Source: Nostoc edaphicum CCNP1411 (lineage in GTDB: Bacteria > Cyanobacteriota > Cyanobacteriia > Cyanobacteriales > Nostocaceae). From it: 64,000 nucleotides of DNA. Every line of letters begins with the position of its first letter. The first letter of the stretch is position 1. The notes beneath the pieces were generated by a model that ran no database searches, had not been told where the DNA came from, and saw nothing but the letters and a program-made list of their open reading frames with translations. Below are positions 1-64,000 of this stretch, piece by piece. Both the position numbers and the translations under genes were made by a program. The DNA lies in contig NZ_CP054698.1 in NCBI RefSeq assembly GCF_014023275.1, positions 4,216,001 to 4,280,000 of the forward strand, read 5' to 3'.

Positions 1-1046
1 ATATTGCTGATGTGCTGCTAGCGATCGCTCGTCGTGTAAGTCAAAGTCTTGATAAAATTACTCTGGAGTCACCTAACAAATTTAATGAGTTGCTGCAAGG
101 TGCTTGGAAGGTCTTAAACTCCGAGGTGACAGCGGGAAAAGTTAAGCTTCCGGTGGTTGGTGATGTCGGTTTATCCGCAGATAAAGAAAAGTTGTCTCTG
201 TCTGTGGGCATTGGTGAAATCACCGCGAAGATGAAAAATGACCCAACACTGCGAGAAAAACTCAATCAGTATTTAGCACCGCAGAAAACGAAACTGCTGG
301 AAGCGATTAATCAAGAATTATTGGAACCTGCGATCGCTAAACTCAAACAGCAAGGTAAAAATGGTCTGGTGGTAATTGTCGATAATCTTGACCGCATAGA
401 TAATCGTGCCAAACCTTGGGGTCGTCCGCAGCAAGAATATTTATTTGTCGATCAGGGTGAGTTTTTGACGAAGCTGAATTGTCATCTCATCTACACCATG
501 CCCTTATCTTTGAAGTTTTCCAATGATTACGGAATGCTAACCCAGCGTTTCCCAGAAGATCCCAAGGTGTTACCAATGGTACCTGTACAATGGTCTGATG
601 GCAGTGTTCATACACAGGGAATGGCACTCATGCAGCAGATGGTACTAGCTAGAGCTTTTCCTGACTTGACACCAGAGGAGCGTTTAAGTAAAGTTACCGA
701 AATTTTTGATAGTGCTGCTAGCCTAGAACGCTTATGTAAAATGAGCGGTGGTCATGTGCGAGATGTGTTAAGGCTGCTGAATACCTGGATTATGGAAGAG
801 ATGAGTCTTCCCTTAACCCGTGAAACCTTAGAGCAAGTGATTCGTTCTCGGCGGAATGAAATTATGTTGCCGATTTCTGAGGTTGAGTGGCAATTGTTAC
901 GTCACGTCAAGGAAAGAAAAAAGGTGAGTGATGACCACGGATATCAAAAACTGATTCGCAGTCGGTTTGTGTTTGAATATCGGGATAGTGGCGAGTCTTG
1001 GTTTGATGTTAATCCGGTTTTGGCAGAAGCGAAGGAGTTGCAGTGA
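1..1046 (+). CDS. KAP-like P-loop ATPase, 5' end outside the window
   Basis: The reading frame is open to the first base of the window, so the N-terminus, including any Walker A motif, lies upstream. The first possible start in the window is a GTG at 12. The visible 344 residues contain a hydrophobic Walker B strand, VVIVDNLDRID, at about residues 120-130. After it comes an alpha-helical region with SGGHVRDVLRLL, as in the lid of AAA/KAP-type NTPases. The family role is likely signalling or conflict; the substrate is unknown. It is followed after 211 bp by a giant STAND protein on the same strand. Calling it KAP-like rather than another STAND ATPase is inference, because only the C-terminal part is visible. 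Confidence 0.6.
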   Translation, partial: IADVLLAIARRVSQSLDKITLESPNKFNELLQGAWKVLNSEVTAGKVKLPVVGDVGLSADKEKLSLSVGIGEITAKMKNDPTLREKLNQYLAPQKTKLLEAINQELLEPAIAKLKQQGKNGLVVIVDNLDRIDNRAKPWGRPQQEYLFVDQGEFLTKLNCHLIYTMPLSLKFSNDYGMLTQRFPEDPKVLPMVPVQWSDGSVHTQGMALMQQMVLARAFPDLTPEERLSKVTEIFDSAASLERLCKMSGGHVRDVLRLLNTWIMEEMSLPLTRETLEQVIRSRRNEIMLPISEVEWQLLRHVKERKKVSDDHGYQKLIRSRFVFEYRDSGESWFDVNPVLAEAKELQ

Positions 1047-1069
1047 AGTATCTTTCACTTACCCACTCA

Positions 1070-1196
1070 CCCGCCAGGGATTAAAATCCCAGGCTAATAG
1101 CTAAAGTCCTCTTAAGAGGACTAATAATTACTTCCAGTCTACTAGTCCACTGAAGTGGACTTCAGCTATTAGCCTTGCACTTAAGTGCAAGGCGGG
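1070..1196. repeat. Multi-arm inverted repeat (cloverleaf-like)
   Basis: Nested perfect stems are visible. CCCGCC (1070-1075) pairs with GGCGGG (1191-1196). GGCTAATAGCT (1092-1102) pairs with AGCTATTAGCC (1164-1174). Inside or beside these are an 18-nt palindrome at 1104-1121, an 8-bp hairpin at 1144-1161 and a 20-nt palindrome at 1173-1192. It fills the gap between two genes and could act as a transcript-processing or termination structure. The layout resembles the smaller element at 31327-31381, so I read it as a dispersed cyanobacterial repeat. Confidence 0.8.
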
Positions 1197-1257
1197 ATAT
1201 GTTGACTCAACGTCAAAACATATAGTCAAAATTCGCACCTGAAAAGCACATAAGCTT

Positions 1258-4200
1258 ATGACAGACTCGCAATCACCAGAAGATGATCGTGTAAGCAGCA
1301 ATCGCTCTCTGAAACAATTAGCTTGGGCGATCGAATCCTCTGTGGGACAGTTTAAGCTGATATTGGCACGGTGTAATTATGCTAGCTTGCGCGATCGCTT
1401 AATCTCCAAATTGCAGGAAATTTGTCAAGTTGAAATTCGTGTCTTGGCAGTGCAGCAATCTAACAGGACTCTTTATACTGCAATTCAGGAAGAATTCGGC
1501 GCAGAAATGCCAGCCTGTGTGATGGTTGTGGGTTTGGAATCAGTGCAGAATTTGTCTGTGATGTTAACTTCTGCAAATCAAGTGAGAGAGGAGTTTCGCA
1601 AGAATTTTGCTTTTCCCTTAGTGTTGTGGATTGACGATGAAATCTACAAGCAACTAATACAACTTGCGCCTGATTTGGAAAGTTGGGCAACTACGAGAGA
1701 TTTTGCCATATCAACACAAGAATTAGTAGATTTTATTATCGAAACAGCTAATCAATGGTTTAGTAATAACTTCAAATTTAGCGTAGATGTATATATCAAA
1801 CTGGAAAATGAGTTAGAAGCGGCGCAAAGAGAATTACTTAAAAAGCCAGATGTTTATAATTTAGAAATTGAAGCTAATTTAGAATCTTTGTTAGGTTTTA
1901 TCAAACAGATAAATAATCAAACAGATTCGGCGTTAGAGCATTATCACAAAGCTGATAAACTCTGGCAGCAAAGTCATAATTTAGAACGACAGGCAAAAGT
2001 CCCTGAGTTTTCACCTCATCCTCAAAACCTAACCCCCCAGCCCCCTTCCCTACAAGTTAAGGGGGAGAATTCAAAGCCTCTCTCCTTGCAGGAGAGAGGT
2101 TTGGAGAGAGGTTTTTCCGATTCCATGAAACGACAGGTAAAAATCCTTAGTGAGATTGGCTTTTGTTATTATTTAAAAGCTTTTAAACATCAAGATATCA
2201 ATCATCCAGATTGGCAAGCAACTTGGCATTATATTCAAGAGTATATAAATTTTATTAGCCGATTGAGAAGTCCAAATTTAATTGCTAATTCAGTAGTTAA
2301 ATTCGGTGATATCTTGCGAGACTTGCAAAAGTGGGAAACCTTGCAGAGTCTTTCCGAACAAGCTTTAGTAATCCATCAAAATAACAACCAGCTAAGAGAA
2401 TTAGCTAAAGATTACGGTTTTTTAGCTGAGGTAGCTTTGGCTCAAAAAAACTGGGTCAAAGCAAATCAGCTTGTTCAGCAAGCCTTAAAGATTTTTTCTA
2501 CGATTCCCAATCTGGAATCAGCAAATACATCAGGGATTTTATCTGATATTCCCGAAAGAGATTTAAAATCAAAAGATTTGAGTTTATATCAGTTTATTTT
2601 AGGCCGTTCTCAATACCAATTAAGTCAAACTCAACAGGCAACTCTCAGCTTAGAAACTGCTAGGAATGTAGGTAATCCCCTAGAAGATGTCAGACTTTAC
2701 TTGGATATTCTCAGATTTTTGCAGCAGCTTTACTTTGAGCAGAAAGAATATCTCAAAGCATACAAAATCAAACAGCAACAGCGTTCTATTGAACAGCAAT
2801 TTGGTTTGCGGGCTTTTATTGGTGCAGGTAGATTAGAAGCTACCAAACAGGCATTTGTCGAGACATTGCGCTCAAACTCTCCCCAAGGAAACATTGCCCC
2901 AGAAATTGCTGCATCTGGTCGCCTCTTGGATGTAGAACGTTTGATTGAACGCATGGGTCGCCCTGATTATAAGTTGATAGTAATTCATGGGCAATCGGGT
3001 GTCGGCAAAAGTTCCCTGGTGAATGCGGGATTAGTGCCAGCTTTAAAGAATAAAGCGATCGGTACTCAAGATTATTTGTCGGTAGTAATGCGTGTTTATA
3101 CCAACTGGGTGGAAGAGTTGGGGAATCTTTTGGGAAGAGATGAGGGGGATGTAGCTTTAGCTTCTCGCAGGGTGGAGGATGAGGGGGATGGGGGAGGATT
3201 AGAAGGTCAACATCGAGCCTCAGAAGGTCAACATCGAGCCTCAGAAGGTCAACATCGAGCCTCAGAAGGTCAACGTCGAGCCTCAGAAGGTCAACGTCGA
3301 GCTTCAGAAGGTCAACTTCGAGTCTCAGAACTCGGAACTCCGCAATATTTAATATCCAAACTCAAAGAAAACGAACAGCGCAACCTCCGCACGGTGTTAA
3401 TTTTTGATCAATTTGAGGAATTTTTCTTTGTTTACACCGAACCTCTACAAAGGAAGCAATTCTTTGAGTTTCTGGGAGAGTGTCTGAATGTTCTATCAGT
3501 GAAAGTAATCTTATCACTGCGGGTAGATTACATCCATTACTTGCTAGAGTGCAATGATTTGTCCAGTCTCAAGATTATTGGCAATGATATTCTCAGCAAT
3601 AATGTGCTTTACAAGTTGGGGAACTTCTCACCTGCTGATGCGAAGTCAATTATTCAGCGTTTAATTGAAAATACTAGTTTTCGCTTAGAACCTGCTTTAG
3701 TTGAACAAATGGTGCTGGATTTAGCCGGAGAATTGGGTGAAGTTCGTCCCATTGAGTTGCAGGTTGTGGGGGCACAACTGCAAACGGAGAATATTACAAC
3801 TTTGGCGGAATATCTGCAACGTGGCACTAAGGACGAATTGGTTAAGCGTTATTTGGATGAAGTTGTTAATGATTGTGGTGAAGAAAATCAGCAAACAGCA
3901 GACATATTAATGTATTTGCTGACGGATGAAAAAGGAACTCGCCCTTTGAAGACTCGCGCTGAGTTAGAACGCGATTTGATGCCTTATTTCTCTGAGATCC
4001 CCCCAACCCCCCTTAAAAAGGGGGGCTTTATTCTTTCTATCCCCTTTTTAAGGCGATCGCCGAAGGCGGGGGGATCAGAAGCTAGGGCGGAACAAGGTTC
4101 TGAAATTAGTAAATTAGATTTAGTGTTGGAGATTCTTGTCCAATCCGGCTTAGTGGTTTTGCTACCAGAAAACTTCGCCGACCGTTATCAACTGGTACAT

Positions 4201-6642
4201 GACTATATTGCCGCCTTTATCCGCCAGCAACAGGAACCGAAGTTAAAACAGGTGATGGCGGAACTGGAAAAAGAACGAGAACAAAGAAAACAAAGTGAAG
4301 TAAAACTTAATCGTGTTTTCAAACGCGCCCTTTTTGGTTCCATAACCGCAGGTTTAGGATTTGCTGTTTTAGCTGCGGCAACATTCCAGTGGGCAATAGA
4401 GGCAAATGTTAGTCAAATTAACGCCATCAATAATTCTTCTGAAGCCTTTGCTGTCTCTGGACAATATCCAGATGCTTTAATAACGGCCTTAAGGGCAAGT
4501 AGCAAACTCAAGCATACACTTTGGGCACAGCACAGAAGTGATATCTCAATGCTAACTGTGGCAACTTTACAGCAAGCGGTTTATTTAAAGCCAAACGAGA
4601 AGAAAGAAAATCGAGCGATCGAGGTGAATACTTTAGAAGGGCATAGCAGTTGGGTCAATAGCGTCGTCTTCAGCCCCGATGGACAACAGTTAGCTTCTGC
4701 TAGTGATGACAAAACCATCAAAATCTGGGATGTCAGCAGTGGCAAACTCCTCAAATCCCTGACTGGTCATAGTAGTAGGGTCATTAGCGTCGCCTACAGC
4801 CCCAATCGACAACAGTTAGCTTCTGCTAGTCTTGACAAAACCATCAAAATCTGGGACGTCAGCAGTGGTAAAATCCTCAAATCCCTGACTGGTCATAGCA
4901 GTGCGGTTATTAGCGTCGCTTACAGCCCCAATGGACAACAGTTAGCTTCTGCTAGTTGGGATAAGACCATCAAAATTTGGGATGTCAGCAGTGGTAAAAT
5001 CCTCAAATCTTTGACTGGTCATAGCAGTGCGGTAAATAGCGTTGCCTACAGCCCTAATGGTCAAGAGGTAGCTTCTGCTAGTGGTGACAAGACCATCAAA
5101 ATCTGGGATATCAACAGTGGTAAAATCCTTAAATCCCTGACTGGTCATAGCAATTCGGTCTATAGTGTCGCCTATAGCCCCAATGGACAACAGTTAGCTT
5201 CTGCTAGTGGTGACAAGACCATCAAAATCTGGGATATCAACAGTGGTAAACTCCGCCAATCCTTGAATGGTTATAGAAGTGTAGTCAAGAACATCGTCTA
5301 TAGCCCCAACGGACAAGATTTAGTTTCCGCTAGTCTTGACAAGACTATCAAAATCTGGGATGTCAGCAGTGCTAAAATCCTCAAATCCCTGACTGGTCAT
5401 GGCAGTTGGGTCAATAGCGTCGCCTATAGCCCCAATGGACAACAGTTAGCTTCTGCTAGTGGTGACAAGACCATCAAAATCTGGGATGTTAGCAGTGGTA
5501 AAATCCTCAAATCCCTCTCTGGTCATAGTAATTGGGTTATTAGTGTCGCCTACAGCCCCAATAAACAAGAGTTAGCATCTGCTAGTAGTGACAAGACCAT
5601 CAAAATCTGGGATGCCAACAGTGGTCAACTCCGCCAATCGCTGATTGGTCATAGCAGTAATGTATATAGCGTCGCCTATAGTCCCAATGGACAACAGTTA
5701 GCTTCTGCTAGTGCTGACAACACTATCAAAATCTGGGATGTCAGCAATGGTCAACTCCTTAAATCCCTAACTGGTCATAATAGTACAGTTTATAGCGTTG
5801 CCTACAGCCCCACTGGACAACAGTTAGCTTCCGCTAGTGAAGACAAGACTATCAAAATCTGGGATGCCAAAAGTGGTCAACTCCTCAAATCCCTGACTGA
5901 TCATACCAGTGCGGTAAATAATATCGCTTACAGCCCTAATGGACACCAGTTAGCTTCCGTTAGTCGTGACAATACCATCAAAATCTGGGATGTCAGCAAT
6001 GGTCAACTCCTTAAATCCCTAACTGGTCATAATAGTACAGTTTATAGCGTTGCCTACAGCCCCGCTGGACAACAGTTAGCTTCCGCTAGTGAAGACAACA
6101 TTATCAAAATCTGGGATATCAACAGTGGTGAACTCCTCAAATCCTTGACTGGTCATAGCAGTGGGGTCAGAAGTATTGCCTACAGCCCCAATGGACAACA
6201 GTTAGCTTCCGCTAGTTATGACAAGACGATCAAAATCTGGGATGTCAGCAGTGGTAAACTACTCAAAACCCTGACTGGTCATAGGAGTGAGGTTTTTAGC
6301 GTCGGCTACAGCCCCAATGGAAAACAGTTAGTTTCTGGTGGTTATGACAAAACGATAATTTTATGGGATTTGGATTTCGATAATTTATTACTCAGTGGTT
6401 GCAATTTGCTGAATAATTACCTCATTGCCCATCCAGAAGTGTTAGAAGAGTTGCAAACATGCCAAACTCAATCTCGTTTGACGCAAGGTGCAACAGTGTT
6501 AGTCATCCAAGGTGAAAAGTTAGCGCGAAATAATGATATTAATGGCGCTGTTGAAAAGTTTGGCAAAGCACAGCAGTGGGATAATAAATTAAAGTTTGAT
6601 TCCCAGGCGAGAGCGAAAGAGTTAGCAAATCAAGCTAAGTAA
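1258..6642 (+). CDS. Giant TPR / STAND NTPase / WD40 protein
   Basis: The protein has 1794 residues. After an N-terminal domain (about 1-180) comes a helical TPR-like region (about 185-545). A STAND-type NTPase follows, with Walker A GQSGVGKSS at 578 and Walker B VLIFDQFEEFF at about 713. One membrane segment lies at about 1023-1046. Fourteen 42-residue WD40 repeats (1126 to about 1713) equal two seven-bladed propellers. Such proteins are sensor-switches that oligomerise on ligand binding; in cyanobacteria most are uncharacterised. The ATG at 1258 follows an A-rich leader. Three low-complexity inserts (about 257-288, 649-690, 914-945) are translations of dispersed DNA repeats. The same-strand neighbours, a P-loop ATPase and a nuclease-like protein, suggest a shared conflict-type function, which is inference. 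Confidence 0.85.
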   Translation: MTDSQSPEDDRVSSNRSLKQLAWAIESSVGQFKLILARCNYASLRDRLISKLQEICQVEIRVLAVQQSNRTLYTAIQEEFGAEMPACVMVVGLESVQNLSVMLTSANQVREEFRKNFAFPLVLWIDDEIYKQLIQLAPDLESWATTRDFAISTQELVDFIIETANQWFSNNFKFSVDVYIKLENELEAAQRELLKKPDVYNLEIEANLESLLGFIKQINNQTDSALEHYHKADKLWQQSHNLERQAKVPEFSPHPQNLTPQPPSLQVKGENSKPLSLQERGLERGFSDSMKRQVKILSEIGFCYYLKAFKHQDINHPDWQATWHYIQEYINFISRLRSPNLIANSVVKFGDILRDLQKWETLQSLSEQALVIHQNNNQLRELAKDYGFLAEVALAQKNWVKANQLVQQALKIFSTIPNLESANTSGILSDIPERDLKSKDLSLYQFILGRSQYQLSQTQQATLSLETARNVGNPLEDVRLYLDILRFLQQLYFEQKEYLKAYKIKQQQRSIEQQFGLRAFIGAGRLEATKQAFVETLRSNSPQGNIAPEIAASGRLLDVERLIERMGRPDYKLIVIHGQSGVGKSSLVNAGLVPALKNKAIGTQDYLSVVMRVYTNWVEELGNLLGRDEGDVALASRRVEDEGDGGGLEGQHRASEGQHRASEGQHRASEGQRRASEGQRRASEGQLRVSELGTPQYLISKLKENEQRNLRTVLIFDQFEEFFFVYTEPLQRKQFFEFLGECLNVLSVKVILSLRVDYIHYLLECNDLSSLKIIGNDILSNNVLYKLGNFSPADAKSIIQRLIENTSFRLEPALVEQMVLDLAGELGEVRPIELQVVGAQLQTENITTLAEYLQRGTKDELVKRYLDEVVNDCGEENQQTADILMYLLTDEKGTRPLKTRAELERDLMPYFSEIPPTPLKKGGFILSIPFLRRSPKAGGSEARAEQGSEISKLDLVLEILVQSGLVVLLPENFADRYQLVHDYIAAFIRQQQEPKLKQVMAELEKEREQRKQSEVKLNRVFKRALFGSITAGLGFAVLAAATFQWAIEANVSQINAINNSSEAFAVSGQYPDALITALRASSKLKHTLWAQHRSDISMLTVATLQQAVYLKPNEKKENRAIEVNTLEGHSSWVNSVVFSPDGQQLASASDDKTIKIWDVSSGKLLKSLTGHSSRVISVAYSPNRQQLASASLDKTIKIWDVSSGKILKSLTGHSSAVISVAYSPNGQQLASASWDKTIKIWDVSSGKILKSLTGHSSAVNSVAYSPNGQEVASASGDKTIKIWDINSGKILKSLTGHSNSVYSVAYSPNGQQLASASGDKTIKIWDINSGKLRQSLNGYRSVVKNIVYSPNGQDLVSASLDKTIKIWDVSSAKILKSLTGHGSWVNSVAYSPNGQQLASASGDKTIKIWDVSSGKILKSLSGHSNWVISVAYSPNKQELASASSDKTIKIWDANSGQLRQSLIGHSSNVYSVAYSPNGQQLASASADNTIKIWDVSNGQLLKSLTGHNSTVYSVAYSPTGQQLASASEDKTIKIWDAKSGQLLKSLTDHTSAVNNIAYSPNGHQLASVSRDNTIKIWDVSNGQLLKSLTGHNSTVYSVAYSPAGQQLASASEDNIIKIWDINSGELLKSLTGHSSGVRSIAYSPNGQQLASASYDKTIKIWDVSSGKLLKTLTGHRSEVFSVGYSPNGKQLVSGGYDKTIILWDLDFDNLLLSGCNLLNNYLIAHPEVLEELQTCQTQSRLTQGATVLVIQGEKLARNNDINGAVEKFGKAQQWDNKLKFDSQARAKELANQAK
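3202..3327 (+). repeat. In-frame 21-bp minisatellite, six copies
   Basis: The unit GAAGGTCAACATCGAGCCTC(A) is repeated six times head to tail with few changes and encodes the heptapeptide EGQHRAS. It sits between Walker A and Walker B of the STAND domain, presumably in a surface loop. Because the unit is 21 bp, copy-number change keeps the frame. Confidence 0.95.
4633..6396 (+). repeat. Fourteen near-identical 126-bp WD40-coding repeats
   Basis: Each unit encodes 42 residues of the form LTGHSSxVxSVAYSPNGQQL followed by ASASxDKTIKIWDxxSGKxLKS. Units are highly similar at DNA level, especially the stretches coding SPNGQQLASAS and TIKIWD. This indicates recent duplication or gene conversion. 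The exposed positions (after GHSS, and before DKT) are the ones that vary. Confidence 0.95.
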
Positions 6643-6732
6643 GACCTAACCCCCAGCCCCTTCCCTGCTAGCGTTGGGGAGTAAGATTCAAAGCCTTTCT
6701 CCTCTTAAGAGAGAGGTTTGAAGAGAGGTTAA
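6643..6732. repeat. Dispersed pyrimidine/purine repeat, also found inside the upstream gene
   Basis: It begins ctaacccccagcccctt and ends with two copies of agagaggtt. The same unit occurs within the STAND coding sequence at about 2028-2117, where it is translated. The agag/ctct arms can pair into hairpins, so this copy may also serve as a terminator. Confidence 0.7.
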
Positions 6733-6782
6733 AAGTGTTGCTTCCATTCGAGAACTGCTATAAATAATCACAAGGTGGAAGG

Positions 6783-7397
6783 ATGGCATACAGCGATTTT
6801 AGTCTCGCTAAGGTGAAAAAGAGTTTTGATTTAACACTCGATGAAACTCGGAATTTATTTGTTGATACAAAACCTGTTACACCATCAGAAACACTCAGAA
6901 CGATTTTAATAGATTACATTCCTTTAGCAACTGCAATTTCAACCGAAAAAGCAAGGTCAGAGTTTTTAATTGCACCAATCCTCGCAGAAGTCAGACGATT
7001 ATTAAATAATAAAATATCACTGTTCTCTGGAAATGAATTTAATGTTGATGCAACTCAAGGCTTACAAGGCTTTTGCGATTACATCATCAGCAATTCCCAA
7101 GAACAATTATTTCTTTCTGCTCCGGTAATGTTTATTTTTGAAGCGAAAAAAGAAGATATTATCGGCGGTCTGGGTCAATGTGTAGCGGCAATGATTGCAG
7201 CGCAACTGTTCAATCAAAATCAAGGCAATGAAGTTGGGCGAATTTACGGCTCGGTTACTAGTGGAACTAACTGGAAGTTTTTATTTTTAGAAGAGACGAC
7301 TGTTTATATAGATTCGACTGAATACTATATTAAAGAAGTTGATAAACTTTTAGGTATTTTATTGCAACCTTTTCAGCCTGTTTTAACTGCTGTTTAA
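6783..7397 (+). CDS. PD-(D/E)XK-like putative nuclease
   Basis: The protein has 204 residues and matches no enzyme I can name. It carries the spacing of a PD-(D/E)XK fold: E60 in a helix (ARSEFLIAPIL), D99 (GFCDYII), E120-x-K122 in a hydrophobic strand (MFIFEAKKED), and Q132 in the following helix (GLGQCVAAM). This fits a nuclease or a nuclease-derived domain. The start is an ATG at 6783, with GGTGGAAGG just upstream as ribosome site. It follows the STAND gene by 140 bp on the same strand and could be an effector partner. The fold assignment comes from motif reading only. Confidence 0.55.
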   Translation: MAYSDFSLAKVKKSFDLTLDETRNLFVDTKPVTPSETLRTILIDYIPLATAISTEKARSEFLIAPILAEVRRLLNNKISLFSGNEFNVDATQGLQGFCDYIISNSQEQLFLSAPVMFIFEAKKEDIIGGLGQCVAAMIAAQLFNQNQGNEVGRIYGSVTSGTNWKFLFLEETTVYIDSTEYYIKEVDKLLGILLQPFQPVLTAV

Positions 7398-7507
7398 ATA
7401 TATTGCAGGTGCTAATGTAACTTACCTGGTCAAGTTTTAAAATTTGCTAAAAAATAAGATAAGTTAAACAACTCGTTTACCATTCAGTATCTAGGCATAA
7501 ATAAATT

Positions 7508-9074
7508 CTGGAGTTTAGACTAAATACGAGCAAACGGAAGATAACACCAACAGACTTACGGAGCTAAAAAATCACACTACAAATAAAGAACAGAAACCTC
7601 TCGAAAAAGAAAAAGTGGTCAGTCATGTTGAACTAACCACTTTTTGGTCAATGCTGAAAAGAGGAAATATCTTACAGCTTGACCATGACATTAGATAAGC
7701 TTAAACAATTCCGCACAGGAATATACACCATCCTGGGCAAAGCCAAAGATGCTTTATTTGACCTGATGGATGCAGTGTTGGTAACACGTAGTGTTTATTC
7801 ATTTGCAGAATTATCGGTAAGTCCAGTATTTAGAAGAAAGTGGTCTAGTACCTATGAAGCAATACAAGACGGTGAGCCACCCAGAACAGAATTAATGAAG
7901 TTGTATATAAAACAACAGTCAGTTAGAGAACAAATAGTCTTAGCAGGAGATCATACAGCTTGGGCAAGACCTGATGCGCGCACACTTCGAGAACGAACTT
8001 TTGAGCATCAAGCCCATCCAATGTCAGGGGCAAAACCAGTAACAATAGGACAAGGTTACAGCACCATAGCAATAATTCCAGAAACAGAAGGCAGTTGGGC
8101 ATTACCGTTATTACATGAACGGATTACAAGTTTTGAAAACCCGATTCAAAAAGCTGCGGCACAACTAAAACTTGTTTGTGAAAATTTGCCAACACGTCCG
8201 ATTAGCTTGTGGGATGCGGAATATGGCTGTGCAAGTTTTGTCAAACAAACTGCCGACATTGCCGCAGATAAATTAATGCGCGTGCGTTCTAATCGACTAC
8301 TCTATGGTGCGCCGCCAGTTTATCGAGGTCATGGTCGTCCGAGGATTCATGGTGATAAGTTCAAGGTGAACGACTCAACTACATGGTGGACACCCGACCA
8401 AAGTTTAGAGATTAATGATTCCAAAATGGGGCAGATGTGCATCCGTCTGTGGTGTAATCTGCATTTTCAACAGTCTGCTAAACACTCAATGAATCTGATT
8501 CAAATCCAGCGAACTGATGAATTGGGGGAGGCGAAGACAAAACCTTTATGGTTAGTGTGGGTTGGAGTTGAAATGCCGGCTTTATCACAATTATGGCGAC
8601 TTTACTTTCGCCGATTTGCGATTGACCATTGGTATAGATTTGCCAAGCAACGACTACATTGGACGCTTCCAAATCTCAGCACTCCTGAACAGTGTGAGCG
8701 ATGGAGTGATCTTTTACCTCTGATGACTTGGCAATTATGGTTAGCACGCGATTTTGTCACCGACAACCCTTTACCCTGGCAAAAACCAAAACCCAAGCTG
8801 AGTCCCGGACGAGTAGCTCAAGCGATGGGAGAAATTTTCGCGGCAATTGGGACACCTGCTGTTCCTCCTAAACCTCGTGGAAAATCCCCTGGATGGACAG
8901 AAGGTCAAACTCGCACTCGTAGAATTCGTTATCCAACTGTCAAAAAAAGCACTGCAAAACAAAAAAAACAAGTGCCACAATCTGCTTAATTCTTTGATTT
9001 TTCAATTTTGGGGTGTAATGCTTGTGACTCAGTTATCCTGAGTTACTTTGTCATGCGTTTAGTCTAAACTCCAG
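7508..9074 (+). mobile_element. Complete insertion sequence with 17-bp inverted ends (IS701-like)
   Basis: The left end ctggagtttagactaaa (7508-7524) is the exact reverse complement of the right end at 9058-9074. The 1567-bp element carries one transposase gene. It abuts, without spacer, an inverted partial copy of itself (9075-9859). No target-site duplication can be read, because the left flank is unrelated to the partial copy. Confidence 0.88.
7685..8989 (+). CDS. Transposase, IS701-like DDE family
   Basis: About 434 residues from the ATG at 7685; a TTG two codons earlier is possible. An RNase H-like core is suggested by D91 (LAGDHTAW, counted from the TTG), D179 (SLWDAEYGC) and the late motif FAIDHWYRFAKQRL, where the usual third acidic residue appears as Asp. 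The C-terminus is basic (KKSTAKQKKQ), consistent with DNA binding. Length and motifs fit IS701-related transposases of cyanobacteria. The gene is intact inside an element with perfect ends, so the copy may be active. Confidence 0.85.
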   Translation: MTLDKLKQFRTGIYTILGKAKDALFDLMDAVLVTRSVYSFAELSVSPVFRRKWSSTYEAIQDGEPPRTELMKLYIKQQSVREQIVLAGDHTAWARPDARTLRERTFEHQAHPMSGAKPVTIGQGYSTIAIIPETEGSWALPLLHERITSFENPIQKAAAQLKLVCENLPTRPISLWDAEYGCASFVKQTADIAADKLMRVRSNRLLYGAPPVYRGHGRPRIHGDKFKVNDSTTWWTPDQSLEINDSKMGQMCIRLWCNLHFQQSAKHSMNLIQIQRTDELGEAKTKPLWLVWVGVEMPALSQLWRLYFRRFAIDHWYRFAKQRLHWTLPNLSTPEQCERWSDLLPLMTWQLWLARDFVTDNPLPWQKPKPKLSPGRVAQAMGEIFAAIGTPAVPPKPRGKSPGWTEGQTRTRRIRYPTVKKSTAKQKKQVPQSA

Positions 9075-9682
9075 TTAGAACGCACGCGCATTAATTTATC
9101 TGCGGCAATGTCGGCAGTTTGTTTGACAAAACTTGCACAGCCATATTCCGCATCCCACAAGCTAATCGGACGTGTTGGCAAATTTTCACAAACAAGTTTT
9201 AGTTGTGCCGCAGCTTTTTGAATCGGGTTTTCAAAACTTGTAATCCGTTCATGTAATAACGGTAATGCCCAACTGCCTTCTGTTTCTGGAATTATTGCTA
9301 TGGTGCTGTAACCTTGTCCTATTGTTACTGGTTTTGCCCCTGACATTGGATGGGCTTGATGCTCAAAAGTTCGTTCTCGAAGTGTGCGCGCATCAGGTCT
9401 TGCCCAAGCTGTATGATCTCCTGCTAAGACTATTTGTTCTCTAACTGACTGTTGTTTTATATACAACTTCATTAATTCTGTTCTGGGTGGCTCACCGTCT
9501 TGTATTGCTTCATAGGTACTAGACCACTTTCTTCTAAATACTGGACTTACCGATAATTCTGCAAATGAATAAACACTACGTGTTACCAACACTGCATCCA
9601 TCAGGTCAAATAAAGCATCTTTGGCTTTGCCCAGGATGGTGTATATTCCTGTGCGGAATTGTTTAAGCTTATCTAATGTCAT
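9075..9682 (-). pseudogene. Truncated IS701-like transposase
   Basis: The first 200 or so residues match the intact transposase at 7685-8989. The frame then runs into the terminal repeat of the neighbouring element and stops within it. D91 and D179 are kept, but the C-terminal catalytic region is gone, so it should be inactive. Confidence 0.9.
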
Positions 9683-9859
9683 GGTCAAGCTGTAAGATAT
9701 TTCCTCTTTTCAGCATTGACCAAAAAGTGGTTAGTTCAACATGACTGACCACTTTTTCTTTTTCGAGAGGTTTCTGTTCTTTATTTGTAGTGTGATTTTT
9801 TAGCTCCGTAAGTCTGTTGGTGTTATCTTCCGTTTGCTCGTATTTAGTCTAAACTCCAG
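9075..9859 (-). mobile_element. Inverted partial copy of the same insertion sequence
   Basis: This 785-bp segment mirrors 7508-8292, including the outer terminal repeat at 9843-9859. It stops mid-gene where the right end of the complete copy begins. The missing half of the element is not found on the other side of the complete copy, so material has been lost. Confidence 0.9.
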
Positions 9860-9985
9860 GCACTGGGTATTACTGTTTTAGTCATGAATAAAATTTTATT
9901 CATTGGCTGTAGAAAATAGGAATTGAAGGAGGCTTGTCAATTTTGCCTTCAGAAGCCATTGTTGGCAAGAGTTTTCACGGGTGCG

Positions 9986-10022
9986 GTTTCCAAAGCCCTC
10001 TCGTTAGGTGGTGGGTTGAAAG
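9986..10022 (+). CRISPR. Type V-K-style CRISPR direct repeat (37 nt)
   Basis: A single 37-nt unit begins GTTTCCAAAGCCC and ends GGTGGTGGGTTGAAAG. Length, the GTTTC start and the GTGGGTTGAAAG end match the repeats used by Cas12k (type V-K) CRISPR-associated transposons. It is followed by about 22-39 nt of unmatched sequence and then by a degenerate second repeat. No tracrRNA-like sequence and no cas12k gene are visible nearby. I read it as the last repeat of an eroded array. Confidence 0.72.
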
Positions 10023-10044
10023 TTATGATCCCCGAAGTAGGCGC

Positions 10045-10115
10045 TTTGGTTATATAATTTTGTATTAGGGTGGTTTGAAAGGAGTGCTGCGATCGCACGT
10101 AAAACGCAGCTAGAT
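10045..10115 (+). ncRNA. Delocalised V-K guide (degenerate repeat plus tRNA-matching spacer)
   Basis: The degenerate repeat ends at 10081 with TATTAGGGTGGTTTGAAAG. Its last 20 nt align with the 37-nt repeat, while its 5' half has diverged. The spacer starts GAGTGCTGCGATCGCAC (10082-10098) and matches tRNA-Ala positions 22-38 (GAGCGCTGCGATCGCAC), with one mismatch at base 4. In the tRNA the base triplet before the match is GTA, a GTN PAM. This is the arrangement known for homing guides of type V-K CASTs. Caution: the central GCGATCGC is the HIP1 octamer, which is common here, so the informative part is the flank, the PAM and the context. The 3' end of the RNA is a guess. Confidence 0.7.
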
Positions 10116-10290
10116 AGTAGCGAAGCCTCTGTTTCGGTGAAAACAGTAAAACAAGAGGTAGGAAATTTTTGTAATTAGACTGCAAATAAAGTGCTTTAAA
10201 GCTACCCTGTAATTCAAGAGCCTTGGGCTTGCTCTATATAAATTAAATTAGAAAACATATATATATAGCCGAGTTTTACAGGCTGATTTT

Positions 10291-10445
10291 GGACAATAAT
10301 TATTTAAAACTGGTTTCAACTCTGGACAATAATTATTTAAAACTGATTTGATTGCTGAAAGCCCCGAAAATACGTAACTTATGCCCCTGAACTTGGAAAA
10401 CTGGACATTAATTCTTTAAAAGTGACAATAATTATTTAATGTACA
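10291..10445. mobile_element. Tn7-like (CAST) transposon end with four 22-bp sites
   Basis: Four copies of a 22-bp motif lie at 10291-10312, 10324-10345, 10403-10424 and 10424-10445. The first two are identical (ggacaataattatttaaaac then tg). The last ends in ATGTACA, so the terminus read inward is TGTACATTAAATAATTATTG. TGTACA termini followed by TGTC-type repeats are typical TnsB-binding ends of type V-K CASTs. The end stops at 10445, two bases from the 3' end of tRNA-Ala. No tns gene is next to it and the partner end is not in the window. Confidence 0.75.
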
Positions 10446-10450
10446 CATGG
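10446..10450. other. Presumed insertion junction (5-bp duplication site CATGG)
   Basis: Tn7-like elements duplicate 5 bp. If the terminus is TGTACA at 10445, the flanking five bases are CATGG, which include the last three bases of the tRNA gene. The partner copy would flank the other end, which is not in the window. Confidence 0.4.
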
Positions 10451-10520
10451 AGAATAACGGATTTGAACCGATGGCCTCTGCGGTGCGATCGCAGCGCTCT
10501 ACCAACTGAGCTAATTCCCC
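10448..10520 (-). tRNA. tRNA-Ala (anticodon CGC)
   Basis: Read on the minus strand, the 73-nt gene folds into a 7-bp acceptor (GGGGAAT with ATTCTCC, one G-T pair), a D arm (GCTC...GAGC), an anticodon arm CTGCG-ATCGCAC-CGCAG, a 5-nt variable loop and a T arm with loop TTCAAAT. The anticodon CGC reads Ala codon GCG. CCA is not encoded. Oddities: the second T-stem pair is T-T, and the HIP1 octamer GCGATCGC spans the anticodon. Its 3' end is two bases from the CAST-like end, and its D-arm/anticodon region is the match of the delocalised spacer. Confidence 0.93.
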
Positions 10521-10585
10521 TTGATCGGTATCAAGTCAAGAGTAATATCACTCTTTAACTCAATCCACTATCACCATAGAGTATT

Positions 10586-11314
10586 CTAACACTCAGTTAC
10601 CGATGGCTGAGGCTCTTTTTGAGAATAAACCTTCTGCACCCGTTCGAGTTCTAAATCACTGAGATAATCAACAGTCCAGTTGCAGCAGCGTTGGAGCATG
10701 TGGAATGGGTAAGTATTTGCTACACCAACAACTTGCATTTGCGATCGCTTCGCCGCCTCGATACCAGCTGGAGTATCTTCAATTGCCAGACATTCGTGTG
10801 GTTGAAGATTCAATTCCGGATATTCTTTATTTAGGTGTTTCACTGCCAGTAGATAACCATCGGGTTCTGGTTTACTGGTGGTGATGTCATCACCTGCTAC
10901 GATAATTTTAAAATGCTCGGCTAGTTTAGCTCGGTGGAGTACCAATTCTATTTCTTTGCGAATAGCGCCACTGACTAGTCCTAATTTCAGATTCCGCGAT
11001 CGCACCTGAAATATTAAGTCTTCTACACCTGAATATAAAGGCAGTTTCTCTATTTTCTCTAGTTCCACCGTATAAGCTTGGGCTTTGCGGTACAACAACT
11101 GAGTTAAATAGTTTTCGTTGGCTACTCTACCACGATTCGCGAGTAATTGCTGAAAACAAGCGCGATCGCTACGTCCCAAAGAAGCTTGACGCTCACTCAC
11201 TTTTTGGGGTTGGAGATTTTCTTCAATGAGAATCTCATCTATCAGTTGCAGATGGATTGGCTCATCGTTAATGATCACACCATTAAAATCAAAGAGAACT
11301 GCCTTTAAACTCAT
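10586..11314 (-). CDS. HAD-superfamily hydrolase (beta-phosphoglucomutase-like)
   Basis: The 242 residues contain all four HAD motifs: motif I LFDFNGVI at 7-14, motif II VSGAIRKE, motif III Lys in KPEPDGY, and motif IV CLAIEDTPAGIEAA. The cap between motifs I and II fits the phosphoglucomutase-like subfamily, which acts on small phosphorylated metabolites. Motif I reads D9-F-N11 instead of the usual DxD, so the general acid/base is Asn. That may change or weaken phosphatase chemistry. It overlaps the upstream methyltransferase gene by 4 bp (ATGA), so the two are probably translated together. The substrate is unknown. Confidence 0.85.
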   Translation of the reverse strand: MSLKAVLFDFNGVIINDEPIHLQLIDEILIEENLQPQKVSERQASLGRSDRACFQQLLANRGRVANENYLTQLLYRKAQAYTVELEKIEKLPLYSGVEDLIFQVRSRNLKLGLVSGAIRKEIELVLHRAKLAEHFKIIVAGDDITTSKPEPDGYLLAVKHLNKEYPELNLQPHECLAIEDTPAGIEAAKRSQMQVVGVANTYPFHMLQRCCNWTVDYLSDLELERVQKVYSQKEPQPSVTEC

Positions 11315-12198
11315 GCCATTATGCCAAACGCTGGAGAACCAAGTCCCTCCAAATCATTATTATCTATTGATGTGGGAGCATACCGCCGAATATTTTCGGT
11401 TTTGATTGGTTTAACGCCGCTGGTTACCTGATTTATCCACCATACATCCTGCGATCGCACTGCTTCAAATCCAGCTGCACCCATATTCGCATCTATACTA
11501 CTAGCTGCATATTCACGAATATATGGCTCCTCAAAAACATCATTGAGCCATTCTAGCTGACGCAGAGTCTTCTGATTGCCGTCTAGAATCAATACTTGCC
11601 CTCCAGTTACCAGCAACCGGAAGCTTTCCCGCAAAATTGCTAGTGACACCGCATCTGGTGTTTCGTGGAATAGCAAAGAAGCCGTCACCAAGTCAAATGT
11701 TGCATCACTCAAACCCGTTTTTTCCGCATTTCCATGTCGCCAGACTATATCTAAATCGGCATTTCTAGCTTTATCTTCTGCCCTTACCAGCATATAGGGT
11801 GATAAGTCCAAACCGATAACTTCTGCTTGCCAGAAAGCCTGTTTTAACATTAAAGTTGTGGAACCTGTGCCGCAACCTAAATCAAGTATGCGTCGTGGTT
11901 TCACCTTGACGGCATCAATTAAAGCCTGACGGACAATACTTTCATTCGGTGGCAGAACATATTGGGTAATCGGATCGTAAGTAACTGCTGCACTGGAATT
12001 GAGATATCCGCCTGTAACACCATGAAAATTTTGACTACTGTAGTACGCCGGAATTATCACATCATCTCGTTGGAAGCGATCGCACTCTTTCTCCCAGTCA
12101 ATACTATCAGCGTAACGCCGTAACCCGTCTTCATCAATCAAAAGACGCACTATAGGGGATAAAAAACGTTCCCAGATTGTATCTTGACGCACTGTCAT
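11311..12198 (-). CDS. Class I SAM-dependent methyltransferase
   Basis: This is a 295-residue protein with the SAM-binding motif RILDLGCGTGSTTLML near residue 112. It also has an acidic strand end (VIGLDLSPYML) and a motif IV/V region (TFDLVTASLLFHE), all typical of the Rossmann-type methyltransferase fold. The N-terminal 100 residues are specific to this cyanobacterial type, and the methyl acceptor cannot be told. It is the first gene of a two-gene unit with the HAD hydrolase (4-bp overlap). A 420-bp region with a repeat lies upstream. Confidence 0.85.
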   Translation of the reverse strand: MTVRQDTIWERFLSPIVRLLIDEDGLRRYADSIDWEKECDRFQRDDVIIPAYYSSQNFHGVTGGYLNSSAAVTYDPITQYVLPPNESIVRQALIDAVKVKPRRILDLGCGTGSTTLMLKQAFWQAEVIGLDLSPYMLVRAEDKARNADLDIVWRHGNAEKTGLSDATFDLVTASLLFHETPDAVSLAILRESFRLLVTGGQVLILDGNQKTLRQLEWLNDVFEEPYIREYAASSIDANMGAAGFEAVRSQDVWWINQVTSGVKPIKTENIRRYAPTSIDNNDLEGLGSPAFGIMA

Positions 12199-12618
12199 AT
12201 TGTGTCAGAACTTTAAGAGTTTACTTAAGTAAAGTAATTTTCTTTACAAATTTTAATACATTTATAAAACATCTGCTTTCTGTCTGTGGTATAGGCTTGA
12301 CGTTTGTAATAGTTTTAGTTACATTTGTAGTATAAAGAGGCTACTCTCTAAAAGTAGTTCTTCAGCTTCACGAAAATAGAGTGAACAAAATGAAAGACAA
12401 TATGACATTTAAATTGCTACAACTAACTAGTACAGCACGGCGGAAATAAACCACCCATTCCCAATCAACAAAACCCTTAAGCTGTCTTAATTTTTAATTT
12501 TTAATTCCGCCTTGCGGTACTAGTCCTATCGATAATGAGTTATAGGTCATACCGATACTTATTAGTGACATAGACCCAATCGAAAATATAAAATTCAAAA
12601 TCCAAAATAGAAACAATT
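12199..12618. other. Divergent intergenic region containing a MITE-like repeat
   Basis: It separates the minus-strand methyltransferase from the plus-strand rtcB-like gene, so it must hold both promoters. Its only recognisable content is the repeat at 12427-12523. I see no RNA gene in it. Confidence 0.6.
12427..12523. repeat. MITE-like dispersed repeat, copy 1
   Basis: This 97-bp unit is bounded by CTAGTACAGCACGGCGGAA and the imperfect complement TTCCGCCTTGCGGTACTAG (17 of 19 match). The interior carries cttaagctgtctt and tttttaattttta runs. Two further copies, in the opposite orientation, lie at 24864-24974 and 31178-31281. Confidence 0.88.
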
Positions 12619-13800
12619 ATGCCCTACGAAAAGTTAGAAATTACCACACCAGCACCCGTCTTATCTTGGGCAAATCACTCTTTGGGGCCAGAAGAAACCA
12701 AGATGGCCAAGAATGTGGCATCATTACCATTTGTATTTAAGCACGTGGCATTAATGCCAGATGTTCACTTAGGAAAAGGTGCTTTAGTGGGTTCTGTAAT
12801 TGCAACCAAAGAGGCAATTATACCAGCGGCTGTCGGTGTGGATATTGGTTGCGGTATGAGCGCTATCAAAACATCATTTTCCGCCGAACAACTAGAAGGT
12901 AAATTGAAGAAAATTCGCCTGGATATTGAAGCAGCAATTCCAACTGGATTCAACGAAAATAAAGACGTTGAAAAATCCGTCAGCAATTGGCAACACTGGG
13001 ATGATTTTAAAGACTTACATCGCGGCGTGCAAGACCTACAAGGTAAAGCAATGAAACAAATGGGTTCTCTGGGTGGAGGAAACCACTTTATAGAAGTATG
13101 CCTCGATACAGAGAATCAAGTTTGGCTGATGCTGCATTCTGGTTCGCGTAACATTGGTAATAAACTTGCCCAGTGTCATATTCACACAGCTAGAGAATTA
13201 GCAAAAATGGCAGGTAATAAATTGCCTGACCCAGATTTAGCTCATTTTGTCGCAGGTACGCCAGAATTCCAGGCATATTGGCACGATTTACAATGGTCAC
13301 AAAACTATGCGCGTGTCAACCGCGATGTGATGATGGCGCGTTTTAAGCACATAGTTGAGAAGCATTTAGTCGGTGGGAAAGCAACTAAACCTTTATTGCA
13401 AGTTAATTGTCATCACAATTACGCCGAAAAAGAAGTGCATTTTGACGAGGATGTATATGTTACTCGTAAAGGTGCAGTCCGCGCCCAGACTGAAGATTAT
13501 GGGATTATTCCTGGTTCGATGGGGGCGAAGTCTTTCATCGTTAAAGGTAAAGGTAATGCCCACAGCTTCTGTTCTTGTTCTCACGGTGCAGGGCGTTTGA
13601 TGTCTAGAAATAAGGCAAAAAATGTCTACACACTTGATGATTTGATAGAGCAAACAAATGGCGTAGAATGTCGTAAAGATGAGGGTGTGTTAGATGAAAT
13701 TCCTGGTGCTTATAAGCCGATTGAGCAAGTTATGGCAAATCAAGCAGATTTAGTTGAAGTTGTAGCAACACTCAAGCAAGTTCTTTGTGTTAAGGGATAA
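12619..13800 (+). CDS. rtcB: RtcB family RNA ligase
   Basis: The 393-residue protein carries the RtcB signature blocks in order: MPDVHLGKGALVGSV, VGVDIGCGMSA (metal-binding Asp/Cys), GGGNHFIEV, HSGSRNIG, HHNYAEKE, and SHGAGRLMSR, whose His (about H322) is the residue guanylylated by GTP. RtcB joins 2',3'-cyclic phosphate or 3'-phosphate RNA ends to 5'-OH ends, repairing or healing RNA in the cytoplasm. It is slightly shorter than E. coli RtcB. Bacterial paralogues often lack a defined substrate. It stands alone, with its own terminator-like hairpin just downstream. Confidence 0.9.
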   Translation: MPYEKLEITTPAPVLSWANHSLGPEETKMAKNVASLPFVFKHVALMPDVHLGKGALVGSVIATKEAIIPAAVGVDIGCGMSAIKTSFSAEQLEGKLKKIRLDIEAAIPTGFNENKDVEKSVSNWQHWDDFKDLHRGVQDLQGKAMKQMGSLGGGNHFIEVCLDTENQVWLMLHSGSRNIGNKLAQCHIHTARELAKMAGNKLPDPDLAHFVAGTPEFQAYWHDLQWSQNYARVNRDVMMARFKHIVEKHLVGGKATKPLLQVNCHHNYAEKEVHFDEDVYVTRKGAVRAQTEDYGIIPGSMGAKSFIVKGKGNAHSFCSCSHGAGRLMSRNKAKNVYTLDDLIEQTNGVECRKDEGVLDEIPGAYKPIEQVMANQADLVEVVATLKQVLCVKG

Positions 13801-13807
13801 ATTTGTA

Positions 13808-13829
13808 GGTGGGTAGTGCCCGCCTTTTT
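13808..13829 (+). terminator. Rho-independent terminator after rtcB
   Basis: GGTGGG (13808-13813) pairs with CCCGCC (13819-13824) across a 5-nt loop, with one G-U pair, followed by five T residues. It starts 8 bp after the rtcB stop codon. Confidence 0.75.
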
Positions 13830-13890
13830 CATTTTTAAACGTAAAGATCCGCTGAAGAATAAATGATTTTTTTAAGTAAATAGACTTGTC

Positions 13891-14703
13891 ATGCAAAATA
13901 GTGAATACGAACAGCAATATAAGAAAAAAGTAATTGATTTCTTTGATAGCAGAAATAGCTACGACAACGATTACACAATTCATCGCGCTCTACCTCTACT
14001 AGATTTAGTTCAACTGCAAAAGGGACAAAAAGTATTAGATATGGCAACTGGCACAGGTATCATTGCCATTGCTGTTGCACAAATTATCGGTTCTGAAGGA
14101 AAAGTAACTGGAGTAGATTTTTCTTCAGGTATGCTAGCTCAAGCACAACAGAAAATTGAAGAATTAGGTTTGCAAAATATCGAACTAATTGAAGCTGATG
14201 CCGAATACATAAATTTCAATGATGAAAGTTTTGATGTAATTCTTTGCTCTACAGCGATAGTGTATTTTAAAGATATTCTTGCTGCTCTACGTAAATGGTA
14301 TGGTTTTCTCAAACCAGGGGGAGTTGTGAGTTTTTCTTGTTGCTCTGAGCAATCATGTGGAGCGCCACTCATAATGGAAATTTGTGGCAAACATGATATT
14401 TTTCTGACAAATATCAATGAGCCGACAGGCACTCCCGAAAAGTGTCATAATCTGCTTGTAGAAGCTGGTTTTAAAGATATTGAAGTCAAGACACAACAAT
14501 TAGGTTTCTACCGCAATCTAGATCAAGCTAGAGAATGGAATGGAGGATGGTTTCATCCTAGAGAAAACCCATTGTTACAAGTTTCATCAGGGCAAATGGC
14601 AGAATTAAAAGCAGAGTATCGTCAAAAAATTGAAGCAGAGGCGACTGAGCAAAAATCTTGGTACGAAAATCTGACTTTTTTTGTAACTTGCCAAAAGGCG
14701 TGA
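13891..14703 (+). CDS. Class I SAM-dependent methyltransferase (UbiE-like)
   Basis: The 270 residues include motif I VLDMATGTGIIAIAVAQ near residue 48, motif II TGVDFSSGMLAQA, and motif IV FDVILCSTAIVYF. These are hallmarks of UbiE/COQ5-type methyltransferases acting on small molecules. The post-core region (KPGGVVSFSCCSE) agrees. The gene begins 90 bp after rtcB and its terminator, so it likely has its own promoter; no clear Shine-Dalgarno precedes the ATG. The acceptor is unknown. Confidence 0.82.
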   Translation: MQNSEYEQQYKKKVIDFFDSRNSYDNDYTIHRALPLLDLVQLQKGQKVLDMATGTGIIAIAVAQIIGSEGKVTGVDFSSGMLAQAQQKIEELGLQNIELIEADAEYINFNDESFDVILCSTAIVYFKDILAALRKWYGFLKPGGVVSFSCCSEQSCGAPLIMEICGKHDIFLTNINEPTGTPEKCHNLLVEAGFKDIEVKTQQLGFYRNLDQAREWNGGWFHPRENPLLQVSSGQMAELKAEYRQKIEAEATEQKSWYENLTFFVTCQKA

Positions 14704-14772
14704 AGCAAGTAAGATTAGTGTGCGACTGAGCAAAAGGAGAATTTTGTTGTAGCTTGTAAGTGATTAATCGCT

Positions 14773-15219
14773 CTAAGTTTGGACTCTATTCAGCCAATTC
14801 ATCAAATCATCTTCACTGGCGAAATCTAGTAGTACTTCACCCAAGTCTTCTAACTGAGCCAGGGACAAATCTTGCAACCGAGATTGTAATTGAGAATTAA
14901 TTGAACCGAGCCGACGAGTTAATAGACGCATCACTAGCCTCAGTTCTGATTGTCTTCCTTGCTCAATGCCTTGCTCAATGCCTTGTTCAATGCCTTGTTC
15001 AATGCCTCGTTGTCTCCCTTCTTGAAGTCCCTCTTGGAGAATTTCTTGATAAATGGCAGATTCTCTCATATCTTCTCTCCTCAAAAACTGACGAATTGGT
15101 TCTTGATTTAATTCTGTTTTGAGAATCTGGATATCCGTTGCTTCAGATACAAGTAAGTAGCGGATAAAATCTTCTGGATACTGCTCAACCAGATATTTAA
15201 GAGTGTTGTCGTATGTCAC
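14773..15219 (-). pseudogene. Rpn/DUF4351-family transposase-like protein with internal deletion
   Basis: The N-terminal start MTYDNTLKYLVEQYPEDFI (GTG at 15219) and ILKTELNQEPIR are typical of cyanobacterial Rpn/PD-(D/E)XK proteins. The C-terminal FLRREDMRESAIYQEILQEG and the helix SQLQSRLQDLSLAQLEDL are also typical. The roughly 150-180 residue nuclease core between them is missing, and the halves are fused in frame. IEQG is repeated four times from a 12-bp DNA repeat. With 148 residues against about 300 usual, it is probably a non-functional deletion derivative. An in-frame extension to 15270 is possible but not family-like. Confidence 0.65.
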
Positions 15220-15390
15220 TGTGATATCAGTTTGGAGAGAAACTAATGTTGAGACGTGATATCGCCACACCTCTACATAGTTTGTCCATAAAAAAATTTA
15301 AGTTTAGGTATTGTTTATTGTTAGCGCTACTCTATGACAAACTAATGCTCGCTGATAGCGCTAACATTTAAATTTGGTGTCTTTTCAAAA

Positions 15391-16689
15391 CTACAGTGTC
15401 AAAGATTGAGGATTTGTCTCAATCAATTTCGCTAAATCTTGCAAGAACGCCGCAGCATGGGCACCATAAATAATGCGGTGGTCAGAAGTAATATTGACTT
15501 GCATTTGTTGCCGCACGCCAAATAAACCGTCAGGTGTTGCTACCACTTGCGGACGGGATGCCCCGATCGCTAAAATTGAACCTTGCCCAGGTGGCAAAAT
15601 CGCATCAAACTTGTCTACGCCAAACATCCCCAAGTTCGACAGGGTAAAAGTACCACTGTTATATTCTTGGGGCTGTAATTGTTTTGCTCTCGCACGTTCT
15701 ACCAAAGACTTCCAAGTACGCGATAGAGAATAAATATCCACTGCGTCTGCATTTTGCAGCACAGGTGTAATTAATCCGCCATCATCCATCGCTACTGCTA
15801 CGGAAATGTTGATATCAGAATGATAAACAATACCCTGGTCTGAGTAGCTGGCATTCAAAAGTGGATGTTTTTGCAATGTTACCGCTACAGCTTTCGCCAG
15901 TAGCGCTGTCATTGTCACACCTTTGGATTTAATTTGTTTATAAAGTTTGTCTAATCCATCGGTGGTAATTGTATAACCGACACGGAAAACGGGCACGGAT
16001 ATGGTGGCTACCATGTTCCGCACTACGGCATTTTGGAAGGTAGTTAGAGGCACGGTTTGACCAGGAACAGCCGCTACCGGTGCGGGTGCTGGTGTGCGAG
16101 TTGCTGGGGGTGCAGATGGGGCACTGGTTGGTACAGGTGCGGGTGGGGCAACTGGGGCAGGGGCGGGTTGCTTGCCCTTATTGGACAATGCTTCTACATC
16201 CTCGGCGACAATGCGACCGTGGGGGCCACTACCTTGGAGTGTAGTTAAATCAACTTTGAGTTCTTTGGCTAACTTGCGGGCACGGGGTGAAACTACAAGC
16301 CTCCCTTCTTTGTGGTTAGACCCGTTTTGAGACGCTAAGGCAGGTGTTGCAGCTGAGGCTGTGACGGGGATTGGTTCAGGGGATGAGGTAGCACTAGCAG
16401 CTATGCCGCCGGAATTGGCAAGAGATTTGGCCTGTTCAATTTCAGCTTCCGTTTCGGCTATGAAGGCGATCGCAGATCCTACCGGGGCAGTTTCACCAGC
16501 TTCAACTATGATATGGGCAAGAAATCCCTCATAGAAGGTTTCTACATCCATATCTGCCTTATCTGACTCTACAACCACCACTGTTTCGCCTTTTTCCACT
16601 TTGTCACCTGGCGATTTCACCCAGGAGACGATTTTGCCTTCGGTCATGGTAGAACTCAGAGCCGGCATAAATACTTCGTGAATGCTCAT
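15391..16689 (-). CDS. pdhC: Dihydrolipoamide acetyltransferase (E2) of pyruvate dehydrogenase
   Basis: The 432 residues form the standard E2 order. An N-terminal lipoyl domain has the lipoylated K44 in ESDKADMD. An Ala/Pro linker, an E3-binding domain (about 130-167, [12 protein letters not shown]) and a second Ala/Pro-rich linker follow. The catalytic core ends with the active-site H404 in TSDHRIIYG. The enzyme moves the acetyl group from lipoamide to CoA, yielding acetyl-CoA. A single lipoyl domain is usual for cyanobacteria. It stands alone; E1 and E3 genes are not in the window. Confidence 0.92.
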
Positions 16690-17159
16690 AGGGTGGCTTG
16701 GGAATCAATGGTTTATGGACTTTAACAGCTTTTATCAGATCGAATTGTATCTTGGCGGGAGAGTTTTGGACTGTTTATATTTTAGGTTGGGCATTGGGAA
16801 TTGGGCATTGGGCATTGGGCATTGGGCATTGGGCATTGGGAATTGGGCATTGGGCATTGGGCATTGGGCATTAACTTTTGACTAATAACTAATCAATTGA
16901 CTTTAGGAACCTAAATATGGCTTAGAGGTCTATAATACAGAGCTATCCTCAATGGTTGGCTAATATCTCAATGTTGTTTTAGTCGTTGACTTGCAAAAAC
17001 CACCACGAGTTTCTCACAGATTACATGGGATTGCTATTTATATTCCTCATAACTACTGCTTAAGATACAGGAGCTTTTCACAAGTAGAGAATATAAGATG
17101 AAGTTCCATCTCGAATTCAAAATTGGTAATAAACCTATTTGAAATTCCTGTTTACTTAT
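16690..17159. other. 470-bp intergenic region with heptanucleotide repeats
   Basis: The region lies between the divergent E2 and hypothetical genes and must contain both promoters. Apart from the short tandem repeats at about 16787-16872 I see no gene or RNA. Confidence 0.55.
16787..16872. repeat. Heptanucleotide tandem repeat (tgggcat)
   Basis: About twelve units of TGGGCAT, interrupted by TGGGAAT variants, run head to tail. Such short tandemly repeated repeats are characteristic of filamentous cyanobacteria. Confidence 0.9.
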
Positions 17160-17681
17160 ATGTCGGCAAAGTTAAAATTCTTTTTGATTGTGATACTTGG
17201 TATCTTTGCCAGTGCTGGTGCTGGAGTTTATATTACCCAGCGCCAGCCATCTGTACCGATTGTTGAGACTAGTAACGAACAAGCCCAGCAGGTGGGAGCA
17301 ATACATCAGTCTCAAGAACTTGTGGCATATTTAGACCGTTCCGATTATAAAACTATACCTCTAGAAAAGATCAACTCATCTCTCCAAGGTAGTGATCCTG
17401 CGACCCTCGCCCTGAATGCCTTTGAGGACATAGCATCAGTGGGAGGAACACGAAAAGTAGAGGTAGCTTATCCGCAACGAAATCAGGCCTTAGTGACGAT
17501 TACACAAATCAAACAGGGTGATGATTCAGTTGGTATTAAATATCGAGTTGAGATGACCACCTTTGGGCGATCGCTTTTTATCAGTTCACCCCCAGTCTGG
17601 CAAATTGTTTGGGCTGGCTCCCAGAGAGAATGTTGGGCTGGAAGCCGCTCCCAAACAAAGTTAAATCACATCTGTGATTAG
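17160..17681 (+). CDS. Conserved hypothetical, signal-anchored periplasmic protein
   Basis: The ATG at 17160 gives 173 residues beginning MSAKLKFFLIVILGIFASAG, a positively charged start and a hydrophobic segment that should anchor it in the plasma membrane. The remainder (about 30-173) is soluble and likely periplasmic or lumenal. A TTG at 17139 extends the frame by seven residues but gives a poorer N-terminus. The C-terminal part has several Trp, Arg and Cys residues (WQIVWAGSQRECWAGSRSQ). I recognise no enzyme motif. Short tandem repeats follow the stop. Confidence 0.65.
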   Translation: MSAKLKFFLIVILGIFASAGAGVYITQRQPSVPIVETSNEQAQQVGAIHQSQELVAYLDRSDYKTIPLEKINSSLQGSDPATLALNAFEDIASVGGTRKVEVAYPQRNQALVTITQIKQGDDSVGIKYRVEMTTFGRSLFISSPPVWQIVWAGSQRECWAGSRSQTKLNHICD

Positions 17682-17750
17682 TCATTGGTCATTGGTCATT
17701 AGTCATTGGTCACAAAACAAATGACAACGGACAAATGACAAATGACAAAT
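17682..17750. repeat. Short tandem repeats (tcattgg / acaaatg)
   Basis: Units of GTCATTGGTCATTAG-type sequence are followed by their near-complement ACAAATGACAAATG. The segment can fold back on itself and separates two convergent genes, so it may terminate both transcripts. Confidence 0.8.
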
Positions 17751-18200
17751 TTAAATGTCGCCGCGAATTTCTTCTACAACGCCATCGCGCAGAACGATTT
17801 CGACCTGCATTTTGCTAATCAGGTTATCACCGGTTTCTACCCGGAAAAAGCCTTCCATTTGAAATTGGTTAACTTCCTGATCCTGCTGGAGAAACTGCAC
17901 TTGCTGGAGGTTTTGCAGCAACTGATTTTTCTGCTCTAGAAATTCACTTTTCTTTTGATTGACTTGGAGTTGAATATTGTCAATTTGTTGGAGGGTCTGG
18001 GGGCCTGGTGGTTGCAGACTCTGCTTTTGAATTGCCGCGATCGCTCTTTGTCCTTCAACGTCTAGCTGTTGCAATTGCTGATCAAGTTGATTGATCTGCG
18101 TTTGCAGCTGCTGTTGTACTTCCTCTTTCCAGAGAGGAGTCACAATGACTTTGACGTTGACGACGCGTTTCAGAAGCAAATTAGACTTGGAGACATCCAT
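17751..18200 (-). CDS. YlqD family protein
   Basis: The 149-residue protein is dominated by a Gln-rich coiled coil (about 25-120, with QQQLQTQINQLDQQLQQL). It starts with SNLLLKRVVNVKVIVTPLWKEE and ends with a small conserved segment, FFRVETGDNLISKMQVEIVLRDGVVEEI. That layout is the YlqD family, widespread in cyanobacteria and Firmicutes but without known function. It is encoded 42 bp downstream of the acyl-ACP synthetase on the same strand, so the two probably share a transcript. Confidence 0.8.
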   Translation of the reverse strand: MDVSKSNLLLKRVVNVKVIVTPLWKEEVQQQLQTQINQLDQQLQQLDVEGQRAIAAIQKQSLQPPGPQTLQQIDNIQLQVNQKKSEFLEQKNQLLQNLQQVQFLQQDQEVNQFQMEGFFRVETGDNLISKMQVEIVLRDGVVEEIRGDI

Positions 18201-18242
18201 AAATATTTCACGTTCACTCTTTACAGTTAGCAGGTGGAATCA

Positions 18243-20219
18243 TCAGGCAAACATGCCGTCAATAATATCGCGATAGCGTTCCGTGACGACATGTCGGCGA
18301 ACTTTCAGTGTTTGTGTCATCAAGCCATTTTCGATGGAAAACGGTTCCAGGATGAGTTTAAACGCTCCGATGCGGTCATCCGGTCGATAGCCTGGACGAT
18401 TTTGGACTTCCCGATTCAATTCTTGGCGAAATAAATCCTGGATCATTCTACTCTCGAAGTCAATTTTTTGACTATCTGAGGAAGTTACCTGATCATTGGG
18501 CGTATCCAGTATCAAATTCTGACTTACTGCCCATTTTTCTAAGGCTTCGATATTGGGGACAATTAAGGCTCCCAGGCTGCGCTGATCTTGGCCGACGAGC
18601 ATAATTTGATCGATGTATGGCGATCGCAAACACGCATCTTCGATCGGCTGTGGCTCGATGTTTTCCCCGTTAGTCAATACAATCGTATCCTTTGCTCTGC
18701 CAGTCAGCACCAAGTCGTCTTGTGGTGTCAGCCAACCCAAATCGCCGCTGTCAAACCAACCTTCAGCATCAATTGCTTTCGCTGTCGCTTGCGGATTTTG
18801 GTAATAGCCTTGCATAATCTGCGGCCCCTTCAACAATACCAAGCCTCGCTTTTCTATTGGCAAAGGTGCTTTTGTCTCAGGATCGACGATTTTAGCTTCT
18901 GTAGCGGGGAGTGGTAGTCCTGATGCGCCAATCAAATTTCGCCAAGGACGCCGCACATGGGTAACAGGAGAGGTTTCTGTCAAGCCATAGCCTTGCAAAA
19001 TCTGCACACCAATAATTTCAAAGAAGTTATCTATATGTCTAGGAAGCGCACCGCCGCCGCTAATCATCTGCTTAACTCGTCCTCCTGTGGCTTCCCGCAC
19101 CTTGGCATAAACCAGTCGTTCTCCCAAGGCATGGAGGGGTAATAAAGCCGCTGCGATTATCCTAGCTGCTAATCGTTCGATGCCTGAAGCATGAAGATTA
19201 TTTAAATCCAATCCCTGAGCAACTCGCTGCGCTCTAATATATTTTTCGCTCATGCCCAATAAAAATTTAATTAGGCGTTGCTTTTTGGCTGGTTGTTCGC
19301 GGAACTGCTTTTGCACTCCTTCATAAATCGATTCCCATAAGCGGGGTACACCGACCATGTAGTTGGGTTTAAATTGTCTCAAATCCCCTTTTACGGAGCG
19401 CAAATTGGTATAAACTTGTGTGCAACCTTGAGATAGTAGGTAATATTCAACAGTTCGTTCATAGCTGTGCCACGAAGGCAGGATACTAAGAACCATATCA
19501 CCCGCGTTTGGTTGCAATACTGTCCCAAAAGTTATCACTTGGTGCATCAAGTTGTTATAAGACAGCATTACACCCTTGGGTTTACCCGTAGTTCCGGAGG
19601 TGTAAATTAGTGTTGCTAGGGCGTCACGATTTGGCTTGACTGGCACGAAATTATGATTTACCCCAATTTCGATCAACTGAGAAAAGTTCAGTACTTTTAG
19701 GGTTTCGCCTGTAGGTGGTGCTTCATCGGAAAGTAAGATGACCACTTGAATTGGTAAATCGTTGAGGCGGTCTTGTAGTTTTTTAAGTGTTTTTAAATCC
19801 TCAACTACGATCGCTGTACTGCCGCTATTAGCAATGATAAACAACAGTTCTTCCTTTTCCGCTTGGGAGCTACGCACTGCATCAACTCCTCCAGCGGTCA
19901 TTATGCCTTGATCGGCAATAAACCAGCGAGGACTGTTGTCAGCAATTAAGGAAATGCGATCGCCTACTTTTACTCCCAACGCTTGTAACCCAGCAGCAAA
20001 TAGTCGCATTTGCTCTGCTAGCTGGGTATAAGTAATCACTACTTCTGGTTTAGCATGAGGGTTGTGAAGGGCGACAATATTACCAAATTGTTGAGCTGCC
20101 AAAGGCCAAATTTCTGGCAGCGATTCCACATTTGTGTAATCTACCACCCGCTTTAATGCTTGGCGTTCTCGTTCACTAATGTTAGATAAAAAAGAAGACG
20201 CGGTTTGGGTTTTTGACAT
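18243..20219 (-). CDS. aas: Long-chain acyl-ACP/acyl-CoA synthetase
   Basis: This 658-residue ANL-superfamily enzyme shows the P-loop LIYTSGTTGKPKGVMLSYNN, the adenylate motif QGYGLTETSPV, and the hinge region WFDSGDLGW...LTGRAKDTIVLTNGENIEP. It activates free fatty acids with ATP. In cyanobacteria the single enzyme of this type mainly loads acyl carrier protein, recycling fatty acids released from membrane lipids. Length and cyanobacterial context favour Aas over a CoA-specific FadD, but the carrier cannot be proven from sequence. The ATG at 20219 is followed at once by a polar leader and no signal. Confidence 0.85.
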   Translation of the reverse strand: MSKTQTASSFLSNISERERQALKRVVDYTNVESLPEIWPLAAQQFGNIVALHNPHAKPEVVITYTQLAEQMRLFAAGLQALGVKVGDRISLIADNSPRWFIADQGIMTAGGVDAVRSSQAEKEELLFIIANSGSTAIVVEDLKTLKKLQDRLNDLPIQVVILLSDEAPPTGETLKVLNFSQLIEIGVNHNFVPVKPNRDALATLIYTSGTTGKPKGVMLSYNNLMHQVITFGTVLQPNAGDMVLSILPSWHSYERTVEYYLLSQGCTQVYTNLRSVKGDLRQFKPNYMVGVPRLWESIYEGVQKQFREQPAKKQRLIKFLLGMSEKYIRAQRVAQGLDLNNLHASGIERLAARIIAAALLPLHALGERLVYAKVREATGGRVKQMISGGGALPRHIDNFFEIIGVQILQGYGLTETSPVTHVRRPWRNLIGASGLPLPATEAKIVDPETKAPLPIEKRGLVLLKGPQIMQGYYQNPQATAKAIDAEGWFDSGDLGWLTPQDDLVLTGRAKDTIVLTNGENIEPQPIEDACLRSPYIDQIMLVGQDQRSLGALIVPNIEALEKWAVSQNLILDTPNDQVTSSDSQKIDFESRMIQDLFRQELNREVQNRPGYRPDDRIGAFKLILEPFSIENGLMTQTLKVRRHVVTERYRDIIDGMFA

Positions 20220-20470
20220 AACACCTTACCTAAGTATCGTAAACTGATTATTTTCCAACTTATTTTGTTATTACGCTACAATATCAATCCTTATTATCTA
20301 CATTCCCTTCTATGTATGATAATTCCAGGAATTCCACGTTTATATTTACAAAAATTTATGGTAAAGTTAATTTACATAGAGTGAATGCAATGGATTGTGT
20401 TTGCATCTAAGAACAGCGATGTCTACGACGGGCTACGCCTACGCCTATTTTTCACAGGAGATGATTACCT
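20220..20470. other. Divergent promoter region with a dispersed repeat fragment
   Basis: The stretch at about 20414-20446 (gcgatgtctacgacgggct and on) recurs at about 27680-27703, where it is again intergenic. The rest is A/T-rich promoter-like sequence upstream of aas and of the small ORF at 20471. Confidence 0.55.
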
Positions 20471-20716
20471 ATGAATTTTATAGACACAATACTGCTAACG
20501 CTGCTCAATATTGCTGCTTGCATAGCATTACCTAAAATTTTAACTATCCTTTCGGCTGAGAAAACCAAACTTACCGAAGTGTTGCCGAATGGTTCCAAAT
20601 TACAAACAGCCAAAATTGAACTTACCAGTTTTCCTTATTGTACAGCTTACCCAGTAACAGGTAGTCAATTTTGTAAATTCAGTCCTGATTTCTGTGCCAA
20701 GTGTTCTCCGAATTGA
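20471..20716 (+). CDS. Small membrane protein, paralogue of the ORF at 22052
   Basis: The ATG follows AGGAG at 20456-20460. The 81 residues start MNFIDTILLTLLNIAACIAL, a single hydrophobic helix, then PKILTILSAEKT and a polar tail with four cysteines (YC, FC, FC, KC) near the end. The first 31 residues closely match the 54-residue protein encoded at 22052. The conserved N-terminus and the ribosome site argue for a real gene. Function is unknown; a small membrane peptide is the safest description. Confidence 0.6.
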   Translation: MNFIDTILLTLLNIAACIALPKILTILSAEKTKLTEVLPNGSKLQTAKIELTSFPYCTAYPVTGSQFCKFSPDFCAKCSPN

Positions 20717-20921
20717 TGGACTGTTTGCCAAGAGAAATTACTGATACAAATCTGTAATATCTTCAACTTTTGCATCAAATTTTTCATCCAGGGGGGAGTC
20801 AGCCAGTACCGACTTTGGTGTGGCTTCAATTGAGCTTCTTCTAATAAGAATCTTCCCACATGGCGAACTTCCGAGTCTAAACACCAATTTATCGGTAGGA
20901 AAATTTCTTGATTGCAGACTA

Positions 20922-21623
20922 CTATCGATATTCTTTTTCTGGTACTCTAAAGGCTGCATATTTCCATTCATTACCTTCTAAATATTCAATTTTAAATTCT
21001 CCTTTAGTCACTAAACTAATATCTTTCAGTTGTACTATCGCATTTTCTCCTAATAAAACACACTCAGAGTTGCTAGTGGAAGGTTGATTTGGCGTTGTAT
21101 TTATTTGATTAATAACTTTACGCTGTAATTCTTGATACTGTTGCTCTGTTATTAATTTAGAATCGTATAACTTTTTTATATCTCTTAATTGGTTTTCTAT
21201 ATTTGAGCCGCCTTGATTTGACACGTTATCTACTTGACAAGAATCTGGCTTAAAAGCAATTTTTCTAACAGGATGATCCCACCATTTAGAAACCTGAGTT
21301 AACCAATTAGTTGTTCTTGTTGTATGTACTACTTTTACTTGATTATCAGTTATTTCTAAACGAACCCAATCAGTGGATCTTTTTTGAATCAAACCAGCAA
21401 ATCCCCAAGACAAAACACTTCCTACTGAAACCCCAGAATCTGCTAGACGAAGCTTTATAACTCTAGGTTCTATAGCTTGTCCTATTTTAATTGGAGCCAA
21501 AGCTATAGAGTTAATATTATTAACAAGGAAAGTAAGATTCTTTTCTGTCGCAGTGGAAGGCTTTACTGCTGTAGAGTTTGTAACCAATATTGCTACTAGC
21601 AAAATGCTAATTCTCTTGCTCAT
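20922..21623 (-). CDS. Secreted hypothetical protein with a SHOCT-like segment
   Basis: The 233 residues start with a signal peptide (MSKRISILLVAILVTNSTAV, cleavage probably near residue 25). A beta-rich central part follows, then the helix-turn-helix segment IKKLYDSKLITEQQYQELQR at about 155-177. That segment matches the SHOCT pattern seen in many bacterial proteins. The C-terminal 50 residues are again beta-rich. The protein is probably periplasmic or lipid-free secreted, with no enzyme motif seen. It lies convergent with the small ORF at 20471, and A/T-rich DNA follows. Confidence 0.6.
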   Translation of the reverse strand: MSKRISILLVAILVTNSTAVKPSTATEKNLTFLVNNINSIALAPIKIGQAIEPRVIKLRLADSGVSVGSVLSWGFAGLIQKRSTDWVRLEITDNQVKVVHTTRTTNWLTQVSKWWDHPVRKIAFKPDSCQVDNVSNQGGSNIENQLRDIKKLYDSKLITEQQYQELQRKVINQINTTPNQPSTSNSECVLLGENAIVQLKDISLVTKGEFKIEYLEGNEWKYAAFRVPEKEYR

Positions 21624-22051
21624 GCTTATTATTATTTGTTCTACTGAAAAACGTGTAAATTAATAGACTATAGTAATTAATTTCAGGTTGTCAAGAAAAT
21701 AATATTTAAGATTAGCCCTCTCAAGGTGGATAATAATTTTAGACATCAACCTCTTATCTCTGTGTTTTCTATATCTCTGTGGTTAAATTAATGACCAATT
21801 CATTGTATAGCCACAGAGAAGCCAGTGTGTTGCAGTGAGTCCAGTACTGTAAGCCGGTTCCCCGTTGTCGCAACTGGCGTGACACAGAGAGAAAAAAGAT
21901 ATTTTACTAGTCAACTTTAAATTATCAGAATATATTTAGTTAGCTTATAACCGATAAAAGAAATTCAAATACTGCTTTGAAGCAATTGTACTAATTTTGC
22001 TTCAAACTAAAAATATAGTAAACACCAATTTTGAAATAAGGACGATCGCAC
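21624..22051. other. 428-bp A/T-rich intergenic region with a dispersed repeat fragment
   Basis: About 21830-21890 (gtgagtccagtactgtaagc through cgcaactggcgtg) looks like a piece of a repeat common in Nostoc-type genomes. I see no gene. AAGGA at 22038-22042 is the ribosome site of the next small ORF. Confidence 0.5.
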
Positions 22052-22216
22052 ATGAGTTTAATCGATGGTATATTACTGACGCTGCTCAATACTGTTGCTT
22101 GCCTTGCACTGCCTAAATTGCTAGCAACTCTGTCTGCAAAAAGCCAAAATACTTCACCATCGCTGTCTACTGCGATATCAAAAGATTCTAACTCTGAAAT
22201 CCCCAGTTTTTCGTAA
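22052..22216 (+). CDS. Small membrane protein (54 aa), paralogue of the ORF at 20471
   Basis: This short gene starts MSLIDGILLTLLNTVACLAL, continues PKLLATLSAKS, then has a polar tail ending PSFS. The hydrophobic first half is nearly the same as that of the protein at 20471 (IDxILLTLLNxxACxALPK shared), while the tails differ. AAGGA lies 9 bp before the ATG. Two similar small genes 1.6 kb apart on the same strand point to duplication of a real peptide gene. No function is known to me. Confidence 0.6.
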   Translation: MSLIDGILLTLLNTVACLALPKLLATLSAKSQNTSPSLSTAISKDSNSEIPSFS

Positions 22217-22828
22217 TATAAGCTAATTTTATCTAGATATCGCTTTGATGACGAGACAATTTAGCTATTGGCGCAAAGCGATATCTTAAGGGAAATTATT
22301 CACATTGTGTTTTCGGAAAATAATGAGTGTGCATATTTCCACAAAATAAAATTTTATAGAGAAAAATCTGGACTAGGTACAGCGAAAAATAGGCAATAGA
22401 GAAGAATTATAGTATTACTACTAAATAAGGTTTTTAGTAGCTTAATTTTGCTTTTTTATCGCGACAAAGAATTAATTTTTTCTTGTTGATTTTATCACCC
22501 AAGGGGATTAAAAAGAAAAGCCCCAAAAGTCAGAGAAGAGGACAAGGGGCAGGGGGCAGGGGGGAGAACCCCATACATAAATGTAGTTGCTCTGAACTAA
22601 GGACGTATTATTTCTCGTGCTGTGCATCTCGAAATAAATATTTTATTTTTGGGCATAAATAAATTTATTTGCTCTGAAACCCTTGTGGCACGCCCAATGT
22701 TGTTTGCGCTTTTGTTTTCGGCGGGATTTTAGACCCTGTGTTCGTTTCGGTCACTCTAATAAGGGCTGGAAGCAGTATTCCCTTCTGCCAACTGAGCCTC
22801 CTGCCCTCTGCCTTTCTTGATAAAAAAA
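22217..22828. other. 612-bp region without intact genes
   Basis: A terminator-like hairpin (CTACTAAA 22418-22425 with TTTAGTAG 22433-22440, T-rich tail) lies 200 bp after the small ORF. A purine-rich run of ggggcag units is at about 22543-22566. Nothing else is recognisable. Confidence 0.5.
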
Positions 22829-22966
22829 TCAGGGTAAAAGTGGCGATGTGATTTCATCATCGCCTAACAAAGTAGCAACTAAAACCAACTGTGCTTTTTC
22901 CCGCCGATAAACTTCAACGTGTTTAGTAAAGTGATCGACAATCCAATACTCACGCACGCCTTGAAT
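22829..22966 (-). pseudogene. Uma2-family endonuclease remnant (C-terminal end)
   Basis: Read on the minus strand, the frame gives QGVREYWIVDHFTKHVEVYR and then REKAQLVLVATLLGDDEITSPLLP before a stop. The core GVREYWIVD...VEVYR is the signature of the C-terminal half of Uma2 (DUF820) restriction-endonuclease-fold proteins, so numerous in cyanobacteria. An in-frame TAA lies just upstream of the conserved part and no N-terminal half is present, so this is a decayed fragment. Confidence 0.75.
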
Positions 22967-23015
22967 TTATCTTTCCTTTGGGCAAGGCAGTTATGGTATT
23001 TAAATTAGAACCATA

Positions 23016-23489
23016 ATGAAAAGCACAGATCAAGCAAAACTTTGTATGCTGACATTTACCCAACTTAAACCACCTAATCACGATGCCGCAGTTACTTTTA
23101 CTCTGGCGCTGACAGCAGAAGAACGCACTCGCAGTCGTCATCGCTTTGAAACTGAAGATGGTAAAGTTATATTTTTACATTTACCCAGAGGAACTGTTTT
23201 ACACGATGGCGATATTCTGCAAGAAGAAACCCATAGCAGTTTAATCAGAATTGCTGCTAAACCAGAACTAGTACTGACTGCTTTTGCCCAAACACCACTT
23301 TTATTACGGGCGGCATACCATCTAGGAAATCGTCATGTACCTGTAGAAATTACTCCAACTTATTTACGCTTGTCTTCAGACTCAGTTTTACGCACAATGT
23401 TGGAACAATTAGGGTTAGAAGTTAAAGAGGAAATTTTACCATTTCAGCCAGAATTAGGAGCTTATGGACAACACCATCATGCTCACTGA
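23016..23489 (+). CDS. ureE: Urease accessory protein UreE
   Basis: UreE is the nickel-donating metallochaperone for urease. The 157-residue frame shows the UreE N-terminal domain ([33 protein letters not shown]). The ferredoxin-like metal-binding domain has the conserved H of [13 protein letters not shown] short His tail, YGQHHHAH, follows. The ATG at 23046 ([11 protein letters not shown]) fits the family start better than the one at 23016, which adds ten residues; neither has a strong ribosome site. The 3' end overlaps ureF by 26 bp, so ureE, ureF and ureG form one unit. Structural urease genes are not in the window. Confidence 0.92.
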
Positions 23490-24156
23490 TAGTCATCTTT
23501 TGAGTATTTTACAATTGGCTAGCCCCGCTTTGCCTGTGGGAGCATATAGTTATTCTGAAGGCTTGGAAACGCTCGTAGAAAATGGTATTATTGCCGACGC
23601 CTTACATCTCAAACTTTGGTTAAAAGCAGAGTTGCTCTGCGGGGCAATTCGTTTAGAGGCGGCGGTGATGGTACGATCGCAGCAATCCGCAAAAATGAAT
23701 GATGCAGAGTCGCTATGCCGTTGGAATCTCTGGTTATCCGCCGCTAGAGAAACAGAAGAATTACGCGCCTCTAGTTGGCAGATGGGGCGATCGCTCATCC
23801 AATTACTTGGTAAACTAGAACCGCAGATTGTACCTATTGCCAATGCTGTAGGTAATCCTTGCAATTATGCGATCGCTTTTGGCATTGCCATTGCCCATTG
23901 GCAAATCAATATCAAAGCTGCATTACTTGGATATCTGCACAGTTGGGCAAGTAATTTGATTACTGCTGGCGTGAAACTTATCCCTCTTGGACAAACAGCA
24001 GGACAGCAGTTATTGCTAGATTTGCAACCATTACTCAGTGCTGCGGCATTGGAAATTCTAGCGTTGGAGGATGATCAACTCGCCTGTTGTAGTTGGGGTT
24101 TGTCGCTGGCAAGTATGCAGCATGAAACGCAGTATACAAGGTTGTTTAGGAGTTAG
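23464..24156 (+). CDS. ureF: Urease accessory protein UreF
   Basis: UreF works with UreD and UreG in the GTP-dependent delivery of nickel to the urease active site. The 230-residue, mostly helical protein shows the UreF block [25 protein letters not shown] at residues 12-33 ([20 protein letters not shown]), and the C-terminal [21 protein letters not shown]. The internal ATG at 23479 (MLTDSHLL) is an equally likely start and would cut the overlap with ureE to 11 bp. A short tandem-repeat segment separates it from ureG. Confidence 0.92.
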
Positions 24157-24243
24157 TCATTTGTCATTGGTCATTGGTCAAAAACTAATAACTAATAACT
24201 AATAACCATCTACCAAGCGAAAGTGACAAAGGACAAAGGACAA

Positions 24244-24846
24244 ATGAGAATGAATACATTTAGAGTGGGAGTTGCTGGCCCGGTGGGTTCGGGGAAGACC
24301 GCTTTGGTGGATGCTTTGTGTAAGGGATTGCGTGAGCAGTATCAGATTGCGGTAGTGACGAATGATATTTATACTCAGGAGGATGCTCAGTTTTTAGTGC
24401 GTTCTCAGGCGTTGGCTAGCGATCGCATTTTGGGTGTAGAGACTGGTGGTTGTCCTCATACTGCTATCCGCGAAGATGCTTCGATGAATTTGGCAGCAAT
24501 TGAACAGTTAGAAGAACGTTTTCTCGATTTGGATTTGGTCTTTTTGGAAAGTGGCGGTGATAATTTGGCTGCTACTTTTAGTCCAGAATTGGTGGATTTA
24601 ACAATTTATGTCATCGATGTTGCGGCTGGTGATAAAATTCCCCGCAAAGGTGGCCCCGGTATTACTAAATCTGATTTGTTAGTGATTAACAAAATTGACC
24701 TTGCACCTTATGTTGGTGCAGATTTAAGTGTGATGGAACGAGATGCTAAAAAAATGCGCGGCGATAAACCTTTTATTTTTACTAATTTAAAAACTCAGTC
24801 TGGACTTGCAGATGTAATTAACTTTGTTTGCACAAATATCTGTTGA
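24244..24846 (+). CDS. ureG: Urease accessory GTPase UreG
   Basis: UreG is the SIMIBI-class GTPase that drives nickel insertion into urease. P-loop [14 protein letters not shown] lies near the N-terminus. The metal-binding CPHTAIRED (Cys-Pro-His), the [18 protein letters not shown] block and the guanine-specificity motif NKIDLAP are all present. The ATG at 24244 or 24250 gives the family start. An ATG at 24223 would add residues translated from a short tandem repeat (gacaaaggacaaaggac) and is unlikely. Total about 200 residues, as usual. Confidence 0.95.
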
Positions 24847-24863
24847 AAAATGAGAATTTAGAG

Positions 24864-24974
24864 CTAGTACCGCAAGACGGAATTAAAAATTAAAAATTAA
24901 AAATTAAAAATGAAGACAGCGTAAGGGTTTTATTGATTGGGAATGGGTGGTTTATTTCCGCCGTGCTGTACTAG
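24864..24974. repeat. MITE-like dispersed repeat, copy 2
   Basis: This 111-bp unit runs from CTAGTACCGCAAGACGGAA to TTCCGCCGTGCTGTACTAG, inverted relative to copy 1. The interior has five aaaatt units, one or two more than the other copies, which accounts for its greater length. Confidence 0.9.
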
Positions 24975-24982
24975 GGCAAATA

Positions 24983-25049
24983 TCAATACTTGTCGGTTAA
25001 GGGGAAAAGGGGAAGGTGGGGCCCCCTCTGGGGATAAGGGGCGGGGGGG
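24983..25049. repeat. G-rich dispersed repeat, truncated copy
   Basis: It starts caatacttgtcggttaagg and contains ggtggggccccctctgggg. It matches 44837-44900 almost base for base but lacks the closing inverted end seen there. Confidence 0.8.
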
Positions 25050-25156
25050 CTGGGGGAGGATTAGGGTGGGGTAAAACCTTGGGTTTTTCAGCTATTTCAG
25101 ACTTGTGTGTACACCGTAGCCTTTACCCTTTTTCGTAATCCCCCATGCCCAATGCC

Positions 25157-26812
25157 CTATTCTTCAATCAATGGGCTGCGGAGGTCTTCTACCATCGCTT
25201 GAATTTCGGCTGGAGGAGGTGGCGTTAGGCGCGAAACCACTAGGGTAACTGCGAAATTAATTAGCATCCCCAAAGTACCAATTCCTTCGGGAGAAACCCC
25301 AAAAAACCAGGGTTGCATACCGCCAAACTTGACGCCGACAATGTAAATAATCGTAAAAATTAAACCCGTCAACATACCGGCGATCGCACCTTCGGAATTG
25401 GTGCGCTTGTCGAAAATCCCCAGGAAAATCACCGGGAAGAAACTAGCAGCAGCTAAACCAAAGGCAAAAGCTACCACCTCACTCACAAATCCCGGCGGAT
25501 TCACCCCAAAATAGCCGGCGAGGACGAGGGAAAAACCTACCATAATCCGCCCGACAAACACCCGTTTTTCTTCTGAGGCTGATGAATCGATGATCCGGTA
25601 GTAGATATCGTGGGCGATGGAACTGGAAATTACCAGCAATAAACCTGATGCTGTAGACAAAGCAGCAGCCAAACCGCCAGCCGCTACCAAGCCAATCACC
25701 CACGGAGGCAAGTTAGCTACCTCTGGGGTAGAAAGCACAATAATATCCCGGTCAATCTTGATTTCATTGGTGTCTTTGTTTGGGGTTAACTGGAAACGCC
25801 CATCCTTATTGATGTCATCAAAAGCCAACAGTTTAGTTTTTTCCCATTTGGTTGCCCAGTCTAGCTGCTGCACTTCTGCAACCGTCTGATTGTGCAGGGA
25901 ATCGATCAGGTTGTAGCGGGCAAACATGGAGAGGGCTGGAGCAGTTGTATAAAGAATAGCGATAAATAGCAATGCCCAACCAGCAGAAAAGCGGGCTGCA
26001 CGCACACTCTTAACTGTGTAAAATCGGACAATAATATGGGGCAAGCCAGCAGTGCCCACCATCAGGGCAATGGTGGTGAACAGCACATCTAGCATCGATT
26101 TGTTCACAAATGGCTCAGTATACGGCTTAAACCCCAAGTCAACCTGAATTTTATTGAGTTTGTCAGCAATATCACTGAAGGTAAATGCTAGCTGAGGAAC
26201 AGGATTACCAGTGAGAAACCAGGCGATCGCGATCGCTGGAATCAGGTAAGCAAAAATCAACACAGAGTACTGTGCTACTTGTGTCCAGGTGATGCCTTTC
26301 ATCCCGCCCAACACAGAGAAAAAGCCCACAATCACCATACCGATGATCACACCTGTATTGATATCTACTTGGAGGAAGCGGCTAAAAACAATGCCCACGC
26401 CCCGCATTTGTCCAGCAACGTAGGTGAGGGAGACAAAAATGGCTGCAACTACTGCCACCAAACGAGCGATATTAGAGTAATAGCGATCGCCTACAAAATC
26501 TGGCACTGTATACTTACCAAATTTCCGCAGGTAGGGAGCCAGCAATAATGCCAGCAGTACATAACCACCCGTCCACCCCATCAAATAAATAGAACCGTCA
26601 TAACCCAAAAAAGAAATCAGCCCCGCCATTGAAATAAACGAAGCTGCGGACATCCAGTCGGCGGCGGTGGCTGCACCATTAGCAATTGAAGGTATCCCTT
26701 GACCTGCGATAAAGAAGTCTTTACTATTTTCGACTCGTGATTGCCAACCAATATAAATGTAGGCAGCAAAGGAAAGTCCAACTAATACAATAGTCCAAAT
26801 TTCAACTGACAC
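25157..26812 (-). CDS. Sodium:solute symporter large subunit (SSS family)
   Basis: The 551 residues form about thirteen membrane helices. The SSS signature GQGIPSIANGAATAADWMSA follows the first helix, and GGLAAALSTASGLLLVISS lies in the centre. It resembles acetate/monocarboxylate permeases (ActP-like), which import small organic acids with Na+. An insertion at about 330-370 (TKWEKTKLLAFDDINKDGRF) is polar and contains a DxNxDGR loop, reminiscent of a calcium-binding loop. It is encoded 9 bp downstream of a DUF4212 small subunit, a pairing known for two-component SSS symporters. The substrate cannot be read from sequence. Confidence 0.88.
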   Translation of the reverse strand: MSVEIWTIVLVGLSFAAYIYIGWQSRVENSKDFFIAGQGIPSIANGAATAADWMSAASFISMAGLISFLGYDGSIYLMGWTGGYVLLALLLAPYLRKFGKYTVPDFVGDRYYSNIARLVAVVAAIFVSLTYVAGQMRGVGIVFSRFLQVDINTGVIIGMVIVGFFSVLGGMKGITWTQVAQYSVLIFAYLIPAIAIAWFLTGNPVPQLAFTFSDIADKLNKIQVDLGFKPYTEPFVNKSMLDVLFTTIALMVGTAGLPHIIVRFYTVKSVRAARFSAGWALLFIAILYTTAPALSMFARYNLIDSLHNQTVAEVQQLDWATKWEKTKLLAFDDINKDGRFQLTPNKDTNEIKIDRDIIVLSTPEVANLPPWVIGLVAAGGLAAALSTASGLLLVISSSIAHDIYYRIIDSSASEEKRVFVGRIMVGFSLVLAGYFGVNPPGFVSEVVAFAFGLAAASFFPVIFLGIFDKRTNSEGAIAGMLTGLIFTIIYIVGVKFGGMQPWFFGVSPEGIGTLGMLINFAVTLVVSRLTPPPPAEIQAMVEDLRSPLIEE

Positions 26813-26821
26813 GGTTTTTCC

Positions 26822-27103
26822 TCACTTCTTGAGATTGTATTTTTGGTCTTGCTTACCGAGATTGTATTTGCGGTCTAGCTTGTCCATTTGGAAGGCATAA
26901 ATGAAAATCAAGGCTACAAACACCAAGATTGATCCTTGTTGTGCCATCCAAAAGCCAAAAGGTACGCCAAAAAACCGGATTGCATTCAAAGGTTGAACCA
27001 ACAAAATACTGAAAACTAAGGAAACCAATGCCCAGACAATTAAAAGATTACGAATTAAAGTAGTATTAGCACGCCAATAAGAACGGCGCTGATCTTCATC
27101 CAT
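26822..27103 (-). CDS. Sodium/substrate symporter small subunit (DUF4212)
   Basis: The 93 residues have two membrane helices (about 20-42 and 52-74). The typical start is RRSYWRANTTLIRNLLIVWAL, with the conserved FGFWMAQQGSILVFVALIF and YAFQMDKLDRKY after it. This small subunit accompanies the large SSS subunit encoded directly downstream (9-bp gap), forming one transcription unit. The basic tail repeats K-Q-D-Q-K-Y-N-L. Confidence 0.88.
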   Translation of the reverse strand: MDEDQRRSYWRANTTLIRNLLIVWALVSLVFSILLVQPLNAIRFFGVPFGFWMAQQGSILVFVALIFIYAFQMDKLDRKYNLGKQDQKYNLKK

Positions 27104-27861
27104 TGTTGTTCATCATCATTGCGTTAGTGCATCAAAATAATACCAATAAGCCGTTATTATCCTGTCTAATTACTGTATTAATTTTTAAATTATTTAGTAA
27201 ACAATATTTATTTTTGGTGTATTAAATATTGCTAAGTAATAGCTGATTGAGAATTACCATCTGGTCAGTTATTAAAATATGTTGGTTAATCAAGCTGAAA
27301 TATGCAATAACTCATTAGTAATACAATAGCTTTATATACAGAAGCTTTAATTTTTAATCCGTGTTAACCAGTAGGATAATAAGGCTATTAAATACTAAAA
27401 GGCATTTTTTGATTGCTATATAAGCAATTAGTACTCAGAAAGACGAACGAAATTTGATTACAAAATATACGAGTAATTACTACGGACTTTTACTTAGTTA
27501 TTTTAATAACATTTTGGTAACGAGCTTGTTATTACAGATATGGGGCATTACCAAAATATAGTAAATTATGATACAAATACTGTCTTACTCAGCTTTCCGA
27601 GGCATTGCAGTCGGTATAGATGAGAACTTATATCTTCGTGGTGAGAAAAAACTGATTTTAGCGAGGCGTTTTGCAAAGCGATGTCTACGACGGGCTAGCC
27701 TATGCTGATCTCAAGCAACCGATTCGCTTCATTCTCAACAACCAACGTCTCCATAGATTTTTGAACTAGTCTTGGAAGTCGCACAAAAATAACTTACCTA
27801 ATTTATTTGCGATCGCACTTATTTCTCAAAACTTGTAGTTTTGAAATTGGGTAAATTTTTC
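27104..27861. other. 758-bp A/T-rich intergenic region between divergent genes
   Basis: Most is A/T-rich and without coding potential on either strand. At 27664-27703 it carries the repeat aagcgatgtctacgacgggc, also found near 20414. Promoters for the symporter unit and the protease must lie here, but I cannot place them. Confidence 0.5.
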
Positions 27862-28527
27862 ATGCGTGTCTTCGGAAAGGGCAGATTTCAGCTTCAAACA
27901 TACCACGAGCCAGAATATATGTTTATCCAAACACTTATCACAGAGCCGATTCATTTTTTCAGAATCGTTGTTATTGTCATATTCTCCATCACTTTGCATG
28001 AGCTTGCTCACGGCTGGGCTGCGATGAGTCAGGGAGATAATACTCCACAACAAACCGGTCATTTGACACTGAATCCTGTAGTTCACATGGGCAAAGAATC
28101 GCTCATCTTTCTCTGTCTCATGGGTATAGCTTGGGGACAAATGCCCGTCAACCCATCTAAGTTTCGTTCTGGAAAGTTAGGCAATATTTTGGTATCAGCA
28201 GCAGGGCCGTTGTCAAATCTGGCTTTAGGAATTCTATTTGTTGTGCTGCTCAAACTTTTCTTTAACCCTAGTCTTTCAGGACTCTTGAGTGTCGAATTTC
28301 TTTACCTAGCGGCTCGGATTAATTTGACGTTATTTCTGTTTAATCTGCTGCCAATTCCACCACTCGATGGCTTTCATATTTTCAGTGAAATTTTTCCTCA
28401 GCTAAAGCCACTGCAATATAGCCAATTCGGATTATTTGCCATGATGCTTCTATTTATAATTCCGGGTTTTGGGATAGGACTTGGTAGCATTGCTGATTTA
28501 TTTATCCGGTCAGGATTGGGGATGTAA
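27862..28527 (+). CDS. Site-2-type metalloprotease (M50 family)
   Basis: This membrane zinc protease of about 221 residues has the active-site HELAHG in the first core helix (residues 46-51). NPVVHMG and the third metal ligand in NLLPIPPLDGF follow near residue 165. There are four to five further hydrophobic segments. M50 proteases cut membrane-bound regulators or signal-peptide remnants. The start is uncertain: ATG 27862, ATG 27919 (MFIQTLITEP, closest to family length) or TTG 27841; none has a good ribosome site. The next gene follows after 36 bp on the same strand. Confidence 0.82.
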   Translation: MRVFGKGRFQLQTYHEPEYMFIQTLITEPIHFFRIVVIVIFSITLHELAHGWAAMSQGDNTPQQTGHLTLNPVVHMGKESLIFLCLMGIAWGQMPVNPSKFRSGKLGNILVSAAGPLSNLALGILFVVLLKLFFNPSLSGLLSVEFLYLAARINLTLFLFNLLPIPPLDGFHIFSEIFPQLKPLQYSQFGLFAMMLLFIIPGFGIGLGSIADLFIRSGLGM

Positions 28528-28563
28528 ACAACAATTGTTATGCGAATAAAAAGGAAAAGTTGA

Positions 28564-29088
28564 ATGAAAATCAATACAAAACTTGTAGTTGCTGCTACTA
28601 GCCTTACCTTGAGTATTGCTGTTGTGCTTATTCCATCTGAAGAATCAATGGCGAACATATTAGCTGTAGATCAATATAATCATTCTGTAAGTAACCATTT
28701 AGTCAAATATCCCCACGAAATAAGTCAACAATTAATGGTTGTAAAACCAGTGACATTTAACTATGTATCAGGGAATTTAATAATTGAAAAATATAACTTT
28801 TTACCCTGTTATAATCAAGAGCGATCGCCATTTATCTCTTCTATTGAATTATTGATGAGATTATTGATTATTGGAAGTTTTGGCTCTGTGGGAATCGCAG
28901 GTTATTCTTCCTTTGTAGAACGTTATTTTCAAATCATTAATAAAGATTTAAAAATAATTTATTATAGTATTTTCTTGCTACTGTCTTTACAGATTATAGG
29001 TAGCGTTATTGTTTTAATGTCTTCACCCACCAGTTCAATTGCTTCTACAATTCATCCAAGCTCTAGCTGTATCTTAGGGAAACCATAG
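28564..29088 (+). CDS. Hypothetical membrane protein
   Basis: This 174-residue protein begins with a signal-like segment (MKINTKLVVAATSLTLSIAV) and has two more hydrophobic segments (about 100-117 and 135-158). No motif is recognised. AAGGA sits upstream of the ATG. It starts 36 bp after the M50 protease gene and may be cotranscribed with it, perhaps as a substrate or partner, which is speculation. Composition is A/T-rich compared with the urease genes. Confidence 0.5.
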   Translation: MKINTKLVVAATSLTLSIAVVLIPSEESMANILAVDQYNHSVSNHLVKYPHEISQQLMVVKPVTFNYVSGNLIIEKYNFLPCYNQERSPFISSIELLMRLLIIGSFGSVGIAGYSSFVERYFQIINKDLKIIYYSIFLLLSLQIIGSVIVLMSSPTSSIASTIHPSSSCILGKP

Positions 29089-29146
29089 TAGTAATTAGAA
29101 TTACTATAGTGATTCTAAATAATTAGTGAGAGATAAGAATCCCGAC

Positions 29147-29283
29147 TCAATACTTTTCGGTTAAGACAATAGACGCGATGAATCGCCGTCTTTGTGATGA
29201 TTTATCGGATATTTGCGATCTATAATTTTCATCAAAAACCTTAACCTAACCGTATTGAATCCCGACTTATTAAATAAGTCGGG
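29147..29283. repeat. MITE-like repeat with terminal hairpin
   Basis: tcaatacttttcggttaag (29147-29165) is the imperfect complement of cttaacctaaccgtattga (29240-29258). The ends resemble those of 44836-44977. A perfect hairpin CCCGACTTA/TAAGTCGGG (29261-29283) follows and could end transcription from either side. Confidence 0.65.
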
Positions 29284-29342
29284 ATTATAATATTTGCATT
29301 CTCACAAATCAAATTAGATTAGATTATATTAGCATATCCAAT

Positions 29343-30734
29343 CTATTTGTCTACACCTACAGAAATAAGTTTGCTGTAATATTCAGTTTTTGCATAGATG
29401 CTGATAATACTATCGCCAACTACAAAAAAAGTACCTTCTTGCTCATCTTTAGAAAATTTCAAATTTGGATATTTAGCAGCAGCTTCGTCAGATGTCATGG
29501 CTTTTGCTTCCATTTGTTTTGGCAATAGTCCAGTAGAACCAATGTAAAATACCAAGGGAGATATCTTATCTTGGTAGATATTTTCTGCATATTCTTCTAG
29601 CTTGTGATTTGCCGTCGTTAAAGCTGTAACCATTTCCTCTTTGCTGATCTGTTTACCAGTTTGTTTATCCTGTAATAACTGCGCCAAACTATCAGCACCA
29701 ACTTTCTTAAGAATACCTCCAACAATACCATTTTGCTCAAGCCCAAGAAAATCATCAAAAATTGGTTTCATCAACTCGTCAACTTTGCTAGTTTTAGTGC
29801 GTGATGACAATAACCTGTGCCTAACAGCGAGATTCTCATTAAATGCCATTTCAAAACTAGGCTTAATGATAATTTCTCCAGTTTCTTTGTCATAAAGACG
29901 ATACATTCTATTGAGAAACTTGTTAGCAGAAGGTAACTTACCCAAGTTCAAAATATCTTGACTGCCGATATCGATTTTATAGCTAAATTTTGATTCAATA
30001 GTACCATTAGCTAAAGCTTCGTTGATATCAATGTATTCGTTAGTCGTAGGAAAGTTGATGTAAATATTCTTGGACAGATAGTGCTTTTGAAACTCATCTA
30101 ACTGCGTCTCTATAAATACATCTGACTCCTTTCTCAAGTGAGCGCCAATAATACTAGTCAGTACTTTAATTTCTGCTAGTTCATTGAATACTCCATCAAT
30201 ACTGCTGTAAATACTATTAGCAGCTACAAGTGGCAAGCTATCTAACTGAATGGTATATTCAGCCCGAAAGTCGAATTTTTCCGCATCTAGAATGCCTTTT
30301 TCTTTGAGTAAGTCAAATACTTTTTTGCTGCTGATTTTGACTTGTAATGACTTTACGTTGATTTTGCCGTCACTTACAATCGTGTAATTATTAAAATTAT
30401 TGAGGTCATTTACTAGCAAACCTGCTACTTCAAGAGTGGGAGTTTTGTCTTCAGATTTTGCAAGTTTTACTTTACGTTTGACAAGCATATTGATAGTAGC
30501 AGTATTGCGGTTAAACTGAAACTTGCCCATACCGACATACTCAGCATTATCCATATATTCTGTTTGCAACCAAGGTTGGAGCAGTTCCCCGTTTTCGTTC
30601 CTAACACCTCTAACACGTTTGATACCTGTTCTTTGATAATTTTCTTGCAGGTGCTTGATATTGACAATAATATTGTTGCGATGTTGTGCAAAAATTTGGA
30701 TTAGTTCTACCAGAGAAATTTGATTCTTTGTCAT
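29343..30734 (-). CDS. Hypothetical protein, unknown family
   Basis: The 463-residue soluble protein has no signal peptide or membrane segment. It has mixed alpha/beta content and a long run of charged helices at about 330-410 (LLQDKQTGKQISKEEMVTAL). I recognise no catalytic motif. The ATG is preceded by a purine-poor leader, agggtggcaatatg. It is isolated, with 250 bp of repeat sequence downstream and 700 bp upstream. The frame is long, clean and in normal codon use, so the gene is real although its role is unknown. Confidence 0.65.
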   Translation of the reverse strand: MTKNQISLVELIQIFAQHRNNIIVNIKHLQENYQRTGIKRVRGVRNENGELLQPWLQTEYMDNAEYVGMGKFQFNRNTATINMLVKRKVKLAKSEDKTPTLEVAGLLVNDLNNFNNYTIVSDGKINVKSLQVKISSKKVFDLLKEKGILDAEKFDFRAEYTIQLDSLPLVAANSIYSSIDGVFNELAEIKVLTSIIGAHLRKESDVFIETQLDEFQKHYLSKNIYINFPTTNEYIDINEALANGTIESKFSYKIDIGSQDILNLGKLPSANKFLNRMYRLYDKETGEIIIKPSFEMAFNENLAVRHRLLSSRTKTSKVDELMKPIFDDFLGLEQNGIVGGILKKVGADSLAQLLQDKQTGKQISKEEMVTALTTANHKLEEYAENIYQDKISPLVFYIGSTGLLPKQMEAKAMTSDEAAAKYPNLKFSKDEQEGTFFVVGDSIISIYAKTEYYSKLISVGVDK

Positions 30735-31177
30735 ATTGCCACCCTACAGATAAAGGTTAAGAATCTTGTAAAGCCACGGTTATTGAAGTTTATTGCTCTG
30801 ACAAAATCAGCTTTTACAACTGTGTAAAATTGAAGGGTAAACACACAATAATTTGATTACGAAACTTTGTACAAAGTTTTGTATATTTGCGGTTAGCTGA
30901 GGGTTTAAGTTTAAACGCAAAGGAGCGCAAAGTTTGTTTGAGTCTATTCACTACGGACTGAGGTAAATTTGTACTTCGCGTTGCATACTCAGCGGATATT
31001 CATCTCTTTATAGTACAATTGTATCATAAAACTGCCAAGTTGTGTAGACTCCGCTTAGGCTGTTAACTTTGTTGGTTTTAAGACAAAATTATTTCATACA
31101 ACTTTATTTTCAACCAACATTGACGACACAAAAACTGCATAAACTTTTACCCTCCAAAAAGGCACAAAGTCAACAGC

Positions 31178-31281
31178 CTAGTACCGCAAGGCGGAATTAA
31201 AAATTAAAAATTAAAAATTAAGACAGCGTAAGGGTTTTGTTGATTTGGAATGATTGGTTTATTTCCGCCGTGTTGTACTAG
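31178..31281. repeat. MITE-like dispersed repeat, copy 3
   Basis: The 104-bp unit runs from CTAGTACCGCAAGGCGGAA to TTCCGCCGTGTTGTACTAG. It has the same orientation and interior (aaaatt runs, aagacagcgtaagggtttt) as copy 2. Confidence 0.9.
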
Positions 31282-31326
31282 ACATGGAGCTTTCTGCAAA
31301 ACCTATTTAGCACAAAATCTGCAAGG

Positions 31327-31381
31327 TTTGTAGTAAGCACTTAAGTGCTTAAAAATCCAGGACTAAAGTCCTTACTACAAA
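31327..31381. repeat. Two-hairpin repeat closed by an 11-bp stem
   Basis: TTTGTAGTAAG (31327-31337) pairs with CTTACTACAAA (31371-31381). Inside lie AGCACTTAAGTGCT and AGGACTAAAGTCCT, each self-complementary. It is a smaller relative of the multi-arm element at 1070-1196. Confidence 0.8.
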
Positions 31382-31445
31382 CTTTTATAACCCTTCAGAA
31401 CTAATGGGACAGACCACTAGAATGCAGGTTTCTGCAATCCTTTAC

Positions 31446-32309
31446 TTAGCGCAAAATCTGGTCAATCATCCGGTTGGCTTGCGAATCGTAACCGCCGCCA
31501 AATAAATTGAAGTGATTCAAAATGTGATACAGATTATAGAGCGTTTTTCTGCGTTCATAGCCTGCATCTAACGGAAATACCTGGTTGTAACCCTGATAAA
31601 ATGCTGCTGGGAAACCACCAAACAATTCTGTCATGGCGATATCAACTTCGCGATCGCCAAAATAAGTTGCTGGATCAAATATCACAGGTTCTCCCGACGC
31701 AGTACACCCAGCATTTCCGCCCCATAAATCGCCGTGTACTAAAGAAGGTTGCACCTCACGATTTGCCAATAGTTCAGGAATCGCTGCTAGTAACTTGTCT
31801 TGCTGGGGAAAATTACCTCCCCGCCGCCTTGCCAATTGAAATTGATAACCCAAACGATGTTTAATATAAAATTCCGTCCAGTCTGCTGTCCAAGTATTAA
31901 TTTGGGGTGTGGAACCAATGGTATTGTTAATTTTCCAACCAAAACCTTGACTGCTGCTAGCTTTGTGCATCGCCGCTAACCTGCGCCCCATCTCTTCCCA
32001 TGAGTTGCTGTTACCGCGACTAAGTTCCAACCATTCCAGGACGATGTAGCTAGAATTATCAGCAGTACTCCAGCAAATTGGTTTGGGGACGCGAATACTA
32101 GCTGTTGCTAGCATTTCCTTTAAACCCAACGCCTCAGCTTCAAACATCGCAACTTGGGATGCAAGGTTAAGCTTGACGAAGTAGGTTATCTCACCATTGG
32201 AAACAGCATAACCTTGGTTGATGCACCCACCACCAACCGATCGCCGTTGCTGACTCTGAAATTTTTCGCCAGTTACCTGGCTAATATGGGTGTCGATTTG
32301 AGTCCACAT
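31446..32309 (-). CDS. Fructosamine kinase family protein
   Basis: The 287 residues show the fructosamine-kinase/APH fold: an N-terminal lobe with GGCINQGYAV and KLN, then SYIVLEWLEL. The catalytic loop PSLVHGDLWGGNAG follows at about 192-205, then the metal-binding PVIFDPATYFGDREVDIAMTELFGGF. These kinases phosphorylate sugar-derived adducts on protein lysines so that the sugar is released (deglycation). Length is as expected. It lies downstream of the M16 peptidase gene on the same strand with a 120-bp spacer that includes short tandem repeats. Confidence 0.9.
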   Translation of the reverse strand: MWTQIDTHISQVTGEKFQSQQRRSVGGGCINQGYAVSNGEITYFVKLNLASQVAMFEAEALGLKEMLATASIRVPKPICWSTADNSSYIVLEWLELSRGNSNSWEEMGRRLAAMHKASSSQGFGWKINNTIGSTPQINTWTADWTEFYIKHRLGYQFQLARRRGGNFPQQDKLLAAIPELLANREVQPSLVHGDLWGGNAGCTASGEPVIFDPATYFGDREVDIAMTELFGGFPAAFYQGYNQVFPLDAGYERRKTLYNLYHILNHFNLFGGGYDSQANRMIDQILR

Positions 32310-32429
32310 GATGCAATTTTGGATTTTAGATTTTGGATTTTGGATTAATAACTGGGCATTGGTACTGATTATTAATTATTTTCCTCTTCCCCATGCCCAA
32401 TGCCCCATGCCCTATTCCCAATTTTTAAT

Positions 32430-33710
32430 TTACGGCTTTACAAAAACCACACCATAAGCATCTGGGGAAAGATACTCTTTAGCTGCTTGCATTAAGTCTG
32501 TTGCATCTTGGCTCTGAATTATCGCTGGGTAATTAAAGGCGGGTTCCAAATCTCCCACCAAAGATTGATAATAACCATACAACCCAGAGCGATCGCTTGG
32601 TGTTTCGTTACCAAATATAAATCTGTTAGCTACTCGCTGCCGTATACGGGCAATTTCTGATTCTGTTACCAACTCTGTTTGTAGTTTACCAATGTGTTGA
32701 GCGATCGCATCCTCTACAACTGCTAAATTTTCCACTGCACATTTAGCTGAAATATAAAATATCCCTTGCAGCTGATTGCTCATGTTGCTCACAGAAATGG
32801 AAGTAACCAATCCCCGTTCTTCCCGTAAATCCCTCACTAGTCTTGATGTCCGTCCGTGTCCCAAAATTCCTGCTAAAACATCCAAACCATAGGTGCGATC
32901 TAACTGGGTCATTCCGGGAACCCGCCAAACCATCACTAGCCTTGCTTGTTGCAGACTTTCATCGATAAATTCTCGACGGACAATTTCTGTAAATGGTGAT
33001 TCAGGGCTGAGTAGTGAGGGCTGAGTCTTGAGTGCTGAGTCCTGAGTTTTAGTAGCTTTTGTAAATCCTTCAGCAACAGTTGCAATTAATTCTTCCACGG
33101 GTAAATTACCCACAGCTACAGCAGTAATTGACTGCGGTTGATACCAATTAGTATGAAAATCTCGCATCTGCTGGGGTTTAAGTTCGGCAATCACCGATTC
33201 TGGCCCCAATACTGCACGGCGATAGGGTAGCTCATCAAAGGCTGTCTCCATCGCTCGCCGATATGTCCGCCGCTGGGGATTATCCTCTGAACGCCTAATT
33301 TCTTCCAAAACTACCAATCGCTCACGTTCAAAGGCATCATCAGGAATACTCGCGTTAGATACTACATCTATTTGTAGTGGTGCAAGCTCGGCAAAATCTT
33401 TGGGTGCAGTAGTTATATAGTAATGAGTATAGTCCTGGCTAGTAGCAGCATTAGTAACAGCACCCCGTTCTTCAATTCGACGTTCAAATTCGCCGCTAGC
33501 TAGTCTTTCTGTTCCTTTAAAAATCATGTGTTCTAAAAAGTGAGCCATGCCGTTAATGGCATCAGGTTCTACAGCAGAGCCAACTTTAATCCACAAATTG
33601 AGGTTTACGGCTTCAACTGGCATTTGCTCGGCAATGATTGTCAAACCATTGGGCAAGTAGTGCAGTGTCGGAGCATTAAGACGGGGAAATTTCCGTAGGG
33701 TTGAGGTCAT
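32430..33710 (-). CDS. M16 family zinc peptidase
   Basis: The 426 residues have the inverted zinc motif HFLEH at 57-61 and a downstream Glu in the ERERLVVLEEIRR region. The C-terminal half is the inactive lobe with ILGHGRTSRLVRDLREERGLV. This is the processing-peptidase-like form common in bacteria, acting on peptides or unfolded proteins in the cytoplasm or periplasm. At about 220-236 a stretch TKTQDSALKTQPSLLSPES is encoded by short tandem repeats (gctgagt) and looks like a repeat insertion tolerated in the linker between lobes. Confidence 0.88.
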   Translation of the reverse strand: MTSTLRKFPRLNAPTLHYLPNGLTIIAEQMPVEAVNLNLWIKVGSAVEPDAINGMAHFLEHMIFKGTERLASGEFERRIEERGAVTNAATSQDYTHYYITTAPKDFAELAPLQIDVVSNASIPDDAFERERLVVLEEIRRSEDNPQRRTYRRAMETAFDELPYRRAVLGPESVIAELKPQQMRDFHTNWYQPQSITAVAVGNLPVEELIATVAEGFTKATKTQDSALKTQPSLLSPESPFTEIVRREFIDESLQQARLVMVWRVPGMTQLDRTYGLDVLAGILGHGRTSRLVRDLREERGLVTSISVSNMSNQLQGIFYISAKCAVENLAVVEDAIAQHIGKLQTELVTESEIARIRQRVANRFIFGNETPSDRSGLYGYYQSLVGDLEPAFNYPAIIQSQDATDLMQAAKEYLSPDAYGVVFVKP

Positions 33711-33930
33711 TGCTACTTGTGTGTGAGGAGCGATATTACTTCTTTATCTTATCTGCGACTTCAAATAAGCACTGCGAACGCATCAAGAAGAGAACGCCAA
33801 GAAGAATTTTTCCGTATCCCCTCCCCACATCTCCGTATGCTGACTACTTTCTTTAGCCATGAACTCATTAATCTCGATCACGCTGTAAAATTATGAATAG
33901 CAATGTTAAGAATTATAAAAATAAATATCG

Positions 33931-35445
33931 ATGTCCAGCATTTCTATTGACAAAAGTAAATCTCATGTAGTCGTAATTGGTGCAGGAATAGGTGGACTGA
34001 CTGCTGGGGCATTATTAGCTCATAGAGGTTACAGCGTCCTCATTCTAGACCAAGCCCTCGTACCAGGAGGCTGTGCTTCGACGTTTAAACGCCAGGGATT
34101 TACCTTTGATGTGGGAGCAACTCAAGTTGCAGGGTTAGAACCAGGGGGAATTCACCACCGCATTTTCTCAGAATTAGAAATAGATTTACCAGCAGCAACG
34201 CCTTGTGACCCTGCTTGTGCAGTGTATTTACCTGGGGAAAGCACACCCATCAACGTTTGGCGCGACCAAGAGAAATGGCAAGAGGAACGGCAAAAACAAT
34301 TCCCCGGTAGCGAACCGTTTTGGCAGTTGATGGCAACTTTGTTTGATGCGAGTTGGGAATTTCAAGGACGCGACCCGGTGCTACCACCGCGTAATTTATG
34401 GGATTTGTGGCAGTTAGCTCAGGCGGTGCGTCCGAGTACATTAATTACCGTACCTTTCACTTTGTTTACGGTAGGAGATGCTTTGCGGTTATGTGGATTA
34501 GGTAATGACCGACGATTGAGGACTTTTTTGGATTTGCAACTGAAGTTGTATTCCCAAGTCAATGCAGAAGAAACAGCATTACTTTATGCAGCGACGGCGT
34601 TGAGTGTATCTCAATTGCCCCAAGGATTGTTTCACCTCCAGGGAAGTATGCAAGTATTAAGCGATCGCTTGGTACAATCCTTAGAAAGAGATGGTGGCAA
34701 GTTATTGATGCGCCACACTGTAGAACAAATCAAAGTAGAAAACGGCAAAGCCAGTGCTGTAGTAATTAGAAATCAGAAAACTGGCGAAGTCTGGACAGAA
34801 CCAGCCGACCACATAGTTAGTAACGTCACCGTGCAAAACTTGGTGCAGTTGTTGGGAGAACAAGCACCATCTGGTTATAAAAACCGGGTGGAAAAACTAC
34901 CCCAAGCATCGGGTGCTTTTGTGGTGTATTTGGGTGTGGATGCAAGTGCGATTCCGCCTGGGTGTCCTCCCCATCTCCAATTTCTGTACGATGCTGATGG
35001 CCCGATTGGCGAGAATAATTCCCTATTTGTTTCCGTCAGTCATCCTGGAGACGGTCGCGCACTGGAGGGGAAAGCAACTATTATCGCTTCTTCATTTGTC
35101 GATCCTACAGAGTGGTGGCAGACTGATGATTATGAAGGACTAAAACAAAAGTTTACCCAAGAAGCGATCGCTCGTCTAGCTCAATACTTTTATCTCAAAC
35201 CAGAAACTATTATCTATCAAGAAGCTGCAACACCCCGCACCTTTGCTCATTTCACAGCCCGCGATCGCGGTATAGTCGGTGGTATTGGTCAAAGAATACC
35301 CACCTTTGGCCCCTTTGGCTTTGCAAATCGCACACCCATCCAACATCTGTGGTTAGTTGGTGACTCCACCCATCCAGGAGAAGGTACCGCTGGGGTGAGT
35401 TACTCAGCGCTAACAGTAGTCAGGCAAATTGAAGCGCAAATGTAG
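33931..35445 (+). CDS. crtD: Carotenoid C-3',4' desaturase CrtD
   Basis: This 504-residue FAD-dependent amine-oxidase/phytoene-desaturase-type enzyme has the dinucleotide motif VVIGAGIGGLTAGALLAHRG at 14-33. PGGCASTFKRQGFTFDVGAT follows, and the C-terminal FAD contact HLWLVGDSTHPGEGTAGVSYS ends the chain. In cyanobacteria CrtD desaturates the 3',4' bond on the way to myxol-type glycosides. The match rests on overall similarity to the cyanobacterial CrtD type; a related carotene desaturase or isomerase is the alternative. It is divergent from the M16 gene, with about 220 bp between. Confidence 0.83.
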   Translation: MSSISIDKSKSHVVVIGAGIGGLTAGALLAHRGYSVLILDQALVPGGCASTFKRQGFTFDVGATQVAGLEPGGIHHRIFSELEIDLPAATPCDPACAVYLPGESTPINVWRDQEKWQEERQKQFPGSEPFWQLMATLFDASWEFQGRDPVLPPRNLWDLWQLAQAVRPSTLITVPFTLFTVGDALRLCGLGNDRRLRTFLDLQLKLYSQVNAEETALLYAATALSVSQLPQGLFHLQGSMQVLSDRLVQSLERDGGKLLMRHTVEQIKVENGKASAVVIRNQKTGEVWTEPADHIVSNVTVQNLVQLLGEQAPSGYKNRVEKLPQASGAFVVYLGVDASAIPPGCPPHLQFLYDADGPIGENNSLFVSVSHPGDGRALEGKATIIASSFVDPTEWWQTDDYEGLKQKFTQEAIARLAQYFYLKPETIIYQEAATPRTFAHFTARDRGIVGGIGQRIPTFGPFGFANRTPIQHLWLVGDSTHPGEGTAGVSYSALTVVRQIEAQM

Positions 35446-35663
35446 TATTTTGTCACCACAGAATTCAGGAGTCAGGAGTCAGAATTCAGAATGAATTCTG
35501 TACAACTGGCGGATGAATAATATCGTTTCTGGTTAAAGACTTACAGCGAATTTCAAGGAAAGTGAAGTACACAATCTAAGTCTCAAACCTTTGCGTCAAG
35601 ACTGTTTTCCTTCTGACTCCTGAATCCTGAATTCTTCTTCAATAAACGATTTTTAATTATGAA
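35446..35663. repeat. Short tandem repeats (caggagt) between convergent genes
   Basis: The units aggagtcaggagtcag near 35467 and the complement tctgactcctgaatcctga near 35611 can pair over 140 bp. That could form a bidirectional terminator for crtD and the beta-lactamase-like gene. Confidence 0.6.
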
Positions 35664-37280
35664 TTATCTCGGAGGATAATACTGGGGATTTACAACTGGA
35701 GATTGATAACCGTTTGTGGGTACAGTACTTCCCATACCGTTGGGTACAGGACTCACAACAGGAGGCTGATAAACACTCATCGGTACGGTGCCTGTTGTTC
35801 CGTTGGGTAAAGCAGGATTCACAAGCTGGGGCTGATAACCGTTTGTAGGTATAGTGCTTGTAGGACTGTTAGGTGTGACAGGAATCTGGCTAAACTCTTG
35901 GTAGGCAACACGAGAAATTGAGCTAATCAATTTTTCGGCGCGAGGGTCATTATTAGGGCGTTGTACCATGACAGCAGCTACATAGCGCTTACCAGTTGGA
36001 ACACCTATTAAACCTGCATCTGCTAACATTGTGCCGATATCGCCCGTTTTGTGGTATACTCTAGCGCCTGTCCCTAAACCCGATGGTAGCAGAGAGTCTC
36101 TTTGAGTACGACGCAAGATATCGAGCATGAGATCGCGTGATGGCATACTGACTAAATTTCCTTGACTCACAATCGCCATCAAATTCCCTAGTTCCTTGGG
36201 AGTTGTGGTGTTTGTCCCTTGCAAATCGGGGAGTTGATTGCGAATTATTGTGGCTGTCAATCCCCAAGTACGGAAACGCTGGTTTAAAGCGTCTATGCCT
36301 CCGAGTCGGGCAATCAGCATATTTGTCGCCGTGTTGTCGCTGATTGTAATCATTTTGGTGGCGACTTCCAGAGCAGCGTACTGGGTTCCGGCTGGTTTGT
36401 ATTGCAAATTTCCCGAACCGCCAGCGACCATATCCTGTTGCATGGTCAGCATTTCATCCAGACGAATTTTCCCTGCATCCACATCCTGGAAAAAGGCAAT
36501 CAGAATTGGCACTTTAATTGTGCTAGCTGCCGGAAAACTGGTAGAGCCATTGACATCTACATAATTACCAGTATCCAAATCTAATAAGAAAACTCCCGGT
36601 GTGAGATTTGGGTTGGTGTCCGCCAAATTTTGCACGGCACTTTTCAAAGAGGTAATTTCTTGAGATAAATACATACTCGCAGCTGCGGCTGGGGGAGTTT
36701 GGGTGGGTTGTGGCTGTGATCGCACCACAACATTACTATTAGATGGGGACGCCGATGTGCTGATGCGATTAGCTGGGTCTAATACTGACAACACCGTGCC
36801 CACAATTGCACCCATGCCAACACCCACAATCAATAACCGTAAAACATACAGTATAGTTTTGGCCATTGGCTTTAACCGCGTTTTCCGCGATGAGCGCCTA
36901 CCCATTTTTGGCTTTTCCATCCGCACTGTTTTCACCATCACAGCACCCGGTCGAAAGGGAGGAATTTTCCCCTTGACACTAGGCATTGGTTTTACTGCCG
37001 TTGGCATGACTAACCCCGATTTGACCCTACGTGTAGCACCAGGGGTTGGGGAAGGACTGATTTGATTTTTTGGGCGTGTTAGTGCCGCTTGTCGTCCACT
37101 GACAGTTTGCTGCTGGCTGTTGGCTTTAACTTTCTTCTGTGCCACTTTTTGAACTTTTTGTGGCCGCTGGCGGCGATTTAAGGGTTGACGCCGCGAGAAA
37201 GCTGTTAGTTCGTCACTTGACTCTGACACCGTTACTCCTTGTGACCCACTTGACTGTTTTCTTGCAGACTCCTGACCCAA
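35664..37280 (-). CDS. Class A beta-lactamase-like serine hydrolase, membrane-anchored
   Basis: The 538 residues begin with a long basic, Arg/Lys/Pro-rich cytoplasmic part (1-140). One membrane helix follows (about 142-167), then a periplasmic serine hydrolase domain. It has S253-T-I-K256 (SxxK), S314-D-N316 and K411-T-G, the three active-site elements of penicillin-recognising enzymes. The Pro/Asn-rich tail (about 460-538) repeats a (T/S)xYQPxVxNP motif. No canonical omega-loop ExxLN is obvious, so true beta-lactamase activity is doubtful. A peptidoglycan-related hydrolase or transferase is more likely. Confidence 0.82.
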   Translation of the reverse strand: MGQESARKQSSGSQGVTVSESSDELTAFSRRQPLNRRQRPQKVQKVAQKKVKANSQQQTVSGRQAALTRPKNQISPSPTPGATRRVKSGLVMPTAVKPMPSVKGKIPPFRPGAVMVKTVRMEKPKMGRRSSRKTRLKPMAKTILYVLRLLIVGVGMGAIVGTVLSVLDPANRISTSASPSNSNVVVRSQPQPTQTPPAAAASMYLSQEITSLKSAVQNLADTNPNLTPGVFLLDLDTGNYVDVNGSTSFPAASTIKVPILIAFFQDVDAGKIRLDEMLTMQQDMVAGGSGNLQYKPAGTQYAALEVATKMITISDNTATNMLIARLGGIDALNQRFRTWGLTATIIRNQLPDLQGTNTTTPKELGNLMAIVSQGNLVSMPSRDLMLDILRRTQRDSLLPSGLGTGARVYHKTGDIGTMLADAGLIGVPTGKRYVAAVMVQRPNNDPRAEKLISSISRVAYQEFSQIPVTPNSPTSTIPTNGYQPQLVNPALPNGTTGTVPMSVYQPPVVSPVPNGMGSTVPTNGYQSPVVNPQYYPPR

Positions 37281-37403
37281 AACTTAATCTTTAAGCAATA
37301 TTAATACTCAAATTTCACTTTGCCACTAAGTAGCATTTTTACGTTTAGTTTAAGCTATGTTAAATATTTTGGGGGGATGATTGCGTATATATTAAACGAA
37401 TTA

Positions 37404-38144
37404 TTACAAGTTTTCACCATCTCTTTGGTTTTTAAGGGCCCATTCTACCTGCTGCAAAATTCCTCGGAGCATATATACTTCCCCTGTTTTCAGGTGAGCG
37501 CGATTATACATTTGGCGAAATTTTTCCATGCGACTAGCTGCCGTATGGGGATACACATAACCAATCTTCAGTAATAGTGATTCTAATTGCTGATAGTATC
37601 CTTCCACAACATCTAAGGGTGCAAGTTCAGTTTGGGGTAAGGGCTGAGTGTCAGATTGTTGGGCACATTGTGACAATTCATAACAACAGATTGCCACGGC
37701 GGTAGCCAAATTTAGGGCGACATAATCTTTACTTGTGGGAATGCCAACAAACCGCTGTGCATAATTTAATTCTTCATTGCTTAATCCCCGGTCTTCCCTG
37801 CCAAAAATCAGTGCTGTGGGTTTTTCTGGTTCCTCCAGTAGCCAGGGTAGGGCAGTGCGGGGGTTTTCTAAGGGAGTTTCCCAACTGCGAACGCGACCAG
37901 TGGTAGCGATCGCCCTGACACATCCATGCAATGCTTCTGGTAAGGTTGCCACTAATACCGCAGATTCGATAATTTCCTGAGCGTGAACAGCCATCATCAA
38001 AGCTTCCGTCGATAGCGGATCGCATTGGGGGTTCACTAATACTAAATTATATAAACCGAAATTTTTCATTACCCTGGCGATCGCGCCGATATTTATCGGC
38101 CCAGCTGGTTCTACCAACACAATTCTTAATCCAGCCAAGCCCAT
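37404..38144 (-). CDS. trmJ: SPOUT RNA methyltransferase (TrmJ type)
   Basis: The 246 residues carry the SpoU motifs: LVEPAGPINIGAIARVMKNF at the N-terminus, LIFGREDRGLSNEE in the middle, and VALNLATAVAICCYEL in the knot. The enzyme 2'-O-methylates ribose in RNA using SAM; TrmJ acts at tRNA position 32. The C-terminal helical extension (YYQQLESLLLKIGYV...KFRQMYNRAHL) is TrmJ-like. The first 80 bp of this gene are duplicated, with decay, at 39062-39141. Confidence 0.85.
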   Translation of the reverse strand: MGLAGLRIVLVEPAGPINIGAIARVMKNFGLYNLVLVNPQCDPLSTEALMMAVHAQEIIESAVLVATLPEALHGCVRAIATTGRVRSWETPLENPRTALPWLLEEPEKPTALIFGREDRGLSNEELNYAQRFVGIPTSKDYVALNLATAVAICCYELSQCAQQSDTQPLPQTELAPLDVVEGYYQQLESLLLKIGYVYPHTAASRMEKFRQMYNRAHLKTGEVYMLRGILQQVEWALKNQRDGENL

Positions 38145-38271
38145 TTTTTGCCTCCTGCGATCGCACCAGATAATACTTACAGGCTAATTTTCAGCGTCGT
38201 GGTTCTGCTGAAGAGTTTCCTTGAAATCATTTTACCTGTGTAAGTGAATGGCTGCGTCAGGTCTGAAGAGT

Positions 38272-38667
38272 TCAGCGCAATCTTTGCCGTTCAGCTAGTC
38301 GTTCGTCACTATTTATTTGTAGTAATCTAATCGTTGTGCGTCCCATAGGCGTTAATCCCACTAGATTCAGTTCTGAAAATGTGAAGTGTTCAGCCCATTT
38401 CAGGGTGCGTGGGTTAAAGAGAAAACTAAAAGCCCCTGTATCTGGATCGAAAGATCCTAAGTCAGTGCCTTTATGACGATTACATCGCCAGCAGGTGAGG
38501 GCTAAATTATCAGCATTTGTTGCGCCACCGTGCTTTTGAGCAATAACATGATCTATCTCATGGGAAAAAAAAGCAACTCCTGCGGGTAATTGGCAATATT
38601 CACATCTGTAGTTTGCGCGTTCTTCTACCAGTCGGCGAAGAACAACCGGAATATAGGTTGCACTCAC
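38272..38667 (-). CDS. HNH endonuclease
   Basis: The 131 residues contain two zinc-knuckle cysteine pairs (CEYC and CWRC) around the HNH core: SHEIDHVIAQKHGGATNADN, then LALTCWRCNRHKG. The metal-binding Asp-His and catalytic residues are in place. It is encoded 2 bp downstream of a 113-residue protein on the same strand; this pair recurs in cyanobacteria. It could act in DNA cleavage, as a mobile or toxin-like nuclease. The pair is bracketed by duplicated trmJ 5' sequences. Confidence 0.85.
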   Translation of the reverse strand: MSATYIPVVLRRLVEERANYRCEYCQLPAGVAFFSHEIDHVIAQKHGGATNADNLALTCWRCNRHKGTDLGSFDPDTGAFSFLFNPRTLKWAEHFTFSELNLVGLTPMGRTTIRLLQINSDERLAERQRLR

Positions 38668-38669
38668 AG

Positions 38670-39011
38670 TCAGCTGGTCAAATAAGATAAGTTACCTGCT
38701 TTAATCATCACAACTAAGTGTTCAATACGTTCATACTCATCTAGTTCTTTCAACTCCGTGGGTGTAAGTTCACCTGCGTTACTGCGTGTTAACAAGGTAC
38801 GCAACCGTTCTTGCATTTCGGGAGTGGGTTTAAATTCAGCAATTTGTTCGGGAGTAGGGCTGCTAGCCAAAAAATCTAGGATATATCGGTAAACTTGTGC
38901 TGGTACAGCTGGTTGTTGGAGACTCAAAGCAAGTAGTTCAGGTAAGCGATCGCCTACTTGTGCTAGTTGTTGAGATAATTCCTCTGATACTTCTAGGGTA
39001 ATTCTTGGCAT
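38670..39011 (-). CDS. Small protein paired with HNH endonuclease
   Basis: The 113 residues start MPRITLEVSEELSQQLAQVG, a strand-helix element resembling ribbon-type or antitoxin N-termini. Helices with DFLASSPTPEQIAEFKPTPE and LTPTELKELDEYERIEHL follow. It precedes the HNH gene by 2 bp, so translation is coupled. It may regulate or hold the nuclease in check, but that is inferred from arrangement only. Confidence 0.65.
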   Translation of the reverse strand: MPRITLEVSEELSQQLAQVGDRLPELLALSLQQPAVPAQVYRYILDFLASSPTPEQIAEFKPTPEMQERLRTLLTRSNAGELTPTELKELDEYERIEHLVVMIKAGNLSYLTS

Positions 39012-39061
39012 GGGGATTGCATTGGCAATTTACTATTATTAAATGATATATCTCGGATATA

Positions 39062-39141
39062 TCATTACTCTGGCGATCGCTCCGACATTACTCACCCCAG
39101 CTACCTCTACCAACACAATATCTTAATCCGCCAAGCCCATT
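39062..39141 (-). pseudogene. Decayed duplicate of the trmJ 5' end
   Basis: On the minus strand it starts ATGGGCTTGGC and follows the first 80 bp of trmJ (38066-38144) with scattered substitutions. A one-base deletion after the fourth codon and a one-base insertion shortly after break the frame. Similarity also covers the leader (ggaggca). The HNH pair lies exactly between the two copies. Confidence 0.8.
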
Positions 39142-39219
39142 TTATTGCCTCCTGCCTCCTGCCCCCTGCCTCTTGCCCCCTGCCCCCTGCCTTTCTTCGT
39201 GATAACAGACTAACAAAAT

Positions 39220-40212
39220 ATGTCTCACATTCTGGTCGAAAATCTCAGGAAGACTTTCTTTGTGTCTGAACGTTCCTCTGGGCTTTTCGGTTCAATACGA
39301 GGGCTTGTGCAGCGAAAAACTAAAGAAGTTTATGCCCTCAAAGGAGTTTCGTTTTCCCTGGAACGGGGAGAACTTGTAGGATACATTGGCCCAAATGGGG
39401 CTGGTAAATCGACCACTATTAAAATTTTAAGCGGTATTCTCGTACCTTCTAGTGGAAAATGCCTAATTGGCGGACGAACTCCTTGGAAAGATCGAATTAA
39501 GCACGTTAATCGTATCGGTGTAGTGTTTGGTCAAAGAACACAACTCTGGTGGGATTTACCAGTAATTGAGTCTTTCGATTTGCTGCGAGATATTTATCGC
39601 GTTCCCCAATCAGAATATCGCCAGACACGCGAAGAAATGATTGATTTACTTGGTCTAGCCAGCTTTCTCTCGACTCCGGTGAGACAGTTAAGCCTTGGTC
39701 AAAGGATGCGATGTGACTTTGCAGCCGCAATGCTTCACAGACCGGAAATTCTTTTTCTTGATGAACCCACCATCGGACTTGATGCAGTTTCCAAGCTTGC
39801 AGTCAGAAAATTTATCAAAGCGCTGAATAAAACTCATCAAGTAACCACCATCCTGACTACCCATGATATGGATGATATCGAGGCATTGTGCGATCGCATC
39901 ATTATTATTGGTGGAGGTGAAATCCTTTGTGATGGAACTCTAGCAGCACTGCGTTCTCAAGTTTCTTCGCGTCGGTACTTAAGAATCGACCTAGCAAACG
40001 ATGATTTCTTTTTTGAGCAAGAAGGAGTCAGTATTATCTCTAAAGAAGGTCGCACTGTAACTATAGCCTTCGATCCCACAAAGCTTTCTGCTGCGTCTTT
40101 AATTAGCCAAGTTACCTCGCAACACGAAGTAGAGGATCTTTTTGTGGAAAATCCACCCATTGAGGAAATAGTTGCTGAACTTTATGCAATTTCAGCCGGA
40201 ATTATCCCATGA
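39220..40212 (+). CDS. ABC-2 type exporter, ATP-binding protein
   Basis: The 330 residues hold a complete nucleotide-binding domain: Walker A GPNGAGKST near 67, signature LSLGQRMR near 157, Walker B ILFLDEPTIGLD and the switch His in LTTHD. The last 80 residues are an extra regulatory domain as in DrrA-like proteins. The stop overlaps the first permease gene by 4 bp. Together with two permeases (40209 and 41240) it forms an ABC-2 exporter of a type found next to each other in many cyanobacteria. The cargo is unknown. Confidence 0.9.
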   Translation: MSHILVENLRKTFFVSERSSGLFGSIRGLVQRKTKEVYALKGVSFSLERGELVGYIGPNGAGKSTTIKILSGILVPSSGKCLIGGRTPWKDRIKHVNRIGVVFGQRTQLWWDLPVIESFDLLRDIYRVPQSEYRQTREEMIDLLGLASFLSTPVRQLSLGQRMRCDFAAAMLHRPEILFLDEPTIGLDAVSKLAVRKFIKALNKTHQVTTILTTHDMDDIEALCDRIIIIGGGEILCDGTLAALRSQVSSRRYLRIDLANDDFFFEQEGVSIISKEGRTVTIAFDPTKLSAASLISQVTSQHEVEDLFVENPPIEEIVAELYAISAGIIP

Positions 40213-41027
40213 AAGCATATTGGTCACTATTTGTTGCTAGATTTACACTGCTGCTGCAATACCGTGCTGCTGCTTTGGCCGGTGTTGTAACTCAGCTTTT
40301 CTGGGGGTTCGTGAAAGTAATGGTTTTACAGGCATTCTTTACTCATGCAACCTCTGCTCAACCGATGACTTTTCAGGAGGCTGTAGGATATGTGTGGCTG
40401 GGACAGGCATTTCTAATGGCGATTGTCCCTTGGGGAGGTGATAGAGATATTCAAGAACTCATCCGAACTGGTGCTGTAGGATACGATCTTCTCCGACCTA
40501 CAGACCTTTATAATTTTTGGTTTACTCGCGCTTTGGCGTTTCGCACAACGCCCCTGATACTTCGTGCTATTCCGCTTCTTTGTGTGACAATTTTGATTTT
40601 TCCCCTTTTGGGGCTTGATGAATGGTCGCTTTCTTTTCCACCATCCGTTGCTTCTTTTGTTGCCTTTCTTCTCTCTTTTTTTGGCGCAATTTTACTTTCG
40701 TCTGCATTGACTATGCTTCTTACTGTATCAATGATGTGGACAATTTCTGGCGAGGGAATTAATAGTGTTCTACCCACTCTGATTATTATATTCTCTGGAA
40801 TGATTGTTCCTTTGCCACTTTTTCCTGAGTGGAGCAAGCCTTTTTTGAATGCACTTCCTTTCTCAGGACTAATCGACAAACCTTTTCGTCTTTTTACTGG
40901 CAATCTTCAACCAAACGCCCTGTTTAATGTTTTGCTATATCAAGCTTTCTGGATAGTTGTCATTATTATCCTTGGGCGAGTCCTTGTGAAATATGGCATC
41001 AGAAAGCTTGTAATTCAGGGGGGATGA
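40209..41027 (+). CDS. ABC-2 type exporter permease 1
   Basis: The 272 residues contain six hydrophobic segments, with the ABC-2 pattern of amphipathic start (YWSLFVARFTLLLQYRAAAL) and a central IFSGMIVPLPLFPEW loop. The first codons overlap the ATPase gene by 4 bp, so synthesis is coupled. It probably pairs with the second permease as a heterodimer in the plasma membrane. Confidence 0.86.
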   Translation: MKAYWSLFVARFTLLLQYRAAALAGVVTQLFWGFVKVMVLQAFFTHATSAQPMTFQEAVGYVWLGQAFLMAIVPWGGDRDIQELIRTGAVGYDLLRPTDLYNFWFTRALAFRTTPLILRAIPLLCVTILIFPLLGLDEWSLSFPPSVASFVAFLLSFFGAILLSSALTMLLTVSMMWTISGEGINSVLPTLIIIFSGMIVPLPLFPEWSKPFLNALPFSGLIDKPFRLFTGNLQPNALFNVLLYQAFWIVVIIILGRVLVKYGIRKLVIQGG

Positions 41028-41097
41028 GTAAATAATTCTTAATTCGTAATTCGTAATTTTTTAAGCAAGAGATAGGTTAGCGCAAACTCTTGATTTA

Positions 41098-41175
41098 CCC
41101 CCCTTAATCCCCCCTTACAAAGGGGGGAAATATCCGGTTATCCCCCTTTGCAAGGGGGAGTTAGAGGGGGTTAAT
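41098..41175. repeat. CCCCC/GGGGG dispersed hairpin repeat inside the ABC operon
   Basis: Pyrimidine arms such as ccccccttaatcccccctta and matching ggggg arms form two hairpins (about 41110-41128 and 41142-41160). They lie in the 212-bp gap between the two permease genes. The unit resembles the repeat translated at about 3997-4025. It might attenuate transcription of the second permease. Confidence 0.75.
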
Positions 41176-41239
41176 TATATGCAGCTTCACAAAGAAACGG
41201 TATTAGGTAATTTATTTTAGATAAAAATTACAAAGCGAT

Positions 41240-42040
41240 ATGAATGATTTTTTGCTTTACCTTCGATATATTTCTGTATCTTTCAAGTCGCAAATGCAGT
41301 ACAAAGTTTCTTTCTGGCTGCAATTCATAGGGCAGCTTTTAGGAACTGCTGTTGAATTTTTTGGAGTCTGGGCACTTTTTAGTCGTTTTAATAGTATTGG
41401 TAAATGGACTTTAAATGAAGTTGCTCTATTTTATGGAATAATTAATATTTCTTTTGCTTGTGCTGATGCCCTTGGAAAAGGCTTTGACTCATTTTCAACA
41501 ATAATTAAAAGTGGAGACTTCGACCGTTTACTTGTTCGTCCACGCACCACAGCACTTCAGCTTTTAGGTAAAGAGTTTACTTTGAAACGAATCGGAAGAT
41601 TATTTCAAGGAATTTTTGTTATGTGTTGGTCACTTTCATCACTCCACATACCTTTAACTTTTAAAACCTTATGGCTTTTAGGTACTTCATTTTTTGGTGG
41701 AGTTGCGCTCTTTGTTGGCATTGTCATTATGCAAGCAACCATCACCTTCTGGACTATTGAATCTCTCGAAATTATGAATATCCTCACTTATGGAGGGGTG
41801 GAAACGGCTCAGTACCCTCTTGCAATTTATAGCAAGTGGTTTCAGCGATTCTTTACTTTCTTGATACCGCTTGCTTGCGTCAGTTATTTTCCTTTGCTTG
41901 CAGTACTTGAAAAAGAAGATGTTTTTTTAGTGCCTTTGTGGTTTTGTTATGTCTCGCCAATCGCAGGTATTATCTTTCTAATAGTTGCGCTCCAGCTTTG
42001 GAAAATAGGAGAGCGATACTATTGTTCTACTGGCAGCTAG
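41240..42040 (+). CDS. ABC-2 type exporter permease 2
   Basis: The 266 residues have about six membrane segments and the ABC-2 start LRYISVSFKSQMQYKVSFWL. The conserved loop FDRLLVRPRTTALQLLG and a late PLACVSYFPLLAVL match this permease family (ABC-2/DUF990-like). It is separated from the first permease by a repeat-bearing 212-bp gap but is on the same strand. Confidence 0.85.
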   Translation: MNDFLLYLRYISVSFKSQMQYKVSFWLQFIGQLLGTAVEFFGVWALFSRFNSIGKWTLNEVALFYGIINISFACADALGKGFDSFSTIIKSGDFDRLLVRPRTTALQLLGKEFTLKRIGRLFQGIFVMCWSLSSLHIPLTFKTLWLLGTSFFGGVALFVGIVIMQATITFWTIESLEIMNILTYGGVETAQYPLAIYSKWFQRFFTFLIPLACVSYFPLLAVLEKEDVFLVPLWFCYVSPIAGIIFLIVALQLWKIGERYYCSTGS

Positions 42041-42090
42041 TAAGCTATTGCGCCTTTAATTTGCACTAATATTTTTCCAATATGATTGTG

Positions 42091-42111
42091 GGGTGGGCAT
42101 CTTGCCCGCCC
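42091..42111. terminator. Hairpin after the ABC exporter genes
   Basis: GGGTGGGCA and TGCCCGCCC pair (one G-U) around a 3-nt loop. There is no clear T-run, and similar hairpins occur as cyanobacterial spacer repeats, so the terminator role is uncertain. Confidence 0.5.
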
Positions 42112-42247
42112 TGATAATGCAAGTTCTATACGTAACAGCTTACCCTGAATTTTAGCTGTGTACTCAGGTGTATTTTAAATGGACAGATCGCACTTTTCTA
42201 AAGATTCTGATTTAATACTTTGTAGGATTGCCTAATTTCACTAAACA

Positions 42248-44827
42248 ATGCCACAAGAAGCTCACATGAAAAATTCCAGGAAAGGTTGGTTACGTAAAAG
42301 ACTCAAAACTACTCTGATTTTCCTGTTAGTGCTGGGGCTATTGTTAGTGGGATTTGTCACCTACACTGTACGCCAATCCTTTCCACAAGAGAGTGGCACA
42401 ATTCAACTACCTGAACTGAAAGCTGAAGTAACCGTTCAACGCGATAAATGGGGTATTCCCCATATTTATGCTGCCAACTCCCACGATTTATTTATGGCGC
42501 AAGGTTATATCCACGCCCAAGACCGCTTTTGGCAAATGGACTTTTGGCGACACATTGGTTCTGGGCGACTTTCAGAAATGTTTGGTTCATCTCAGGTTGA
42601 CACTGATAAATATCTGCGGACAATGGGTTGGGCGAGGGTGGCGCAGCAAGAAATTCAGGAAATTAATGCAGAGATGAAAGCATACTTGGAAGCATACGCC
42701 GATGGTGTCAATGCTTATCTGACAGAGCATCACGGCAGCGCCCTGAGTCTAGAATACACTGTGCTAAAGTTTCTCAATCCTGGGTATCAGCCAGAACCTT
42801 GGCAAATACTGCATTCTTTGACTTGGGGTAAGGTAATGGCTTATGATTTGGGCAGAAATTTTCAGAGCGAAATTGAACGTGCTATTTTGCTCAAAACCCT
42901 TAACCCTAATCAAGTAGAGGAACTTTTTCCGCCATACCCTCAAGACTTGCCAGTTATTTTACCTGAGTTCCAGAAAAAAGAGGACACAGGAACAGGGGGA
43001 CAGGGGAACACGCAGAGTTATTTCCCCGCATCTTCTTCACTTCTCGACTCTCCAGATGTATTACCTGCTTTAGAGTCAATTACTAAGCCGATGATGGCTT
43101 TGGAACAACTTATAGGGCCCACGGGAATAGGTATTGGCTCGAATAACTGGGTGATATCTGGTCAGCGGACAGCTACAGGTAAGCCAATTTTGGCGAATGA
43201 CCCGCACTTAGGTGTGCAAATTCCCTCTATCTGGTATGAGGTTGGTCTGCACTGTACACCGAAGAGTACAGAATGTCCCTACAACGTTTCTGGCTTTTCC
43301 TTTGCGGGAATGATTGGGGTAATTATCGGTCATAGCGATCGCATTGCCTGGGGTGTCACCAATGTACAATCTGATGTGATGGATTTATACATCGAGAAAA
43401 TCAACCCGAAAAATCCTAACCAGTATGAAGTCAATGGTAAATGGGTTAATATGCAACTCGTGCCAGAGACGATTCAAGTCGCCGGAAGTCAACCGATTGT
43501 CCAAACGGTTCGCTATACCCGACATGGGCCAATTCTCTCTGATGTTTCGCCCAATCTAAAGCAATTCCAGCCGAGTCAGTCGCTAGAATTACCGCAAAAC
43601 TACGCCGTAGCCCTGCGCTGGACAGCCCTAGAACCTTCCAAACTAGGGTATGCCGTTCCCCAAATCAATCGCGCCCAAAACTGGCAAGAATTCCGCACTG
43701 CTGCCAGCAATTATGATGTCCCGGCTCAAAACTTGGTCTACGCTGACATTGATGGCAATATTGGCTACCAAATGCCTGGTAAATTCCCCATCCGCGCTCA
43801 GGGAGATGGGCGTTATCCCGTTCCTGGTTGGACGGATGAATATGAATGGCAAGGCTATATTGACTTTGAGCAGTTACCCAAAAGTTTCAATCCACCTCAA
43901 GGTTATATTGCTACTGCTAATAATTTAGTTATGCGTGAATATCCTTATCTAATTACCGCAGACTGGGTTTATGGCTATCGGGCACAGCGCATCGTTGAGA
44001 TGATTTCACAACAAACACAGCCGATTTCCCTGAAAGGTGTGCAGCAGATACAGGGAGACGATCGCAATCTGAATGCACAAACATTAGTACCGCTACTGCA
44101 ATCTATCACTGTTGATACCCCCCGATTGCAGGCAGCCCAAAAACTTCTGCAAGATTGGAATTTGCAGTTAGGAATGACATCGCCTGTTGCTGCTTTGTTT
44201 GAAGTCTTCTGGAAACACTTACTGGCAGATACGTTTCACGATCAGTTACCTGAAAAGTACTTTCCGCATGGAGGCGATCGCTGGTATGCTGTAATCGCAA
44301 ATCTGGTCAAACAGCCCAATAGTTCTTGGTGGGACAATCGCAACACTCCAAAAGTTGAGAGCCGCGACCAAATCCTGCGACAATCCTTCATAGAAGCCGT
44401 GGATGAACTAGAACGAATTCAAAGCAAAGACCCGAAAAACTGGAATTGGGGCAAGCTGCATACCATTACTTTTCGGAATGCCACTTTAGGTAAATCTGGG
44501 GTTCCACCGATTGAAGCTTTATTTAATCGTGGTGCTTTTGCCACATCTGGTAACGGCGAAACAGTGAATGCTAACCGTTGGAGAGCAAATAAATCCTTTG
44601 AAGTGACTGATATTCCTTCACTGCGGATGATTGTAGATTTAGGAAATTTAGATAACTCAGTAGCAATTCACACCCCTGGACAATCAGGACATGCTTTCCA
44701 TAGTCACTACAACGATATGGTTGAACCTTGGCGCAAGATTGAATATCACCAGATGCTTTGGGAACAGAAGTCTGTTGCAAATAACACCACTGTGACATTG
44801 AAGTTCGTTCCCAAATTGCGAGAGTAG
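42248..44827 (+). CDS. Penicillin acylase family protein
   Basis: The 859-residue Ntn-hydrolase has an N-terminal basic/hydrophobic segment (about 20-42) for export. An alpha chain (to about 297) and a beta chain start at the nucleophile S298 (GSNNWVISGQRTATGKPILANDPHLG). Autocleavage before this Ser is expected. The beta-chain features HSDRIAWGVTN and NLVYADIDGNIGYQMPGKFP are typical. In cyanobacteria such enzymes can hydrolyse N-acyl-homoserine lactones, but the true substrate is not known. The start is ATG 42248 or the internal ATG 42266. Confidence 0.9.
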   Translation: MPQEAHMKNSRKGWLRKRLKTTLIFLLVLGLLLVGFVTYTVRQSFPQESGTIQLPELKAEVTVQRDKWGIPHIYAANSHDLFMAQGYIHAQDRFWQMDFWRHIGSGRLSEMFGSSQVDTDKYLRTMGWARVAQQEIQEINAEMKAYLEAYADGVNAYLTEHHGSALSLEYTVLKFLNPGYQPEPWQILHSLTWGKVMAYDLGRNFQSEIERAILLKTLNPNQVEELFPPYPQDLPVILPEFQKKEDTGTGGQGNTQSYFPASSSLLDSPDVLPALESITKPMMALEQLIGPTGIGIGSNNWVISGQRTATGKPILANDPHLGVQIPSIWYEVGLHCTPKSTECPYNVSGFSFAGMIGVIIGHSDRIAWGVTNVQSDVMDLYIEKINPKNPNQYEVNGKWVNMQLVPETIQVAGSQPIVQTVRYTRHGPILSDVSPNLKQFQPSQSLELPQNYAVALRWTALEPSKLGYAVPQINRAQNWQEFRTAASNYDVPAQNLVYADIDGNIGYQMPGKFPIRAQGDGRYPVPGWTDEYEWQGYIDFEQLPKSFNPPQGYIATANNLVMREYPYLITADWVYGYRAQRIVEMISQQTQPISLKGVQQIQGDDRNLNAQTLVPLLQSITVDTPRLQAAQKLLQDWNLQLGMTSPVAALFEVFWKHLLADTFHDQLPEKYFPHGGDRWYAVIANLVKQPNSSWWDNRNTPKVESRDQILRQSFIEAVDELERIQSKDPKNWNWGKLHTITFRNATLGKSGVPPIEALFNRGAFATSGNGETVNANRWRANKSFEVTDIPSLRMIVDLGNLDNSVAIHTPGQSGHAFHSHYNDMVEPWRKIEYHQMLWEQKSVANNTTVTLKFVPKLRE

Positions 44828-45181
44828 AGGGCAAGCCAATACTTGTCGGTTAAGGGGGAAAGGGGAAGGTGGGGCCCCCTCTGGGGATAAGGGGCGGGGG
44901 GAAAGGGAAATTAAAAACCTTTAACCCTTTCCCAAAACCAAACTTTGGGTTCAAAATGTTTAACCGAGTAGTATTGGAGGGCAAGCTGGCTATGCAATTT
45001 TAAATTTAGTTAATTAAGTGTAATTACATACACTATTTAGGAAAAATGAAGTATAAAGTAACAGGGCAGAAAGAAAGTTAGAAACAGAAATAAAGATTCT
45101 TTTGAGAAAAACGTATTTTTGCTGACCATCCGTTTCCTCTGCCCAACTTGAGTGAAACATCGTCGGAGATAATAGAACATT
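44828..45181. other. 354-bp intergenic region with a MITE-like element
   Basis: The element at 44836-44977 fills the left part. The rest is A/T-rich leader of the lipoprotein gene, with no further gene visible. Confidence 0.6.
44836..44977. repeat. MITE-like G-rich repeat with inverted ends
   Basis: The 142-bp unit runs from CCAATACTTGTCGGTTAA to TTAACCGAGTAGTATTGG (16 of 18 complementary). The interior is G-rich, then C/A-rich (aaacctttaaccctttccc). A left-part copy lies at 24983-25049, and related ends at 29147-29258. Confidence 0.82.
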
Positions 45182-45625
45182 ATGCAATGCGTGTTTAAAC
45201 GAAGTTTTATACTTTCAGCAACTACTGCGATCGCATTATTATTTGCAGGTTGTGGAGAAAGTAAAGTTGCTCAATGTAACAAAGTCATAAAGGTTGCCAA
45301 TCAGGCATCTACTCTAGGTCAGGAATTCGGTAAAAATTCTAATCCGGCACAAGGTTCCAAAGCCTTGACTGAACTTGCTGGTAAGATCGATCCACTTGCC
45401 ACAGAGATGAAAGCACTAGAAGTTAAGGATGAGAAACTCCAAGGTTTTCAAGGACGTTTTCTCACACTCTATCAGAACATCAGCAAGGAATTAAATAATG
45501 CAGCAGCAGCTATAGATAAAAAGAATCTACCAGCAGCAAAGGGCTTTTTGGTATCTCTGCAAAAGAGTAGTAGTGAAGAAAGTTCAATAGTCAAGGAAAT
45601 TAATAGCTACTGTTCTGGCAAATAA
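45182..45625 (+). CDS. Lipoprotein, hypothetical
   Basis: The 147 residues start with a lipoprotein signal (FILSATTAIALLFAGCGES) whose lipobox LFAGC sets Cys23 or so as the lipidated residue. The mature part is helical and rich in Lys/Ala, with two more Cys (QC near the start, YCSG at the end) that may form a disulfide. This small helical lipoprotein type occurs in many cyanobacteria without a known role. The ATG at 45182 follows a short A-rich leader. Confidence 0.7.
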   Translation: MQCVFKRSFILSATTAIALLFAGCGESKVAQCNKVIKVANQASTLGQEFGKNSNPAQGSKALTELAGKIDPLATEMKALEVKDEKLQGFQGRFLTLYQNISKELNNAAAAIDKKNLPAAKGFLVSLQKSSSEESSIVKEINSYCSGK

Positions 45626-45653
45626 TCCATTCTCCTCTGCCTGGAATCTCAAT

Positions 45654-46833
45654 GCATAAATAGCGGTTAAATAGTTGGTCGCAGAAGTGTTGAACGGTAA
45701 GAAAAATCCGATAAAAATAGCCCAAAATATGGTATTTTTGGGCGAAGGCTTAAACTATATTAGTTTGATTGTGATTATAAATTCATTTCCCAAAATTGTC
45801 AAAGATATCTTGAAAAGCCTGCCAAAAAATGATTATCCAGTATTGAATAGTCGTCTATTCTTTGAGTGCTGGCTATCCTATGCTCTGGATAATAGCTTAA
45901 CAAGTATGCGAGATTTATTTAAGAGATTAAACAATACAGGATTTGAGGTAGATATTTCTACTTTTTCTAAAGCAAATTTACATCGAAGCCAAAAACAATT
46001 TCAAGGAATTTACCAAAAATTAAATGAATTAGTACAGAAGAAAATTCACAAAAAATTACACGATAAATATGCTATTTGTCCTATTGATTCAACAATTATT
46101 ACCCTGACAAGTAAATTGTTATGGGTTTTGGGTCATCATCAAGTCAAACTTTTTAGTTCTTTGAATTTAGCTACAGGTAGCCCAGAAGATAACTTGATCA
46201 ATTTTGGACATGATCATGATTATAAATTTGGTTCCAAGATGATGTCTAGTCTCCCAACTAATGCTGTAGGGGTAATGGATAGAGGCTTTGCGGGATTAAA
46301 ATTCATTCAAGAATTGGTACAAGAAAACAAATATTTTGTTTTGCGGATTAAAAACAATTTCGTTACTAGAATTTGAGGATGCAACTGGATTAGTCAAAGT
46401 AGGTGCATCTGATGAGGCTATTGCCTATAGAGTCATTAATTTTTGTGATTTAGAAACGAAAACTGAGTTCCGCTTAGTGACTAATTTACCAAAGTCGGGA
46501 GATGCAGCTGTTAATGATGATGAAATTAGGGATATTTATCGATTACGTTGGGGAGTTGAACTCTTGTGGAAGTTTTTAAAGATGCACTTAAAACTTGACA
46601 AATTAATTACCAAAAACGTCAACGGTATCACCATACAAATTTACGTTAGTTTAATAGCTTATCTGATTTTACAGCTTTTATCTATTCCCGCACAATGGGG
46701 ACATACACTATTAGATAAATTCCGCTATTTGCAATCTTGTATGTGTCAGAAAATCAGCTATGTTCATTGGTTTGAGGAGATGATGTTATGTTGACTAATT
46801 TAGCCTTTTTAGAGTTAGTGTAACTATTTATGT
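45654..46833 (+). mobile_element. IS4-family-like insertion sequence
   Basis: Short inverted ends CATAAATAG (45655-45663) and CTATTTATG (46824-46832) flank a transposase in two frames. The limits are tentative: only 9 bp are perfectly matched and no target duplication can be verified. Confidence 0.5.
45675..46794 (+). pseudogene. IS4-family transposase split by a frameshift
   Basis: The first part (45675 to about 46360) has DDE Asp residues in YAICPIDSTIITL and VGVMDRGFAGLKF. The second part (46360-46794, next frame) continues LLEFEDATGLVKV... and bears the YRLRWGVELLWKFLK motif with the catalytic Glu. Both halves are well conserved and together make a normal-length IS4 transposase (about 370 residues). 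One frameshift within 46340-46376 separates them. It could be a mutation or a programmed slip; there is no long A or T run at the joint, so mutation is more likely. The start is TTG 45675 or GTG 45687. Confidence 0.78.
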
Positions 46834-46851
46834 AAAGTTTTGTATCAGCAT

Positions 46852-47541
46852 TCAACATTTCTGAGTTGGTCGATAACCACCAAAAACAGCAAAGCTAAAA
46901 TTTTTGTACCAGCAATCCACATTTTGGAACCCAGCCGCTTCTAACCAGCGAAGTTGAATATCAAGGGTTGCCATGCGATCGTATTCCATACGTTTTTGTG
47001 CAGCTTTGAGATCCTCTTCTGAGATATTCTTCGCGCGGACAGAATCTAACCAGTTTTGACGGTAAAGTTGTTCTAAATCAGGCGTTTTACCGAGAACTTG
47101 ATCGGCGTTGATAAATATCCCTCCAGGATTGAGAACTTCATAAATCCGTTGATAAAGAAGTTCTTTGTCAACATCCGACAGATGATGAATCGATAAGGCA
47201 GAGATTATTAGGTTATATGAACCACCTAAATCAGTCTCAATGTAGTCACCAATTAAGATATTGGGAGATTTACCCATTTTGCTAAATCTTAACTTAGCTT
47301 TCTCTAACATTTCAGGGGCTAAGTCAAGCAATGTGAACTCTGCATTCGGGAATATGGACTGAACCATACCTGAGTAAAGTCCAGTACCAGCCCCCAAATC
47401 TAAAACTTTCAGCGGTGCATTGCAATCGCCTGGGATAATTTCAACAGCTGTTTTGTAAAAGTCATCAAAACAGGGAATTAAAACACGACGTAAGTTATCA
47501 TAATCTCCTGCGGCAATATTAAAAGCTTCTTGAATATTCAT
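46852..47541 (-). CDS. Class I SAM-dependent methyltransferase
   Basis: The 229 residues carry SAM motif I VLDLGAGTGLYSGMVQ near residue 46, FTLLDLAPEMLEKA as motif II and NLIISALSIHHLSDVDKE as motif IV. The SxxHHL sequence resembles small-molecule methyltransferases. It overlaps the phosphatase-like gene upstream by 4 bp (ATGA), so both are coupled. The IS4-like element sits just beyond its 3' end. Confidence 0.83.
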   Translation of the reverse strand: MNIQEAFNIAAGDYDNLRRVLIPCFDDFYKTAVEIIPGDCNAPLKVLDLGAGTGLYSGMVQSIFPNAEFTLLDLAPEMLEKAKLRFSKMGKSPNILIGDYIETDLGGSYNLIISALSIHHLSDVDKELLYQRIYEVLNPGGIFINADQVLGKTPDLEQLYRQNWLDSVRAKNISEEDLKAAQKRMEYDRMATLDIQLRWLEAAGFQNVDCWYKNFSFAVFGGYRPTQKC

Positions 47542-47870
47542 TTTTTTATTTTTAATAAAGGTAAAACTTTCTGTTTTAACAATTCAATTAAAGCTGGTTC
47601 CATATATTCATAGTCATCTGGTATATCTAAACAGATAATTTTTTTATCTTTCAGGAAGGGCTGAAAATTTTTGGATAGTTTATTTTTATGCGATTTTTCC
47701 ATTACAAAGATAATATCAGCCCATTGAATAGCCTCCGTTGATAATGGTACTTCAGCATAGCGATCTAAACCTGCCGAGTCTGTTTCAAATCCTTCATATT
47801 CAGAAAATACAGCCTCGGCGGTAGGACTTCGCAATTTATTCTGGCTACAGATAAATAAAAGCTTTTTCAT
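47538..47870 (-). CDS. Low-molecular-weight phosphotyrosine phosphatase-like protein
   Basis: The 110 residues begin KKLLFICSQNKLRSPTAEAVF with the CX5R loop C8-SQNKL-R14. ADIIFVMEKSHKN is the typical central strand, and CLDIPDDYEYMEPALIELL contains an Asp near the usual DPxy position. Several cyanobacterial relatives are annotated as protein-tyrosine-phosphatase-like. It is shorter than classic enzymes (about 150), so the activity may differ. It is coupled to a methyltransferase by a 4-bp overlap. Confidence 0.8.
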   Translation of the reverse strand: MKKLLFICSQNKLRSPTAEAVFSEYEGFETDSAGLDRYAEVPLSTEAIQWADIIFVMEKSHKNKLSKNFQPFLKDKKIICLDIPDDYEYMEPALIELLKQKVLPLLKIKK

Positions 47871-48175
47871 TAATTAATCTGTATACAGCAAATACATAGC
47901 TATTCTATATTCTTAGACAATAAAAATCAGTCAAGGGAAGACCTAGCTTCCGCGATCTGAAAAGTCAGGCCTCTTGACTGCTATTCATATTATATCAGCT
48001 ACTTTATAGGCTAGCTTGTCTCTGGTTGCCTAGTTATTAAAGTAAAATAGCTTACTGTGATTGCACCACAGACAACCCCAAAACTATGCCAAATATAAAC
48101 CAACATATCTTATTAAGCTTCAAGAAATTGAATGATTTTCATTGATGATCGCTGACTATTCATTAAAAAATCCTA
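47871..48175. other. 305-bp intergenic region with an inverted-repeat structure
   Basis: CAGTCAAG (47928-47935) pairs with CTTGACTG (47973-47980), with GGAAG...CTTCC inside. It could be a 5' leader structure of the phosphatase-like gene or a terminator of the S-4TM gene. No coding potential is seen elsewhere. Confidence 0.45.
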
Positions 48176-49081
48176 CTAAGGAGACTGACGCAATTCCTGA
48201 ATCAGGGCTTCAGCACCCCTATTCATTTCTTCTTCATTTTTTCGCTGCAATCGATAGTATATCCAATCAAAAATTAATGGACTAAGACGACGGTTATCAT
48301 ATATTTGATTTTGCAAATTATATGATTCTGTCTCAAGTTCTTGAGGAGCAATTCTACCATTGACGACCTGCTGCCAGATACTCTCAGAATTTTCTCTAAG
48401 TCTGTCAAGTCGAGTTGCAGCTTCATTATTATCAATATACTGGCGTAATCCAAAAACGAATGTAGGTACTAGTGGGGTCAAAGTTGCTAATACAAATTTC
48501 TCTAAGGTTAAACCTCCAATCAAACCGACTAAAAAGACAATAATTGTTATTGCAATTAATACAACAATTACCAAATTAGAGTAACGTCGCTTAAGGTTAG
48601 CGTCCCACCAAATATTACAACGCTGGCAAATAATACGTGCTTGGTAAATTGGTAATTGGCTAACATTAATCGGATACCAGTTTTCAAGCTTTGAGTAATT
48701 TGTATATTTATGTCTATATTTAGCAGAGCTATCAATGATAGTTTCTGGTTCAGGGCGGCTTCCAGAATTTAGTTTTGTCCAATCTAATTGAAGAATATCA
48801 CAATCAAAAAGTTGTTGGATTTTTGCAGCTTTTTCTTGAAGATATTTCTGCCAACGACTAAGTATAAGAATATCTAAAAATGTTACAGCTATTCCCCACA
48901 AAGCAGCATAAACTTGAAATCTAGGGAGCAATGCAATAAAAATAGACCATACAACTACTAGGGGAATGCTAAGAATCATGCTGGCATTTTGTATACTTTT
49001 AGCATCAGAGTAGAGTTGTCGTTGTGCTGCTAAACGCTCCAACTGAAGTTGTATATTCTGTTCTTGGGGAATTTTGTTCAT
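48176..49081 (-). CDS. S-4TM family pore-forming effector (CBASS-like)
   Basis: The 301 residues have four membrane helices in two pairs. They lie at about 33-52 (MILSIPLVVVWSIFIALLP), 57-75, then 170-192 (NLVIVVLIAITIIVFLVGLIG) and 197-215. A cytoplasmic domain lies between the pairs and a helical tail follows. It fits the S-4TM class of predicted pore-forming effectors associated with SMODS nucleotidyltransferases. Encoded 122 bp downstream of such an enzyme, it would permeabilise the membrane when a cyclic nucleotide binds. Codon use is more A/T-rich than in secA next door, consistent with transfer. Confidence 0.72.
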   Translation of the reverse strand: MNKIPQEQNIQLQLERLAAQRQLYSDAKSIQNASMILSIPLVVVWSIFIALLPRFQVYAALWGIAVTFLDILILSRWQKYLQEKAAKIQQLFDCDILQLDWTKLNSGSRPEPETIIDSSAKYRHKYTNYSKLENWYPINVSQLPIYQARIICQRCNIWWDANLKRRYSNLVIVVLIAITIIVFLVGLIGGLTLEKFVLATLTPLVPTFVFGLRQYIDNNEAATRLDRLRENSESIWQQVVNGRIAPQELETESYNLQNQIYDNRRLSPLIFDWIYYRLQRKNEEEMNRGAEALIQELRQSP

Positions 49082-49203
49082 AAATAATCAGGAAATAGCT
49101 ATAGATATAAAGACTTTTTCAAATTTTAAATTTAACCAAAAATTTTTAAGCATTATTTTAATCTTAGTGTAAGTATTGTAGAATTCATTAATAGAATTAA
49201 TTT

Positions 49204-50214
49204 TTAACTATAAATAGGAAAGTTTATGCCGAAGACTTCGCGCCATTTACTAATTGATAATTTATGGTTATTTTCACTTTCTAATTGTCTAGCCTCCAAG
49301 GCTTTTATATTATCTATATGCGCTCTAGTCCAAATACTAGATCGCTCTTTTAGTTCTAAATTATTAATATTTCCCTGAATTGCTTTAGGATCATTAACTG
49401 AATTAAAAATATTATCTCTAATATATTGTAATAAGTTTGGAACTTCTAAATCTACATAACTAGATGCTTTTCTATAAATATTATCTGAATAATAGTCTAA
49501 TATCATATTTTCAAGTAAATATGAGGACATTGATGACATCGTTGGTCTTTTATTCCAAAATTTCATTAATCTTATTAAATTGAATATATTGCCATCATGG
49601 AACTGATTTACTTGAGTTGCTCGATCTCGATCAATTCTTGGATCTGTTTTTTGCCAGTTACCTTGGCCATCTGGAATTAAATAATAAGTTCTTCCAGAAA
49701 AGTCGGGTTTTGTAAAAAAGCAAGGGACAATATCAAAATTCCAATAATAACTTTTCAATTTGAGTGTAGCAGCTTCTAAGTTTCTGTTGATATCAGCTTT
49801 TTCATACTGTGGCACTTTATTCATTAAAGCTATAATTTTATTAATAACTTTTCGTGAATTTAGTTTGTTTGTACTATCAAAATAAAGTCTTTTTAATTTA
49901 TAAGCAGAATCAGGTACATATATCTCAATTACATTATCTATATATTCATAGTAGGACGCTCCTTCACCACTTAAAACAATCATAATATCAATATCATCAA
50001 GTTCTCTTTTTTTTGTACGTCTAGCAAAAGAGCCAAAGTAAATATCTTTTTCTGAATACAGCGTGGGAAAGTATATGTCTTTTTCCGGAAATGAATGTAT
50101 TTGCTCTTCTACTAGCCAATCTCTGCTCTTTCTTGCTTGAATAGTATCATTTGGATCTAAGTTGACATAATTTTTCAAAAAATCATTAAAAGCTGCATTG
50201 ACAGTTTTAGCCAT
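49204..50214 (-). CDS. SMODS-type nucleotidyltransferase (CD-NTase-like)
   Basis: The 336 residues have the polymerase-beta-type core G61-S62 (IYFGSFARRTK), the metal-binding D74-I-D76 (ELDDIDIMIVL) and a third Asp D161 (YYWNFDIVPCF). The DGQGNWQKTDPR segment and the helical C-terminal half agree with SMODS proteins of CBASS systems. They make cyclic oligonucleotide signals in response to phage. The partner gene encodes an S-4TM effector, making a minimal two-gene system. The product nucleotide cannot be predicted. Confidence 0.8.
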   Translation of the reverse strand: MAKTVNAAFNDFLKNYVNLDPNDTIQARKSRDWLVEEQIHSFPEKDIYFPTLYSEKDIYFGSFARRTKKRELDDIDIMIVLSGEGASYYEYIDNVIEIYVPDSAYKLKRLYFDSTNKLNSRKVINKIIALMNKVPQYEKADINRNLEAATLKLKSYYWNFDIVPCFFTKPDFSGRTYYLIPDGQGNWQKTDPRIDRDRATQVNQFHDGNIFNLIRLMKFWNKRPTMSSMSSYLLENMILDYYSDNIYRKASSYVDLEVPNLLQYIRDNIFNSVNDPKAIQGNINNLELKERSSIWTRAHIDNIKALEARQLESENNHKLSISKWREVFGINFPIYS

Positions 50215-50341
50215 AAAATACTATTAATAACTGGAAGAAACTAGAAAATAATATTATAGTACATTTGTATTTTAGATGACAAACTCTTAAAAGCTTAATA
50301 TTATTTAGATTTTCTTGAATTGATATTTATTCAATAAATCA

Positions 50342-50367
50342 AAGACGCAAAAACGACTATGCGTCTT
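50342..50367. terminator. Hairpin between the CD-NTase-like gene and secA
   Basis: AAGACGCA pairs with TGCGTCTT over a 10-nt loop. It lies 35 bp past the secA stop and upstream of the CD-NTase-like gene, so it most likely ends the secA transcript. Confidence 0.45.
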
Positions 50368-50402
50368 TGCGTCTCTGCGTGAGATTATTTTCTATCTCAA
50401 TA

Positions 50403-53195
50403 TCAAACCATCTCTGATGATGCCTGCACCATCTGCTGCGGCTGCGGCTGGAACATGAACAACGAGTAAACCACATCTCGGCGAATGTTAACCATCATAT
50501 CCAAGAAGAGTTCGTAACCCTCGCTCTTGTATTCAATTAGCGGGTCTTTTTGCCCATAACCACGCAATCCTACCGATTCGCGCAAGGCATCCATTTGTTG
50601 CAGGTGTTCCCGCCATAATGTATCAATGCGTTGCAAGATAAAGAAGCGTTCCGCTTGGCGCATCAGTCCGGGTTGAACTTGGTCAATCTGCGCTTCTTTG
50701 AGGTCGTAAGCAATTCGTACCTGTTCGTGGAGGAAGGCTTTAATCTCGCTGACTGTGATATCTTCTAATTGACTCGCTTGTAAATCCGCTAGCAAATAGA
50801 CAAATTCTTTGACTTTCTCAACCAACTTTTCTAACTCCCACTCTTCCGAGGGCAAGTCTATGTTGATGTAGTAGTCAACGATGTCATCCATCGTTTTTTC
50901 AGCGTATTTAATCACCTGTTCTTTCAAATCTTGACCTTCTAACACCCGGCGGCGTTCGGCATAAATAGCACGACGTTGATTATTCATCACCTCGTCATAC
51001 TCAAATACCTGCTTCCGAATGTCGTAGTAATAGGTTTCAACTTTTTTCTGTGCGCCTTCCAAACTGCGGGTAAGCATCCCAGATTCGATAGGCATATCTT
51101 CTTCCACTTGGAAGGCATTCATTAACCCAGCAACGCGATCGCCACCAAAAATCCGCAGTAGGTTATCCTCTAAACTGAGGAAGAATCTCGTGGTTCCAGG
51201 GTCGCCTTGTCTTCCTGCACGTCCCCGCAACTGGTTATCAATCCGCCGTGATTCGTGGCGTTCTGTACCAATTACGTGCAAACCGCCGATTCCCACTACT
51301 TCATCATGTTCGCGGGTAGTAAATTGTTCATATTCCTGCTTAACCCGATTGTAAGCTTCCCGCAATTTCAAAATCACAGGGTCATCGATGGGAGCTTTTT
51401 CTGCGGCTACAGCTACCTTGTCTTCTGCTTCCAGTTCCGGTAAACTACGTTCGCCATACTCACGCACGGCAATTTCTACTGCATCTTTGAGTAGTTTTTC
51501 AGTTTCTTTTGTCAACTGAGTCGGGAAAATTTCTGGCGAAGCCCGCCAAGTTTTGACTTTCTTACCAGGTACAAAGCCTTGACCACCGCCATGTCCTGTA
51601 GGCAATCCGGCTGCTCTTTGTACGCCAAAGCTATCTTCATCTTCTGGCATGACGATCCGGGGCATAAAGTATTCCCGCAACTTCAGACGTGCCATATATT
51701 CGGAGTTACCACCCAGGATGATGTCTGTACCTCTACCAGCCATGTTAGTAGCAATGGTAACAGCACCTTTGCGTCCAGCTTGGGCGACGATTTCCGCCTC
51801 ACGCTCGACGTTTTCCGGACGGGCATTAAGTAATTCGTGAGGAATCGCCAATTCCTTCAGCAGCCTACTCAGAAGTTCAGATTTTTCTACACTAGTGGTT
51901 CCTACTAATACAGGTCTGCCAAGTTCGTGCATTTCGGCACATTCTCTAGCGATCGCTCCCCACTTACCTGATTCTGTCTTAAACACCATATCAGACAAGT
52001 CTTCCCGTCTGCGATCGCGGTTGGTGGGAATTACCGCAACTTCGAGTTTATAAATTTTTTCAAATTCTGGTTCTTCGGTTTTTGCCGTTCCTGTCATTCC
52101 ACCTAGTTTTGGATACAGCAAGAACATATTTTGGTAAGTAATTGTCGCTAGAGTTTGAGTTTCTGGCTGAATCTCTACGTGTTCTTTCGCTTCAATCGCT
52201 TGGTGTAATCCATCACTCCAACGCCGACCGGCTAGCACCCGACCGGTAAATTCATCCACAATTACTACTTCACCATTGCGGACGATGTAATTTACATCTT
52301 TAAGGAAAAGTTCTTTAGCTTTAATTGCATTGAAAACAAAGTGCGCCCAAGGATCTTCTGGGTCAAATAAATCTGTGACTCCCAAAAGATTTTCCGATTC
52401 CGCAAACCCTTCATCTGTCAATAGAACGTTACGAGCTTTTTCATCTACATCGTAATGTTCGTCTTTTTTGAGTGTGAATGCTATTTCAGCGGCTTGTAGA
52501 TACTTTTCTGTAGGTCTTTCTACCTGCCCAGAAATAATTAGTGGTGTCCGCGCCTCATCAACTAAAATCGAGTCCACCTCGTCAATTACGCAATAATTAA
52601 ACGGGCGCTGTACCACATCTGCCATTGATGTCGCCATGTTATCCCGCAGATAGTCGAAGCCGACCTCGCTGTTGGTAACATAAGTGATATCGCAGTCGTA
52701 GTTTTTCTGGCGTTCACTAGGAGTCATGCTTGACTGAATTAGCCCCACACTCAGCCCCAAGAACCGATGCACCTGTCCCATCCATTCAGCGTCCCGACGA
52801 GCCAGGTAATCGTTCACGGTGATGACGTGTACACCTTTACCAGTGAGAGCATTTAAATAACTCGGCAAGGTGGCGACCAGAGTTTTACCCTCACCTGTTT
52901 TCATTTCGGCAATTTGCCCCACGTGCAAAATGATACCGCCAAGGAGTTGGACATCAAAGTGCCGCAAGCCTAAGACTCGCCGTCCTGCTTCCCGGACAAC
53001 GGCGTAAGCTTCTGGCAATATGTCATCTAAGGTTTCACCTTTAGCGAGCCGTTGTTTAAATTCGACGGTTTTACCTTTTAACTCATCATCGGAAAGAACC
53101 TTAATTTCTTCCTCTAAAAGGTTAATTTCAGTAACAGAAGGTTGGTATTTTTTAAGCTTACGAGCGTTGGGGTCGCCCAACAGAAGTTTTAGCAT
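50403..53195 (-). CDS. secA: Preprotein translocase ATPase SecA
   Basis: SecA pushes unfolded preproteins through SecYEG at the plasma and thylakoid membranes using ATP. The 930 residues include Walker [14 protein letters not shown] near 100, the DEAD-like [20 protein letters not shown], and helicase motifs ([40 protein letters not shown]). The C-terminal scaffold ends without a zinc-binding tail, as in other cyanobacteria. Length and order are complete. Confidence 0.97.
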
Positions 53196-53489
53196 GGCAG
53201 ATTATAGAACTGAATCAAGGGGGATGGGGATTAAAGGGTCGGCATTGATTATAAACATTTAACCCAGCCCAACCGTCTTGGTCGTGGATGGGTGTGAAAT
53301 GAGAATTAACTCAAAAACAGGAGAAAAATTAGCCAATCATCTTAGTAAACTGATTGGTTTTAACTCTTATCTTATATTTAGTCTTTCTTCATAGTATCAT
53401 TTTGCCCTCAGATGGGGCCAGAGAGGGAGTGGGGGAATAGGGCTAGGAGTTAGGAGTGAGGAATTTTTCAACTCCTAACTCTTCACTCT

Positions 53490-54083
53490 TCACTGCCATT
53501 CTGCGGTCAAGCGGCGAAAATTGTAATCACTAGCACTGGGATGACAGCTGACACAGCTGCCAATCTGGACAGGACGTGGTAGTTGAACTCCTGGATGCAA
53601 AGCTTTGAAATAACGTGAGTTGTTGAGGCGATAGGGTGTTTCTTCGTCATCTAGCTGCACACGGGAAAAAGTCGAAAGATATTTCCACACTAAGATACGC
53701 GGCGGATCGACTAAAGGCTTGAGTTGTGCGCCGTAGTGCTGCGAGTCTTGTAGGAGATTTTTCCAAGTTTGGGTGGGTAAAACTGCTGGTGGTATACCGA
53801 TGTGGCATGTGGCGCAGTTTTCCAAATACAGTTCTTGCCCTAGTTGGTATTGTGCAGGTACTACGTCAACAGTGCCAATTTCAGCGGTGGGAGTAACACT
53901 TTGGGCGTTAGTCGCCAAAGCTAGAAGCCAGCCCATAGCTAAACTCCACATTACAATTACCAAAAGTAAACCGAAAAATTGGCGTTTGAATTCACGTTCG
54001 GCGCTTTGCTGTAGTGCTTGGCGGTCGCTATCAGGCTCGTGCTTTTCGCGATCGCGGGATTTGCGCTTAACAAAAATTGACAT
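53490..54083 (-). CDS. Dihaem cytochrome c-like protein
   Basis: The 197 residues have a basic N-terminus, one membrane helix (about 36-60) and two haem sites: C90-A-T-C-H94 and, near the C-terminus, C177-V-S-C-H181. The LENCATCHIG and GSCVSCHPSASDYNFR contexts are well kept. It is anchored in the membrane and faces the lumen or periplasm, so it should transfer electrons there. Its partners are unknown. The gene stands alone. Confidence 0.85.
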   Translation of the reverse strand: MSIFVKRKSRDREKHEPDSDRQALQQSAEREFKRQFFGLLLVIVMWSLAMGWLLALATNAQSVTPTAEIGTVDVVPAQYQLGQELYLENCATCHIGIPPAVLPTQTWKNLLQDSQHYGAQLKPLVDPPRILVWKYLSTFSRVQLDDEETPYRLNNSRYFKALHPGVQLPRPVQIGSCVSCHPSASDYNFRRLTAEWQ

Positions 54084-54257
54084 TCCTCACATTCCCAGAT
54101 ATTTAGAAGTGGCGCTTCTGCTAATCATAAGACTTACGCAGTATTATCAGTGTTTCAGATTTTGCGTAAGTAGTTTTGGCAAGCAACACATCTTTCATAT
54201 CCACCATATCCACAACAGTACACCACTGACTATGGAAGGAAAAATGTCCTAACAGTT

Positions 54258-54623
54258 TTAATCTTCCCTACTATAAAAATCAGCCATAATATCTCGGATT
54301 TCATTTACATTAATATCTTCCCTGTCAGATTTTGAATAAATCGTTAGTAGTAAAATACTTGTAGGTGACTCAACTTGATAAATCAATCGATATCCAGCAC
54401 TCTTACCTTTTTGGATATTACTGTTACGAACTCTCACCTTATAAACAATATACTCCTCACCAATGCCCGCAATGTGAGCGCCGACAAAACTCCCCTGTTG
54501 TAATTGCTCAATAATCGGTTGAACATCAGAGCGAATATTGCGAAATCTTTTTGATAGCCTGTAAAGTTCCTGCTCAAACTCATCAGAAAATCGAATTAAA
54601 ACCGTATTATCACTCTGCATCAA
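54258..54623 (-). CDS. RelE/ParE-like toxin
   Basis: The 121 residues match the RelE fold: FSDEFEQELYRLSKRFRNIR at the start, then GIGEEYIVYKVRVRN and KGKSAGYRLIYQVE, and finally ILLLTIYSKSDREDINVNEI. The positively charged cleft residues K and R in the GYRLIY strand fit ribosome-dependent mRNA interferases. It overlaps the upstream antitoxin gene by 14 bp, the usual layout. Activity is not proven by sequence. Confidence 0.78.
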   Translation of the reverse strand: MMQSDNTVLIRFSDEFEQELYRLSKRFRNIRSDVQPIIEQLQQGSFVGAHIAGIGEEYIVYKVRVRNSNIQKGKSAGYRLIYQVESPTSILLLTIYSKSDREDINVNEIRDIMADFYSRED

Positions 54624-54867
54624 TCCTGTCCCATAGCTCGCTAATTGGTCTGGTTTGACCAGCTTTTGCTTGCTGCAAGGCTCTCCTCAAGCTAGCTTTA
54701 ATTTCCTCAACGGGTGTATCGTCAGGGTCAACCTCTTCTGCTTCTGCTTGTTCTGGAACCAACACAATTACCCGAACCTGATGAGGATAAGTGTTTCCCT
54801 GAATCGGCTCATCTAGAACTAGGTTTCCTTGAGAATCAATCCTGCCGGTAACTTCGATCGCTTTCAT
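54610..54867 (-). CDS. Antitoxin of a RelE-like pair
   Basis: The 85 residues start with a small beta domain (MKAIEVTGRIDSQGNLVLDE) as in DUF2281/AbrB-like cyanobacterial antitoxins. An acidic linker (EQAEAEEVDPDDTPVEEI) and a helical C-terminus, LRRALQQAKAGQTRPISELW, follow. The helix would bind the toxin encoded just downstream with a 14-bp overlap. Confidence 0.75.
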   Translation of the reverse strand: MKAIEVTGRIDSQGNLVLDEPIQGNTYPHQVRVIVLVPEQAEAEEVDPDDTPVEEIKASLRRALQQAKAGQTRPISELWDRIDAE

Positions 54868-54897
54868 TTATTGTCTACCTAATTTTGTAGGATATCC

Positions 54898-55062
54898 TAA
54901 CATGCTCAAATTCCAGCAGGATCGGGAAACTTAAGTTCAGTCAAGTCTGACCATGATGAGGTATTTACTAAAATGGTGGTGCGAGGAAATTTCCCTGATA
55001 GTTTGGATGAATTGATACGCAATGTGCAAACTGACGCAGAAAAAACCGGAGTAAAAGCGTAA
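54898..55062 (+). other. Possible gene remnant in the antitoxin/moxR gap
   Basis: One frame reads ...GNLSSVKSDHDEVFTKMVVR then GNFPDSLDELIRNVQTDAEKTGVKA before a stop, with a sensible composition but no start codon at its head. The nearby ATG at 54902 (MLKFQQDRET) is in another frame. It may be the decayed end of a small gene; I cannot name a family. Confidence 0.3.
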
Positions 55063-55139
55063 AAAAATATTTTCCTCAGCAAGAAATGCAGTTACCACCA
55101 CCTCGGATAGCGATTTTTGAGTTCATCGAACTCACGTTC

Positions 55140-56048
55140 TTAAGGAATAGAAACCGATCGCAATAATCGCTCAACAACAGTCCTTGCATTGCGTCCTCCT
55201 CTAGGAATAAGGCGATGGCAAAGAACGTGAGGGACGAGAAACTTCACATCATCAGGAATCGCATAATCACGCCCTAATAGAAAAGCTAACGCTTGGGCAG
55301 CTCGTTGTAATGCTAATGTGCCACGTGGACTGACGCCAAGGGCAATTTCCTCATCTTGGCGTGTTGCCCGCACTAATTCGAGGATATACTGCTGCAAGGA
55401 AGTTGCCACTTTTACTTGAGAGCAGAGGTAACGCAATTCTTGTACTTCTGCCAAGGTAATACAAGGCTGCAAATCAGCAACCTTCACACCATTTTGGAGA
55501 TTTTGCAACATCTGGAGTTCTTCTGTCTCGGAAGGATAGCCCAAACTCAGCGACAACATAAACCGATCCATTTGCGCTTCCGGCAGGGGAAAAGTACCTT
55601 GATACTCAACAGGGTTTTGAGTGGCAATGACAAAGAAAGGTTGGGGAACTGGACGAGAGACACCATCAACTGTTACCTGATGTTCTTCCATAACTTCCAG
55701 TAATGCCGACTGAGTGCGGGGTGTAGCGCGATTGATTTCGTCAGCTAGCAATACGTTGGTAAAAACTGGCCCAGAAAGAAAAGTAAATTCGCCGCTTTTT
55801 GGGTTCCAGATGTTGGTGCCAGTAATATCTGTTGGCAGTAAATCGGGAGTGCATTGTAGCCGTTGAAACTTGCCATCCAGTGAACGAGCTAGAGATTTAG
55901 CGAGGAGGGTTTTACCAACACCAGGGACATCTTCTAGGAGAGCATGACCACCACCTAATAAGGCGACTAGCACTAAGCGTATCGCCTCAGCTTTGCCAAC
56001 GATGGTAAGAGCTAGATTTTGTGTTAAAGCGTCGATTTTTTCTCTCAT
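55140..56048 (-). CDS. MoxR family AAA+ ATPase
   Basis: The 302 residues have Walker A LEDVPGVGKTLLAKSLA near 38-54, Walker B VLLADEINRATPRTQ and sensor 1 PFFVIATQNPVEYQGTFPLPEAQ. These are characteristic of MoxR ATPases. MoxR proteins act as chaperones that assemble or activate metalloprotein complexes, often with a DUF58/VWA partner; none lies next to it here. The C-terminal lid contains GVSPRGTLALQRAAQALA. Confidence 0.9.
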   Translation of the reverse strand: MREKIDALTQNLALTIVGKAEAIRLVLVALLGGGHALLEDVPGVGKTLLAKSLARSLDGKFQRLQCTPDLLPTDITGTNIWNPKSGEFTFLSGPVFTNVLLADEINRATPRTQSALLEVMEEHQVTVDGVSRPVPQPFFVIATQNPVEYQGTFPLPEAQMDRFMLSLSLGYPSETEELQMLQNLQNGVKVADLQPCITLAEVQELRYLCSQVKVATSLQQYILELVRATRQDEEIALGVSPRGTLALQRAAQALAFLLGRDYAIPDDVKFLVPHVLCHRLIPRGGRNARTVVERLLRSVSIP

Positions 56049-56061
56049 GCGTTGTAGGGAA

Positions 56062-56101
56062 TGGGGAGTGGGGAGTGGGGAGTGGGGAGTGGGGACTGGG
56101 T
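56062..56101. repeat. Short tandem repeat (gggagtg)
   Basis: Five units of gggagtg run head to tail between moxR and ribF, followed by ccatgcc units. It is a typical cyanobacterial heptamer array. Confidence 0.85.
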
Positions 56102-56190
56102 AGCAGATACTAAGTGCTGAGGACTAGGGAAGAATTTTCCAATTACCCATGCCCCATGCCCCATGCCCTATTCCCTATCTATTGTTCCCA

Positions 56191-57255
56191 CTAAGCACCC
56201 AAAACTTCTCTAGCAACAACACAGTCAAGTTGAATTTGTGTTTTCAGGGCTTCTAAAGAAGGAAATTTTTGTTCAGGGCGCAAAAATTTAACTAGCTGCA
56301 CAGCCAGTTTTTTGCCATACAAATCACCAGACCAATCTAATAAATGTACTTCCACAGATGAATAAGTACCGTTTACAGTTGGGCGATTACCGATATTCAT
56401 TACACCCAAGCCCTCACTATGAGCAACATCTGATGTTTCAGTGAGAGTGAAAACGCGGACAGCATAGACTCCTTGGCGGGGCAAAAACTTTTCTTTTGGT
56501 AGTTGGAGGTTAGCGGTGGGAAAGCCAATTGTTCTGCCTAATTGTTGACCTTGAACGACATCACCAAAGAGGGTGTAAGGGCGTCCTAGTAGTAGATTTG
56601 CGTTTTCGATGTCTCCCTGCTCAAGGGTTTGGCGGATCAATGAAGTGCTAATGCGGGCATCTTGAGTCGGAGTAGTACTAACACAACTACTTTGGGTGGG
56701 GGAGTCACCTGTATAAGTTTGTAAAGGAACGATCGCCACAGGGATATTGTACTTGGCGGCGATTAATTGCAAATCTTTGGCAGTACCACTACGCTTTTCA
56801 CCAAAACAAAAATCTTCCCCGATACTAATTTGCTGGCATTGCAGTTGTTGCACAAGAATTTTTTCGACGAAATCTTCGGGAGTTAAAGCAGACAACTCTT
56901 TGTCAAAGGGTAGTAACACTAGTTGTTCTACACCAAGCGATCGCAATTGTTGGACTTTTTCATCCAGTGGTGTTAACAAAGTCCGGGGTTGCCCTGTAAA
57001 GAACTCCTGTGGATGGGGGTCAAAGGTGACAACTGTTGAGTAGATATATTCTTGATTTGGCAGTTGATTTTCCTTTGACTGCGGACTACTGGCTACTGAC
57101 AAGTGACTACCAGCGTGCAAGACTGGCTGAATTACCCTTTGATGACCAAGATGAACACCATCAAACTTGCCAAGGGCAACAGCAGTCGGCGTTAGTAGCC
57201 CTTCACTTGAAGAAGCAACCCACACAGAACACCCATTTTGAGACAAATTTAGCAC
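56191..57255 (-). CDS. ribF: Bifunctional riboflavin kinase / FAD synthetase RibF
   Basis: The N-terminal domain adenylates FMN, and the C-terminal domain phosphorylates riboflavin to FMN. The 354 residues contain ALGKFDGVHLGHQRVI (nucleotidyl-transfer HxGH at about 37-40), ISIGEDFCFGEKRSG, and the kinase motif GRTIGFPTANLQLP followed by MNIGNRPTVNG. Two loops (about 50-62 and 195-215) are longer than usual, with repeated-sequence flavour (QSKENQLPNQE; TPTQDARIST). Confidence 0.92.
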   Translation of the reverse strand: MLNLSQNGCSVWVASSSEGLLTPTAVALGKFDGVHLGHQRVIQPVLHAGSHLSVASSPQSKENQLPNQEYIYSTVVTFDPHPQEFFTGQPRTLLTPLDEKVQQLRSLGVEQLVLLPFDKELSALTPEDFVEKILVQQLQCQQISIGEDFCFGEKRSGTAKDLQLIAAKYNIPVAIVPLQTYTGDSPTQSSCVSTTPTQDARISTSLIRQTLEQGDIENANLLLGRPYTLFGDVVQGQQLGRTIGFPTANLQLPKEKFLPRQGVYAVRVFTLTETSDVAHSEGLGVMNIGNRPTVNGTYSSVEVHLLDWSGDLYGKKLAVQLVKFLRPEQKFPSLEALKTQIQLDCVVAREVLGA

Positions 57256-57658
57256 GTGGATTCTGAGATTTTAGGTTTATTTTAGCTATCAGCAGGAAGC
57301 TACCTTATAGTAAACCGCCTTGAGGAGTACAGGTTTTCTAGTAGCAACTTGTAATTTGTCATTTGTCATTTGTTCTCTCTTACAAAATTTCTACTCTTAA
57401 GCAAGCTAGCAAGAGCGTCTCTAAGAGTTGCCAGACGCTCTCTACAAGACGATGTGCGTAGCTAGCTTGCTTTTCCCCAGGGGTGCGGACTCGACGAATC
57501 GCTACTCTATCGCCGGAAGTCGGCGCACCCTGCGGGATCTTGCTACAGATTTTGCGCTTTGTCCAATGACTAATGACTAATGACCAATGACCAATGACTG
57601 CTGAAAGCTTCTGATCACCAATCTAATCTAAAATCTCCAATTCCTCCGATCGCAATCT
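57256..57658. other. 403-bp intergenic region with dispersed repeat pieces
   Basis: The stretch 57416-57540 (agcgtctctaagagttgcca and on, ending gcgcaccctgcggga) looks like concatenated pieces of Nostoc-type repeats. It contains hairpins such as agacgctctctacaagac and ccggaagtcgg. Short units tgactaatgac follow. No gene is seen. Confidence 0.5.
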
Positions 57659-58555
57659 CTAGGTAGAAAACTTACTAACAGGAAAAGATTCTGATAAGGC
57701 AACTGAGGTGGGAATCTGAAGTACCATTCCTTCTCGTGCCATAATAGCGCCAGGAAATTTTTCAGCGGCTTGTTTGCCTACACGATCCAAAAAGTCATCA
57801 TTGTGGGCGGGGTCGTGGTGGTAAATCACCAAAGTTTTGACGTTAGCAGCTTGTGCCACTTTCACCGCTTCTTGCCAGGTAGAATGTCCCCAGCCAATTT
57901 TCAGTGATGTTGGGCAATGATATTCCTCGTCTGTGTAGGTAGAATCGTAAATTAAGATGTCGGCATTACGAGCTAGCCACAGCACATTGTCATCGAGTCG
58001 GTCGGGAAAATGTTCGGTATCGGTGATATAAGCAGCAGCACCACCACGCCAATTGACGCGGTATCCTACGGCTTCACCTGGATGGTTTAAAGGTGCTGTT
58101 TCTACGGTAACGTCATCAATGTGGATTGGTTGCCCCGGTCGAATGTCGTAGAAGTTTAAATTGGCTTGCATAATCTGCAAGGGTACGGGAAAGTTCGGGT
58201 GTAACATTTGATCGTTGAGGCGCTGTTCTATGGTAGAACCATCAGGTGCGATCGCACCGTAGATATGAAAGTCATTACCCTTCACAAACCCTGGGGTAAA
58301 GAAGGGAAAACCCTGCATGTGATCCCAGTGAGAGTGGGTAAAAAATATGTGAGCTTCTAACGGCATTTGGCGCAACAAAGATTGCCCCAAAACATGTAGT
58401 CCCGTGCCAGCATCGAAAATTAAGCGTTTATCGCCCGCTTGCATTGATATGCAAGGGGTATTACCGCCGTAACGAACGGTGTGTGGCCCTGGACTGGGGA
58501 TGCTGCCGCGAACGCCCCAAAATTGTACGGTAAATTGGTTCTCTATCCTAGACAT
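57659..58555 (-). CDS. MBL-fold metallo-hydrolase (phosphodiesterase-like)
   Basis: The 298 residues begin FTVQFWGVRGSIPSPGPHTVRYG, an entry seen in MBL phosphodiesterase-like proteins. The metal motif FTHSHWDHMQGFPFF is near 90. Further ligands are in APLNHPGEAVGYR, AYITDTEH and VIYHHDPAHND. A zinc-dependent hydrolase of cyclic nucleotide or RNA-like substrates is likely; the exact one is unknown. Gene order with surE nearby is loose (286-bp gap). Confidence 0.85.
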   Translation of the reverse strand: MSRIENQFTVQFWGVRGSIPSPGPHTVRYGGNTPCISMQAGDKRLIFDAGTGLHVLGQSLLRQMPLEAHIFFTHSHWDHMQGFPFFTPGFVKGNDFHIYGAIAPDGSTIEQRLNDQMLHPNFPVPLQIMQANLNFYDIRPGQPIHIDDVTVETAPLNHPGEAVGYRVNWRGGAAAYITDTEHFPDRLDDNVLWLARNADILIYDSTYTDEEYHCPTSLKIGWGHSTWQEAVKVAQAANVKTLVIYHHDPAHNDDFLDRVGKQAAEKFPGAIMAREGMVLQIPTSVALSESFPVSKFST

Positions 58556-58841
58556 GTGTATTGCTTGCTGGACTGAGCGGGCGATATTTGGAAAAATTGT
58601 TACTTATTTTGTCTAAGTTTATGCTGTCTCGCCAATTTTATTAGGGGGAGGATTTCTTGGTAAAACAGCATACCCTGTTTCTGGCTGATTGTGTAAATGT
58701 TGATGAAATACTGTCAGTTAAAATTTTCCAGAATTTCGGGTGATGTGTATCAGTTATTTCAAGAGTGCCCCTACGTTATAGCCTACATTTTTCTCTAATG
58801 TATTTAAATAACCTCAGTTTTGTCCTGATAAATCAAATTAT

Positions 58842-59639
58842 TCACGGAATATTGAATTCCCACTCAGACAATTTATCTAGTCCAGTTGCGTAAGTCAGAT
58901 TGTATTGTAACGGGGTAATACTGATGTAGTTTTTACGTACAACCTGCACGTCTGTAGGTACATTTTCAGGCAGATTTAATCCGGTTGGGGGTTCCACATC
59001 CTCCATTACCTCTCCAGTTAGCCAGTAGTACGTTTTTCCACGAGGATCAACTCGTTTATCAAATACATCAATGTAACGCCGTATTCCTTGACGGGTAAGA
59101 GTAACGCCGGCAATTTCTTCCCACTTCACAGCCGGAATATTGACGTTGAGCAACATTAAATCTGGCAGCGGTTTTTGGGCTAACTGGTCTACGAGAATTT
59201 TGGCAAACTTAGCAGCAGGTTGAAAGTCTTTAGATGTGTGGCTCATAAGACTTAGCGCTATGCTGGGAATGCCTTCAATTAAACCTTCCATTGCCGCAGA
59301 CACAGTGCCGGAATACAGAATTTCAGTTCCCAAATTTGCACCTTGATTAATGCCAGAGAGAACCAAATCGGGGGGAGTCGAGAGCAAAGCCCACAGCGCT
59401 AATTTGACGCAATCTGAAGGCGTACCATCGCAAGCCCAAGCTTTGATAGCAGGATGAAAAATCCCTTCAACAATTTCGGCGCGAATGGGTTGGTGTAAAG
59501 TTAACCCGTGTCCAGTTGCCGATCGCTCTCGATCTGGGCAAACTACACTGACATCATGACCTGCCTCTGCCAAGTAATTGGCTAGGGTACGAATCCCCAA
59601 AGCAGAAATGCCATCATCGTTACTAATTAGTAATTTCAT
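58842..59639 (-). CDS. surE: 5'/3'-nucleotidase SurE
   Basis: The 265 residues start [20 protein letters not shown] with the metal-binding D8-D9. S-x-T-G is found in [11 protein letters not shown], and [24 protein letters not shown] is the active-site loop. SurE removes phosphate from nucleoside monophosphates and short polyphosphates and is linked to stress survival. Length and motifs are complete. Confidence 0.95.
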
Positions 59640-60005
59640 AGTTATTGGTCATTAGTCATTAGTCATTGGTCATTCGTTATTAGTTATTAGTTATTTGTTA
59701 TTAGCCATTTGTCAATGTCTGAGGTCACAAGGGGCAAAAAAATATTTATACTCACTAAGTACACTGTGGCGAAAGTTTGCCTACCTTTAACAAGTTGTTC
59801 AATCCCCTTGTCTATCATCAAGTCTTTGTTAATTGAGATGTTAGCTGGATTTACGCGCCCGCTCTACTACCCCAATTGTCTCTAAAGGTTTGGTTTTGAC
59901 CCTCGCCTTTGGCTGATGTTAATGGTGTAGCTGTAGGTTTATTTATCGACCAGTTCACAGCTTTTGACTATAGACTAATGACAAATGACCAATGACTAAT
60001 AACTA
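59640..60005. other. 366-bp region between divergent surE and pheS, with short repeats at both ends
   Basis: ttagtcattagtcattggtc (from 59648) and the complementary actaatgacaaatgaccaat (from 59972) bracket the spacer and could pair. The middle must hold the pheS and surE promoters. No gene is seen. Confidence 0.6.
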
Positions 60006-60998
60006 ATGACTAGCAATTTAGAAGCTCAACTTTTAGCACTGCGGCAGGAAGGAGAAAAAGCGATCGCAGCCGCCGACACCCTAGAACGTCTAGAGGAACT
60101 CAGAGTTAACTATCTGGGTAAAAAAGGCGAGTTGGGGGCACTGTTGCGAAGTATGGGGCAAATGAGTGCAGAGGAACGACCAAAAATTGGAGCGATCGCT
60201 AATACAGTCAAAGAATCCCTGCAAACTAGTCTAGACCAGCAACGCGTTACCCTGGAATCCGCGCAAATTCAACTACAGCTAGAGGCGGAAACCCTAGATG
60301 TAACTATGCCGGGAATTTACAGCCCCCAAGGCCGCATTCATCCCCTCAATGGCATTATCGATCGGGCACTGGATATCTTTGTTGGTATGGGTTACACCGT
60401 AGCTCAAGGGCCAGAGATGGAAACAGATTATTATAATTTTGAGGCTCTCAACACCCCGCCTGACCACCCCGCCCGTGATATGCAGGATACCTTCTACCTG
60501 CCAGATGGGAATCTTCTCCGTACTCATACCTCGTCAGTACAAATTCGTTACATGGAAAGAGAAGAACCACCGATTAGGGTTGTGGCTCCAGGGCGAGTTT
60601 ATCGGCGAGATAATGTAGATGCGACTCACTCGGCTGTTTTCCATCAAATAGAACTTTTAGCCATTGACGAAGGACTAACTTTTACAGACCTCAAAGGCAC
60701 AATTAAGGTATTTTTACAAGCAATATTTGGCGATTTGCCAATTCGCTTCCGCGCCAGTTATTTCCCCTTTACCGAACCTTCCGCTGAAGTGGATTTGCAG
60801 TGGAATGGTCGCTGGCTGGAGGTGATGGGCTGCGGTATGGTCGATCCAAATGTACTTAAGTCTGTGGGTTATGATCCAGAAGTTTATACAGGCTTTGCTG
60901 CCGGTTTTGGTGTAGAACGCTTTGCAATGGTGTTACACCAAATCGATGATATTCGTCGCTTGTATGCTAGCGATTTGCGGTTTTTGCAACAATTTTAA
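60006..60998 (+). CDS. pheS: Phenylalanyl-tRNA synthetase alpha subunit
   Basis: PheS carries the catalytic site of the PheS2-PheT2 enzyme that charges tRNA-Phe. The 330 residues include the N-terminal coiled coil (1-85) and the class II core. Motif 2 is [21 protein letters not shown] and motif 3 is [12 protein letters not shown]. The [10 protein letters not shown] and [14 protein letters not shown] blocks are also present. The start follows a short-repeat leader. pheT is not adjacent, as in other cyanobacteria. Confidence 0.96.
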
Positions 60999-61080
60999 GT
61001 AATTGATGGCAAAGATAGAATGGGCTAATTGCATAAGTCACTAATTATCCTAAGACTATAAACTTAGGATTACACCGAGA

Positions 61081-61106
61081 AGCCTGCTTGTTTTTGCAGG
61101 CTTTTG
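61081..61106 (+). terminator. Rho-independent terminator after pheS
   Basis: AGCCTGC (61081-61087) pairs with GCAGGCT (61096-61102) across an 8-nt loop, followed by TTT and then a second T-run. It lies about 80 bp after the pheS stop. Confidence 0.8.
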
Positions 61107-61247
61107 AAGCTTTTTATTGTTTAGTTCTGACAGTTTAGTTTTGTTTATCGCAGCTTGATGATGATCAAAAGTTAACTGTCTCAGCCTGAAAGACAGAAAT
61201 GAAAAACTGGCTAAACTGGCAAAAATTTCCATATTCTCAACAAAATT

Positions 61248-61251
61248 GGAG
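61248..61251 (+). promoter_or_regulatory. Shine-Dalgarno GGAG deciding the DUF262 start
   Basis: GGAG ends 7 bp before the ATG at 61259. The earlier in-frame ATG at 61199 has no comparable site, so 61259 is the better start. Confidence 0.65.
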
Positions 61252-61258
61252 TAAAAAC

Positions 61259-62365
61259 ATGGGACTTCAGGAAGAAATCGACAAAATGAGACAAGAGATT
61301 AGAGCCGATCACTATTCCATGTCTATTGGGGAATGGATCAGCCTATATGAAAATGCAGAAATTGATATACATCCAGAGTATCAAAGGTTTTTTCGTTGGG
61401 ATAAGAGTCAAAAGACAAGCTTGATAGAATCAATTTTACTAGGTATACCTATTCCACCAATTTTTGTTTCTCAACGTGAGGATGGAGTATGGGATGTTGT
61501 AGATGGTCTTCAAAGATTATCAACGATATATGAGTTTATTGGAAAACTAAAGGATGAAGATAAAAATCCTCTAGACCCATTGGTTCTTGACAAAACTAAA
61601 TATTTGCCAAATCTGGAAGGTAAAAAGTGGGAAGATCCATACGATATACCAAATTCTCTAACGCAAGTTCAGAGATTGTTAATCAAAAGAGCAAAGATTG
61701 ATGCAACTATTCTTCTAAAAGAAAGTGATGAAATTGCAAAATATGAGTTATTTCAGAGATTAAATAATGGGGGATCAATAGCGACTCCGCAAGAGATTAG
61801 AAGTTGCATTCTAGTAATGTTTAATAGAGAAATGTTCCATTGGGTTAAAAAGTTAAGTCAAAATGAAATGTTTAAAGAGTGTATAGCTTTAAGTGAGAGG
61901 CCTATTGAAGAACAATATGATATTGAGCTACTAATCAGGTTTTTAGTGTTCCGTACTCTTGAAGAAAGAGAAATGAAAAAAATAGGTAATGATTTAAGTG
62001 GCTTTTTAACGGATAAGATGGTAGAAATTGCTAAGAATAAAGAGTTTAATTATACTGAAGAAGAAGCTGCATTTAATAAAACATTTGAAATTTTATATGA
62101 ACAAATGGGAAGTGATAGTTTTCGTAGATATGCGCCTAACAAAGATAAGTTTTTAGGAGGATTTTTAGTTTCTGCTTATGAGGTAATTGCTTTAGGAATT
62201 GGTTACAACTACGAACAGTTATCTCATTCACATATCAATATAAGCGAAAAAGTAAAACAAATTTGGACAAATCCTGAATACACAAATTCTTCAGGCTCAG
62301 GTACTACTGCACAGCGAAGAGTACCAAAACTAGTTCCCTTTGGTCGTCAAATGTTTCAGCCATGA
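61259..62365 (+). CDS. DUF262 (GmrS-type ParB-like) protein
   Basis: From ATG 61259 it has 368 residues; an ATG at 61199 would add 20. The DUF262 core shows EIDIHPEYQRFFRWDKSQKTSLIESILLG-like features, the loop WDVVDGLQRLSTI (DGxxR nucleotide-binding signature) and QRLNNGGSIATPQEIR. This ParB/sulfiredoxin-like domain is the NTPase half of GmrSD type IV restriction enzymes and of several defence systems. The usual HNH (GmrD) part is absent. Instead, the next gene, overlapping by 4 bp, encodes a HEPN protein. An anti-phage or toxin role is likely but inferred. Confidence 0.85.
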   Translation: MGLQEEIDKMRQEIRADHYSMSIGEWISLYENAEIDIHPEYQRFFRWDKSQKTSLIESILLGIPIPPIFVSQREDGVWDVVDGLQRLSTIYEFIGKLKDEDKNPLDPLVLDKTKYLPNLEGKKWEDPYDIPNSLTQVQRLLIKRAKIDATILLKESDEIAKYELFQRLNNGGSIATPQEIRSCILVMFNREMFHWVKKLSQNEMFKECIALSERPIEEQYDIELLIRFLVFRTLEEREMKKIGNDLSGFLTDKMVEIAKNKEFNYTEEEAAFNKTFEILYEQMGSDSFRRYAPNKDKFLGGFLVSAYEVIALGIGYNYEQLSHSHINISEKVKQIWTNPEYTNSSGSGTTAQRRVPKLVPFGRQMFQP

Positions 62366-63027
62366 AAATACGTACTGTAGAGCAGCTTAGTGATAAGCTG
62401 GCAGAAGAACTTGCATGGCGAAAAATAGAACTTTCAGCATTGAAAGCCCTAATTGATTTAAAGTCATTCTCGCCAGGAAAAAAAAATGCGTTACTTCGTA
62501 GTGGAATCACTATGCTTTATGCTCATTGGGAAGGATTTATCAAAGTAGCAGCCAATACTTATTTAGAATTTGTTGCTATGCAGGGTCTTCCTTATAATAA
62601 ACTTTCCAACAATTTTATAGCATTGGCAATGAAAGATAAGTTAGAACAAGCAAATCAAACAAATAAAGCAACTATATACAATGAAGTCGCAGAATTTTTT
62701 ATAACAAAACTGACAGAGCGAAGTGTCATCAAATACGAAAATAGAATTGCTACATCTAATTTATCATCATCAGTTTTTAAAGAAATAGTATGTATGCTAG
62801 GTCTAGATTACAGTTTATATGAATCAAAAGAAGTACTAATAGATGAAAAATTACTAAAGAAAAGAAATATGATTGCTCACGGAAATTACCTTGATATAGA
62901 TGAAGAACAGTATGATGAATTACACGGAGAAGTAGTAGCAATAATCGATAATTTCCGTAATCAGATAGATAATTGTGCGTCTACAAAACAATATTATTGC
63001 CCAAGTACATTTATCTCATCGCTTTAA
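62362..63027 (+). CDS. MAE_28990/MAE_18760-like HEPN family protein
   Basis: The 221 residues are mainly helical. The family pattern is LRSGITMLYAHWEGFIKVAA near 50 and the HEPN motif R168-N-M-I-A-H173 (RX4-6H) in KKRNMIAHGNYLDID. HEPN domains of this kind are RNases in toxin-antitoxin, CRISPR and abortive infection systems. It overlaps the DUF262 gene by 4 bp, so both proteins are made together and probably act together. A/T-rich codon use fits acquired DNA. Confidence 0.8.
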   Translation: MKIRTVEQLSDKLAEELAWRKIELSALKALIDLKSFSPGKKNALLRSGITMLYAHWEGFIKVAANTYLEFVAMQGLPYNKLSNNFIALAMKDKLEQANQTNKATIYNEVAEFFITKLTERSVIKYENRIATSNLSSSVFKEIVCMLGLDYSLYESKEVLIDEKLLKKRNMIAHGNYLDIDEEQYDELHGEVVAIIDNFRNQIDNCASTKQYYCPSTFISSL

Positions 63028-63470
63028 AATAAAAATAAGTGCCAATTAAATTTAGGCGAACATTGCATTTGATTTTGTAGATGCTTCTCAGGTTTTTAAA
63101 AGTGCAACATTGACATTTGAAGATGATCACTACTGGCAAAATCCTTCCCCATTAAAAATATTAAGGTAGTCGGTAGATGACACTAACCACCATGCGTGAA
63201 ACTTTATTTAACTATTCCTGAATGACCTGGAATATCTGCCAAAGGTTCAAATCTTCCACCTAAATATTTGGCGAGAAACTCTTCTGCGATCACTTCTACT
63301 ATCCTCCCAGATTTACACCGCACAGCGATTACTCCAAGCCGGAGAAAGCAATATACCCAGCAAGGCAAAAGTAAAAAGTTAAAATTCACTCATCAAAAAA
63401 GGTTTATAAGCTGTTACGCAGCTAGATTGTATAATATTAGATTAAGTAATTAATTTAGTATCAGCCATCT
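63028..63470. other. 443-bp region with at most a gene fragment
   Basis: On the minus strand 63204-63389 a frame reads VRCKSGRIVEVIAEEFLAKY and then LGGRFEPLADIPGHSGIVK. It looks like the C-terminus of a lost gene rather than a full one, since its upstream part is hydrophobic and unlike a start. The family is not recognised. The rest is A/T-rich. Confidence 0.35.
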
Positions 63471-64000
63471 ATGCCAGCAAAAAATCATCTTTCCCAAGAG
63501 CAGAAGGAAAGGCTACTAAAAACGCTAAAAGAGCATGAAAATCCCTACGTAAGAGAAAAGATTCTGATTTTATTATTAATGAATGATGGAAAAACTTATC
63601 AAGAGATTAGTAAGTTTTTAGATATTGCATATCCAACAGTAGCATATTGGGCAGTTCACGGCGATCCAGATAACCTAGAAAGTTTTTTAGATGGAAGAAG
63701 AGAAGGGAACTTCCGCAAAGTTACCAAAGAATATGAGGATTTATTATTAGAAATAATTGAAAAAGAGCCACTAGAGTATGGGTATGAATTTGGTCGTTGG
63801 ACAGCAGCAAGACTAGCTACATACCTCGAAAAGATAACAGGAATTAAGTTAAGTGGTTCACAAGTTGGGAGAATATTAGAGCGAAAAAAAGTACGTTTAC
63901 CTTTGGGCAAAATACAGCCTAGAGGACAAACAGAATCCTGAAATGCGTAAGGCATTTAAAGAAAAATTGTCAGAATACTTAAGAATAACAAAGGAAGCCC
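63471..64000 (+). CDS. IS630-family transposase, frameshifted and cut by the window end
   Basis: The first frame (63471-63941) is an N-terminal HTH region: LSQEQKERLLKTLKEHENPY, YQEISKFLDIAYPTVAYW and GRWTAARLATYLEKITGIKLS. After the A7 run at 63884-63890, the family sequence continues in another frame (YVYLWAKYSLEDKQNPEMRK... to the window end). The first frame instead stops after GKIQPRGQTES. IS630-type elements often make their full transposase by slippage on such A runs, so this may be programmed. The catalytic part lies outside the window. Confidence 0.75.

Follow-up and report, generated by a model that had tools for sequence, protein, structure and literature searches.

What is the short, repeat-bearing sequence that stands beside a tRNA gene of Nostoc edaphicum CCNP1411, what became of the element it belonged to, and could any part of it still be in use? 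We analyzed a stretch of 64,000 nucleotides (the window; G000:C6:4216001-4280000) of the 8.3-Mb host genome, which comes in 6 contigs. An earlier note on this DNA had read the region as the remnant of the homing module of a type V-K CRISPR-associated transposon (CAST), and this reading stands: elements at the same tRNA that have a full Cas12k carry the same repeat, truncated repeat (R*), anchor and end. We have little doubt that window 9860-10445 (586 bases) is the left-end stump of a V-K CAST at tRNA-Ala(CGC), one that keeps R* and a 17-nt guide with a 16/17 match to the tRNA and that probably lost everything else to an insertion sequence (IS). The stump is thus a relic of a known kind.

Anatomy of the stump

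The features are listed in window coordinates; G122 denotes the genome of Nostoc sp. KVJ20, which carries a complete relative.

1..7507, no strand: host flank, collinear with G122 contig positions 1-8060; not cargo of the stump element
7508..9074, plus strand: full IS copy with CTGGAGTTTAGACTAAA terminal repeats and a 436-aa transposase (7679-8989; NF041680, 574.6 bits)
9075..9859, minus strand: inverted and truncated IS copy, identical to the full copy over 785 bp
9860..9985, plus strand: array leader, from the lost tracrRNA to the first repeat (97.6% identity with G122 over window 9860-10023)
9986..10022, plus strand: sole remaining full 37-nt CRISPR repeat, identical to the G122 array repeats
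10053..10058, plus strand: TATAAT, predicted -10 box of the R*-anchor guide promoter (TAnnnT at the aligned position in 17/18 loci)
10067..10081, plus strand: truncated repeat R*, AGGGTGGTTTGAAAG (alignment of loci; architecture as in PMC9938897)
10082..10098, plus strand: anchor (homing) spacer, 17 nt, GAGTGCTGCGATCGCAC (match to tRNA-Ala(CGC))
10290..10445, no strand: left end with four GACAATAATTATTTAA-type repeats starting at 10292, 10325, 10404 and 10424, predicted TnsB sites, conserved in 18 aligned loci
10440..10445, no strand: TGTACA left-end terminus, followed by CATGG, 54 bp from the PAM
10448..10520, minus strand: tRNA-Ala(CGC), which serves as the attachment gene and is oriented towards the element (ARAGORN; Rfam RF00005, 64.9 bits)
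10483..10502, minus strand: protospacer in the tRNA gene (10483-10499) and GTA PAM (10500-10502), by sequence comparison

The tRNA was the sole match in the Rfam search of the window region. Most parts described in the earlier note reappeared at the same places: the 37-nt repeat from 9986, whose counterparts in G122 accompany an intact Cas12k; the 5'-degenerate second repeat ending at 10081, which is R*; the 16/17 match to tRNA-Ala with GTA on the PAM side; and the repeat-bearing TGTACA end 54 bp from that PAM. The spacer that it placed after the full repeat held in one part, the anchor at 10082-10098 matching the tRNA, and failed in another: the stretch 10023-10066, between the full repeat and R*, is common to several genomes, holds the TATAAT and is no ordinary spacer.

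A complete relative at the same site

A DNA search (E ≤ 0.001) matched the stump stretch in 108 of 217 family genomes, many by end repeats only, and 20 of the matches were given as loci. Among the loci listed, the closest outside the window was that of G122 (93% identity over 9986-10446), followed by G131 (91%). Contig 127 of G122 (108,747 bases) carries an element at the same site with a right end, tnsB, tnsC, tniQ, cargo, cas12k (NF038191, 808.8 bits), array, R*-anchor unit and left end; tnsC and tniQ are named by place and order, with no NCBIfam match to either, and TnsB matches transposase models that all score below their cut-offs. The comparison with V-K repeats that the earlier note had proposed thus has a definite result, the 37-nt unit being identical to the array repeats of a complete V-K element. 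CATGG flanks both ends of the G122 element. A full-length Cas12k match also lies next to this type of left end in G131, G140, G116 and G042. Homology to the window begins at 9860 in G122, G131 and G140, and 12 bases further left, at 9848, in G116.

The terminus reads TGTACA in the window and TGGACA at the left end of the G122 element, the right end of which is the matching TGTCCA; both forms are found in relatives. Given this one-base difference, the window and G122 may owe their insertions to separate events. Just outside the right end of the G122 element stands an older end that reads TGTACA and has inner repeats of another kind (GACATTGAATTTGCGAATGTACA; L026, G122:C127:9060-9135). It is the trace of an earlier CAST-like insertion at the same tRNA, a site struck more than once.

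Loss of the rest of the element

The window runs collinear with G122 1-8060 from 711 bases before its start up to position 7516; the next block of homology begins at 9860, equivalent to G122 32045, so that about 24 kb of G122 sequence is missing from the window. Between the two homology blocks, and exactly where homology stops, lie two inverted IS copies that share 785 bp at 100% identity. Their transposase scores above the cut-off with NF041680 and below it with an IS701 model (57.3 bits, a weak likeness), and it has 12 tblastn matches in the genome, both window copies and fragments included.

The absence of cas12k, tracrRNA and tns genes, as stated in the earlier note, was borne out over a wider range. 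Cas12k was found neither in the window, nor in the 60 kb to its left, nor in locus L164 (16 kb upstream of the anchor). In the window and the 60 kb to its left, TnsB had no match, no tnsC or tniQ was recognized by eye in the frame list, and the G122 stretch from cas12k to the leader, which holds the tracrRNA, matched nothing. No right end and no 5-bp target duplication were seen in the same range. The query for the right end was the 22-nt terminus, which a strongly diverged end would escape; it returned the left end (0 mismatches), inner repeats (5 and 6 mismatches) and two further places with 6 mismatches. An extension to the left in search of the partner end, as the note had suggested, was thus rewarded in part: CATGG stands at both ends of the complete relative, but no partner end lies within 60 kb left of the window.

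Judged by the published mechanism, the ancestral element would have been brought by a Cas12k carrying the R*-anchor guide; with this guide bound to the tRNA gene at GTA, insertion would have put the left end about 54 bp downstream. The IS would then have taken out some 24 kb, made up of 1 kb of host DNA, the right end, the transposase genes, the cargo, cas12k and the tracrRNA. The position of the inverted pair makes the IS the likely maker of the deletion. The stump is predicted to be unable to move because its right end is absent. The guide, separated from its own Cas12k and tracrRNA, should be inactive in cis, though its likely own promoter (TATAAT, 10053-10058) would survive.

The ATPase, WD40 and small nuclease-like genes at 1-7507 were considered as CAST cargo and ruled out, as they form a collinear host flank in G122. 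The same flank encodes a long WD40-repeat protein, in which a P-loop motif was noticed by eye, and beside it lies a small gene matching PADLOC PD_DExK (6783-7397; the pair spans 1258-7397).

A probable promoter box before R*

In the alignment of 18 loci, three columns before R* are invariant, T at 10053, T at 10058 and T at 10066 directly before R*; a level of 90% is reached by A at 10054 and by three more columns. At the box, the more distant members have TAAAAT, TAGGAT, TAAAGT, TATAGT or TATAAT. A TAnnnT is present at the aligned place in 17 of the 18 loci, and in 20 of the 22 having this type of R* once L118, L132 and L137 are added, G155 and G174 being those without it; by exact offset, the counts are 15/18 and 3/26 loci. 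The first T, the second A and the last T are the most conserved positions of the bacterial -10 box. The recurrence of TAnnnT at a fixed distance before R* suggests that the guide probably has its own promoter in this lineage, from which transcription would begin close to R*. Among 22 loci with the other type of R*, none has TAnnnT at this offset, and the claim is therefore limited to the present R* lineage. The TATAAT at 10053 was absent from the output of a simple promoter scan, which requires a -35 match as well.

In PMC9938897, the V-K array of Anabaena is reported to lack its own promoter and to be co-transcribed with the tracrRNA; the partner of such co-transcription has been lost from the window. 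The V-K literature covered, partial in its sources and with the main homing paper (Saito 2021) outside it, yielded no statement on a promoter for the R*-anchor guide, which may be known. The conserved box before R* makes a direct prediction on the expression of homing guides apart from the array.

Retention and decay of the guide

We compared the window and G122 in a branch test with ten other loci as the outgroup. The window branch has 22 changes in the 347 bases after the anchor, 7 of them within 10290-10445, where the G122 branch has none. In the guide cassette (87 bases: repeat end, box, R* and anchor), neither branch has any change. Such a pattern would be expected of a dead end that drifts while its guide is kept, although the guide was constrained before the loss and several of the changed columns vary among relatives.

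Among the 217 genomes, we found 44 loci with an R*-anchor unit (up to 3 mismatches allowed), a set for which facing tRNA-Ala(CGC) is established in some members only. Cas12k lies upstream at coverage of at least 50% in 23 of them, as smaller pieces only in 5 (one on a short contig) and not at all in 16. Thirteen of the last group lack Cas12k in 9.6-16 kb of upstream sequence, while the 3 others had under 2.5 kb of sequence. The anchor of G080 has no match within its short contig. Relics that carry a guide and lack Cas12k are thus common.

A second survey approached the site through the neighboring HAD gene and gave 73 loci, of which 71 show the tRNA; up to 9 kb was available for each, less on several contigs. 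The present end type is carried by 30 of the 71 sites: 6 with Cas12k at >80% coverage, 2 with less and 22 with none in up to 9 kb; in this survey, the Cas12k of L197, at 79% coverage, was counted as a fragment. The earlier note had named TGTACA-ended sequence in genomes that never carried a CAST as speaking against its reading; ends of this type do stand beside the tRNA without Cas12k in reach at those 22 of 30 sites, and the genomes concerned may once have carried a CAST. The R*-anchor unit is kept at 13 of the 30 sites, and 17 of the 24 lacking Cas12k at >80% have no recognizable anchor in the available sequence. Elsewhere, the box is absent from G155, and R* or the anchor is changed in G110 and G127. 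General selection to keep the guide is not supported by the site survey (17/24 without an anchor), whereas the branch test of the window leans the other way.

In one genome, three R*-anchor units lie within 33 kb (G003:C1:3973912, 3993384 and 4006433; L117-L119). Two are accompanied by full-length Cas12k of different lineages and one by a piece, and the trio represents CASTs stacked at one site. The tRNA-Ala(CGC) site in Nostocaceae is, in effect, a graveyard of CASTs at many stages of decay, where the exploitation of stranded guides by living elements could be studied.

A second element and possible use of the guide in trans

The one Cas12k of the genome, a 642-aa frame without a stop, lies 269 kb from the stump in a divergent V-K CAST at tRNA-Val. 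Beside the tRNA-Val, this second element (C6:3953.9-3977.4 kb) has a left end, an array, Cas12k, a small MerR-like gene and frames that follow the order tniQ-tnsC-tnsB; gene names other than Cas12k and TnsB are given by order and likeness. Its anchor matches tRNA-Val at 17/17 bases with a GTT PAM, about 60 bp from the end. The other end matches at local position 29421, where the outer 5 bases repeat the left flank in inverted and not in direct orientation. The element is likely complete as a transposon. The inverted 5-base flanks read CTTTA and TAAAG (L046 and L047 joined, local 5930-5940 and 29416-29426).

Could the stranded guide still be used by this element? A transcript from the guide's own promoter would be loaded with the tracrRNA and Cas12k of the tRNA-Val CAST and either add a second homing site or hold Cas12k on the tRNA-Ala(CGC) gene. 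Such use in trans is possible, and we rate it as unlikely. Speaking for it, the genome keeps the Cas12k beside TnsB, genes in the places of tnsC and tniQ, the MerR-like gene, an array and its own anchor, and the window branch has no change in the repeat end, promoter, R* and anchor (0/87, against 22/347 elsewhere; Fisher p 0.011). With anti-repeat segments picked by eye, R* pairs with the presumed anti-repeat of the second CAST over 10 bp at -13.8 kcal/mol (42 of 2000 shuffles were as good), about equal to the pairing with its cognate anti-repeat (-13.3 kcal/mol; 109 of 2000). Against the whole tracrRNA region, however, the pairing of R* was no better than that of shuffles, and likewise for the cognate element. 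Relics elsewhere decay, with the guide lost or changed in others, and all 10 sites that hold Cas12k (>80% coverage) among the 71 tRNA-Ala(CGC) sites, whatever their end type, have an anchor of their own, so that no case of homing in trans was seen among them.

A wider idea meets with similar doubt from us: the homing guide as a self-standing gene, in which the 5' part of an old repeat has turned promoter, with transcription starting at R*, and which has outlived its transposon and now serves, in trans, the Cas12k and tracrRNA of another, divergent CAST in the genome. If true, a dead element would still program the target site of a living one.

Two further observations concern the same genome. 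A lone CAST-type end (TGGACA with two inner repeats) lies on a 265-kb contig (L055:1748-1793; G000:C5:159748). At L054 (G000:C6:7501561-7504988), further TnsB-like frames are 32% and 23% identical to the G122 TnsB, one containing a stop; they are perhaps another Tn7-like element or a relic of one.

Other origins of the stretch

In place of a deletion stump, the stretch could be a short non-autonomous element, possessing both ends and a guide and moved by another CAST. A precedent exists in G155, where a right end, two repeats (the second imperfect), an R*-anchor unit and a left end fit within about 520 bp, but the flanks there show no 5-bp duplication. In our case, the window and the 60 kb left of it yielded no matching right end, and homology ends at the end of the IS, not at a transposon end. 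We consider this origin highly improbable and retain that of a deletion stump. The G155 locus itself (L040; G155:C1:4877750-4878270), beside tRNA-Ala(CGC), is a gene-less CAST reduced to ends and guide.

The match between anchor and tRNA calls for care, and the earlier note had warned that 8 of the 17 anchor bases are a HIP1 octamer. The warning was justified. We counted each of 63,872 17-mer places of the window once, leaving out the tRNA region: two reach 16/17 against the tRNA, one being the anchor itself, and both contain the octamer, of which the window has 466 places. HIP1 thus inflates the match. In 30 of the 37 distinct loci that we examined, the R*-anchor unit nevertheless faces tRNA-Ala(CGC), with GTA and at most 2 mismatches (0-2), a count that demanded a GT PAM; a search without that demand also gave GTA. 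We take the anchor match as genuine because the unit recurs at the same tRNA in relatives. The lone mismatch, at anchor base 4 (T against C in the tRNA), is the same in the window and in the complete element of G122, and is reversed in G125, G078, G134, G121 and G155. By our reading this base falls in the D-stem of the tRNA, and since both G-C and G-U are pairs there, the mismatch can be put down to drift of the tRNA. That chance alone set a HIP1-bearing 17-mer beside an unrelated repeat and an unrelated TGTACA is scarcely credible, a reading already ruled out by the relatives, with 10 of the 71 named tRNA sites combining the R*-anchor unit and a near-complete Cas12k.

Comparison with known systems

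The stump shows what a dead tRNA-homing CAST has left behind in a natural genome, namely its leader, a single repeat, the guide cassette and the left end. Its closest counterpart, the complete V-K CAST of G122, shares 93-98% identity over 9860-10445, the identical anchor with its mismatch and the same flanking genes; it differs in being complete (about 23.6 kb), with CATGG at both ends and the termini TGTCCA and TGGACA. The V-K CAST at tRNA-Val is a system of the same kind as the lineage of the stump and G122, with R* and a perfect 17-nt anchor, but its Cas12k and TnsB are 41% and 45% identical to those of G122 and its repeat, end sequence and tRNA are others. According to PMC9938897, the left end of a V-K CAST consists of a 37-nt repeat, an R* of about 12 nt and a 17-nt anchor, with a GTN PAM at a distance of 46-82 nt. 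Compared with this module, the stump has a single full repeat and is devoid of cas12k, tracrRNA, tnsB and the right end. It shares with the module, as described there, the 37-nt repeat, the short R*, the 17-nt anchor, the TGTACA end with inner repeats and the GTN PAM in a tRNA gene that is oriented towards the left end, and its distance of 54 bp falls within the published 46-82.
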